In this document: one piece after another, positions 1 through 64,000 of the stretch
How positions within the stretch are numbered: position 1 is the first letter of the stretch
Layout: every line of letters begins with the position of its first letter
Source of the DNA: Halichondria panicea
Taxonomy: Eukaryota; Porifera; Demospongiae; Suberitida; Halichondriidae
DNA length: 64,000 bases
Reading direction: 5' to 3'
NCBI RefSeq assembly: GCF_963675165.1
Contig: NC_087379.1
Location: forward strand, 4,171,442 to 4,235,441
Position numbers and translations under genes: made by a program
Notes under the pieces: model-generated
Seen by the model: the letters and a program-made list of their open reading frames with translations, nothing else
The model's database searches: none
Told to the model about the DNA's origin: nothing

Positions 1-284
1 TATCTTTTGATACAAAAAAGTTGTCCAGAAATACTTTAGTTCCGGAGATATTTCATGTTACACATATATTTTACGATCACCCCCATTTTTACCTAAAATG
101 ATTTCCCACTACAATAACATTTGGGGAAATATTTTCAAATAAGGTTGTAGCTTATTTATTCACCTACACAATGGTATCAGCACAATTTCTTTGCCAATCT
201 TGAGATACATTTAAGTACAACTACTCACTCTGTGGTTAAATTTACTCTCAAAGCTGAAGGCACTGTAGTAGATCTAGCTAGCTT

Positions 285-790
285 GTTTAAACAGCTTGCA
301 AACTTCCAGTTACAAGTCCATGTCCAGATTGCTGCAGGCAAAGTTTTATTATAGTCATAGATCTCTACGTGGGCAGTCCAACATCTCTAGCGCTATATAC
401 CCACGCTCATTTTCACCCTTCTACCACCCTTCTACCCTCACGCGACTTCCCGATACAGGCTCTCCTTTTTCGTAACTCTACCTCTACACACACAAACGCC
501 CACACACACACAGCTCCACTATTGGCAGATGACTCCCCGTCTAAGATAAGCGACAGTTACATCGTTGCTTTCAAAGATGAGCTCGCAGCTTAACAAGGTT
601 AAAAATTAGTATACCGTAAACCTCGATTTATAACTCTCACTCTACCTCTATTTTTTCTTTATTCCTCCAATTAATACCATATATTAAATTTTAATCTTAT
701 TGAATGACTAATGCAGTATTTTATCTTATTGAACGATTGTGATAAAGAACAGAAAAAGGAAAGCCTGTGTCTCTGCTAGGGTTCCAGTAT
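285..790. mobile_element. Copy of a TAGCCTC-type element arm (inverse of 33810-34560)
   Basis: This stretch reads as the reverse complement of 33810-34560. Shared landmarks are the tract near 330-400 (matching 34460-34520), the paired CTTCTACC motifs near 415-437, and the CTTTTTCTGTTC-type tract near 740-765. It lacks the 456-base insert present in the other copy, so it serves as an empty site for that insert. The short ORFs here are by-products of the repeat. The outer limits are uncertain because the copy has diverged. Confidence 0.6.
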
Positions 791-799
791 TTACTAGAA

Positions 800-3283
800 G
801 AACATAGTAGGAGAGTCTACATTGTACATTCAAAATTAATGAATCCATGAATTGGCACAAATCATTGTTGAAAACCTGTGCATGCATGGACTAATATGTA
901 CACATTTGTCGAATGCCAGAACACAAGCAATGTACCCACTCCAAAGTCACCATATTAGGAGTTTATGGAGTTTATGTAAATGTGTACACACAGGTGAGTT
1001 TATAGCAACCTTATTCAATGATAAAATGAACAAACGATCTAATCAAATACGCCTTCTGAATTTGTTTGGGGTTTCATAACGCGCTGTACATTAGTGCTAC
1101 AAACCCTTGTACAGTAGATAGCAGGAGTGCACTCCTGTAGGTAGTGATCACGGTTAGGCCCTTCAATCTCACTGCCTTAATACCCTATTCATGCACTCCT
1201 GCTAATATATACATCGTAACATGTATCAAACATTAGCTCCTATGGGAGAATAAATAAGATGCATGTGGAAACTCTTGGTACAGGTCTTAAAGTTAATATG
1301 TACGGTATACGAATGGATAAAAACTGATAGGGTGCTATCTATCTGACACTAGTTTGCTAAGTCACAAACACAGAGGCTTATACACAACACAATGGGTCCA
1401 GAGCTACACAAGAGGCTGCAAGCACAGGTGTACACGGGATACTATTAGCTCCAATCAATGCCAAATTACTTCACAGCTTACGTATTCATTGTGACACCAG
1501 TTGCTAAATATAGGCCAGGGCACATGAGAACAGTTCGTGACTACACCTTAAAGGTAGATAACTGAAGCTCACATAACATTCATGTACACACAGCCCCCAA
1601 GCAAGAATCATAATAATTAGTGGCTAAGACTTACTGGTGTAATAGTAATATTCCCCAGTTTGGAATACTATTGCATCTGGTAGCATCCCCGAAGATGTTT
1701 CCAGCGGTATACTCAAAGTATCCACCATTCCAAAACAAGTGTTCACGCTGACAGGAATTTTAGCATTTGGGTTATCTATACTGCTGTCGCAGGCATCCAC
1801 TTGAGCACGGGTCTGATGGGCGTGTGTGTGTGGGGGTGGGGCATTTGCATACATGTACGACATGTGTGATTACCTGCAGGAAAACGTTACTGCATAAGAC
1901 GAAACAAATTGTTGCGGATGAGTATAAAATGAAGAAAATACTAATTAGTATTTCCTTCATTTTATCTGCTTTAAATCAGCAGCTTCACGTACCAACTGTT
2001 TTCCATGTAAGCAATGCCGATGCCAACAATACTAGAAATTGCCATCAATTGCCTCATTCATCAACCAAATTTACCCACTCTACGATATATATATAGTCGC
2101 TATATATATGAGTCACCACCTTGCCAACTGTCATGGTACATTGTAGGAGGAAAAGTCAATCATTCAGATATAAATTCCTTGCTATGGTTTCATATAATAT
2201 TATGCTGTCTAACCCTCTAACTGTACTGCTAACCAAACACAAACATCAAATAGGGGAGGCCATGGTCCTCCACAAGGAAACACCAGTAGGTGAGCAGTTG
2301 GAGGCAAATGTATACCACAGAGCAAAATAAGAAAAACAGTAGATATATACAGTGTTTTGTAAATGAGACATAGTTAGCAATAACAGTCAGACAGACGGCT
2401 AGAGTTATCAAATGTAACGTATACAGCAGTAACTATACATGTACATGTAACACAAAAGCATGCGTGAGTACACTAGTCGGCAGGCTCAAAGGAAGGATGT
2501 TATGTCATGCACTGAAACTCAGATAGGTATTGTGAAAATACGAGTAACCTTTGTAAGATCCCTACATGTAATCAATGGGTAAGAATCACAAGAGATAAAG
2601 GGCTCTCCCAATTCATGACTTAGTGACAGGGAAAAGCCGAATACAACGGCTCATTATTATTCTTACACATAATTATTTGGAGCACAGAAGACACACCTGA
2701 GTTACATAGATCATCGAGCTAAGGACACAATTAAATAAGCCGTTATCTAAGGGAACCGGATAAATGAGGAATTTGCGCAGAAATTGATGGAGCATTGGTA
2801 TACATAACGCATGAAAAGTAGAGTTGTGTTTAAAATTTTAGGAGAAAGGAGAGTAAACTTGCTAGAGAGTAGAAAGTAGCATTGAAGAAAAGTGTAATTG
2901 TTGGCTTCGTCCATGCATGTGAGACTCCTTACAGCTAGTAAACCCTCAGTTATTGGGCACACTTACGTGCATGCATCTTCATCCTAAGCTAACAGCCTAG
3001 CTAGTACTTCTTCTAGCTAGTATCAGTACGTAGCTTCTATTATTTTAGCTGGGTGTGGTCCAGTAAGCTCATATACAATGCATAATTATACCAATAGTAG
3101 ATCAGTTTGAAGGTAAAAGGTTAACCAAAATTTATAGCCACACCTAATTCCGCATTCCTGAACGTGACATTCCAGAGTGTGACATACATACATACATAAT
3201 GCAGATCATTTACCTTGCACTAAGGCGCTCGGTAATTAATGAGCACGAAATGGGCCTGCTCATAACTTAAGTTAGGATTGTGC
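800..3283. other. Gene-free stretch, no recognised gene
   Basis: No ORF here resembles a known protein or joins to neighbours by convincing splice sites. Small features seen are a 16-base perfect palindrome near 1122-1137, an imperfect palindrome around an AT-rich core at 1923-1965, and an AT dinucleotide tract near 2084-2110. All are below what I would call an element. Confidence 0.5.
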
Positions 3284-4521
3284 CATTACTAAAGTGCAAA
3301 CCCTCGGCTGGTGACATAATAATAGAGAAATCAGAAGAGTGATAAATGCAGTGCATGTAGCATGTATGACTAGCTCAGCAACTAAAACTAAACTAGACTT
3401 GACTGGAGGCATGCTGAAACATTGAATGGTACATGTCACATGAGACGTGCATGCACTGTGGACTGGGATCACAGCAAAGAAGACTGGAGTCTTAGACTTA
3501 GAGAAGTATGGCTCCTGCCAGGCTCTGATCCAGAGTCAGCCAAAACCAGTCACAATTTTAGCTGTCTATTGTTCCTGGTACGGGATCACTTCAGCTGCAA
3601 ATACGTAGTCAGCAGGAGCTATAATTCTAGCTTTCTACTTTAGTGACCCTGTTCCATTTGTTCCTGGTACAGGATCAGTTCAGCTGTAAATAACCCATGT
3701 GCAAAGTTCACAAAATCTGTTCAAGCTACATTTTGCTTGCTTTTTATTAGACAACGAAGCTTTAACATCGAAAGCTGCCACTATCAAAAGTACTAACTTG
3801 TTGTGTGGAGGCTACTCATGCTGTTAACGCAGTGCTAGAGCATCCCCAGGTAAGCAGACCTAGTCACAAGCTTGTTCAAGCTTCTTAGCTTTTGATCGAC
3901 AAACAAGCTTTAACATCAAAATCTGCCACTATTTAAACCAAGATATTGTTGTGTGAAGGCTTCTATGCTGTAAACGCAGTGCTGTGGCATCCAGGTGAGT
4001 AGAAAAGCCGATCACAAACAAACAAACATACTAGAGCACTAAAGTGAAAACCCTCGGCTGGTGACATGATTACAAAGAAACCAGAAGAGTGATATAATAC
4101 AGTGCATGTAGTGATGTTATTGTGTATGACTTAACTGTCGTAGCACAGAAACTCAGGAACAATAAAACTAAACCAGACTGGAGGCATGCTGAAGCATTTG
4201 AAAACAGGGTTTTAGTGACACATAGACATATGCACTGTTGTAAGCATCACAGCAAAGAAGCCTTGAGTCTCAGAGAATCATGCATGGATCCCTGAGTCAG
4301 CTAGCTAACAGGGCCAGGGACAACAAACCAGCCACAATTCTAGCTTTCTATTGTAGTGACCCTTTTCCATTGTTCTTGGTATGGGATCAACTCACCTGTA
4401 AATACGTAGGGTATCTCGAATAAAGGCCGCGTGTTGTTTGCTAGTTGTCACACACAAGTTCAAGCTTTTCTTAGCTTTTATAGACAATAAAGCTTTAACA
4501 TCGAAATTCTCCACAATTTAA

Positions 4522-5411
4522 CCCTTTCCCCGCTTTAGCCGACTATAGTCGGCATGGCTACTGATAAATTTCAAAAAATCATTGTGCACGCTGTGTTGGA
4601 GCTATGCACACGCTGCAGGTGCCAGCACATGCGCATTGAGCTGCTCTTCCACGTGGTATTTTTAATATTTTGCTTCGAGGTACAGTTCGATCAGAATGGT
4701 CGAAAGAAAAGTGACCGTTTTATAATTGCTACAAGATCTTCGTAGTACAACCTCAGGGAGGTTCTAGGGAAGCTAGAGAGTGAGAATATCGATGCTTATG
4801 GCCTTGTAGAGTGAGAGGACAGTGACTGAGATCATAGCTAGGTAGGAAGCTTCCTTTCAGAGGTCAAACTAAAAAGAAAGAGCCTGAGAATCCTGAGGAA
4901 GACGCACTTGAGGTGGACCATCTTCCTGAACCTGGTAAGTCACTATAGAGTAGCATTTGTAGTCTTGATAGCTTCACTATAGGTTTGTTTAGGCTAGTTA
5001 GTACAACAGTGGACATCATGAGCCACCATTGAACTTGTAAACCTGTGTGTAGGTGAAGAAAATATTTCCCGGGAAAAGGGCGTCTGCCGATAGAACCTCA
5101 AATACAAGTTTCTGCAGATCCTGAGTGAGCCATGTCACCGTGAGAACATTCTAAACACTTATATCATGTGTTCAGTCACTTCGTAACATCATACAATATT
5201 GTTTGTGTACATAATTGTTAATTTTTGTTAACAATTGTTATTTGTGGGGTGGTGGTTGGTTGCTAGGCAACGATGATGAGTCTATGGATGCGATAGGTCT
5301 GGTTCTACCTGTGGAACTTTATTACAAGTGTTTTTAATATACGGTTCATGAGTTATAAATTTTTTAAACAAAATATGCAAATATTCACTTTTAATTAAAG
5401 CAGGGAAAGGA
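4522..5411. mobile_element. piggyBac-like non-autonomous element, 890 bp
   Basis: The element is bounded by TTAA on both sides (4518-4521 and 5412-5415). It starts CCCTTTCCCCGCTTTA and ends with the near-inverse TAAAGCAGGGAAAGGA. A GCCGACTATAGTCGGC hairpin follows the left end. The two other copies of the host repeat carry an uninterrupted TTTAAACC at the same position (about 3935 and 6505), so this is a true insertion. TTAA targets and CCC-type ends are known for the piggyBac superfamily. The small ORF at 4554-4745 is not recognisable as transposase. Confidence 0.75.
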
Positions 5412-5579
5412 TTAAAGAAGATATTGTTGTGTGAAGGCTATCTATGCTTATAAACGCAGCGCTATGGCATCCAGGTGAGTAGATATACTCGTGACAAACA
5501 AACAAACAGACAAACTAGAACAAACCCTTGGCTGGTGACATGAAACCAGAAGAGTGATAATGTAGTGCATGTAGCATGT

Positions 5580-5935
5580 TAGATGGGCATGGCCCACCTC
5601 CAAAAGGGGAGACGGGTTGCAGCCCTATCTAGCATTCGTTCTGCTGCATCGCGTACTAACTATGAATATCATTAATATTAGCCGCGCCTCTAACCACAAA
5701 GCTCAGCTTGCTGCAGAGAGGGGAGGGGCTGGGAAGCCAACAAAAATGCATTACGTAAGGGTTATACAATCTGATTGGTGCATATGCATTATTCCTGAAT
5801 GCAAACTGCTTACGTAATGTAGGGAGTCTGCAATCTGATTGGTGCTGCATGTTTTTCTGCAGCAAGAATGAATGCTAGATAGGTAGATAGGGCTGCAACC
5901 CGTCTCCCCTTTTGGAGGCGGGCCACGCCCATCTA
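5580..5935. mobile_element. Palindromic element with 9-bp target duplication
   Basis: The inverted arms are long, about 60-75 bases, starting TAGATGGGCATGGCC on the left and ending GGCCACGCCCATCTA on the right. It is flanked by GTAGCATGT on both sides (5571-5579 and 5936-5944). The first copy of the host triplication has the uninterrupted site near 3355. Nine-base duplications and long inverted arms are typical of Mutator-like elements; that assignment is inferred. No transposase is present. Confidence 0.85.
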
Positions 5936-6854
5936 GTAGCATGTATGACTAGCACAGCAACTCAAGAGCAATAAAACTAAACCGGACTGGAGGGAGTGGA
6001 GGCATGCTGAAACATAGAGTGGTATAGGTCAGATGAGACATGCACTGTGGACTGGGATCACAGCAAAGAAGCTTAGACTTAGGGAAGTATGGCTCCTGCC
6101 AGGCTGGAGTACAATCTAGGATCCAGAGTCAACCAACAACCAGTCCTGGTACGGGATCACTTCAGCTGCAAATACGTAGTTAAAAGGAGCTGGATAATTC
6201 TAGCTTTCTACTTTAGTGACCCTGTTCCATTGTTCCTGGTACAGGATTACTTCAGCTGTAAATAACCCATGTGCAATGTTCCCAACGGTTCTGTTCAAGC
6301 TATGTTTTGTTCGCTTTTATTAGACAACGAAGCTTTGTCATCGAAAGCTGCCACTATCAAAAGTACTAACTTGTTGTGTGGAGGCTACCCATGCTGTAAA
6401 TGCAGTGCTAGAACATCCAGGTAAGCAGACCCAGTCACAAGCTTGTTCAAGCTTCTTAGCTTTTGCTCGACAAAGAAGCTTTAACAGCAAAAGCTGCCAC
6501 TACTTAAACCAAGATATTGTTGTGTGAAGGCTATCCATGCTGTAAATGCAGTGCTGTGGTACCCATGTGAGTAGATCTACCTGTGACAAACAAACAGACA
6601 AACCAACAGACTACTATAACTGTGGCCGCCCATGCGCGCCTCAGGTAACAAACAAACCAACAGACTACTATACCCGTGGCCACCCACGTGCGCCTCAGGT
6701 AATAACACATACCTGTTGCACAATGTCTGAGACGAAATTTTCAGTGCATCGCAAAATGAGTTCGTCTCCAAGATGCAGCTGAAGTGTTTGCCTGTACAAA
6801 TGTAGGTACATGTATGAAGCAATGAGCTAATTGCATGTAGAATCTCTGTACATG

Positions 6855-7460
6855 CAATACCGTAAGACCTCAATTTAAGGCAACAGTGATTATAATTACG
6901 AAGCCCTCTAGCTCTAGAGGTTGAATATTTTTTGTTGAAGCTCTGGCGTGGCCTATTTAGATTGTCAACACGTGTAGCTACTACGTACTTTTAGAGGTTA
7001 GAAATTACCTATTAAAGCTTGAGGTGTCGCATATTATTTTGGAAAACCAAAAAATAACGCAGCAAAGTTGTGTAGGAAAAACCACTCACAATATATGCAT
7101 GAGTGAACAGCTACATACGTACGTACGTACCGTACTTATTCGATTTAAAGCGACCCTCCAAATATGCGACACCCTCGATCTTTTCCAATTTTCTGACCTC
7201 TAAAAATAGCGACTGCAGTGTTCACAATTATTTTTTTATGTCGCGTCCTAAATAGAGGTCAAACCACAGCCTCGATTCCAGGCCGCAAGAAACAATGTAA
7301 TTTAAGCGGCCTATAATCAAGGACAGTAGAATAACCTCCAATTAGATGCGACCCTCTAAATATGCGACACCAGGACTTCAACATAATTTTTCAACCTCCA
7401 AAAGAAACGACCTCTGGCTTTGTAATTATTTAAAAGTAAATCGAATAAGTACGGTACGTA
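6855..7460. mobile_element. Nested TA-flanked inverted-repeat elements (CCGTA ends)
   Basis: An outer left end (CCGTAAGACCTCAATTTAAG near 6859) is related to the element at 11651-12001. Inside it, ends starting CCGTACTTATTCGATTTA (about 7131) face their inverse near 7440-7456. Internal blocks such as GCGACCCTCCAAATATGCGA recur at 7150 and 7346. This looks like a diverged family member, with one insertion inside another. Confidence 0.6.
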
Positions 7461-7736
7461 TAAAAAGTACAGAAAGTGAATTTTGTCAGTGAAATTCGCA
7501 TGTCTAGCCAACAGGACATAATTATTAGCTTACAATACCCATTAAAGGTTTATTTACTCACCTAGTAGTGACATTTGAGGACCAGTCAAAAATCACGGAT
7601 CGGCCGCCATGACTTGAGTGAACAGCTACATGAACCAATATCAGAGTTGTCAGCAAATGCATAAGTGGTCTTTGGCACAAGGAATGCATGCTAGGCCTCT
7701 TGAGCTTGGAAATAACTGTCTATAATTTTACATTAC

Positions 7737-7798
7737 GTAGAACACACCTAGCTAGCTAGCCAAGTTTAAAACATGTGACTTGGCTAGGTGTGTTCTAG
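7737..7798. repeat. Short imperfect palindrome
   Basis: Arms AGAACACACCTAGC and GCTAGGTGTGTTCT face each other across about 34 bases. It lies in the same repeat-rich stretch as the 60-base palindrome that follows. It could be a small element of its own; I saw no clear target duplication. Confidence 0.5.
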
Positions 7799-7864
7799 TG
7801 CTGTCACGTGAGCTCTAGCTACGTTTTAAATCAGTTGCTGGTACATGGTGCAAGCTAGCTAGCT

Positions 7865-7924
7865 TAGTTGGGCGTGGCCCCACCCTGGACGCGAACGCGT
7901 CCAGGGTGGGGCCACGCCCAACTA
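7865..7924. mobile_element. 60-bp perfect palindromic element with 9-bp duplication
   Basis: The whole insert is a palindrome beginning TAGTTGGGCGTGGCC and centred on the ACGCGT-like core near 7894. It is flanked by TAGCTAGCT on both sides (7856-7864 and 7925-7933). Its ends match the elements at 10351-10538 and, more loosely, 5580-5935. There is no room for a gene, so it must have moved with help from another element. Confidence 0.85.
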
Positions 7925-8579
7925 TAGCTAGCTAGACGTAATAGCAAGTTTTAGTAGGTTTGTAGATCCAGTAACTGATGCAAAGGAGAAGGAGATACGA
8001 TCTAAAGCTATCTGGACTGACTGGGCATGTTCTCGACTTATTTCTCCTGCTGACCAACAGTCCCGATCCCACTATTGGATATGCCTCCAGCTGATCTGGC
8101 TTACTGGATGGGAAACTTTGTGCGCAAACTATATGGCAATGAGTATCTAGTTTGCTCTTTTGGAAAGCTATGATATTCAAAGCACCTTTGATGAAACGAT
8201 TATATGGATCTGGCTTAGGTACAGGTATGTACATCTTTGAAGCAAGCTGAGCCTATTTCTCCAGACGAAAAAGCGATGCTATGGTCAAGTCAGCAATTCG
8301 GTACACTTAACTAGATCTACACATGAAACAAGTCGAAACAATAACATTCAACTTTCTAATACTTTTCAGCTTTGCTTGTGTACATATTTAATCTGCTTGT
8401 ATTATTATTATAATTATGATGACATTCAGATTCAATCTGCTTGTATTGATTGTTTGATAAAGTGTGCATTAACAAACCAACACTTAAGTGTGGATTAAGT
8501 TATTTAATCCATGGTCACCTGACTACTTTCAGATAAGCTGATTGGCTGGAGATCATGTGATCCAGCACTAGTGAAAATA

Positions 8580-9615
8580 ATGCCCCACCTCCCCCCTACC
8601 GGGGATATATATAAGTGGGGATTAGACTTGAATTTGCGGGTTGTTATAAAACAGGGAATGAGGAAATGAGAAATGGGAAATGAGGAAATGAGGAAATGAA
8701 GAAATGAGGAAATGAGAAATAAGAAATAGGAAATGGTTATGATCATCACAATGCATTATATATAAATATAGAGCATTATATAAATAGCACAAAACATTAT
8801 ATATAAATAGAATAGATGCACAAAACATTATAAATAGATGTACAAAGTACTGTCAACTGGAACAAGAGAGAATATCATCATCGGCAGAAGAGAGAGTATC
8901 ATCATCTGCGCAAGTGAGAGTATCATCATCCCCATTGGCACAGCTGGAAGAGGGCTCAGTCTTGATAAACTCTGCGCTTTCCTTAGTAAGGTCTATGCTA
9001 AACTCCTCTTCATCACTGACATCAGACTCGAGTGTTAAATCAATGACTTCTTCCATTATAGCTAGCTTAGAGCAAAGAGGTAACGCAAGTTTCTCAATAT
9101 CTGTCTGATATGGATTGCGCGTGCGTGTTTGCTGTTCTCATTTCCTCATTTCCTCATTTCTCATTCCCTGTTTTATAACAACCCTGAATTTGCTCCCCTA
9201 CCTAGGGGACTTAGACAGATCACTTAGAGATCACCTGATGCATGCATTGGGTCAAAGGTCAATTAAAGATGACACGATATCTGCCCACACTCTTCCTTCC
9301 AACACGTAAGTGACAGCAAAATTTAATCCTGAAGCAATCTCTGTCTTGACTTCACTAGCTCTATAGGAGTAAGCTTATAGCTGTCAATGTAAGAACATAT
9401 TTATAATTATAGTGATTCTGTACTTGTTATCTTCTCGCTACAGTGAAACCATAAAGAAATAGCTATAGTGTGATACAATGCAGGTCTAATCCCCACATAA
9501 CGTACCCCCATGTTGCACCAGGGGATTAGACCAAATAAACATACCCAAAGGTAGGGGTTTTAGATCATGTGATTGCCCACCTATCCCCGGTAGGGGGGGG
9601 GGGGGGGTGGGGCAT
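8580..9615. mobile_element. 1-kb inverted-repeat element flanked by TA
   Basis: The outer ends are ATGCCCCACC and GGTGGGGCAT, followed inward by a shared CCTACCGGGGAT tract. A run of about 18 G residues lies near the right end. Inside sits a second pair of arms: AATTTGCGGGTTGTTATAAA near 8630 and its inverse near 9170-9192, bordered by a GAAATGAG minisatellite at 8655-8730 and its inverse at 9135-9160. Between these inner arms is the minus-strand ORF 8853-9056. Confidence 0.65.
8853..9056 (-). CDS. Small acidic ORF with two SUMO-interaction-like motifs
   Basis: This 67-residue ORF opens at an ATG (9056) and is not recognised as any named family. What is visible: VIDLT at residues 4-8, followed by acidic and serine residues (ESDVSDEEE), and a second copy SIDLT at 19-23. 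Both fit the hydrophobic-core-plus-acid pattern of SUMO-interacting motifs. IKTE follows, matching the psi-K-x-E acceptor site for SUMO. The C-terminal third holds three degenerate copies of an ADDDTLS unit. It lies between the inner arms of an inverted-repeat element, so it may be the last exon of a transposon protein. Expression is unknown, and short length plus repeat context leave chance possible. Confidence 0.35.
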   Translation of the reverse strand: MEEVIDLTLESDVSDEEEFSIDLTKESAEFIKTEPSSSCANGDDDTLTCADDDTLSSADDDILSCSS

Positions 9616-10120
9616 TAGATTAACAAGTGCATAACTTAACTGTCTAGTCTACACAAGGGTGGACAGGGCCAAAAGGTCACTAATGAATCATCACACAAAC
9701 TTATGTTTTGTGCAGTAAATTTGCAAGTTTGACTGCACATCGCGCCCTGATTCTTGTGATAAAGTAGCCCCTTCATGTTACTGCTGCTGCAAATTAGTTA
9801 ACGTTTAGCTACAGCGCCCCTCCAGAGAAATCGTGCAGTTAATCAGAGGAAGGGCTGGCTGGCGAGTCTCACGTCTAACGTGCATGGTCCTATATATGTT
9901 TTACATGTAAAACTGAGTTTACCCTCGCGCCCCTGAGTTTATACACTACCACTAGCTTCATCTTCTTTATAATCACAACAGAAATGAGTTGAGCTATCGC
10001 ACCCCAGAAGAACCAGCTTGAGAGAAGAGATCCAGGATTTAATTGCTACCTTTTACCTTCGACCTTTTATTGCATTCTTCGAAACCACAAGATTGGAAAA
10101 TTATCCTTCTGTGTGGCTAG
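9616..10120. other. Gene-free stretch
   Basis: No ORF with recognisable content and no clear inverted repeat here; unassigned intergenic DNA between two element clusters. Confidence 0.4.
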
Positions 10121-10129
10121 GATATAAAT

Positions 10130-10227
10130 TTTGATGTACTGGCTTGCTGCACTGGATTGAACTTTGACCTAAGGAATGTGAGTCTAAAACACTTCTTTTT
10201 TGACACGCGGATGTCGTACCTCCTCTG
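10130..10227. mobile_element. Half of a CAGAGGAGG-type element
   Basis: In reverse complement this matches the left half of the element at 49678-49985. Shared tracts are CAGAGGAGGTACGACATCC, GAAGTGTTTTAGACTCACAT and a GGTCAAA-TTCAAT block. The partner arm was not found nearby, so it looks truncated or rearranged. Confidence 0.55.
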
Positions 10228-10246
10228 GGGCTAGGAGGAGGCAGAG

Positions 10247-10335
10247 TAGCCTCGACCCCAGGCCGATCTGTCTCCAATTGAAGAGGAGGTGACCTAGCGT
10301 TCAATTGGAGACAGATCGGCCTGGGGTCGAGGCTA
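10247..10335. mobile_element. Palindromic TAGCCTCGA-type element, 89 bp
   Basis: Near-perfect arms start TAGCCTCGACCCCAGGCCG and extend about 38 bases, leaving a loop of about 13 bases at 10285-10297. It belongs to the same end family as the elements at 34786, 35888 and 51985. No 9-base flanking duplication is visible here, in contrast to those copies. Confidence 0.7.
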
Positions 10336-10350
10336 CTTCACGATGTAGAC

Positions 10351-10538
10351 TAGTTGGGTGTGGCTCGACCGTCCCCTGACGGGAGGTCGCTTATCTGGGA
10401 TTTGTTATGTTGAACTGTAACCAAGCACGTGAAAAATGCTGCAATTTGGTAGGGCGCCACTATAGTGGCGCAGAACAAATCCCAGATAGGCTTGCAACTC
10501 GACCTCCCGTCAGGGGACGGTCGAGCCACGCCCAACTA
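10351..10538. mobile_element. Palindromic element with 9-bp duplication, 188 bp
   Basis: Arms run TAGTTGGGTGTGGCTCGACC on the left and the inverse GGTCGAGCCACGCCCAACTA on the right, continuing through CCCGTCAGGGGACGG-like and AAATCCCAGATA tracts. GATGTAGAC flanks both sides (10342-10350 and 10539-10547). Same end family as 7865-7924. Confidence 0.85.
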
Positions 10539-10978
10539 GATGTAGACAGTCTTTAAAGTCTACATGTGTATGCAGCGCCAGTTGCTGAAGGGGGCCAACA
10601 TTTTAACATTCTATAGGCCCGAGGGGGGGCAAAATTTTAACATTCTAGGTCGGAGATGTAAACATGGGGGCTCAAAATTTTATGACACCAGGGACCCAAA
10701 ATGAGAGGGAGCCCCACCCATATCGCTGCTACACCAGACAGATAGCCACTTCATGGCTCCATTCTACTCTATCTATGGTGGCTCCAGAGCCCTCAGCAGA
10801 AATTTAACCCACGAACATTATGCAACGAAATGCTTTTAGAGGCCATATAAGTGCAGCAAAAAATTCGCGCTATACCGTATATCAACTTCACATCAAAACC
10901 AGACTGACGAAACTGTTACAGTAGACTACTGACTACCACAAAGCTAAATAAATTAATACGCAGTCAATTCTAACAGCA

Positions 10979-13900
10979 TCACACTCTCTCCAGCAATAGA
11001 GCAATGCCCTGTCCTCCTCCAATGCAGGCGGAACCTATAGCATACTTGAGACTCTTCCTCTGCAACTCATGAACAAGATGTGCAGTGATACGTGAGCCTG
11101 AGGCAGCCAGAGGGTGGCCCAGGGCAATGGCACCTCCGTTGGTATTGGTCTTCTCTCTGTCCAACCCTGCCTCCTTCTCCACAGACAGGAACTGAGCAGC
11201 AAACGCTTCGTTCACCTGTTCATATTCAGCAAGTGTAATATTAATTTTACGAAAAACATAAAGATTAATTTAGAGTGGTACGTACTGCCCTTCACAGCTC
11301 ACTTGGAAGTTTGGGGCAAAAAATCACTTGAGATAAGTTAACGTACAATTCACATAAGTGAACCATGCAATACTATAGAGCAAGGGACAAAGTTCAAATT
11401 TTGGAAAACAGAAGATTCTATAGACCAGATCTTTATGTGATCTAGCTATACCTACAGTATTCAGCATAAACTACTAGTTTGAGATCATGAGGTAACCAGA
11501 AAAAAGTAATCCTTATTAAGCATTATATCTCGTACTTAACTATTATTATTCGTGTCATATAAGAAGCGTGGATATTAGGTTAGCATTAAGCACGAAAGTG
11601 TTTGGGGGGCCCTCATTCAGTCCCAAAGTATACATATTGACTGGTATATACCGTAAGACCTCGATTTAAGGCGACCCTCCAAATATGCGACACCCAGGAG
11701 CTTCAGCAATTTTCTGACCTCTAAAAGTAGCGATAGCTGCGTTGACAATTATTTTTTAATGTCGCGTTCTAAATAGAGGTAAATGAAGCCACTCCCTAGC
11801 CTCGATTATAGCCCACTGGAAAATTAGTGTTTTAAGCGGCCTGAAATCCAGGCAAGTAGACTCTGTATAGTTACCTCCAATTAGATGCGACCCTCTAAAT
11901 ATGCGACACCAGGACTTCAATATAATTTTTCAACCTCCAAAAGTAGCAACCTCCGGCTTCGTAATTATTAAAAAGTGTCGCTTTAAATCGAGGTCTTACG
12001 GTAGGACAGGCAATAAATATTAAGTAGTAATTATCCTTCAAAATTAGTCACTGGGTATTACCAAAATGAATTCAAGAGAAATGTGGAGACAAAAACAGGG
12101 TATGCTGTGGCGAGGTCGTGGACATAGTGCGGGAAAATGTAGCCAATTGACTCGCTGGGGTGGTTCAAATATACTGGAGAAAGGCGGCACTCAAAAGTTG
12201 AGCAGTCAGTTAGAGCTTACATGTATAATTATAACTGTACTTTGCATGTGTAAGAGAGTAGGTCACGCATGCGCGATATACGGGGCCACGCCTGTGCACC
12301 TCTATAACCGAGTGTAAGGCCGCAGTTACGATGCTTCCTCGTTAACTACGTTTAACTACATCAAACTACATATAAAGAAAATCAAGACAGCATAAAGGGG
12401 CTTCAAAATTTGAACTTTGTACCTATAGATAGAGGTCTGGCCAAGTTGTGGTTTATCTCTTACGTAAACTGTTACACTTATCTCAAGTGGTTTTTGCAAT
12501 TTGTTACCCAGTGATTGGGCAGATCAAAGTAATCCGGTGCTCTGTATATGGCATGTTGCATCTCACTACCATAGCAATATATTGCAGTGCAATATAATTA
12601 TGGCATGTTGCAATGTGTGTACAGTGGATGAAATCTGCTTTTGGACTTATGCTCCACCCTCCTACCCAATGACTCATTTGGTCCATTTTATAGGCTACTT
12701 CTTTTTTGCACTAGTTGTGGGAACTGGAATTCAGCAAAACTAATGACTTTTACATTTGCAGGGAAAATCAAGAGTTTGACGCCATTGGGCAACAAGTTAG
12801 TTATTACAGGCGCCCTCGTGCCATATATTGCACTGGATAACATAATGCTCTCAGGGCCGCGCTGGGCAATAACTAATACTTACTATTTGCCCCAAACTTC
12901 TAAGTGAGAGTAGCTCATGCACTGACAGGATCAGCAAAAAAGCCGGGAGCTGTCGCATGAAAACAAATTGCGCATGTGTGTCTCGAATTATGATCTTAGC
13001 TAGCCAAAGTGCAAGGTGCGCTTCTTACTGCTATTTGACAATGAAGCTTTTTCGTATATGAAAATCTGCCACTTTTTAACTAACAACTTGTTTTTTTGTT
13101 GTTGTTTTTTACTTTGGCAATCTGTAGGTGAGCAGACTCAGAACACACAGATAAACAGACGCACTGACCGACTACAGATCTACTACAACCCGCGGCCGCC
13201 TACACGCCTGAAGTTAACAAATACTTTTGCAAGCCAGTGGAAAAAGCAGGTTGCTAAATTCAAGAATCCAATTGCACATACATACCTCGACCAGATCAAT
13301 TTTGTCCAAGGTCATCTTTGTCTTTTTGAGCACATTCTGTATAGCATAGGCAGGCCCTATACCCATAATAGTGGGGTCCACCCCTATGACATCGTAGGCC
13401 ACCAGTCTGGCAAGAGGGGTGAGGTTGTGCTTGGAGCATGCCTCCTCACTGGCTATGATCACCACTCCGGCACCATCGCATATTCCCTGCAGATGTATGC
13501 AGATGAAATAATTATAGTGTGCTACTGTACATGTACATTACATGGTACATACGTACATTAATGCAGGTGCAGATTTAGGAAATGAAAATTCTACAAATAC
13601 TTTACATACAATGTTTCCCACCTACTACACTTTTGCCATGTAGTCTAGTGGGGTTTAACTGTCATAAATTGGCACCTCAGGGCTACAAGGGAAAATATGG
13701 CTCATAAATTGGCACCTCAAGCATATGCAGTAAAATTAATTAATGGTGTTTTCGATGAATGAAAATGTCTTGCATGAGAAACAAAATGTCATAAATAAAT
13801 GGAGACAGAGGGTGTAGTCTGTAGACTAGTTCATCAAAAATTCTGCTGTGTGCTTGCAGAAGGAGCTGCTTTAGAGACACTCTGGGAGAGGGCTAGGGCT

Positions 13901-16900
13901 CAGGCTGAGCCTTGCTCACTAGCACTAGTACTGCACGCACTGCACTAGGCCTGTTCAGCTTCTGTATTTAAATAAAAAGAAGCCAGTTTAGTAATAATAA
14001 TTATAGGAGTGGCTATTTTAAGCTTACCTTTGCTTGCCTACTAGCCTGGCATAGCTGAAGAGAGCTGGTCTAGACACCGTCTAGAGCTAGCTGTGTTGTT
14101 TCTTCTGGCTGGTTGCTGCCCAGTAAGTGGAGGGAGGGGCTGACTCAATTGAACAGAGAGGGGGAGTGGCTCTGTACCGTTCGCTTTAAGGGAGGGGCTG
14201 GCTGCTTATATTCTGTCCAGGCTGCGCAAGGATTTGAGTGTGGACAGCAGCCCTGGTGTGAACGAGCTATCTTTTCCTAGTTGTCTTCTTGTTTGAATAG
14301 CTATGTGGTAGTCATGCAGCTTGATGCATAGCAACCAGTCAGCCAATCAGATGGGACATATATCAATTAATGCACAGTGCCTCGGGGTTTATGACAGTAA
14401 ACCACACCTCCCCCTCGGGCTTACGCCCTCGTAGTCGGGAGGTTTACTGCCATAAACCCCTCTACACTGTACATTAACTAATACTTATTGTACCAGGAGT
14501 ATATATGAGGCACATACTGCTTATACATAGTGCACAACTGCATTACAAGTAGTACCACTCACTGAGGCATTTCCAGCACTGACGGTGCCGTTTTCCTTGA
14601 AGACTGACGGTAGTTTTCCCAGCTTCTCGAAAGTGGTCTCTCTGGGATGCTCATCTCTGTCAAACACTTCCTTCCCTTTCTTGCCCTTCACCTCAAGTGG
14701 AGCTAACTCAGCAACAAAGTGGCCATTCTTGTCAGCTGAGGAAGAAAAGTGCAGATGCATTACAACAATAATTGGACTCTTGCTCGATCATATCCTAAGC
14801 TCACCAAAACACAGCATGTACAACCGTAGTGCTAAGAATACACCGTACATGTATAATCTGGTTAGTAAGCGCATGCGCCTATAGGAAAAAGAGCAGACCT
14901 CTATGTGCCTATTATCCAGGTGCGCTTATAGAAATTAACCACGCCCATAACGTTTCAATGAAGCAGATCTCCATTAGCTAGCTCGATCGTTTGTCTGCAA
15001 GAGGTCTATAGTCATATCTAACAGCAGTAACACAGCTACCGGTAGTGAAAGAGACTTAACATCTATATATAAAGAAGTGTGGAGACCAGTTGTTGGACGG
15101 AGAACTGTGCAGAAAATCATGCGCCTTCTATCAAGGCTCTTGGTCTGCTAACCAGTATGCGCCTATTAGTTGATGTGCGCTTATTAACCAAGTGCGCTTA
15201 TTAACCAGATTATACGGTATGCAAGCATAGTGCGTTTTGTCCAATTTTAAGGCTTTAATTAACTTATTTCCTCGATTAAACGCCATGATTTCAATGGGGA
15301 TTGTACAGGCCTTGAATTGATTGTGCGATACAAAAGTATACGATATAATGGCCGCTCGCAAAAATAACATTCAGTATCAAGTATTAATTTCTAGCACTAA
15401 GTCTATAGTACAAGTGATACGGTGAACAATATCACATTTCTAGAACGCTAATTTAGCACAGTGTGTACGTACAAACAAATACCATTGGCCCATTTCTGTT
15501 GACTGGACAGTGCAAACTGGTCACACTGCTCTCTGGTGATGCCGTACTGCTCTGCCAGCTTCTCTGCAGTGAGGGCCATGGGCAGCTTGACATAGGAGTC
15601 AGTCAGAGAGGCCCACAAAGTGTCCTCCATCTGTCAGTTACATGTACGTTCAGTCATTGCACGTACAAATTATTAATGTTTCAAGTTCTATTAGAACATA
15701 CATGCTTTGATTATGGGACTGTTAATACAAAATAACGGCATTACATGTACATGTAAGCAAGACAAAGCTTCAACAAAAAACTCAAAACCAGCCAAGCACC
15801 AACCCAACACATACCTTGAGGTCCATCCCAAGTGGTGATCCCCAGCGAGTATTCCTGACAGCGTACGGGGCCTGACTCATGCTTTCCGTGCCTCCAGTCA
15901 ATACCACTTCAGATTGTCCCAGCAAGATTTCCTGCAGAGGGGATATAATGGATTAGGATTGTTGTTTGGAATCTAATATACTTTATATATTTGTGCATAC
16001 AGTGGCCTATAACGTACATGTAGTCCAAATTAAATCTTATGCAATCTTATGCATACAGTTTTGTCATCGGGGAAATGTTAACCAGCATTGCCTTACTTTG
16101 ATAATACACAGACCTCACTTCATGAATGGTCACACAATACTCTCTTGCAGACGTGTGTAGGGCCACTCAGAGGAGGTCCGACATGCGTGCACGAATCACT
16201 ACAAGTGCTAGTGCATTTGGCCTGGACATTATCACGTGACCGCAATGACATCAATGCACTGAACTTGTAGTGATTCGTGCACGCATGTCGGACCTCCTCT
16301 GAGGGCCACTAAACAGGAACAACCGGAAATGAAACCAATAAATGGGCGTGGCTATTGCGTGGTTGTTGTTGAGCGTGGGCTAATTATCAAACTGGGAATA
16401 GAGCTGTACTCTCCCACACAGGTTTGTGAGACATGGAGGCATTCTTGGTGAAGCTGGACCGATCAAGTAGCTTCTCTGTGTCACTGTAGTGTAGCTGTAC
16501 TAGCAGCTAGTACAGCTACACTATATAGCTAGAAATGAAGTATTATTGGTGCTTATCATAAATTCATTAACATTACTGTTATGTCTAGTTTGTTTGGGGG
16601 GAGGAAGATGCTTCTCTACTATGATTCTATTATGATTATATATACATAATAAGCCATTTGGGTGCCTGGTCGAGTTGCACAGCCTGTATTTTGGCTTCTA
16701 GGAAGGAGTTCCTGTTTAGTGTCACACCTCACACTAAACAGGAACACCCTACTAGGAGCCAGAGATAGCTAGTACACAGCTACACTACAGGGACACTCTC
16801 TAGCTACTTGATCGGTCAGCTGCACCAATAATACCTCTCACAAACCTGTGGAAGAGTACAGCTCCATTCCCTAATTAGCCCCACACATTGAATAATGACC

Positions 16901-17912
16901 TCACAATAGCTACGCCCATTTATTGGCTGTTGTTTTTGTTTAGTGGCGTTCCTGTTTAATGGCCCTACAGATGTGCACCTTCTAGACACTCAATATACAA
17001 TTTTGTACCATAATACATGCATATACAAACGTACAACTAGTGTAATCTGTCTCACTCTCTAAGCATATTGATTGTGAGAACATAGAGTGGTGACTCACAT
17101 GAGCTCCATTAATGATGGACTGGAATCCTGAGCCACAGAGACGGTTGATGGTGAGTGCAGGCACTGCAATGGGTACTCCTGCCTTCAGGGCCACATGCCG
17201 AGCAAGGTAGCACGCATCAGTTGATGACTGCAAAAGAAATTTAGAAATATGCATGGTTAGAAAACAGAACAAAAGAACATGGGATATGCATTGTGTATTC
17301 TACATGTTATCATGTATATGTACAATAATTCAAACTGTACACGATACAAAAGACTTAATTTGCTACAAATGAGAGTTTTAGATCTCACAAGGCCACACTC
17401 ATAACAAATGCAAATGTAGTGAGCAGCTAAGAGTTGATTAAGTATGCACCAAAAACATTCGTGCAACTATACTTTTGAAACATTTTCAGTTGAGCTAACA
17501 GTAAACACATAGATCTACTTCGTAATAGGAGTCATCTATAGTGGGTGATCAAATACATGTGCCCAATGTTGTGCACAAACGAATAAAAGCAAACCCTTCC
17601 TTAGTGGGCGGATCACAATGCTAAATATGAGCGCACCTAAGACATACTACAGTCCGATTTAGGATTTAGGCATACGCTTCGAGATGGGTGGGTCTATGGT
17701 TACTATGGTGTGCAACCACACCTACATTTTACCTGAGCCACGTTCCCCACAATGACCGAGTCCACAGCCTCAGCAGGTACTTTTCCTGCTTCTAGAGCAG
17801 CACTGGCAGCTGCTTTACCCAGGTCAGTGGCAGTAATACCTTTTAACTTGCCACCAAACGTCCCAAAGGGTGTTCTTTTTGCTGCAACAATATACACTGC
17901 TCGACTGGCCAT
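10979..17912 (-). CDS. ACAA2: 3-ketoacyl-CoA thiolase, mitochondrial (ACAA2-like)
   Basis: Catalyses the last step of mitochondrial fatty-acid beta-oxidation, splitting 3-ketoacyl-CoA with CoA. Seven exons join in frame with GT-AG introns: 17912-17733, 17227-17099, 15931-15815, 15630-15483, 14735-14563, 13486-13286, 11215-10979 (394 residues, close to the usual 397). Visible signatures are the N-terminal [13 protein letters not shown], the nucleophile cysteine in [21 protein letters not shown], the histidine in [10 protein letters not shown], and the second catalytic cysteine in [10 protein letters not shown] near the end. The start ATG directly precedes the conserved [12 protein letters not shown], as in vertebrate ACAA2, which carries an uncleaved N-terminal signal. 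It is divergent from the RhoGAP gene. The introns hold several palindromic elements. The cytosolic acetyl-CoA thiolase is less likely given the sequence match. Confidence 0.95.
11651..12001. mobile_element. TA-flanked inverted-repeat element in ACAA2 intron
   Basis: Ends start CCGTAAGACCTCGATTTAAG and finish with the inverse, flanked by TA on both sides. A GCGACCCTCYAAATATGCGA block appears near 11680 and again near 11888, so the element looks like two related halves joined. A relative lies at 6855-7460. TA duplication suggests a Tc1/mariner-type mechanism (inferred). Confidence 0.75.
13005..13220. repeat. Diverged copy of the 3284-6600 repeat
   Basis: Blocks near 13030-13095 (TTGACAATGAAGCTTT, GAAAATCTGCCACTTT, AACTTG) and 13125-13200 (GTAGGTGAGCAGACTCAGA, then CGGCCGCC) follow the order seen in the triplicated segment at 3284-6600. 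It sits in the last intron of ACAA2. Confidence 0.5.
14384..14460. repeat. Palindrome in ACAA2 intron
   Basis: Arms GGGGTTTATGACAGTAAACC and GGTTTACTGCCATAAACCCC face each other, with a further CGGGC-TTAC-GCCC hairpin at the centre. Probably a small palindromic element; no target duplication recognised. Confidence 0.6.
16158..16967. mobile_element. Large inverted-repeat element in ACAA2 intron, with nested inserts
   Basis: Ends are TAGGGCCACTAAACAGG on the left (interrupted by the 134-base insert) and the inverse CCTGTTTAATGGCCCTA on the right. Further inward both arms share CAATAAATGGGCGTGGCTA, a CAAACCTGTG tract and a ACTTGATCGGTC tract. Near the centre is a hairpin (16708-16745) whose arms GTTCCTGTTTAGTGT copy part of the end sequence. 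A solo related end (GGGCCACTAAACAAGAAC) is at 48840. Confidence 0.7.
16168..16301. mobile_element. CAGAGGAGG palindromic element, nested, 9-bp duplication
   Basis: Arms CAGAGGAGGTCCGACATGCG and the inverse flank a middle of about 35 bases. AGGGCCACT occurs on both sides (16159-16167 and 16302-16310), which is the end sequence of the larger host element. Thus this insert is younger than 16158-16967. Its ends match 49678-49985. Confidence 0.85.
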
Positions 17913-19227
17913 GTTGGGTAAAGATCATGTAACTTATTGCTTCCTCTCATCTCTCTACCACAAATGCGAGCCACGCCCACTCATCTCAGCATAAACACTG
18001 TGAAGGGCTGTGTTTGTGTACTTTTATGGTCACAGCAGATCAGGGGTAGAGCTACTAAATGCTAGCACAGAGTAATCTTATAGCGCAGGAGCATAAAGGT
18101 GAGTGCAATTGGCAAGGCTGTATATTTCTGGTGTGTTTCAGGTGATGTGACCTGAGGGTTTGTACATGTAGAACTACATGTAGATCTACCCACAGCATCT
18201 CACTCATATTACTGTTGTAATCTGTAATCTATCTTGTGGGAAGATTGTGGGAAGATGGTTTTGTATACAAATGTAGCAAGAAAATTGCTGCAATTTCAGC
18301 GTATTGTTTGTAATGATTCCCAACTCACCCATTGCAGAATAAGTTTTCATAAGTAAAATTGTGCTTTTCTTCCCAACCACAATCACATACTATATTAATA
18401 TATACCATGGCCACATTTGTTGCTAGCTAGTTTCCTAAGTTAACTACTGTACATGTATGTAAGTGTATCGTATCGTATCGGCTGTGATATGAATCGTGAC
18501 TCATTGTTGCTGTTGTCTGTAGAGAAGCTTTGCATACATCGATGCTAGTACTAATTACACAACACTACATGTAGCTAGCCACTGGCTCTGGTTAAAGGAT
18601 ATAAGGTAGGCAACTTAATCCCATGTACTACAACAGGATCATTGTCTAGAGTATTTTGGGTCTGTCTAGATAATTATGTCACTTTGGATACGTTGCCATT
18701 GGTTGGTGAACGAATGCTGCCACAAAAGAAGACTAAACATATGCACTAATGTCATATGATACCAGTGCAGTACGTGTCACTGTATGGGCTCTGCATTATG
18801 TGTGATGCACTTGGCTGGCAGTGACCATAATAGGCTCAAAATCCCTATATAAGAAATAATGGTAAAATTAATTGTGCCATTTGTACTATAAATGACCCTA
18901 CAGTGGGAATTATCCATAGGATGCATACAGGTACGTATTGAATTACATTTCCTTAGCCACTATTCTGGGTGGCGAATTTGGCTAATTTGTGATACATACT
19001 TTAATATCATCATTCATACTAGAACTTGTCTTAGCTCGCCGAATGTGGCACATGTATTCTTACACTATAGTTAGAGGCATACTAGATTTGTCTCGAATTT
19101 CCATGGCATCGTTTCTGTTAACAGCAAAGTAGTATCAATTAGGTCTATACACTATACAATACTTGGAATTTCCTAGCTGTTACCTTATTAGCACGGTTTA
19201 CATTCCTCGTTATTCCTTCAGGTAGCA
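17913..19227. promoter_or_regulatory. Divergent intergenic region ACAA2 / RhoGAP
   Basis: The two genes start in opposite directions 1.3 kb apart. The RhoGAP side probably includes 5' untranslated sequence, because the first coding ATG follows a good acceptor (ATTCCTTCAG) at 19221. No confident TATA or initiator was found. Confidence 0.4.
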
Positions 19228-22200
19228 ATGACTGAAGCAGTGGTGTCCTTACTCCCACAAAGACCACCTCCTCCCAATCGCACTACTAGCCCGGTGGGTG
19301 TGTCTAATCCAGCCCCCAAACAATTGTCAGAGAGAGAGGATAGTTTCCGTTTTGTCGACTCTAGGGCTAAGTCCAAACAAAAGCCACAGTTATCACCAAC
19401 CACCAAACAGAAGTCTAGCAGTAAGTACATAATTATATGTACAGAGAATGCCCCTTAGTTCCTTCATTGGAACCATGCATACCTTCCAAGCTGTCCCCTT
19501 TTTGTATGCACACATTTTGCTGAGCATGCTTTGCATAGTGAGATACATGTACGACCATTGTACGCTTCGACTCTTAATGTGTGTTTATAATTACAGACCA
19601 ACCCCTCCGCTCAAGTTCTGCCTCTCCCGACCATGGCTTCACTATCATAGATTCTAAACACTCCCCCCTCCTAGAGCGCCATTCACCCACCAAGGTGTCC
19701 GTCCCACCCCCTAGACCACACCCACCCACACGACAGAACACTACCAGTGAGGGACGTGAGTCTGGTGAGGCTATTAATGGACGTGGTGTATCTCGGCAAG
19801 TGAGTCAACCTCTTGACAGTGTGGAGGTATGTGTTGACGGTGATGCTCGTGAGGGTGGAGAACCTGTACCTGTGCCACTTGTGGACCACCCTCCCCCTCC
19901 GTCTACTAAGGTGTCCCAACCCCCAGCCCGCCCACAGCAGCCTCCAATGAGACAGCAAAGTGTCACTGTTACGAGTACTAGTAGTCAGAGCGATGTCAGT
20001 GAGGGAGGAGACAGACATAACAGTGTGGGCAAGCAGCCAGTGAAAGATGAACAAGTTACTGAAACAAAAGCAGAAGACAAAGAAACTGAGGCAAAGTAAG
20101 TATTGTATTTTTGTAGTTGTACATGCATCATCCTCTCACCTCACGAACAAAATAAAAAGTGATAAAATAAACTACAAACACCCGTACTATCCCTCCTTTT
20201 CCAGTCAGCGAGCTCGACCGGGGCGCCCCCCTCCACCCAGGTCAAAGAGTGTACCCAGAGCAAAATCCCTTACAGAACACAAACAGAAGAGAATGAGAGA
20301 GCGATCACCTACCATTGATGTGACTACTCGAATTGCACATCAGGAGGGCAAGCTACCTAACACACAGAAGAGAACAATGAGAGAGCGATCACCTACCATT
20401 GATGTGACTACTCGCATTGCACATCAGGAGGGTAAGCTACCTAACACCATTACTTGCACAGGATTCCACATTGCGACTCTTTAATTATGCTTGTACACAC
20501 ATTTTTCTCTACAGATCTTCAGAACCGGCCGGCTCAACCGTCTACTAAACCTTCACTCAATCACTCAGTCCCTCAATCTCCTACCCATACCACACCCCCT
20601 TCAACTACGCCCCCTCCAACCACCCCGACTCGACTGTCTCCCCACGTTCCAATAGACTCTTTGGTGGACTTGAGTGAGGGAGTGGAGACCTCACTAGCTA
20701 ATGAAGGCAGCCAAAACGAGAACGGAGCTCCAAAAACTAGTCCTGTTGGTAAGTTTTTGTCATGTACATATGTATGTAACGCAAGTAAAATATAGTTGAA
20801 TCTGAGCAGTGTTCAGACCCCCTAAAACCTTGTAACAGCATATGCCGTTGTTGTCTGCCAGTAGTATGAATCCATAATAATTATCGTGACTCGTATTGCA
20901 GTATATAATAATGCATAAAAGGTCTTGAAGAGCATTAATTTTGCTATGTCCGTGTGCATGTTGCCTATAATAATTGTATGCAGAACCAACGCCCCCCCGT
21001 CCTTCGGTGCGAAGCCCACCTCCACCCCCCACCAGGAACTTAGAGAGCACACCCACCCGACACACCACCCCTCAACAGCCAGCAGTTATCCCAGTGCCAC
21101 ACGAGAATCCTTTAGTTTACAAAAACACATCATCCCCTGAAGAAACTCTGTCCAGCACACCAGCTGATGCATCCAATGTTACAGCTGATACTAACAGTCC
21201 CACAGCTGCGTCCAGCCCCCCTGTAATACCAGCACGCCCTTATATGCCGCCTAGACCATTTCCCCCTCGACCAAACTCTGGAAGCAAACGGGCCCCTGCC
21301 AAGCCAAAGAGATCAAATCATCCAAGTAAAAAAGTGGCGAAATCTCACACAGCAATAGATTTGTCTCCAAGGATGTCGCATGGCAAGCCTCCAAGGTCAC
21401 ATGACATGAAATCCCCACATAGCTTGGCACCCCAGTCACACGACAGTGCTGGCGGCAGCAAGGCTATAATGGCCTCTGTCGAAGTATCGCAAGTGGAGCC
21501 AGATACGCCGGAATACCCAAACACACCCACTCTATCAATAACAAACCACGATGTAGTTCAGTTTGGCTTCCCGTCTCATCCGAATAACAGCATCTCTGCA
21601 GCATCGCCAGACTATGATAGCTCACTTCCTGCTACTGTGGATGTTACGCAGTCAATGCCGGCCACACTGCCTCCTGTAGAGCGAGAGATAAGTGAGGAAG
21701 GTGCCACTGAAGGGAGGGACGAGGTGAGAAAACTAATTATGCTTTACTCATTTAAAACCTGAGTGCATTGGTCTAAGAGGCCTTTCGCTGAAAAGTGTTG
21801 AGCTAACCTGTGCATTAACGTACATGTGTACCGGGTAACACATGTATTTGTTGTAGTGTGTTTGTAGAGTTGTCATGGTCACAAGGACATCGTTGTGTAT
21901 GTTGTACTTTTTCAACGGTGACATTGTTTAGCGTTATTAAGTTGGATATTTGGCCCGTCATAATTATGATTTAGATGAAATAATACATTTCAAAAGTGTT
22001 TGATGCTTGCAACGATAATGGATGCCCTCGTAGTGTTGAGAATCAGACTTACTAATACTCAAATACAGTGAACTGGATTGTTTGAATTTGCAGGTAGCTG
22101 ATTTGCAACCGTCCAAGTCTTCTTCACGGTTTAGAGGCAAGAAAATGTTCAGCTCAATGAAGAAAGGTATTAAAAGTTTGCGTCTTCCTCGTAAGCCCAT

Positions 22201-24400
22201 TCGTGCAGATGAGGTAAACTCACAAAGGAGAAGGTCTGAGGGCAATGTAGGCATGAGCAGAAGTGAGGACTATCCAGGTACGTGTACATGGTTTAATATG
22301 TTTTGTGTCCGATGAGTAACTGTAGTGGTAAGATCACGTGGTTGTTGTGCTTTTAAGTGCCACCATGAGTTCTGCATCCAGCCCGGTTAGCTCAGAGTCG
22401 TGGGTTTGAGCTCCACATTGGGCGATGGTAAAATTCTTTTGCTTTTATATCCTCCAAAAATGGATCAAAACTTGTCAACTATAGCTATAGGTATAGGATA
22501 TACCACACCTAAAAGGAGGATATGCACCCATATATCCTCCGCTACCGTGATTACTCCGAGGCGGAGTCGAGGGGTATGTAACCACGGTAGCGGAGGATAT
22601 ATAGGGTGCATATCCTCCGAGTAGGTGTGGCATATCTGACTTATACCACGTGACCGCAGCACTATAAAAGGACCTCCCCCTAGCAACAATTCAATCACGA
22701 TGCAGACTGCAAAAAACAACAAGACTATGCCGGATTTTGCAGCCGTCAAAGAGCTAGTTTCCTTGGTCCAAGCGTTGACCATTCGACGTCGCTTACTGGA
22801 GTTGCAAGCTCTTCTTGGATAAAATGTATCTAAACCGCACCCATGGACCCATGGAAGCTTAGCCATCTTGTTGGAGAGCACCTTCCGTGTTTCTGCCGTC
22901 GCTTTGAGTTTTAGTACCGTCAAGCAGGCTATTTTCTCTTTGCTTACTTTCTTGAACAAATGAAAAAACTAAAAACAACTTGAAAACTGTGCATGCCTGG
23001 GGCTGTATGCTAATATTCTATATATCCTACAGCTGTTGACCAATGAGATCAATTTGTGGTGACGTAAGTGTGGTATATATAACCTAGCTTGGTTAATCTC
23101 AGGGTAATGCGTTGTAACCCCACACTATATAGGTGTTTTATTTTTAATAGTCACCAATTTTTAATTTGCATCAAATTTCAACTTTAATATTCAATTAAGA
23201 TGGTTCACATTCTTGGACTCTTTGATGTACATCATTATGCTTGTATTTGTTATTACTTGGTCCTTGTTCTCACCTGCAGACCCGCTTCCTCAAGGAATAA
23301 TCGAGCCACTGGTAGTCAAGTGTGTGGCGTACCTCAACAGAGATGATGTGCTTGTGGAACAGGGCCTGTTCAGAATACCGGGAGACCTGGCTGCCATCAG
23401 GAAACTCAGGACTTCCTTCCTAAATGGTCAGTACTCGAGGGTATTGTTGTACAGTACGTTGTACTAGCTCTTCTTGTTGAATACTCGTCCTTTACTCGTT
23501 ATCATTATCATTATCTATATATACCCACATCAGGCTACATGTACCTGCAGGTGTTGATGTGGACCTTGGGGATGTGTTGGACCCTCACACTGTGTGTGGA
23601 CTGCTCAAGCTTCACTTTAGAGAGTTGCGGGTGTCTATGATCCCTCGAGGACCACCCCTCGCTGAGCTCATTCACAATGTCAAGGAGAGAAATGTAAGTC
23701 ATGTTCTCTTGCGTTGTGACGTTATTGTAACTCACTTCTGTTTCCAATCATGTACATGTGCGTGTGTAATCATGTTATTTCGCTGTTCACTTCAATTATT
23801 CAATTCCACTTATATAACTGAAACGGTTCGCTCTGTCTATACTTGTCAACTGTGGTCAGCATGTCTTTTTACAGATTACTGGTAATCAGGAAAGCCACCT
23901 CTCAGCTATAGTATACATTGTATAGTCGTATAGTTGATCATGCACTCACTGCCTTCGATCATTGTAATTATACAGGTTGATGGTGTGCATCAACTATTGA
24001 GTAAAATAAATGTCACTCACATAGCCACACTGAGAATCGTCACCGAAGTTCTGGCTAAGGTACGTAGGTTTATGTTCAGCTTTCACAACTTACATTAATT
24101 TGCATACAATGTATAAAAATTGGTATCACACTCTGCAATTCCCCGGCCTTTCTTTTGTAGATAATTACCAAGATTGCTCATTCCCTATAGAATGCCAATA
24201 TTACCCACCCTCCACACACACCATTAAAACGCCCACACCCAATTATGCAGGTGGTGTCCCATTCTGATGTAAACAGAATGACAGCTGGTACTCTGGCTAC
24301 GTCGTGTGGACCATCTATATTCCCCTACCTACCACCTAGCAACGCCAACCAACTCCTCAAGTTTCTCGTAGACCACTGTCAGGAGATATTCGAAACCTAG
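19228..24400 (+). CDS. Proline-rich RhoGAP domain protein
   Basis: A GTPase-activating protein for Rho-family GTPases, by its C-terminal domain. Ten coding exons join in frame: 19228-19420, 19597-20095, 20205-20431, 20515-20748, 20984-21723, 22094-22277, 23280-23426, 23551-23693, 23976-24059, 24251-24400 (866 residues). Residues 1-630 are low-complexity, rich in Pro, Ser and Thr, with many PPxRP-type SH3-ligand-like runs. A basic stretch (exon 6) precedes the GAP domain at about 693-866. The arginine finger is R724 in GLFRIPG, and the helix LLKLHFREL is conserved. The motif usually ending NLAxxFGP reads GTLATSCGP here, so the Asn that helps bind the GTPase is Thr. Exon 3 has an internal tandem duplication. 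The long N-terminus is not recognised, so I assign no orthologue. A leading non-coding exon is likely. Confidence 0.85.
20284..20448 (+). repeat. Tandem duplication across an exon-intron boundary in the RhoGAP gene
   Basis: Two copies of an 81-84 base unit start at 20284 and 20365. The second ends with the active donor (GGTAAG, 20431/20432) and runs into intron as CTACCTAACACC. The first has GGCAAG at the same place followed by CTACCTAACACA, now read as protein (GKLPNT). The protein therefore repeats RERSPTIDVTTRIAHQEG. Confidence 0.85.
22381..22424 (+). pseudogene. Internally deleted tRNA-Lys-like sequence
   Basis: It begins GCCCGGTTAGCTCAG (acceptor and D-arm start) and ends with a T-arm-like GTGGGTTTGAGCTCCAC and ATTGGGCG. 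The anticodon arm and part of the D arm are missing (about 28 bases). The outer stem could still pair. It lies in a RhoGAP intron and is related to the units at 24598-25260. Confidence 0.7.
22499..22633. mobile_element. Palindromic element in RhoGAP intron
   Basis: Arms start ATACCACACCTA and run through GGAGGATATGCACCC and ATATATCCTCCGCTACCGTG before a short centre at about 22548-22580. The right arm is the inverse, ending TAGGTGTGGCAT. No clear target duplication was seen. Confidence 0.75.
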
Positions 24401-24597
24401 CAACAACATACACAACAGAACTATATTTATCAATCAGTGTTTTTAGATTGTGAGATACCTTTATAATTTGCACCAACAGCGCTATATAAGGAGCACTTTT
24501 TACGAATTTTTTTTACACATTAAATTTTTACTTTTAATAATTATAAAGATAAAATTAATAACAGGATGATTGATCACTAAATTTAGCTAGTACGATG

Positions 24598-25260
24598 CTG
24601 CCTAGTTAGATCATAGAGCATGAGACTCTTCATCTCAGGGTCTAGTCTCGTGAGGGCCACATTGGACGTAACTTTTGCCCAATAGAAACTGAATTGCGAC
24701 AAAATCACCATCCTTGGGATAGTGTATAGCCTGGTTAGCTCAGTCAGTAAGAGCATGGCTCTTAATCTTAGGGTCGTGGGTTCGGTACGAGCCCCACATC
24801 GAGACGAAACTTCATTTTGATTTTCCCGATTGAAACTAATTTGACAAAATCACCATACAATGCAACCACGCAGCCTAGTTTGGTTAGTTTACTAATCTTA
24901 GGGTCATGGGTTCGCATTGTGCGAAACTTTTGTTTGAATTGTGACAAAATCACCATTCGTTTAACCAGTTAGACTCTTAATCTCAGGGTCGTGGGTTCAA
25001 GCCCCACATCGGTGTGTTTGTAATTTTCCTGAATTGTGACAAAATTCAAAATTAATCACCATTTGTTTAACGATGCAACCTGGTTAGCTCAGTCGGTAGA
25101 GCACGAGACTCTTTATAATTTCAGGGTCGTGGGTTCAAGCCCCACATGCATTGGGCGAAACGTTTTGTTTTTGTGACATAATTAAAAACATGAATACTTG
25201 TACTGTCACAGCAATGTTAGTCATGTTCGAGCCCTATACATTGGGTGAACATGCATTTAA
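24598..25260 (+). repeat. Array of decayed tRNA-Lys(CTT)-like units
   Basis: At least five degraded units start near 24600, 24728, 24873, 24962 and 25080, with a trace near 25205. Each shows some of GGTTAGCTCAGTCGG, GACTCTTAATCTCAGGGT and GTCGTGGGTTCAAGCCCCAC, which correspond to the D arm, the CTT anticodon arm and the T arm of tRNA-Lys. Each unit is followed by a conserved spacer (AATTGTGACAAAATCACCAT). The best unit (25078-25156) has extra bases in the anticodon arm. None looks intact, so these are pseudogenes or a tRNA-derived tandem repeat. Confidence 0.8.
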
Positions 25261-25344
25261 AGGTAATTTGACCATCGCATCTTAAAAAAGTGTGATTGAC
25301 TATAAGCACAAAAATCAATCCTTACACTAATAACAATGACCTAT

Positions 25345-26799
25345 TCACCATAATAAACTATTGTTATAGACCAGAAAGTCCCAGACATTGCTCCATACAG
25401 TACTATCATTATAAATATACGTCATAGAGTTCTGTAGCGATGGTTGCAGCGTGCCCTTCTGGTATTCAAATAGACAGAGCACAATTCCCCACATCAGACC
25501 AGCAAACAGAGGGAATACGTTAAACTTTGGCTCAGGGAGGTAACCCTTCTTAACAGCCGTCCTCACCAGCCCAACAGAGACCCTTGAGAGTAGGTAGAGG
25601 TTCACCTAATGTTGATAGGAGCGGGGATCGAAGATACTGATTGAACACTTAACAAACAAGTATCATATAATTATTATCCAACTGTACAGCAATTATACGT
25701 ACCTCAGTGATTTAATGAAGCAAACGAATCGAAGGTACAGTAGTGCAATAATTATGTATGTGCATGCATGCAGTGCCCAAAAGGGGCTGATGCATGCAGT
25801 CTGATAGATTGTTGATCCGACTCATACGTAGAGAAACATCACCATACCTGCATGTTGACTTTGTTGTTCTCCCCGAACACAGCATAACCCCCCATGAACG
25901 CAGCCAGGAAGTTTTGTAGTGGATGTGTTCGTCCAGTCACCCTCTGCATGATCAACATGAGGGTCTTGTAGATGGCTGTCAACATGGCGAGGTTCTTAGC
26001 ATGCTGAAACGTGGCTCGAAGTATGAACGCAAACTTATCTTGCAGTCTGCAGGAAGTGGGCATAACTATTCGTTACATGGGGATAAGATCAATACTAATA
26101 TTACACATGTATAATTATAGCTAGAACAATGGACCATCAGGCAAGCGTGTTATGAATGATTATAATTTAACTTTGTGACATTATGACAAGCCCCTGTCGA
26201 ATATAAGCCAAATCTATACTATAACTACTATATGTAGTACTGGACAAGTGACTGGTATCAGCTCTTGCTTATACCGTATATCAGGTTTAAAATGCGAGGT
26301 TCTTTCGATTGAGAATTTCGCATAAATCGCAAACGAAATAGAGTGCAGAGTATGCGCACGTAATTTGCAATAGTTAGAAACACAATCAGGCTTGCATGTA
26401 CAGTGTCATTCACATTCAATCTTGCATTCTAAACCGTAAGTAATAATCGAATAGGTAACTACGTACGTACATGTATCAATACCAACTACTTACGTTCCTT
26501 CGTGAAAGAGAAATGTCATCACTAAGGAGTGAGGGAATCGCACCTTCACACCATACCTGAGAGAATATAAATAGTAACAAAAATAACAATAATACATTAA
26601 ATGTAACATTAAATGTAACATGGTAGGAATAATTATGATTTGACATTGTATGGAAGCCAATCATGGTGCTGGTTTTGTTGCAGCCCTGTACCTATACATT
26701 GCCTCACTATAATAATTATACTAACATGAATCCATTCCTGAGTCCCTTGATGATAGCCAGTAGAGGCCTGTAATGGGGGTTTAGCAGAATACTCTCCAT
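25345..26799 (-). CDS. PXMP4: Peroxisomal membrane protein 4 (PXMP4/PMP24)
   Basis: A small integral protein of the peroxisome membrane, of the Tim17/Tim22/Tim23/PMP24 family; its exact function is unsettled. Four exons join in frame: 26799-26726, 26556-26494, 26046-25848, 25605-25345 (198 residues against 212 in human). Alignable blocks are IIKGLRNGFMYGVKVRFPHS, LVMTFLFHEG, FLAAFMGGYAVFGENN, VNLYLLSRV, GYLPEPKFNVFPL, LCLFEYQKGTLQPSL and SMTYIYNDSTVWSNV. The ATG at 26799 sits two bases after an acceptor-like CAG, so a short upstream exon may exist and the true start may lie further out. The gene is convergent with the RhoGAP gene and divergent from METAP2. Confidence 0.93.
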
Positions 26800-27602
26800 A
26801 TCTGCGGGAATGGAGAATATATGCATGTAGGTTGGGACCACGCTAGTCTAGCTTGCTAGATATCGTAATTACCTGATGTAATTACACAAGCACTTCTAGG
26901 CATAAAAAATTGCATAAAAAAGTGCGTTCACTACGTACAGCTAGTCTAGAGTGCAATCTTATAGGTACGTGGGTCAATTGACGGTTCAGGTTTAGTCTCT
27001 GTATTTACAGCTCCATCTATACAGTGAAGTAAGGTGCAGTGATTCCAGCCCCCCTCCTCTGATCACTATGCATATGCAAATTCATGACCGCAAGTTAAGT
27101 AGGTGTGATGAGTGGGCGATATTGACGTTTTACAAATCTACAACCTGATTGGCAGCGCCAAAATCCTGGCGCAAGGGACAACTCAACATGCACGTTGTTT
27201 CCAGACCCTTTTTTCCGTGAGAGGGTGTGATTGCAAGACTAGCACGTCTACACACAGAAAAATGGGCGGGACAGCATGCGCTATTGATCTCATCTATTCA
27301 CCTGCCCATTTTTCTAAAGGGGAAGATATCTAGCATATGTATACTAGCATATGTATGTACATACGGAGGTGTTACCACTACCACAAAAAGAAACCCACCT
27401 GGCTAGGCCGGCTATGGGCGGGCAGCTCAGAGACTTCTGTTCTTCTTGACCTTTTAATGGTGAATAGATGGGCGTGGCATGTACAGTTCTAATTAAGTGA
27501 TATGTCTATGGTTTACCCACGTGTTTCATTAAATATCAAAAACTGCAAGCTCACTCTTCTTGGTCTTATAAACATTATTGTATACATGTACATCTACATT
27601 CC
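26800..27602. promoter_or_regulatory. Divergent intergenic region PXMP4 / METAP2
   Basis: About 800 bases between two oppositely directed starts, likely holding both promoters. It also contains a loosely inverted G-rich segment around 27110-27480 with several GGGCG motifs. No TATA box was assigned. Confidence 0.4.
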
Positions 27603-33063
<5,461 letters not shown>

Positions 33064-33970
33064 CTTTGTAATTTATGAATTGTTCCATGTGTTTCTTTAA
33101 TAATTACCTCTATTTAAGGCGCCACATAAAAATAGAGCTTATGCAGTATAATAATGATCAAGTAGTGTTACGCACTCTTCTGAAAAGGCTGCACTGGCAT
33201 TCCAAGTAAGAACAAAGTATTATTTTGAAAATCCACGAATCAAAAGAGGAACATGACTACTAGGCCTACTTGCACTAGCCTCCTTTGCAGCCTCTCCTTT
33301 TTCTGTTCTTTGTCACAGAAGAGAAATATTGGAGGAACAAAGAAAGAAAGAAGGAAGCAACTAAGAAAAGGAGAGCCTGCCTTGCTAAGTCGCGTGATCC
33401 CCTACTGACGTAGACAAATTTTAACGAGCGTGGGCGAGAGAAAACCTCAATAACTGCATGTCCTCCCACACAGTACTTGGAGCGCATTTACCAGGAACAT
33501 AATCTGTTATGAACAGTACAGTACAGTGCAGTAGAGTCAGCCTTTGTGAGACCTTTAGTCAGTAGAGGAAGTATGAAAGACTAGAGTAGAGTAGACTATA
33601 CTGCTGTAATAATTATATCTACTAATCAAGTGGGTCTGTTCGAACGTTCTGAACTCGGGAAAAAAAACTGAGCTAAATTTAGATATTTAGTCTCTTTAGT
33701 CTTTACTAGGTAAGCCCTCGTCTACGATGTTGATTCTGGCTTACTATCTACGATGCTAACAGCTTTTATTTAGAGTTTGCAATGCGTGCGCGTAGGCCTA
33801 GGCATGCTGTAGCCTCTAGCTCTGCACAGGCTCTCCTTTTTCTGTTCTTTATCACAATCGTTCAATAAGATAAAATACTGTATTAATTAGAGGAATAAAG
33901 AAAGAAATAGACGTAGAGTTAGGAAAAAGCTGTATCGGGAAGTCGCGTGAGGGTAGAAGGGTGGTAGAAG

Positions 33971-34426
33971 CAAGAGTGCATAAGAAGAGAAGAGTGTCGA
34001 ACTACTGATACTTCTACACAAACACTGTGCACAAAGTAACATGACTCGCACGTGATAAAGTATTGTAAATTTACTAGTAATCTCCTAGTAAATGTTAACC
34101 GTGACGTTTTTAGGGGTGTGGTAATCGAACAATTCTAGCTAGTTGTTCCCGTTCAACGTTCAGAGCTTGTGGAGCTGCTCACTGCACACTGATAGGAGAC
34201 GATCTCTTCACAAAAATCATCTAAATAGAGACAATAGTCGAGTTGATCCTCTTCACTTGCACTGTTTACTCACTATTAACAACTTTTGTGCGTTGCGTAA
34301 TTATGCGCAAACGTCATCAATTGCGAGTTGCTCACGTGCAATTGACAGGATGTCACGTTACTTTGTGCACAGTGTTTGTGTAGAAGTATCAGTAGTTCGA
34401 CACTCTTCTCTTCTTATGCACTCTTG
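33971..34426. mobile_element. Third-layer palindromic element, 7-bp duplication
   Basis: Arms start CAAGAGTGCATAAG and extend about 70 bases, including GAACTACTGATACTTCTACA and ACTGTGCACAAAGTAAC. GTAGAAG flanks both sides (33964-33970 and 34427-34433). The copy near 409-437 shows the empty site. The centre holds no recognisable gene. Confidence 0.85.
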
Positions 34427-34785
34427 GTAGAAGGGTGAAAATGAGCGTGGGCATACTGAGCTAGAGATGTTGGACTGCCCACGCAGAGGTCTACGACTAA
34501 TAAAACTTTGCCTGCAGCAAGCTGGACATGAACTTGGAACTGGAAGTTTGCAAGCACTATAGCTAGCTATACCTTAGGCTTAGCTAGATTATCTACTAGT
34601 CTAGATTGTGTGTTTAGATTCTATCAGACTATTACCTTTTCTTGTGTCTTTCTACATGCTATAGTAGAATAGCTTAGTCATCATTATCATATAGCAGGTA
34701 GCTACTGCCACCAGAGCTGGCCACGCTGGTTCTCTGATCTGACTTGCAGCACAGCTTGGTGGTTGTCTCAGTGCTAGTGCAGTAC

Positions 34786-35869
34786 TAGCCTCGATCCCAG
34801 GCCGAGTTTTCGCTTTTATAACGGTTAGGCGAACAACTGGGCCTGGTACTAGTTGTCTGCGCATGCGTCAAATTTTCATTGTATATTTGTGGTCGGCAAA
34901 AATATTTAATAAATCAATAATAGAAATTTGTACACAGAAAATGCACAGAGTGAGTACACAAAAGATGCACATAGGGAGCTGCTTCACAAAGGCCTGGGGA
35001 GTTGCCAGTTGTGCTGCAGCACAATTACAGTGACCCAGGGCAACTTCAGGATGATTGAATGCCTTCAAATTACGTTTCAAAAAGATTTAGCAGGCTGCTG
35101 GACTTCTCTGATTCTAGGCCCCAACTCGTAACTCATTACTTGAGATTCTCTTGATGTCTCTGAGCTACCCAGCAACGCTCGAATGAGCAGGTCATACTCC
35201 AGTCCTGTGTCTGTGAGTATAGGACAATATTAAAAGAAACCAAAGACGGTTAAACCCTTACCTCAAACTGTCCAGTCTTGTCCGTTAGTATAGCCAAGAG
35301 GAGCACTGTTGGGATAGCTGGATATTAGCCATTGCTCCTGTACAGAGAAGTAGACATTTTAAATACGTGTAGATCTATACATATTAAATTTCTCGGTTAT
35401 AGTGTCATTGTCGACGAGCTGATGATGGCAGCACCAAGTTCTCTAGCTCACACTCTTCACTTGATCCACCATATTAATGATGAAACTATAGTCTACCTAC
35501 ATTCTTGCCAAACATGAACAAGACTTGATAGCATAGCCTAGCCGGCCATAGGGCCCACACAAAAATATCTGACCTTAACAAGCTTGACAAAGCTTTATAC
35601 CTCTTCCCTTGTTGTTCAGTCTTCAGAATAAGCTTCAGAGAAGAGAGAAGCTTCAGCTAAGAGCCATTCCAATCGATTCCAATAATGATTAAACGGGAAC
35701 TGACTTCTAGTACACGATAGTACACGAATATAAATGTCACGAAAGTGAACGAGAATATCCATTCGTCAGAATCTGACGAACGACTGACGCATGCGCAGAC
35801 AACTAGTACCAGGCCCAGTTGTTTGCCTAACCGTTATAAAAGCGAAAACTCGGCCTGGGATCGAGGCTA
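34786..35869. mobile_element. Third-layer TAGCCTCGATCCC element, 1084 bp, 9-bp duplication
   Basis: Arms TAGCCTCGATCCCAGGCCGA and the inverse extend about 80 bases, through CTTTTATAACGGTTAGGC and GTCTGCGCATGCGTC. GTGCAGTAC flanks both sides (34777-34785 and 35870-35878). The interior has no recognisable ORF. Confidence 0.85.
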
Positions 35870-35887
35870 GTGCAGTACAGTACAGTC

Positions 35888-35933
35888 TAGCCTCGATTCC
35901 AGGCCGCTTGAACAAGGCCTGGAATCGAGGCTA
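35888..35933. mobile_element. 46-bp palindromic micro-element, 9-bp duplication
   Basis: TAGCCTCGATTCCAGGCCG faces its inverse across 8 bases, and AGTACAGTC occurs on both sides (35879-35887 and 35934-35942). It is essentially two terminal repeats without a body, ten bases from the right duplication of the 1084-base relative. Confidence 0.85.
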
Positions 35934-36482
35934 AGTACAGTCTTACTCTGAATGCGTGGGAGAATACCTTACGTCACGATTGTGGGCTACATATCGCCCA
36001 CGTTCATAAAAATCCTTGTGGATCACGCGATTTCCCAAACCAGGCCTTACTTTTTCTTAACTGTACGCCCATTTCTTTCTTTGCTGCCTCACTATGTCTT
36101 TCTTATGTTTATGGATGAACAGTGACAACAGCAAGAAAAAGTAAGGCCTGGGAACGAGGCTAGGCATGCTGTAGCTTTTTGCTCTGTCAGGCTCCGCCCA
36201 GCTAGTGATTGCCCACGTTCATTTTCACTCGTCTACCACTCGTCTACCGTCACGCGACTTAGCAAGGCAGGCTCTCCTTTTTCTTAGTCTCTTCCTTCTT
36301 TCTTTCTTTGTTCCTCCAATTAGTCCCGTATTTTATCTTATTGAACTATGACAAAGAGAACAGAAAAATACTTGCACTTGATTGTACAGTATAATTATAG
36401 CCTGCACACGTACTAATACTTCTCTTGCGCATGCGCACCGAGGCATAGACCATAGTGATTCAGGCATTGTCGACATGTCAAA

Positions 36483-37494
36483 ATGGCTGAGTCCATTTCG
36501 AAAGAGGGCAGCTTGAAGAAGTCGAAAATTTGTCATTACTCTTTTCATTGGTCAGGTTTGACTTCCAAACGGGACTTTTCAGCGCTAATCCCAAATAGCA
36601 AGTTAGCTGGTGCTCAACTGAAATTTTCTGTCAATTTTTATGAGGGATTCTACAGTAAAGCCTCGATCTGCCAGTCTTGAACTTGTCAGTGGTGCCAAAA
36701 AGGTCAAAGTTATTTATCATGTAGGTGGAAATATAGGTGAAGAACAGATAATATATGGACTGGCAATCGAACTAGGACTGCGGGATTGTCGTCGTACAAC
36801 AATACAAGTGAAAGAGTGGAGTGGAGAAGACAGGCCAGCTGAAATTAAATTAGAATTATTCATTCTAAATGAAACCCCTCTCATTAAAGCACTTCCTCCT
36901 GGCATATCTACTGATCTGGAAACCTCACTTGGTAGCATTAATGACTCCATGAAGGATATTACTATATTTGCTGGACCCGACTGTGTAGAGATCAAAGCGA
37001 GCAAGTTGATGTTATACGCTCGATCCACCTACTTTGACAGCATGTTTCGTACTGAAATGAAAGAAAAGGCAACAAACACTGTCAAATTCTCAGTTGAGCC
37101 AGACATTTGTCAAGAAGTCATCTCTTATATCCACACTGATGAAACACCAAATATTATGAATCCAGGAACAGCAGAGAAACTGTGGTATGCAGCTCACATG
37201 TATGAGCTACCCGGCCTTCAAGCTCGCTGCGAGAATGCTCTTGCAATACAAATCACAGAAGAAAATGCTGCTCATCTCTTGGCGTTTACGAGCTTGAGTG
37301 AATACCGTGAGCCGCTTGAAGAGTTGAGGGAGTATGTGCTTGAGTTTATCACCAAAGGAAATGGTATTTGTAACAAGGTAATAATGAGTGAAGGTTGGTC
37401 TGAAATCAAATCAAACCCGGATATTCTACATGAAGTTCTAGAACAACTAGCACGTGGTGGTTCACCTCCACCACGAAAGAAACGAAAGACATGA
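36483..37494 (+). CDS. SPOP-like BTB/POZ protein, disrupted or spliced N-terminus
   Basis: Resembles speckle-type POZ adaptors of CUL3 ubiquitin ligases. The main ORF opens at ATG 36640 and runs 284 residues. It contains a MATH-like C-terminal half, a BTB domain around residues 100-180 (AGPDCVEIKASKLMLYARS, then YFDSMF), and a BACK-type region with EGWSEI. It ends with a basic PPPRKKRKT tail like the SPOP nuclear signal. A second ORF from ATG 36483 in another frame encodes the expected MATH start (CHYSFHWSGL, LKFSVNFYEGF) and overlaps by 41 bases. Either a one-base shift near 36640-36655 breaks the gene, or a 100-base GT-AG intron (36556-36655) joins both frames; that splice keeps the frame but removes MATH-like sequence. 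Otherwise intronless, so it may be a retrocopy. It lies next to the transposon nest. Confidence 0.75.
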
Positions 37495-38119
37495 AGAATA
37501 ACTATAGCCAACTATAGATCACAGCTAATTAGATCTATATACATGTTTGTATTAGTTATGCTGTCAAAAGTTTGCATGGCTGAGCTCACTGGTTTTTCTA
37601 CCATTATTTTTGAAACTTAAAAATGCCAGACTTATATACTCACGTAGACTAATGGGTTAGATTTGCATGCATGGGGTTAGATACATTACTTTTTACTTTA
37701 GGCCACACCATGTTATGTTTCACCGATTTTTGTGCAGAATGCCCCCCAAAAAACGAATTAGTAGTCCAGGTCAGAGGTCAGAATGGCCGTGTGATCTATG
37801 AGCAAAATGTAGTAATGTTTTGCTAAAGTGGCTTTTTTGGTGTGTTAATTGTGACTTGTTTGAATGATATTTATCATTTTTTGGCCACCCCCCCTGGTCT
37901 GTTTTAAAAGTCTGTGAAACATAAGATCAATTGGTGTATACATAATTATTTTGACGACAGGAAGTGTGCAAGAAACCTCGTTACCAAGTCAGTAGATCTA
38001 TATATAGCCAACTATGAAACACGCCAAATGTTCCCTTGAAAGACTGCCTACTAATATTTTGGCATTACGAAACCATAAAAATGCCAATTTCTTTCAAAAA
38101 AACAGTGAATCTGAATCTA
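37495..38119. other. Gene-free stretch after BTB gene
   Basis: No supported ORF. It includes the presumed 3' untranslated region of the BTB gene and the target site of the LINE insertion at its right edge. Confidence 0.4.
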
Positions 38120-38755
38120 GCCCAACCTACAACCTGTGAGCGCGGACCAACTCAACGGGGCCTCAGCGAACAGCCAAGAAAACGCACGTTTGGATATATC
38201 GGCCAATGGTGTCTGGGGGGGAAGATTCCAAAAAACATACTTTGATGTGAGAGTGTTTAACCCCCTCGCCCCTTCCAACAGAAACCAGTCACATGCAGCA
38301 ACATACAGAAAACACAAACTGGAAAAGAAACGGGCTTATCAGCAAAGAGTCCAGGAAGTTGAACACTCCTCTTTCGCACCGTTAGTTTTATCCGTTACAG
38401 GAGGCATGGGCGTAGAAGCATCACTCTTCTACAAACGCCTGAGCTCACTACTTGCCCAGAAATGGGACATCACCTACAATAAAACTCTATGCTGGCTAAG
38501 ATGTCGCCTAACGTTCTCCCTCCTACGCTCAGCCATCCAAGCAATTAGAGGCGCTAGATCGTCGGTGGGACATGCAGCCAGGACACCCATTGAGATCGAC
38601 CTGATCTCAGCAGAATCCCATCTCACAGGACAGTAATTAATATTAACAATAATTATCTACTATTTTACACGTACCCTTGTCATACATGCCATTCCTATAA
38701 TATATTTATTTTTACCCCACTTGGGGCCTGCAAAAAAAAAAAAAAAAAAAAAAAA
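38120..38755 (+). mobile_element. 5'-truncated LINE-type retrotransposon with poly-A tail
   Basis: The insert ends in 24 consecutive A residues (38732-38755). TCTGAATCTA occurs just before it (38110-38119) and just after it (38756-38765), a target duplication of 10 bases, or 12 if the ambiguous A residues count. The body encodes only the C-terminal part of the element protein. Tail, duplication and 5' truncation are the hallmarks of target-primed reverse transcription. Confidence 0.88.
38121..38636 (+). pseudogene. C-terminal fragment of a retrotransposon polyprotein
   Basis: The frame is open from the insertion edge to a TAA at 38636 and has no proper ATG at its start, so it is a fragment of about 171 residues. 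Features are ENARLDISANGVWGG, then YFDVRVFNPLAPSN, VEHSSFAPLVLSVTGGMG and LSSLLAQKW. I recognise this block as the region that follows reverse transcriptase in repeats common in cnidarian and sponge genomes. The LDI...FDVRVF pattern may belong to a nuclease-like fold, but that is a guess. It cannot act alone. Confidence 0.7.
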
Positions 38756-38929
38756 TCTGAATCTACTCGTACTCCAAAGAGAGCACAAATGCGTTGTTCC
38801 TGATTAAAGGTATCATCTAAATTGGTGTGGAAAGTCTCTCCCATGTGGCCGCGGTTAGTAGTATTAACACCGCGGATTGCCACGGTCCGTAGAATTGACG
38901 CCGCAGCTGTTAGAACAAAGCCGCAATTT

Positions 38930-39035
38930 CAAAAATCGATTATCAGATCGATTGTCAAAGATCGTTCATGTGTAAATCGAAAATCAACTGTAAAAAATCG
39001 ATTATTAAAAATCGATCTTCAAAAATCGATTTTAT
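38930..39035. promoter_or_regulatory. Cluster of five ATCGAT sites upstream of DHRS7
   Basis: ATCGAT hexamers, mostly within AAAATCGATT, lie at 38935, 38947, 38997, 39011 and 39025, 90-190 bases before the DHRS7 start codon. Cut/Onecut-type homeodomain proteins and DREF are known to bind such sequence. A promoter role is inferred; it could also be a degenerate simple repeat. Confidence 0.4.
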
Positions 39036-39122
39036 ATTGTATGCACACGCCTATCAGATTCTGCTTGAATTTTGTCGCAAACTGGTGTTCCATATCATAT
39101 CCAGCTTCCTCTAAGATCAAGA

Positions 39123-41582
39123 ATGTTTTGGAGCATGGGGTTGCTCTCTTGTGTCATAGCTTGTGTCTGTGGGTTGCTCGAGTTGTTGTTTTTCCTCCTC
39201 CGTGTCCTGGTGTTGTCCTTCATTGTGATCCTGCTGTTGCTGCCTGTTCTGGTCTTGCTCTACTTGCTGTACAAGCTGGTGGTGTTTGTTATAAGAGCTG
39301 ATGCTGATCTCACACTCCTCTTCAAAACACTAAAGCCCCATTACTTTGACAACAAGGTGGTGTGGGTCACTGGAGCCTCTTCTGGAAGTGAGTTTAATAC
39401 GGCTCTTAAAGACATAATGGAGTGCATATTATACTATTGCATGCTGAATCGTATCATCATTTAGTCATCTAGGTATATTATATCTAACTGTCGACTATTA
39501 AATGACAACATTTCTTTCAGTTGGAGAGGAGCTGTGCTACCAGTTGTCTAGACTGGGTGCTAGAATAATTCTCAGTGCAAGGTCAGAGGACAAACTGAAG
39601 GTGGTCAGGGAGGGACTCGAAAAACCCAACCAGGCAAAGTGAGAGTGTGTTTCAGGAAATTGCAATAAGCAAAACAATTTTATTTACTCCATATTCAGGA
39701 TCCTGCCAGTTGACCTGAGTGACCCCTCTGCCACTAGGGAGGCTACTGAGAAGGCAAAGGCTCTGTTTGGAGGAATAGACATTCTCATCAACAATGCAGG
39801 TTCAGTATGCAACGGTCAAATTAGTACACTATTGAGTTCTAACCCTAACCCTTCCACTTTAGGTGTCTCTGCCCGGTCGAATTTCATTGATATGCAAGAG
39901 CCTACACACAGACATATCATGGAGGTTGACCTCTTTGCACCCTGGATACTGACCCATGACGTCTTACCAGGTATGAATTGAAGGCATAAGTTTTGATAGT
40001 GTACTACACGCCTGCATGCTATAGGAATGCTCTCCTCTGGTTTTGGTCATGTGATCAATATCTTGTCCATTGCGGGGAAGTTTGGCACTAACAGCAGAAC
40101 TTCGTATACCACAGCCAAGTTTGGGCTGATGGGAATGATGGACTCCCTTCGCTGGGAGGTGTGTGTAGCATGTCATGTCATGAAATAGTTTATACTTTTC
40201 TTATGGCTTTGTGGTCATGTCATGTTATCATCGTTTGTTATGGGTTTGTCCTAATTTAGACTGTCTGTTGATATCAAGGCTTGCTTATAATTAATTTATA
40301 CACACACGTGAGCTAGAGGATAGAGGTTGATACGCATTTCAAAGGATTGTGACATCTTTCAGTGAAGCAACAGACACTATTAATCAGAGTGGGCAGATGT
40401 ATCGGATTCGGAATATGCTTTGTGCAGCATCATTACTGTAACATTTGTGTCTTTACACATCCGATATGCTGTTGGGGCTTATCCTGCATGACAATATTGT
40501 CACTTAAAGAATCTCTTTGCTCACTACAGGTTATGGACAGAAACGTCCATATAACTAATGTGTGTCCCGGGCCAGTGAGAACTTGTATGGCAGAGAATGC
40601 TCTCTTATCTGATGGCTCCACCAGCAAAAAAAAGAATCCTCTCATTGAGGGCGGGATGAGAGTTCAAAGGTCAGCTCAATATTATACACACATTTTTCCC
40701 ATGTCAAGTGCTACTATATTCTCAAGGCCTACTATATTCTCAAGGCCTTCATAATTATAATGTGTTGCGACATGGAATGCCATGCAAATTCGCCAAAATT
40801 GTTGTTCACATAAATAGCTTATGGCTTTGTCCTAATTTAGACTGTCGATCTGTTGATTGCAAGGCTTGCTTATAACATACACGAGGATAGTAGAGGCCTG
40901 GTGATACGCATTTCAATGGATTGTGACGTCTTTCAGTGAAGCAACAGACACACTATTAATCAGAGTGGGCAGATGTATCGGATTCGGAATATTTTATAAG
41001 TAAACAACAATTTTGGCAGATTTGGCGTTCCATATTGTGAAAGGGTCTAATTCAGTAATAATTTTTGAATTTCTATCAATAATTATTATTTATGCTCTGA
41101 ATATCTCTGGTGTTATGTATACTCTTACATCGCATGCATTCAGATGTGTGGAGCTCACTCTGATTGCTGCATCCAATCAACTCAATGAGGTAATGTTTGC
41201 TATAAGTACACTGTAAAAAATGGTGACGCAGGGTGCGTGACTATTGTGGCAACTATCAGGAAAAAACGCGCGTTTGCACACACTCTGCGTCAAAAAACCA
41301 TTTTTTACAGTGTATGTTATTAATTGGCCAACAAGTAGACTAATTCACGTAGCCATAATTATATATAGCCTCTATTGTTTCTGTAGCACGTCTTATTGTG
41401 TGGATGTAAACATGTTCTTAATGCAGGTATGGATCTCCAAGCAGCCCTACCTCCTCCTCCCTTACCTGGCTCAGTATGCTCCCTCACTCTGCAAGTACCT
41501 ACTGCGCCAACCTCCCACATCAGCAAGAGAAAGGCCAGAAAGAGAGCTCAAATATCAATTACCAGACATAGTAGTTGTATAA
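39123..41582 (+). CDS. DHRS7: Short-chain dehydrogenase/reductase, DHRS7-like
   Basis: An NAD(P)(H)-dependent oxidoreductase of the SDR family, probably anchored in the endoplasmic reticulum; DHRS7 acts on retinoid and steroid carbonyls. Eight exons join in frame: 39123-39387, 39521-39638, 39699-39799, 39863-39970, 40025-40158, 40530-40669, 41144-41189, 41427-41582 (355 residues). Residues 5-55 hold long hydrophobic runs. The cofactor motif TGASSGIG spans the exon 1/2 junction. NNAG, the catalytic serine in NILSIAG, YTTAK and the CPGPV loop follow. IRADADLTLL after the membrane segment and EVWISKQPYLL near the end match DHRS7 specifically. The first ATG after the ATCGAT cluster was chosen. 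A relative such as DHRS7B is possible but fits less well. Confidence 0.88.
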
Positions 41583-41743
41583 TAGTTATTATGCCAATCA
41601 TTTTTATACACAGACTACATGTAGCTATATGCATGTATATAATAGTAGTGAGAATCATACCATTCAATGCCGAATTTATAGGCAAAATACGGTAAGTCTT
41701 ACCTCTGAAGTCTTACTATAGAGTCTAATTTAGCTATCAGATA

Positions 41744-43090
41744 AAGTTTCAGGATTTGCGTTAACACAAATCCTGAAACTACATTGTGCAGTCTCCTTTA
41801 TATTTACAGTCCTTCTATTTCCAGCCATAGCTTCAGGGTATGTGTAGAGTGACTGAACCAGCTTACTGTGGCTCAATATGTTGCTGTTATCCTGTGGATG
41901 AAGTTTCAGGATTTGTGTTAACGCAAATCCTGAAACTACATTGTGCAGTCTCCTTTATATTTACAGTCCTTCTATTTCCAGCCATAGCTTCAGGGTATGT
42001 ATAGAGTGACTGATTCAGCTTACTGTGGCTCAATATGTTGCTGTTATCCCGTGGATGAAGTTTCAGGATTTGTGTTAACGCAAATCCTGAAACTACATTG
42101 TGCAGTCAGTCTCCTTTATATTTACAGTCCTTCTATATTTCCAGCCATAGCTTCAGGGTATGTATAGAGTGACTGAACCAGCTTACTGTGGCTCAATGTG
42201 TTGCTGTTATCCCGTGGATGAAGTTTCAGGATTTGTGTTGACATAAATCCTGAAATTAGTTTGTTCATAGATAGAGCAAAGTCCTCCAGCCATGTTTCAA
42301 TGCTTTGTGCATGCAATTAGATTTTAATTATGTCATGAAGACATAATTATAAACATAATTATGCATGCACTAATTAATATGCGTGCATGAACGTCACACA
42401 CATAATTATATGCATGGTAGTTTATTTAATTCCGCCCCAGGTCAAGATCTTCACGAACATAAGCTTGTAAACCTATATTATTAGAGAGATCATAGAAATA
42501 TTAATTAAGACAAAATAATTATATCTCTGGGATGAGGTAATTCGTGCAGATTGTCACATGCATGTGTTTGCCTAGCCTGTTGAATTTGGCAATAGGTTGC
42601 AATCTTCAAAACACAATAGTGAACTCATAAGAGGTTTGCAAACAAATTTTGCACACTTTCTGTTAAATTTACAGTCCTTCTATTTCTAGCCATTGCTTCA
42701 GGGTATGTATAGAGTGACTGAGCCAGCTTAGCTTACTGTGACTGCTGTTATCCCATATATATATGGATGAAGTTTCAGGATTTGAGTTAGCAAATTTTGT
42801 ACACTTTCTGTTAAATTTACAGTCCTTCTATTTCTAGCCATTGCTTCAGGGTGTGTCTCCATGTGTTGCTGTTATCCTGAAACAAATTTTGTACACTTAC
42901 ACTTTTTTTTTATAATTTTACGATCCCTCTATATTTCTATAGCCATGGCTTCAGGGTATGTATAGAGTTACTGGACCAGCTTGCTGTGGCTCAATATGTT
43001 GCTGTTATCCCATGGATGAAGTTTCAGGATTTGTGTTAACGCAAATCCTGAAACGACTTTGTGCAGTCTCTTTTAAATTTACAGTCCCTC
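41744..43090. repeat. Tandem repeat of about 157 bp built around a hairpin
   Basis: Units carry GTTTCAGGATTTGTGTTAAC followed by its inverse (hairpin, stem about 15), then GTGCAGTCTCC, TTTACAGTCCTTCTATTTC, CAGCCATAGCTTCAGGGTAT and GTTGCTGTTATCCCGTGGAT. Hairpins start at 41746, 41903, 42060 and 42223, then near 42773 (half) and 43020. Spacing is 157, 157, then 163 bases. The array lies just downstream of DHRS7 and is not coding. Confidence 0.85.
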
Positions 43091-43440
43091 CAGCCATGCT
43101 TCAATGCTTTGTACATGCATTTAATTATGTCATGAAGACAATTAAACATAATTATGCATGCACTAATTAATATGCATAATAAAAAAAATTATGGTAATTC
43201 CGCCCCAGGTCACAATCTTCATGAACATAAGACACTACTGCATCTCTGTATTGGAGCTTGTAAACCTATATTATTATTAGAGAGATCATTAATTTATAGA
43301 AATACAAAATATACCTCTGGGATGAGGTAATTTGTGCAGATTGTGACTTGTATTTGCCAAGCCTGTTGAATTTGGCAATAGGTTGCAATCTTCAAAACAC
43401 AATAGTGAGCTCATAAGAGGTTTGCAAGACCCAACAGGAT
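42300..43440. repeat. Duplicated block flanking the satellite
   Basis: The sequence at 42300-42650 recurs at 43095-43435 in the same order. Shared tracts are TTAATTATGTCATGAAGACA, CATGCACTAATTAATATGC, AATTCCGCCCCAGGTCA, GGGATGAGGTAATT, GTTGAATTTGGCAATAGGTT and CAAAACACAATAGTGA. The copies are separated by more satellite units, so satellite plus flank were duplicated together. Confidence 0.8.
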
Positions 43441-44940
43441 ACAATACACATGCATGCACAGCTTCCTCAGCTGCTCCTCCGTCATTTCGATCATTCGTGC
43501 TGTAGCTATACCCAATTACTTTGATTTGCATGCATCACTGACGGAACGCAACACTATTATTATTATTCAAGCTTTACAGTCACAGTGTGAGGTGATGATA
43601 TAAAAGAAATGGCTTGGAAAATTGTGACTGATAGACGTGCAGGCATCACTAACATTATGCCCCTGAGTATACTTAATGGGGACAAAATTAAAATCGAGAT
43701 GGATAAATTGATAACACTATAGCTATAGTTCTGGCTAAGTTCTTATGCAGTTCGCGATACGTCTGTTACAGGAACTGAATTTGAGGACCGAAGTGGTTTT
43801 CTGTGAAGTGCATGACGAGTTAGGTGATACGAAGTAGGTATAGATCTAGGTAGTGGGAAGATCGAGCATTCCAAAGCCTTATACTATTATGGTTGAAATA
43901 GAAGTGACGGGTGGTATTGTAGTGCGATACATTGTGTACAAGTTTGTTAAGTTATCGAACGAGTTTTTCTACTTGAAGCATTCTTGATGACAAACTTGAT
44001 GTGCTTGATTATGTCAAAGTTGTCAGCTGACTGTTGTATATCACAAAGAACATGTAATTTGATCCAGTATACATCGTATCGGATTGTTCACCCGCTAACA
44101 GGGAACATGCATGAGCTGGGTTTAGACCGTCGTGAGAATGGTTAGTTTTACCCTACTGATGAAACGTTGTTGCAATAGTAATGCAACTCAGTTTAAGCAC
44201 ATGATAAGTCTATCTTTGTAGTTCATATCCCAGTTTTGTAGTATATATTTGGTGGCTTTATGTTGGGTTTTTTTCGAGGCGAGTTATATGTCTTGCGTTG
44301 TAGCAAGGGCGTATGAATATCTCTTTATACACCCTTGGTTTAGATGCCACACCACTTGAGAAAAATATGAGAAGAGAAGTCTTTTGGTGGGGACAGGTGG
44401 TGGGCTGCCACAAATGCATTTATCAAGTTTCCAGGTCACCATGAATCATCAAAATGCACAAACTTCAATGTCTTTGTTCGGATATGTTGCAGCGAGCAGG
44501 GAAGAAGGCTGTACGCATGTATGTGTGCGTGTATAATTATGTATAATTATAGTTCAGGGTTAGAGTCATGCTAAGGAAAATTAATTTTATCCATGAACCG
44601 ATTCATTGTGCTCAATAGATGTATATACTACTATACAGCCGACTCAGCACTGTATACTGCATTTGTACAGCTGCTTTTTTTGTTCTCATAAAGATTTGCA
44701 TGCCATTATACTCACATGCAGTCACACAAAAAAAGTTCGCCCAATATGCTATTATGCGCAAGTATACAAATCGACAACCTATAGTTAGAAACGAATGCAG
44801 TGTAATTATGAATGTGGAACATCTTTTTACTGATTTCCATGTTGCTGGCCGTTACACTGATCGCTGATATGTAATACAGAATGGTGAAAGATTGATCATC
44901 ATAATTATCTACAATTACAATTAAATAATTATACCCTGTA
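43441..44940. other. Gene-free stretch
   Basis: No ORF with recognisable content or splice-linked exons. Short AT-rich tracts only. Confidence 0.4.
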
Positions 44941-44944
44941 TATA

Positions 44945-45373
44945 CAGTAGACTCTCGTTAATCCGGTCACCCTTGGGACCATGCAGCTTGGCTGGAATAG
45001 CGAGGTGGCTGTAGCTCAGGAAATAGCCCCGGCTTAAAAACGACCTTACCTCGAATCTAATGACTACATTTGCGGTTCTTGTCTCGAGGATAATGTTGGA
45101 TAATGAATCATTCTGTTCTCTATTTAAGTGTAATCCAATTTTATTTGCTAAACCACACCAAAAATGTCATATCCGGCCGTAATATACGTATAAAATTACA
45201 TTGAAAACCTTGTTTGGGACAGCCAGCACTGGCCGGTAAACGGAATAGCGAGTGGCCGTACTTCAGGGTGAGTTTTGTGCAGTAAACATATAGCTAGCAT
45301 TCCGTGCCAAGCCAAATGGCCAGTATATCGAGGTGGCCGTACTTCAGAGAGCCGGAATAGCGAGAGTCTACTG
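44945..45373. mobile_element. Pogo/Tigger-like inverted-repeat element
   Basis: Ends CAGTAGACTCTCGTTAATCC on the left and GGAATAGCGAGAGTCTACTG on the right are inverse, and TA precedes the left end. Similar end sequences with ATCCGG are known from Tigger-type elements. Inside, GGAATAGCGAG and GGTGGCCGTACTTCAG recur, suggesting duplicated ends. No transposase ORF. Confidence 0.7.
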
Positions 45374-45860
45374 TGTGTTGTACACACACAATTAAGTGCA
45401 AAACCATGAGCAATTTGGAATAATTGGGAATATTAGGTGATTTGAAAAGAATAATGGACTGTTAACATGAGCATAAAAGAATACTCATATTATAGGCAAC
45501 ATCTCGGGCATATAATCTACCAACCCCTATATAGCTACTGTATATAATTATTTTAGTGGTAATAATTATAGTGGGTAATAAATATTATAGTCAACGTTAC
45601 GAGCATTACCATCAAGTCCATAACGGAAGGCAGTATAATTCCATATTACTATAGATTATGAATGTGTTGCGAGTATTAAACATTATTATGTGAGGGTTGA
45701 TCAATTTGCAACAATAAAATTACAAAACCTAAATTATTACTAGCAAATACACCCGATCCTTGCCAAAACGCAATAGTTATATCACAAGGGGTAAATTTTC
45801 TGCTGATTTAATTGGCTCATTCGTAACTTTAGAATATTCTATTCTATATTCTACAATATA

Positions 45861-46076
45861 CCGTATAGCAGGAAATTTTCGTGATATGCAAAATTTTGCT
45901 TTCGAGGGCAGAAAAGTTAACGGGGAAATTAAAACCGGTATAACCTCCCACACACAGGTATTTTACATTGGTGGGTGGCATTCAACTGCAAATATTAGAA
46001 CCCACGAGCAATTCTGCTGAGGGCTCTGAAGCCAAATAGTGAAAATTTGCACACGCGAACATTTCTCGCTATAAGG
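45861..46076. mobile_element. CCGTATAGC-family element, TA-flanked
   Basis: Left end CCGTATAGCAGGAAATTTTC and right end CGAACATTTCTCGCTATAAGG are inverse apart from changes, with TA on each side. About 216 bases, non-coding. Confidence 0.7.
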
Positions 46077-46416
46077 TACCTAATCTGTGTAAGTGTGTGT
46101 GCATGTGGACACAAAAATGCGCTGTTTAAGCAAACTATATACATGCACTTTAATCATGAACTGCTTTAACTGCTGATGATTGAGACTGTCCATATACTTA
46201 TTGTTGAAACTTGTAGGCGATCTTCTACGACGACAAAAACAACTATAATCGTAGATCCACGATCGTTCCCAATTCACAATCATTCCCCGTAATCATAAAG
46301 ACATTATGATCAAAAGTTACTGTATCTGTTTTCCGCTTTGAAGCTCAACCAATGCACGGGGGGAATGATCTATGAGCATCTTGTTTGTGCATGGTCTCAT
46401 TCTCAGTATAAACTCT

Positions 46417-47651
46417 GATACTGTACACTCCGTGGATGTGAAACACTTCCGCCCACTACCAAAAGTCCTGAAACACTCATTGCAACGGATGACACGGACG
46501 GAGTATCCGGAATTCCGTATAGTATACGGAATCTACTACATGTACAATAATAACAGTAATTATGTGAGTGATCAGACAACTGAAGCTCCCAGTCCAAGTT
46601 CTTCCAGTGCTAACTGATTCTCTGCGCAGGGAGAGCCAAGAGAGATGTTCATGAATGAAAGTGGAGATGCAGAAATCATATTGGAACCTGACAAATCTAG
46701 ATCTAGCTACATGTACACTGCTGACTTAATTTTTGTGATGACATTGTATATAGCATAGCATGTACGCACACAGAATAGCATGTAGGCAGGCATCCATGCA
46801 TGGAGATAGACTTAGTAATAGACAACTAAATGGACAACTAAAACTGATTTAAAGTTAAAGGAGGATTCTTCTTCGTCTTATCGCTACTTGTGCTCGTACA
46901 CTTGTTTGTTAGTCTTGCATCAGGGAATAATTATGCTCCTTTCTGCTTCCTTTGGTGATAGAACATTACCTAAATTAAAGATATGTATGTTAGAATGCAC
47001 ATAATAATTTACTCCGGCCGCTGTACGATCATGTATGCATTATCATCATACAGTACATTTGTATGAGTAAACATGTTCACCATAAAAAGACACGCTTTCC
47101 TGAAATAACAAAACATTTACTGAGGGTCAAAATAGATTCTCCTGGTATAAGGACATCTATATTATTGAATGAACACATCATTTAAGTGATGGCCTAACCA
47201 CAAGATGAGTACCGTTAAACACCTAAATTTGACCTATCATTCAGTTTGCTGCTAGCCTTATACATTTCCTTAAGTGCTGAACACATTCTCCCGGTACTTC
47301 ACTTCATAGACTAACAGGAAAGCAAAGCGAAATGTTCCAACTATAAACCCAACCAAAGATCGCCTAACCACAAACTTGTCACCTAGTAAGTTACAGACAA
47401 AAATGAGCTCCAAAAGGCTATCCACTAATAATGCAGGCTATGTATACATGCTCTATGATAGACTTACCTCCTACCTACGAGTACAGCAGACCTTCTCCTC
47501 AACTGAAGCTACAAGTGTGCAGCTGTGCAAGAAAAACAACACTAAAAGTGTCCATTTCTGCAGCTGGGTGCCGTTGCAGTGAGTGAACACGAATACTCCG
47601 TAATCTACCCGTATACTACCTATGTTTCACATCCACGGAGTGTACAGTATC
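46417..47651. repeat. Pair of exact 28-bp inverted repeats 1.2 kb apart
   Basis: The tract GATACTGTACACTCCGTGG at 46417-46444 recurs exactly inverted at 47624-47651. The flanking DNA does not continue the match and no target duplication is clear. The enclosed sequence has no recognised gene. Confidence 0.55.
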
Positions 47652-47689
47652 TATGGTGCAAGGCTAACTCATATGTTGAATAGAAAGTT

Positions 47690-48440
47690 TGTGCGGACAG
47701 ATGATGCTATGAAAGATTCTGAAGAGACTGTAACAGCCTTCAATGTGAGTCAAACTAGCCATAACTCGAGAAAGAAGCTTTAGTTTGCTAATCCACGAAT
47801 CAAAATCCAAGAGAACGTGGCTAGAAGCCTATAGAAGTTGTTAGCTTTCGTCGCATTGCAACCGTTGAGCAGTTACAGCTGGAACAGACAGACAGACACA
47901 CACACAGTCAGCTTTACTGTATCCCTCGTGCGGCTACGCCTCGAGGCATAATAAAGACTAACGTTCTCGTTCACAAATGTTGCTCTTATCTTGTACATTT
48001 GTACACCACATAACTTTGTACGTAGTTATAGAAAGTAGGTACCGTATAGCGAGTAATTTTCATGAGCAAGCTGACCTCCACGAAATATTAAGGCTTGGCT
48101 TACCGGAACGTATGAATGCAGTGCAGGCCATGAGACTAAACAACATTTTTACTCACGAAAACCACCCTTTTTAGAGTTGAACAAATTTTTTACCCCACGA
48201 ACATTACTCGCTATACAATATACGAAAGTTCATATAGGGACCATTTAGTTCCACGTAAATATTCCACTCGAGCAAGCAGATGATGCTATATAGGAACGGT
48301 TCTGCATGAAGAGACTGCAAAAACTCGAGAACAAAGCTTTAGTTTGCATATCCATCAAATCCAAGAGAACATGGCTTAAATCCTATAGACGCTGTTAGTT
48401 TTCAACTGTTAAACTGTACAGCCAGAGGACAGAGGAGGTA
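47690..48440. repeat. Direct repeat with a nested TA element
   Basis: Blocks at 47698-47885 (AGATGATGCTAT, GAAGAGACTG, AAGCTTTAGTTTGC, CAAATCCAAGAGAACRTGGCT type) recur at 48280-48430. The TA-flanked element at 48042-48217 lies between. A GACAGACACACACACA simple repeat is near 47890. Confidence 0.55.
48042..48217. mobile_element. CCGTATAGCG-family element, TA-flanked on the left
   Basis: Left end CCGTATAGCGAGTAATTTTC and right end CATTACTCGCTATA are inverse; the last bases on the right have changed. Same family as 31808-32012. Confidence 0.65.
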
Positions 48441-48964
48441 GGACAACATCACGTGCGTGGACAACGGAATTTTAATCAACAGCAGCAAAAGTAGAGTGGG
48501 TGTGGTCTGCAGGATAACGGCCGGGGGGGAGGGTCAAATCTTATTTTGCTCAGAAGCAGAGATACAAATATTGAGGTGAGGCCAACCTGTGCGTTGACCT
48601 CGAGAACAAGCCGCTCTCATGGTATCGAGGCTAGCACAAGAGCACTGATTTGTAATTGTATCTCTGCCTGAGACCTGAGAAAATTGGCAATTTGACCCTC
48701 TCTGGGTACGGAGATTTTCTAGACCCCCCTGCACATGATCTTATAGTATTTAGACTTAGTAGTCAGTGCCACGTCAATGTTTCTTGCTGGAGTTCATAAT
48801 AAAACAACAAATTATAATTAAATAAGGCTGTGGTATCAGGGCCACTAAACAAGAACAAACGACAGTAGAGATTGTGAAACACATAATTCAGCAGTAATAA
48901 TACTACATTTATAAGTAATTGCATCAAGTGATTTCATAGCATGATAATGGAGCTATAACTTTTA

Positions 48965-51900
48965 TTATAAGATTAAGTCTGAAGGCCACCAGTTTGGTTT
49001 GTGTGGAAACACTTGCAACTGTTCACTGTCAGTTGGCTCCTTCAGAAACACATTTTCTTGTGAGCTACAGGGAAAAGGTAGTTTGCTTGGTCTGAAACAT
49101 TCACCTTGCTCTCTACAATTCACGCATAACGTTCATCAAGTGAAGACATTCACGGACACGGCATGGCAGCTAGCATAGTAAATTCAAACTACATGTAGCA
49201 CACCTTTCTTTGACTCTCAACAGAGCCAGTCCGATGTTACCTCGATAACAGATCAACTTTCCCAATGCTTTGCCTTTGTCGTTCACTAGAGTCGAACCAG
49301 TGGGGATTTTATCCTTAGGACTGACAAGAAAAAAGTGGCAACGTGATGATTATAAGACGAATGCATTCAATTTTTATAGAACCTCGATTATCCGGCTTGG
49401 CAATTTCTTTTGAGCATTGCAGCTGTTATTATGGAGATAGGCCTGCTTACTGTATTACTAGAACATTTTGCTGGTGAAAAACCTTTGCGAATGAGCCAAA
49501 TCAGCAGAAAAATTGACCTTTGCAATCTAACTATTGCATTCTGGCAAGGATCGTGTGTATTTACCAGTACTAATTTAGATTTTTATTAGATCAACCCTCG
49601 CAAAGTTCGCATGTGATGGTCACAAACATTCCAGTAGTACGATATCTTCTGCTCATGCGCAGACAACCATGTGGCACCAGAGGAGGTACGACATCCACGA
49701 GTCAAAGGAAGTGTTTTAGACTCACATCCTATTATTTTTAGGTCAAAATTCAATTGTGTGTTACCTGCCAAACAAAAACACTGGGATATTTTTAGCTGCC
49801 AAGAGTCTAATTCGTACACTGTTTGATGTAGGTTATAGCTATTAGCTTAATCAACCATAGTTCAGCTTCAGAATGGGATGCCTGGAGTTGCTATGAGTAT
49901 CACTTTGTTTGATGTGCTATTGAACCTTGACCTGGATATAATAAGGAATATGGCACTAAGACTCGCGGATGTCGTACCTCCTTTGATGTGGCACCGCTGT
50001 TTATGGTGTATCAAGGCGTGGTTTATCTATTCGATTATCCGGCATATTCAGTTATCCGGCCTGCCTTTGGAACCAAAGTGTCTGGATAATCGAGGTTCTA
50101 CTGTACATGTAATGCGAGCAAGGAAAGAATGCATGTACATAATAATCACTTCTTTAATACCCTAAAACAGAGTAGTCCACTCACCTCCTGCCCAGAGAGA
50201 CGGGCATGACCCTCTTCCTCACCATTCCAGTGTGGTGGGTTCTAGCAGTCAGTTCTTGCCCTACGTAGCAGCCCTTGTCAAAACTCACTGTAAAATGCAG
50301 TGAATTTTGCTCATACACTGCACTATTCATATACATATCTAGAGTACTTGGGACAAATACACCCGTAGCAAGAGGAGGAGAGTATTTAAGTAACCGCTTA
50401 TCATTTGGCACTTAGCTACCCGTAACAAATTCTGTTAGTGCATGTTTACAGCTCTATGAACAAAAGTAAATAATTTATAAAGAGTATAAAAAACTACAGT
50501 GCTGACCTCCACGTTGAAGGTCGAGGTTGTATTCAAGAGGAAAACAGCGGGCCACAGGTATTTCTTCCACTCCCTCAGCTAGGCCAGTCACCAGTCGGTG
50601 GGCATGGTACTCGTCTAGAAGTGGGAAGACCATACACCATATGTACGAAATGAACATTATTTAGTTATTATCGTGCATGTAGTGTGAATAGAACTAATAT
50701 AATCAATCTACGTTTATGTCTGTATAATAATGCAGAGGCACTCTCACTGTAGTATAGGTAAGCATAGCTCTAGGCTATAGTACAGAGGTTTTCAGGTAGG
50801 TTGAGGGAATGCTTCAGAGTGTAAAGTTACTCATGCATGAATTACTACATACAGCACAGTACAGCAGTAATTTAATTATAACTTATGCATGAGTAACTTT
50901 ATGCTCTAAAGCATTCCCTCAACCTACCGGAAAACCTCTGTAATGGTGACGTCATACAATTAAGCCTGGCTATACGTGTATAACCCACCGATGGTGGCTC
51001 CAGTGGCACCGTATTTTGAGTTGAGTAGTTCAGTTGACGAATCAGTGACTATTCTGGTCCCAAACTCACTGCAGAATAGAAACACAGGAATTGGAGGGTT
51101 ATTGTTTCAACAGAATGTTATGTACCTACTTGAGACGGGGATCCGGGAATACTGAATCACTGCTATGCGAGGAATCTCCATGACAACCAGGGAAGAGCGC
51201 CCACACCTTGTGATCAGCATCAGCACTGGAAATCTCCACCTGAGTTACAGTTACGTAGCGCATAAAGTATTACATCACTCCTATAATATGTGGCCATAAC
51301 GCTAACAATACATAATAGTCCTAAAGTTGATCACCAGAAATTAATGATGTACACATTACACATTATAAATTCATAAAACAAGTGAAGGTTAATTCTTTCA
51401 CAGAACACCTTGCAAAGTGCAGATCGAGGTCCCCTATAAAGCAGTCTCACACAGATCTTAGACTACAAATCACTGAGCTCATAATAAGTAATGCAAAAGT
51501 ATGAATACATGAATACATGAAATAATATACATGTAGGTGCTCAAACCTTGGCTCTGAGAGCATATCTCTTGAGATGCTTCATAATATCAGCCGCAGCTCG
51601 AGAGTCACATTCTAACAGCTGATCATTGTCGTCGCGGTGATAGAGAATTATATCATAGAGGACACGTCCCTGGAAGACAAATATAGTCGTGCAAAAGTAC
51701 CAAAAATATAATCACATTGTATATACTTTACTGACAATTTTATTTTGCTTATACGCTCAGCACCGTAAGGCATTGACTATAATTATAGGCACACCTTCTA
51801 TTTACAAACTCTTGAAACGAAGTCGATAGTCACCTGACAGTGAAAATGGACCCGAACCATTTGGCAAGGGGTAGTTGGGTAAGATTAACCAATAGAAGAA

Positions 51901-53163
51901 TGGCCATACAACTGTAGCTATACATTATGTTCTAATTTATCAGACAACCAAAATGTTTGAACAGCCATGCAGCTGCATGTAAGCTAGCCTCGATCCCAGC
52001 CCCTCTCACTAGTGGGCCTGGTAACCACCGTTTGAGCGTGGGGTGGATTCAATAGTAAATTTGTTAGTAAAACTCTTTGTCACCCTTTTGGTCACCCACG
52101 TGGTTGATTAAACTATTAGAGAGAAATCACTATCACAACTCTAGGCTCATACAGGAGCACTGATCTTACAGAGATGGCATCAAACAAGTGTCTGGAAGCA
52201 AGTAGACTTGCCAGAGCCGGTAGGTAGTGACAGAAAACGCCCACCACTCTATCATAGTAATAAAAAAGACAAAACCTGACTTTTCAACACTGGAAAGAGC
52301 TTGAGCAAGAGCAGAAGAGAAGTAGAAGCCATCACAACAAAACTAGTCACTAGTCTAGGCCATAAATGTTGTAAGTATCTGTTATTAAAACTGCTATGAT
52401 TTGTGTAATGACATCAATGTAAAATATACAATAATAATTATTATACTGACTAATTTACTAAGATATCTCGATCCCGAAGATTCTTGGGGAAATTGACGCA
52501 TGCGCAGACAGTGTATACCAGGCCGTCTTTCTCAATTCAGAGCGGCCTGGAATCGAGGCTACATGTAAGCTAGCTAAGTTTAATAGCACAGAATAGTTGC
52601 AATATAAGTAGCTAAGCTAGCTAACTGCATTGACTCTTGCTAGCTATAAACTGCTTGTAATCAATGTACATATCCAAGCGATCCACTATGATTAGAATAA
52701 CCAGCCAGTATACGTAATTATACGGTAGTATAAAGTACATGTACTAAAATATAAACCTGTGCATTGAGGATCATGGAGTAGAGGGTGTGTTGATCTCTGA
52801 GTGTGCTGACATCAGCAGTAATGAGTCCCTGTAGGAACGTTCCACTGTCTGACCCACACACCCTCACCAGCGACCGATGAGACAGCTGTAGACTCTTGGC
52901 TCCGCCAGTACTAGCATGTGCGGTCTGCATTGAGGAAAAGTAAATCATTTCATACTCACAGCCCGCAGTACCATACCACGTGACTACAGTCCCTTCTTAT
53001 TTAATACAGTCTCTATAAGATTAAGATTACCTATCAAATTCATTGTGAGCACTATGATAATTATGGCTGTACGTACTTGTACAAACGTGCAGCATGGATT
53101 GTGTCTGACTCTCCTGAAAGGGTTTACGACTACAAACTGAAACATTCGCTTGGAAATATTCAT
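48965..53163 (-). CDS. IBA57: IBA57-type iron-sulfur cluster assembly factor
   Basis: A folate-binding YgfZ/GcvT-family protein that helps build mitochondrial [4Fe-4S] clusters with ISCA1/ISCA2. Nine exons join in frame: 53163-53077, 52924-52757, 51669-51547, 51239-51130, 51068-50989, 50614-50507, 50287-50185, 49320-49204, 49064-48965 (331 residues). Exon 1 gives an Arg/Lys-rich, acid-free N-terminus suited to mitochondrial import. [11 protein letters not shown] and LLECDSR are conserved. The family signature [17 protein letters not shown] (Cys near 232) is intact, and the protein ends with NWWPSDLIL like the vertebrate DWWP end. An AATAAA lies at the stop codon on the minus strand. The start faces the DUF4442 gene 127 bases away. 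Introns carry two 9-base-duplication elements. Confidence 0.93.
49378..50103. mobile_element. Pogo/Tigger-like element in IBA57 intron, with nested insert
   Basis: Left end TAGAACCTCGATTATCCGG and right end GGATAATCGAGGTTCTACTG are inverse; the right end is followed by TA. Near 50030-50060, GATTATCCGGCATATTCAGT shows another internal end copy. The CAGAGGAGG element sits inside. Confidence 0.65.
49678..49985. mobile_element. CAGAGGAGG element nested in IBA57 intron, 9-bp duplication
   Basis: Ends CAGAGGAGGTACGACATCC and GGATGTCGTACCTCCTTTG are inverse, and ATGTGGCAC flanks both sides (49669-49677 and 49986-49994). 308 bases, non-coding. Related to 16168-16301 and to the half copy at 10130-10227. 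Confidence 0.85.
51985..52561. mobile_element. TAGCCTCGATCCC element in IBA57 intron, 9-bp duplication
   Basis: The left end starts TAGCCTCGATCCCAG and the right end finishes CCTGGAATCGAGGCTA. CATGTAAGC lies on both sides (51976-51984 and 52562-52570). 577 bases, with a CGCATGCGCAGACA tract shared with 34786-35869. Confidence 0.85.
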
Positions 53164-53290
53164 CCTGGGATCAGAGTATCACAGGGAACACAGGAGCACG
53201 TCCACAAAGAGATCTTGATTTTTCTAAATGAAGAGCATTTTTTCAATTGACGCTCATCATCGCATTTTCTGCTAAAAATTATTAAATGCT
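53164..53290. promoter_or_regulatory. 127-bp bidirectional promoter IBA57 / DUF4442
   Basis: Only 127 bases separate the two start codons on opposite strands, so both promoters and both 5' leaders must overlap here. No TATA box is evident. Co-regulation of the pair is inferred. Confidence 0.6.
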
Positions 53291-53755
53291 ATGCTGTTGC
53301 ACAAGGGGCAACAGGCTTGGAAGCTGTTTCTGAGTCGATTCTGGCCTCCCTTTCTTGGAGCCAACATCAGAGTCACCAAACTTACCCCAGACTACCGTGA
53401 GATGGAGACGAGAATGAAACTAACTCGACTCAATCGCAACTGGGTGGGAACTCATTATGGTGGCAGTATCTTCTCAATGACTGACCCTTTCTATATGTTC
53501 ATGCTCATAAACCTTCTGGGAAGTGACTACATGGTGTGGGATAAGTCTGCGTCCATTGAGTTCAAGAAACCAGGAAAAACAGAGATGATTGCTAACTTTA
53601 GTGTTTCCGACGAGAAGCTCGAACAAATTATCGAGAACACTAAAGATGGGAGTCCATATTTTACAGAGTTTTGTGTCGAAGTGCTGGACACTGACAATGA
53701 GGTTGTAGCTAGTGTAGACAAAACAATTTATGTGAGGAAGAAAAAAGGAAAATAG
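53291..53755 (+). CDS. DUF4442/hotdog-fold protein (putative thioesterase), single exon
   Basis: A 154-residue protein of the DUF4442 family, related to PaaI-type hotdog thioesterases; the substrate is unknown. Conserved features are FLGANIRVTKLTPDYREMET, the NRNWVGTHYGGS loop (residues 48-59) where hotdog enzymes place their active site, DPFYMFMLINLLG, DYMVWDKSASIEFKKPG and the C-terminal VDKTIYVRKKK. The length is that of a full bacterial DUF4442 protein. The gene has no introns, unlike most neighbours, and the match recalls bacterial members, so past transfer from bacteria is possible but untested. The ATG at 53291 is the first in frame. It lies between IBA57 (divergent) and OXA1L (171 bases downstream, same strand). 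Confidence 0.75.
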   Translation: MLLHKGQQAWKLFLSRFWPPFLGANIRVTKLTPDYREMETRMKLTRLNRNWVGTHYGGSIFSMTDPFYMFMLINLLGSDYMVWDKSASIEFKKPGKTEMIANFSVSDEKLEQIIENTKDGSPYFTEFCVEVLDTDNEVVASVDKTIYVRKKKGK

Positions 53756-53785
53756 AGTGGTTTTTCATACAGATCTACTTCAAGC

Positions 53786-53838
53786 GTAGTCTCGCGAGCA
53801 GACGTTGGGGGGGGGAGGGAAAGTTGTGCTCGCGAGAT
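53786..53838. mobile_element. 53-bp palindromic micro-element, 9-10-bp duplication
   Basis: Arms GTAGTCTCGCGAGCA and TGCTCGCGAGAT flank a G-rich centre (nine G residues in a row). TACTTCAAGC occurs on both sides (53776-53785 and 53839-53848). It lies 30 bases after the DUF4442 stop codon, probably in its 3' untranslated region, and contains the palindrome CTCGCGAG twice. Confidence 0.7.
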
Positions 53839-53926
53839 TACTTCAAGCATTAGTTTAACACATTATTTTATGGACTAATCATTATTTTCTGATAATCACA
53901 ATTTTGTTTCCAAATTAAAGACTTCA

Positions 53927-56900
53927 ATGAAGAAATTGAAATCCATTTTTCACCCACGTGGTGTTTTTAGGATCAGAATGAGTTGTACTACAGTTTTCAG
54001 AGGGAGTCTTGCTCAAAGATGGATACCCTGTCAGTCACATAAGTACTTGTTGTCACAAGCTGGAACTACCAGAGTGGATCTGAGATGTAATCACAGCAAA
54101 ACTCAATCTAGAACCTTGGGGACATTTGGTAGAAGAACGATCTACAAATCACAGCACCAGGGGACAACCTCCATCTCTGCCATTTCTGGCTACTCTCTGT
54201 ATAACGCTTTACCCCATTATCAACAGTTCAGCTCATCATCTGTGACACTCAACAAAGCAGCAACGAATGAGTTGGTCACCACAGTAATAACCACCCCCAC
54301 TGTCCCCCTTGCAGTTGACCCAGCCTCTGTCAACACCTCAGACGTTCTCGAGACCTCTGCACATGGTCAGTGGGCCAGCGATGCTGCTCTAGTCTCTACA
54401 GGGGATGATCTGTCCAGTCTTGGCCTGGGAGGTTACTCTCCTATTGGTCTGATACAGTTGTCCATGGAGTGGATCCACTTACACACAGGCATGCCATGGT
54501 GGGCCTCGATTATTACCTGTACTATAATTTTGAGAACAGCACTGTTGCCAATAGCAATAAAAATGCAAGCCAATACGGCCCGGATGAACAATATCAAACC
54601 TGAAACTGAAAAACTGATGGCTAAGATAAAACATCACAATCGCTTTGGACAACACAATCTAACGGCCATTGCAAACAAGAAATTGCTGGACTTGTATCGA
54701 GAGCACAAATGTAGTCCACTCAAGTTGGCCCTCACTCCGTTCGTCCAGATCCCCATCTTCATCTCCTTCTTTATTGCCCTGCGCCGGATGGCCGCTGCAC
54801 CTGTAGAGAGCATGAAGACAGGAGGTACTCTGTGGTTTACTGACCTCACCCAACATGACCCCTATTACGTCCTGCCGTTTATCTCCTGTGGACTACTGTT
54901 GGCTACCATCGAGGTGAGTGTGTGTAAGGGAATGTTTTGTGCCAATGTACATCATGTACTGTATAATATAATTATGGTGAAGGTTGTGAGAGAAATAATC
55001 ACCTACTGAGAGGGGGACAATGGTTGTATACAGTGGAATCTCTATACAACGGACACCATACATCTAATTATGGGAACAAGGTTTTGGCCATTACAGAGAG
55101 GTGTCCGTAGTAAAGAGGTTTGATCATCATGCATATTTATGATGCTTCATGAGCCAATTCCTGCTTCTAGTGAACCTTGGGACTGTACTAATGCTTCTCT
55201 AGGTCTTGCAAGCTTTGAAAAGACAGCAGATCCAAGCTAGAGCTAAATGTTCATAGATCTTGCACATAAATGCATTTATCTTTCTGCTGATCCAGCATGT
55301 GGCTAGCCATTAATGGGGTTCGGGTTTGTTGTTTCGGTGTTTCCCCTTATAGCTCAGCTGTAATCAACGTCATTCTAGGACATGCGAGTTGATGTCTACA
55401 TGTACATGCATGTGTACATGTTTTAAATGAGGTAGGGATGGTACTGTATGTGATTGCTACTATACTTGCACGTTCAGATGGGAGGGGAGGCTGGAGTTAG
55501 CAACCCTCAAATGGAGAAGATGAAGACATTCTTTAGAGCGTTCACCATCTTGTTGATACCCATCACTGCACAGTTCCCCACGGTGAGAGCAGGGTTGTTG
55601 TTTCAAAATTCATTTCAAAGTGTGATGATCTTAACCACAAATGGTGGAACCTTCACAATGTACCTTCCCCAAGCTGGAATCTTTTTTTTCAGTTCTTTAT
55701 TCTCCTTCGATAGTTTCATTTTGAACTGTGTTCATTGTGCTCTCCCCCCCCCTCCCTCAGGGTCTGTTCATGTACTGGCTCCCCTCGTCGATCTATTCCA
55801 TTGCTCAGATCCTCCTGCTCAAGTTGCCACCTGTCAAGTCCCGACTGGGCATACCTGACACCATCACCACTCCCTCCCACACTAAGACAGCTGCCAGCAG
55901 CAAGGGATTCTTCCAGATGGTCAAAGACAGTAAGTCGAATGGCACTATATTTATTACAGTTAGTACTTAATTAATTAGCACAGTGGAACTTTTTTATAAC
56001 TCAAATGTACATGTACAAGTCATGTAAGAGATAGAGACCAGACACCCAGGTCCTGGATGAATATTTTGTGTACAAACCAACCAACAAAGGCCATACTTTT
56101 GTATACAACGCTTTAATTACAACCCGGTGTTCGTTATAGTTCTACTGGGGTTAATGACTTGCGATAAGTACCTATTACATGCAAGTTTCCATGGATATTT
56201 CCTGGTACTAGACGTATTATGTACATGTATATACAAGCATAGAACAAGCATAGAAGACTCGTCCCCTTGAGTACCTGGTTTTATTGTGTCTTAAAAATTA
56301 TTGTGAGAGTGTGTGGGAGAATGGTGTATTAATGAGTGTGCTCAAACCTAGTTCTAATTTTACTCAAAACGTGTCTATTGTTGCTGGTAGGACAACAGCT
56401 GTGTAGTAGTCATTCCTTGCTTGATGGTCCACATCTGCACCAATAGTGACTTAGAAATCTGTCTAATAGATGTTGCCAAAATTGGGATCAATTTCCATAG
56501 CATGTACAAATAATGCCGTACGTTCCCTAGCGATTAATTAATGTACATGTACATTATACATGTAAGAACTGTACGTACGTATGTGTGTATGCATGACCTA
56601 ATCCTTATTAACTGTTTCCTATAGGAAATCACTCCGATTGGAATGATAGACGTTAATGTGTTTATACATAGCGTCATAATTAAAAACCTTTGAATAAACC
56701 TTTGTCCTGGTAATTACATGTACTCTACATGTACATACCAATTAATGTACTAAAATATCATTTCTTGGTTATGTCTTTAGATTGACTTTGAATTCTGTGG
56801 TGGGGACCCAGTTGAGAATTATACTTTAATGTGGCTCCTGTGACTACGGTATGAATTGCTATCAACACTTTGAATGACGGATCCGTGGCCGCCACACTAG

Positions 56901-59900
56901 AATAACAGAACTAACCAGCCATTTAAATTAGTAGTTCAAACTCTCTTAATTTGTTAATGATGCATTTGCTGCTCTAAGCTCATGCTTAATTTTTCCCATT
57001 TCTGGTTAATGGCCACTCTCGCAGTTTTGATTAGTAAAAGCTTCTATAAAACTAAACGGTGACGTTTCGTGTGAACCTTATGCACTAGAATTAATTTATT
57101 GCTGTGGGGCATGTTGTCGAAATGTTTATTCTACGTATTTGGTCTTGCGCTGTTAAGAGTACAAGTAGTACACTGGTTAGTAGACACTGTAATTACGTTA
57201 AATATAGAGTAGCCAAGCTCGTGAATAGATTGTGCCGACACTTTTAGATTAAGGCATACATTGCACACAATGTTTGATTACAACTGCTTGGTCTAACAAC
57301 AACATTAATATAGTTATAGGAGGGATGCATTTTTCCTCTCTTTTGTTTGCATGCTCTTTTGTACCTACTCGCATGATTGTAGTGTAATACACTTTTAGGT
57401 GCGGTCATGTACGTATGATGTCATATGGATATCCCGTCTGGGAGGAGCCCAGACAGGATATCCAAGGTTCTATTCCCAAATTTTCGAGACAGTTGCCCAT
57501 TATTCCCCTACTCAAAAATTTGAATATATGTCACAGTTAGCACACAAAGACACATGCACAAATATAAATTTTTAAATAACTGTTAACTTCCCCTAAGGGG
57601 TTGTTAGCAAACGTGCTGTTCGAAATCCCCTCTGATGTTCACAGTCAGCTTCAATCTGAGACCTTAATTCAATTTAATCTGGAAAAGAGGCGTGACACCT
57701 CTCCTGGGGCCTAAAATTCTTTTTTAGGGAGCAAGGCCAATTATTCTCAAAGAAATTCCCGCATAATGTGTGCCTCCCTAATCTCGTCAGCTCGACGGAG
57801 TTACTAAGGGTTACAGCAGTAATCTCACGAGTACCAAATGTGTACAATGACACTGTGTTAATAATTTTCCTGTAAAAGGCGTAGTAAATAATTGTACATA
57901 TACACGTACGTAAATCTATACACTAAGGGTCTATAGTTTGCTGACGTCGTAAACAGATGATTGTCTTTACAACTGTAATGTCAGTAATGGAGTAGAGTAG
58001 AATCAACGCTAGCACCACCTCAGTCACCCTCTGGCTGATTTCCAGCACCAACCAAGCTGAAGAAGGACCTTGCTGTCCCTGATATCCCAAGCACGAGCCA
58101 AATAACAGATATGCGGTTAGAACTGCTCTTCCGGCTGTTATCAGAGAGTATAGGATCGAAAATACAACCGTAGCGTATGTGATCGTCACAATTTTAATCT
58201 TGGTTCGTTTAGTTTTTGCTTGACGTCGCTGCAACTCTTTGTTAGCAAAAGTACGTTTACGTTCTGTGGAGGCATGTTCCAAAGGTGGTGCAGACGCATC
58301 TGAAATACGCATGGACTTTGTCTCTGATCGATTGAGTTTTCGTAGCAGTCGATTTCCGGCAAACAAGAACAACACACAAGCTACTATACCTCCAACCGCA
58401 AAAAGACATTCGCAAATCAGAATTGAAATTACACCTTGATACGGTACAGTCAAGGCAATAACCTCGGCAACAATCACAATCATGTAAATGACAAACACTA
58501 CAGGAAATATGATTTTCCACTGGTGATGCCACGGCTCTCCTGGTTTTGTGTTGATTTTTAACAGGGCGACAATCATCAGTGTGTAGCTTGCATTCAGGCT
58601 CGGGAATCCAAGAGCCTCGATACTTATCGATATGATGAACCAGCCCGGAAACGATGTGGCGATAAATCCAACTAGTCCAAATGGATCTAATGCCAACCAT
58701 AATGCACGACTGAAACTGAGAATAGCGATGCATGTATATACAGTAACAAATATTTTACTTTGTAGTCTGACACAGTCTTTCTTGAAGAGCAGCAATGTTG
58801 ACACAACTCCCAGACCCAGGAAAGCTACAGCCATTGCTGCGCTGTACACATAGAAGATAACGTTCCATGCTAAGTCTCTTTCAGTCCACACTGTGAAGTT
58901 CTGTGGAGCAGTGAGAGCCAAGATTTGATATGGCTCCAAGTCCTCTAGAAAGATGTCTTTGTATTCTTCACAGCTGGTAAGCATCTTTTAGTGTAGTGCA
59001 GTGGATTCCAGTTGATTAGCAATAGTTACCAGCACTATCTTTACCATTTGCTCTAGGCTAGCACTCTATCCAGTACTTCTTTTTGTGTAATGCATGACAC
59101 GTACACTACTGTAAGTTAGCCATGTATGACTCCCACCCTTGCACATTAATTAGAATTGAAATGCTTGCACATTTTGCCTCACATCTGCCCTTTGATTGTC
59201 GTCTGTTCCCTGATTGTTTGTCATAACACCAAAGGAATACCCTAAAATATAGTAGTAAACTACTCCACTTTATCTAATTGGATTATGAGGAACCGGTAAT
59301 TATTGTCACTCCCTTTTCATATAGTTTACAAGCGATGTCCGGTGCATACATAGTATATAATTATAGTGTTATGAGTGTTTACACTGTACCAGCAAAGTTA
59401 GGCGTACATTGAGATGTTTGTCCATGAAATAACTAAGAATGTAGGAATGCGGCACTGTAATTAGTAGCAGGTGCATTGTAACTGTTGGTATGTGATATGG
59501 TAGAGTTTGCCGGGGACATAGAAATCTGTGTACAATTAGACTAATTAACAGTAATGTCATGCCTTTCATTCCTGTACTGCTTGCTTACCTGGGTGCTCAT
59601 TCCGTGAATCACTGGAACATTTTCTGTATGGCCTCTCTGATTTCATGTCAACTGTAACGCTTTGCTCCAAGCACATTTGTGAAGTAGAAAGACTTCTGTT
59701 TACATGTACATAAACTCTCCAACTTGGCTTCTTACAATGAGGCTGTGTGCACATGTACTGTAGGTGTGTTTGGCTTAATAAGTAAATAATAATGTTATTG
59801 TGGGATCCATGCATCGATCTGCAATTGCTACCCTAGAGCAGGTTGTCCACACACTAGTGCGTTGTACTACATGTACTGCACTACCTTTATTCAATTATTC

Positions 59901-61593
59901 TAACAACTGTATTTTGTGCTGGATGGCCTTGGAGTAATCATCAGTTTTTAATACCGTTGTGGGAGGCACAAAATGTATTTAACAAAATGCTCAGGAGAAC
60001 ACTCACCCACCTAGTGTAATTGGCACACGACAGGCCACTTGTTCTCTTTCCCTAGTAGCCCAGAATTGAGGTAACAACTGTAATGATTGCATCCCAGCTG
60101 AATAAAGGATGATCAATTATCGGATATGAGAATGATCGTGACTTTAGAAGGCCACGAACGATCAGATCAGAGAAAACACTGCTTTTGTCGCCTTTCGAAA
60201 ATCGCCTACTTATAGGTAGGGTATTTGTGTTCGCTCAAACAGCTCATTTTTGTCCTACCACACACACACACAGCTAAAAGCCAACAGACACACCAATCAC
60301 TCGCTCTTGCACATGCGCGCATTCATGAGATTATAAGCAATCCAATCAGACACAAGCTACATGTGAATCAATATGTTTCGTGTTGTTGAGCAACTATTAT
60401 TGAATTAATCAACTAATTAAGAACAGGTGACACCCAGATTTCACAGCCAATCAGTCACAGATTACTGTAGCTATGCCAGCAATTACACAGAGTACATACC
60501 ACTATAGCAATAATATGTGTGTACTGCATGGTCAGCCACTCTTAAAACCTTTACTGATTGCTATACTTCTTTTTGGGAACCAAGAGATTAGTTAAAGAGC
60601 ACCATGGCTGCGGTAATAGGATGCATTTTTCTATGACACGCAATTAACTAGAAGTACCTCGTATTTGAGTGTTTGATTCCAAGTGCATCACATCTCAATG
60701 CAATCTGCACAATAATGTATTTTGAGTGAATGTTTTACCATTGCCCCTGATAGAAGCTATGTACGTGCTGTGCTGGTAGGCTATGACGCCAACCTGATTT
60801 TAAGTTGTGACTAGTGTAGCCTCTCCCTGGCCTGTGTTTACACATGCCAGTCTGTGTGTCAGGATTCAACCTTTTAAGATACTAACTAAGCCACAACACC
60901 CGCCCTATATGGTTGTACTTAGACACAGCCCTAAATGCACATGTTAACTATAGTCATGTACGTATAGGTATGTGTTCACAGCTACAAGTACAGCCGTTAG
61001 CTGATCTTCATCTGTAATGTTAGCACTGTAATAACAGTCATATCTATACTCATTGGCAAACAAAGACATACTACATGTTATGAAGATAGGTTGGTTCTCT
61101 TTACATATCTTCCTTTGTTGTACACTGCTCGAGTGTCCACCTTAACAGTTCAGTGTGGAACCTGACTGGGGCTGATTAGGTGGGTGGTATGTGACTATGA
61201 ATGACACTGTGTACGGTAACCAAGCACCTCTTGTCTTCCTCTTTCCTATACACTTGTTTTTAAAAACATCTAGTGTTCAATGGCTAGGTATTTGACACCA
61301 AGTGTTCAACTCACGGTCACTGTTGACTGTGATTGTCTACTATGTCCTTGCTTTGTAAAGGCAGGTTGTATGACATTGCCTTTTAATGAAATACTTCGAG
61401 TGCATGTAGTGGACTTACAACTCATACATTGTATTCTTAAGTAATTGTCCAATTCCTTATAGACTATCGTTCGGCCAATGTTGACAACGAAGCTAAGACG
61501 AAGAAAGCATCTGCCAGGAAGCGTTACAACCAACTGCTAAAAGACAAGTCACCCAAACTCTATGATAAACCCCCTCACCTCAGGCAGTCATAA
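53927..61593 (+). CDS. OXA1L: Mitochondrial inner-membrane insertase OXA1L
   Basis: Inserts proteins made in the matrix into the inner mitochondrial membrane (YidC/Oxa1/Alb3 family). Four coding exons join in frame: 53927-54913, 55478-55582, 55761-55929, 61463-61593 (463 residues). The first 120 residues are rich in Arg, Lys, Ser and Thr with almost no acids, as in an import presequence. Membrane segments lie at about 172-180/189-212, 268-285, 312-329 and in exons 2-3 (AFTILLIPITAQFPT, GLFMYWLPSSIYSIAQILLL). The conserved arginine is in TIILRTALLPIA. A basic tail (KKASARKRYNQLLKDKSPK) fits the ribosome-binding C-terminus. An AATAAA is at 61679. Intron 3 is 5.5 kb, far longer than the others, and hosts an antisense gene. 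M18 is an alternative start. Confidence 0.95.
54914..55477. other. OXA1L intron 1
   Basis: Contains a possible eroded repeat end (GTGGAATCTCTATACAACGG near 55034 and a GGTGTCCGTAG tract near 55100). No gene. Confidence 0.4.
55930..57900. other. OXA1L intron 3, first part
   Basis: No supported ORF. A short hairpin occurs at about 57427-57463 (GGATATCCCGTCTGGG facing CCCAGACAGGATATCC). Confidence 0.4.
57923..58984 (-). CDS. Seven-transmembrane protein nested in OXA1L intron, PRRT3/4-like
   Basis: A 353-residue intronless ORF with seven hydrophobic segments at about 41-66, 76-98, 108-143, 158-179, 184-210, 264-295 and 309-333. The N-terminus (1-40) is acidic with one NFT glycosylation site at 29. 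The longest loop (211-263) is strongly basic and follows segment 5, which suits an intracellular third loop. LWLALDPFG after segment 2 recalls the transmembrane part of PRRT3/PRRT4-type proteins; I propose that relation only tentatively. No DRY or NPxxY motif of rhodopsin-class receptors is present. Whether it binds G proteins is unknown. It lies antisense inside OXA1L intron 3, so the two transcripts overlap. Confidence 0.65.
   Translation of the reverse strand: MLTSCEEYKDIFLEDLEPYQILALTAPQNFTVWTERDLAWNVIFYVYSAAMAVAFLGLGVVSTLLLFKKDCVRLQSKIFVTVYTCIAILSFSRALWLALDPFGLVGFIATSFPGWFIISISIEALGFPSLNASYTLMIVALLKINTKPGEPWHHQWKIIFPVVFVIYMIVIVAEVIALTVPYQGVISILICECLFAVGGIVACVLFLFAGNRLLRKLNRSETKSMRISDASAPPLEHASTERKRTFANKELQRRQAKTKRTKIKIVTITYATVVFSILYSLITAGRAVLTAYLLFGSCLGYQGQQGPSSAWLVLEISQRVTEVVLALILLYSITDITVVKTIICLRRQQTIDP
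59000..61462. other. OXA1L intron 3, last part
   Basis: Upstream region of the nested seven-transmembrane gene followed by unassigned sequence. CA-rich simple repeat near 60258-60272. No supported exon. Confidence 0.4.
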
Positions 61594-62417
61594 CTATGTG
61601 TTTGTACGAAGCTCATTTTGTGATTAGCTCAGTCAGTGGATTAGTGTCAAGTTGCTGTACCTTGTTTGTTCTTGTAAGAATAAAAATGTCTATTTCCTTC
61701 ACTTTCAATGCTACTACACAACATGCTGTATTTTGTGTATCGGTATAATTGAGCTGTTATGTATTATGCACATGTATTCGTTGGTGCTCCCAAAGCATGT
61801 ATTACATCCACAGACATTCAAGACGAGTGAATGCTCAACATTATTTTACACAACCATAGATACAGCCACTAACCAACTCATTGTATTGTTTGCTGCTGTA
61901 TTGCAAATCTCTATTTATTTGTCATTAATGTATTATTGCTGCAGTTGGAAATAATATTGTGTTAATTGCACTCATTAAAAGAAAACCTATAAGCAGTGCT
62001 TCTTTGAAGTAGTGGTGTGCTATTACTGTGCATTGAAAATGCTGTATTGAATATTCCTGGCAACTTGGCTCCAGTCTTCTAAATTACATGATGGAATGTG
62101 TGATGCCTTAGGTCATATGGTTTCTATTGGTCAGTTCATTAGTGTGTGGTAGAATGGAATGCCAAATATGGAGTATGGTCTTACAGTTTAGTACATGGGC
62201 ATTGTGTGGACTAGCAACTGTTCAGTATAATTATACAATGTTGTCAAAACATTAATGGCTCAGAGTAGTCACCAGTGTATAGAACAACATCCTGTATTGA
62301 TTTAGTTGTCAGTGTTTCTAGCCTCTAAAAATGCTGCTATTGCAGTGCTCTCAAGTTAACAGTGACTTTTGGACTATTTGCTATACAGAAGTCTTAGTGA
62401 GATAATTTTGTGAGATA
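61594..62417. other. Intergenic, OXA1L 3' end to FJX1-like gene
   Basis: Holds the OXA1L 3' untranslated region with AATAAA at 61679 and then about 700 bases of upstream sequence for the next gene. A weak TTAGCTCAGTCAGTGG match to a tRNA D arm at 61623 is too short to be meaningful. Confidence 0.5.
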
Positions 62418-63500
62418 ATGAGCTCAAATTTAAAGCTCTTCGGAATCCTTGAAGCAATGCTACTGGTTGCTCTTGTCTCTCTGAGTGACTACAGTGCAGT
62501 GATTTGCAGTGAAATTTCTAAAGAAGACAGACAAGCTGTGTTTTGGGACAAAAACATTGATGATGAGCTCTCTCAGCGACATGTCTTCACGAGTAATGAG
62601 TGGAATATTCTTAAGAAGAAGGCTCAAACACAGAATGTTGTCAAACTGGAGAGAGGGTGTGGGAGACCTAAAAACATGCTGGCAGTTCTAGAGGATGGCA
62701 GCAAAGTTTGTTGCAGATACAGAGAGCACCAAATGAAAGAGCTGAGAGGAGAAATATACTCGTATTTCTTCAACAGACTCCTCAATTTGTGGAATGCACC
62801 TCCAAGTGTTTTGGTTCTAGTTGAGTTCTCCAGTGAACAATGGAAACAGGTTGCTAAACAAGCACAGGATATCGGGTGGAAAGATAAATCACACATTGTA
62901 ATGACGTTCTACGTTGATGATATTTCAGATGTATTCTTTCCAACCATACTAAAAGACAGGAGCTTAAATTTGACGATTGAGACTGTTCAGAAGGCATCAC
63001 TTTCTCGGAAGGAAATATTTCAACTTGCACAGTGGAGTGACTTTATACTCCACGACTTTATAATAGGGCACACAGATAGACTGTTTAACACTCTTTTCAA
63101 TCTCCAGTGGAATTCTAAGATGATGGACATGTCAGTGCATAACCTAAAGCAGACTAGCTCAGGGCAACTTGTACTGTTGGATAATGAATCCGGTTTCTGG
63201 ATGGGTTATTCGCTGCAAGAATGGGATCCAAAGAAGTACGAGTTCCAAGCTCATTTTCTCAATAGGCTATGCTTGTTCAGAGAAAGTACAGTGGAGAGAA
63301 TTAACCATTTCACAACTCTGAATGATAACTCAAACACTGCTGATGAATTTCTGGAACATTTTATCGATAGTCATGATCATTTTTCATTCAGCACACTTCC
63401 AAAACTAACCGAAGCTTTTCGGTACGAATTTGTGATTAGAATATCAACTGTGCTCAATCACATACAGTCTTGCACCAAGAACCAGCACCACAGTCACTAA
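62418..63500 (+). CDS. FJX1: Four-jointed box kinase (FJX1-like)
   Basis: Four-jointed is a Golgi kinase that phosphorylates cadherin repeats of Fat and Dachsous and so tunes planar cell polarity; FJX1 is its vertebrate counterpart. The single-exon ORF has 360 residues. An uncleaved membrane anchor is likely at 8-30. The luminal domain shows GCGRPKNMLAVLEDGSKVCC (80-99), RGEIYSYFFNRLL (110-122), the catalytic-loop-like HTDR (218-221), and LLDNESGF (253-260), where the DNE takes the role of the metal-binding DFG in the FAM20/FJ kinases. LCLFRESTVERI then matches FJX1, with an AKHILHCK-like end at 346-352. Single-exon structure is also that of FJX1. The start is the first ATG before the anchor. 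FAM20-type relatives are the main alternative but fit less well. Confidence 0.87.
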   Translation: MSSNLKLFGILEAMLLVALVSLSDYSAVICSEISKEDRQAVFWDKNIDDELSQRHVFTSNEWNILKKKAQTQNVVKLERGCGRPKNMLAVLEDGSKVCCRYREHQMKELRGEIYSYFFNRLLNLWNAPPSVLVLVEFSSEQWKQVAKQAQDIGWKDKSHIVMTFYVDDISDVFFPTILKDRSLNLTIETVQKASLSRKEIFQLAQWSDFILHDFIIGHTDRLFNTLFNLQWNSKMMDMSVHNLKQTSSGQLVLLDNESGFWMGYSLQEWDPKKYEFQAHFLNRLCLFRESTVERINHFTTLNDNSNTADEFLEHFIDSHDHFSFSTLPKLTEAFRYEFVIRISTVLNHIQSCTKNQHHSH

Positions 63501-63900
63501 TATATGTTCAACCACTTTTGTGTCTTTCAATTTCACTTTTTTATTTGCATTGACCCTTTACCACATCACTTGGCATATCATCAACAGACAAGTTTGTTCC
63601 TCCATGATTTTGCAGGTCGTTAGTGATAATTATACCAGCTGTAACTATAGTGGCCTCTTATCTCCTATAAATGTTCACTGAAGCATGTAAAGGGTCATGC
63701 AATACAGCAAGAGTATGTGAACACTAAATGGAACAAAGATTTTGAGCTAGCTAATGACAGCAGTACATTGTTATTTACACAATGTGTTTCTTCGAAATAA
63801 GGCACCCCACAAGATATGGTACGTAATTAGAGGCACCTTAATTGAAGAAGTGGTGGTAATATCCGATAATAGTTTTTGAAGAAAAAAAAAGCTATAATTA
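63501..63900. other. Intergenic, FJX1-like 3' side
   Basis: Presumed 3' untranslated region, then AT-rich sequence with an A run near 63884. Nothing else supported. Confidence 0.4.
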
Positions 63901-64000
63901 CCGTATAGCGCGAAATTTTTGAGGCACTTAAATTATGGAATGGCTACTAAAAGCATTTCGTTGAATAAACGTCGTAGGTTGACTGCTTACCGGAAGCCAC
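63901..64000. mobile_element. Left end of a CCGTATAGCG element, cut by the window edge
   Basis: CCGTATAGCGCGAAATTTTTG follows a TA at 63899-63900, matching the ends of the family members at 31808 and 48042. The right end lies outside the window. Confidence 0.6.

Follow-up and report, generated by a model that had tools for sequence, protein, structure and literature searches.

The question raised by this locus is what a 46-bp palindrome with the same nine bases on either side of it represents, and, if it is an insertion, whether it landed at that size or was reduced to it after a longer element had arrived.

Results

The element lies at positions 35888..35933 of the window (the whole 64,000-nucleotide stretch of Halichondria panicea DNA analysed) and reads TAGCCTCGATTCCAGGCC, GCTTGAACAA, GGCCTGGAATCGAGGCTA, that is, a left terminal inverted repeat of 18 bp (35888..35905, + strand) and a right one of equal length (35916..35933, - strand), pairing at 18/18 positions around a 10-nt spacer (35906..35915) that has the same sequence as the inner portion of T1 ends, T1 being a ~740-bp MITE subfamily. 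The original prediction had envisaged 19-base ends joined by an 8-base loop; because base 19 is unpaired, the perfect arms are instead 18 bp and the spacer 10 nt. The perfect 9-base duplication that it described is present, with AGTACAGTC at 35879..35887 and again at 35934..35942 (9/9). As single-stranded DNA, the 46-mer is predicted to form one stem of -22.2 kcal/mol, and 0 shuffles equal it. Our genome search (131 Mb, 39 contigs) returned the exact 46-mer at 1 site only, and a near-copy with the same junction, one base different and an 8-bp TSD at L060.

This palindrome is nested, together with a second element, in a copy of an older host MITE with related ends and the TSD GGCATGCTG (33810..36162), whose paralogues L002 and L039 are without both. 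The second element is a 1084-bp MITE (34786..35869) that adjoins the target site of the 46-mer and has the same terminal 18 bp, bar one T/C difference; flank comparison placed its GTGCAGTAC duplicates at 34777..34785 and 35870..35878, the latter abutting AGTACAGTC. Positions 34777-35942 are hence occupied by two independent insertions on directly adjacent 9-bp targets, GTGCAGTAC and then AGTACAGTC, with 0 bases between. A third insertion in the host copy (33971-34426; 456 bp, ~70-bp inverted ends starting CAAGAGTGCATAAG, flank repeat GTAGAAG, 7 bp) belongs to a different family.

Empty sites were sought among paralogous copies within this one genome, where the uninterrupted target GTGCAGTAC-AGTACAGTC-TTACTC is found exactly at 50 other sites and with one mismatch at 10 more; L002, which contains the same host repeat, carries it with one base different. 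Removing both insertions from the window, each with one duplicate, restores ...GTGCAGTACAGTACAGTCTTACTC..., in close agreement with L002 apart from small differences. The 50 exact read-throughs prove that the 46-mer is a true insertion with a real 9-bp target duplication, and the earlier reading of the palindrome as a mobile-element insertion is borne out by them and by L002. A match of the flanks by chance, or as part of local AGTAC-rich sequence with no insertion, might have been entertained given how repetitive this sequence is (GTGCAGTACAGTACAGTC), but the 50 uninterrupted paralogues, the near identity of the excised window to L002 and the generality of TSDs across the family leave it virtually no probability, and we regard it as ruled out by the paralogous empty sites.

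The end of the 46-mer is shared by many other elements. Allowing <=3 mismatches, the 19-mer end occurs at 11 places in the window, compared to 0 in 100 shuffles, and its exact form at 645+591 places in the genome, compared to 0 for the reversed control. Elements of 516, 577, 606 and 1084 bp have this end in common and TSDs of 9/9. They are part of a large clan with terminal TAGCCTCGATTCCAGGCC in common and 9-bp target duplications. Within the window, the 577-bp member at 51985-52561 has the perfect duplication CATGTAAGC, and a palindromic member of 89 bp at 10247-10335, with TAGCCTCGACCCCAGGCCG ends and long inner arms, is without a flanking duplication.

Short full palindromes of 36-51 bp were located at 65 genomic places (control 0), a count that takes in a few sites where the inner motif pair alone matches; the 46-mer is not alone, and dozens of similar end-only insertions are found in this genome. 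The original prediction had proposed to score the 9-base flanks of such palindromes, and had named a majority of copies without duplication as the outcome that would contradict it. We read 52 two-ended palindromes of 36-60 bp, mainly from contigs C1-C11, a set that was partly hand-picked (nine from earlier searches) and that includes some copies lying in duplicated DNA. Since 32/52 carry a TSD of 8-9 bp (27 exact 9/9, 3 with one mismatch, 2 with 8 bp, and 20 with none), the majority goes the other way. Exact 9/9 matches were seen in 27/52 palindromes but in only 7/1820 comparisons at shifted offsets.

Among the palindromes read, some are identical at separate locations. One 59-mer occupies 5 independent, unrelated sites, with the TSDs TCATGCTTT, ATCATAGT (8/9), CTCACGAAC/CTCACTAAC, GCTACTACC and GGGGGGTGC; one 60-mer has 2 sites (AAGAAGCAC, AGATACTAC) in addition to two close variants; and one 45-mer has 3 (TAATTGACT, CACACTGGG, GGTTCTTGT). 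Elements of 36 bp, which are free of any spacer, also have TSDs, namely ATTGTATCT (L114), TGTTGCACC (L119) and GCAACTTCC (L117, L118).

The relation of the small forms to longer elements can be read in T1, the subfamily to which the 46-mer belongs, whose full-length copies (~740 bp, some ~1 kb; with TSDs) have TAGCCTCGATTCCAGGCCGCTTGAACAAGGCGGCCTGGTAT at both ends. The 46-mer matches the first 31 bp of one T1 end joined to the final 18 bp of the opposite end, with GGC (3 bases) common to both, and each small form, likewise, reads as a fusion, at microhomology, of the outermost ~18-34 bp from either end of a longer MITE. T1 palindromes of 60, 61, 62, 65 and 66 bp have differing junctions; the TSD is 9/9 in the 60, 61, 62 and 65 bp forms, and the duplicate is displaced by two bases in the 66 bp form. 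The sizes of two-ended T1 copies, counted by hand with a search word that misses mismatched copies, are bimodal, with 18 long copies (cores 697-1071 bp), 7 palindromes of 60-66 bp (cores 38-44 bp) and 0 intermediates. Microhomology of >=2 bases is present at 10/19 distinct junctions from two subfamilies, in a list that we assembled ourselves, where 3.4 would be expected if endpoints were uniform between 18 and 36 bp (p ~0.001).

A source of transposase was sought in the genome, where 31 MULE transposase domains and 24 Merlin / IS1595 transposase-domain matches were identified. At 30/31 MULE loci, read to 1.5 kb each side, no flanking pair of clan ends was seen. Of the Merlin matches, L128 contains a 1531-bp element with the IS1595 domain (828-2358), its own ends GGTTAGGCTGACTA and the 8-bp flank repeat ATTAAGTC, and around L129 our search for an enclosing pair turned up just a clan end of the 1084-bp family. 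At the loci read, neither type of gene was linked to a pair of clan ends, and none was shown to be the partner. Two ends lying 5.6 kb apart on C1 were also considered as an autonomous element and rejected, as their flanks mismatch.

Discussion

Comparison with known systems places the 46-mer closest to the MITEs, having terminal inverted repeats pairing at 18/18, a 9/9 TSD and paralogous empty sites. MITEs and the clan have in common that they are non-autonomous, with terminal inverted repeats, a TSD of fixed length, hundreds of related ends and deletion derivatives; the end-only forms differ in having no body and a total length of 36-66 bp, down to two 18-bp ends without spacer. The 9-bp duplication of the clan falls within the range of MULEs (including the Phantom and Rehavkus groups), whose TSDs are 8-11 bp (PMC6446971), but no MULE gene was found between clan ends, which begin with TAG, and because no MULE locus that we read was bracketed by clan ends within 1.5 kb, we did not file the 46-mer as a MULE. 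For Merlin/IS1595, the one copy found with ends (L128) has other ends and an 8-bp duplication rather than the 9 bp of the clan. Foldback-type elements have long ends, whereas those of the end-only forms are ~18-33 bp with almost nothing between them. Like the clan palindromes, such elements (for example Tm1 Mutator/Foldback, PMC3169594) are dominated by inverted repeats. Our literature search with the end sequence gave no relevant match, and searches on the smallest MITEs nothing useful.

Judging from its sequence, it is well supported that the 46-mer derives by collapse from a non-autonomous DNA transposon (MITE), of which only the ends remain. For this particular copy we lean towards collapse after landing. 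A longer T1 element would have inserted at the site, generating the 9-bp duplication; a later break in it, probably through excision by the transposase, would have been followed by gap repair that went no further than the first ~20-35 bases of either end, and the two new strands may then have paired at a short microhomology, closing the gap. A near-perfect palindrome is the product to be expected, because each end is an inverted copy of the other. When gap repair after excision is aborted, large deletions are expected whose breakpoints lie close to the ends (PMC8277862), and the bimodal sizes and terminal bias of T1 fit this process. Among the sites read, mainly in contigs C1-C11, we found none where a long parent and a collapsed form share one target duplication. 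Two candidates for such a pair were rejected. At target GGGGGGTGC, a 285-bp form (L003) and 59-bp forms (L002, L006) are no proof of collapse, because the longer one is a 59-mer whose central TA has received another MITE (CG-TA-CCGTATAGCGCG...CTATACGG-TA-TTTT). L010, which has the same target duplication as the 36-bp element in L009 and L011, is uninformative as an uncollapsed parent because it is rearranged both within the element and in the flank. The 59-bp palindrome of L003 (1501-1785) was itself hit by a TA-duplicating MITE that added 226 bp.

The main alternative, in line with the suggestion of the original prediction that a transposase can mobilise two joined ends, is that the small palindromes are mobile, that the terminal 18-30 bp of each end are all that the transposase requires, and that the 46-bp unit landed as such, which we consider a serious possibility, if a somewhat less probable one. 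That identical 59-, 60- and 45-mers recur at several independent sites, each with its own TSD, speaks for some small forms being mobile, and the L060 46-mer, with the same junction elsewhere, points in the same direction. The number of times a form recurs, moreover, does not track the length of its microhomology: the commonest forms have 2-4 bases only and the junctions of 8-9 bases are single, so that copying of small forms fits better than repeated deletion. Nonetheless, recurrent deletion at the same microhomology could also yield identical products, and the same 46 bp, duplication and empty paralogues are what collapse at the site would leave. Small forms, furthermore, are known at no more than about seven sites each, compared to hundreds for long clan members, and most junction types are single-site, therefore the small forms do not multiply freely. 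The persistence length of DNA is ~150 bp, so that bringing both ends of a 46-bp element, which is far shorter, into one complex would be costly. That at least some small forms move is not exclusive with collapse, and we consider it somewhat less likely than not; for the 59/60-mers, which are symmetrical and recur at more sites, movement at this size and collapse appear about equally likely. Tentatively, then, a eukaryotic transposase might mobilise a bare two-end unit of 46-60 bp, and possibly the spacer-free one of 36 bp, in which case one palindromic binding site would be a transposon in itself, spreading in low copy number.

Collapse at the site could also have taken a course that dispenses with the transposase at that stage: the paired ends of a long element could fold into a hairpin or cruciform, which nucleases would then trim and rejoin. 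The strong folding of the ends and the several T1 palindromes with both breakpoints equally far (30-34 bp) from the ends, or nearly so in the 59-mer (30/31 bp), are consistent with such processing. The 46-mer (31+18) and the 44-49-mers (26+19) are asymmetrical, however, and fillers and microhomology resemble ordinary end joining, all of which makes this route unlikely in our opinion. Collapse after landing by interrupted gap repair is the account that we prefer for the 46-mer.

Each outcome would have its own implications. If the small palindromes move, the minimal cut-and-paste substrate in a eukaryote would be two ends only, far below the usual size of a MITE, and this would constrain how transposon ends come together. 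If they collapsed after landing, they would provide a countable record of excision-gap repair, with products lying within the first ~35 bp and joined by microhomology. In either case, palindromic insertions of 36-66 bp with a 9-bp duplication likely escape standard repeat annotation.

Some end-only elements appear in unusual settings. The spacer-free 36-bp element at target GCAACTTCC in L009, L011, L117 and L118 is a passenger in several copies of apparently one repeat, and a MULE domain is present as well in two of its carriers, L009 and L011. At L014 (222-341), an end-only element of 57 bp and another of 36 bp are arranged in tandem as GCAACTTCC-57-GCAACTTCC-36-GCAACTTCC, with one 9-bp sequence in common, as if one target had been used twice.
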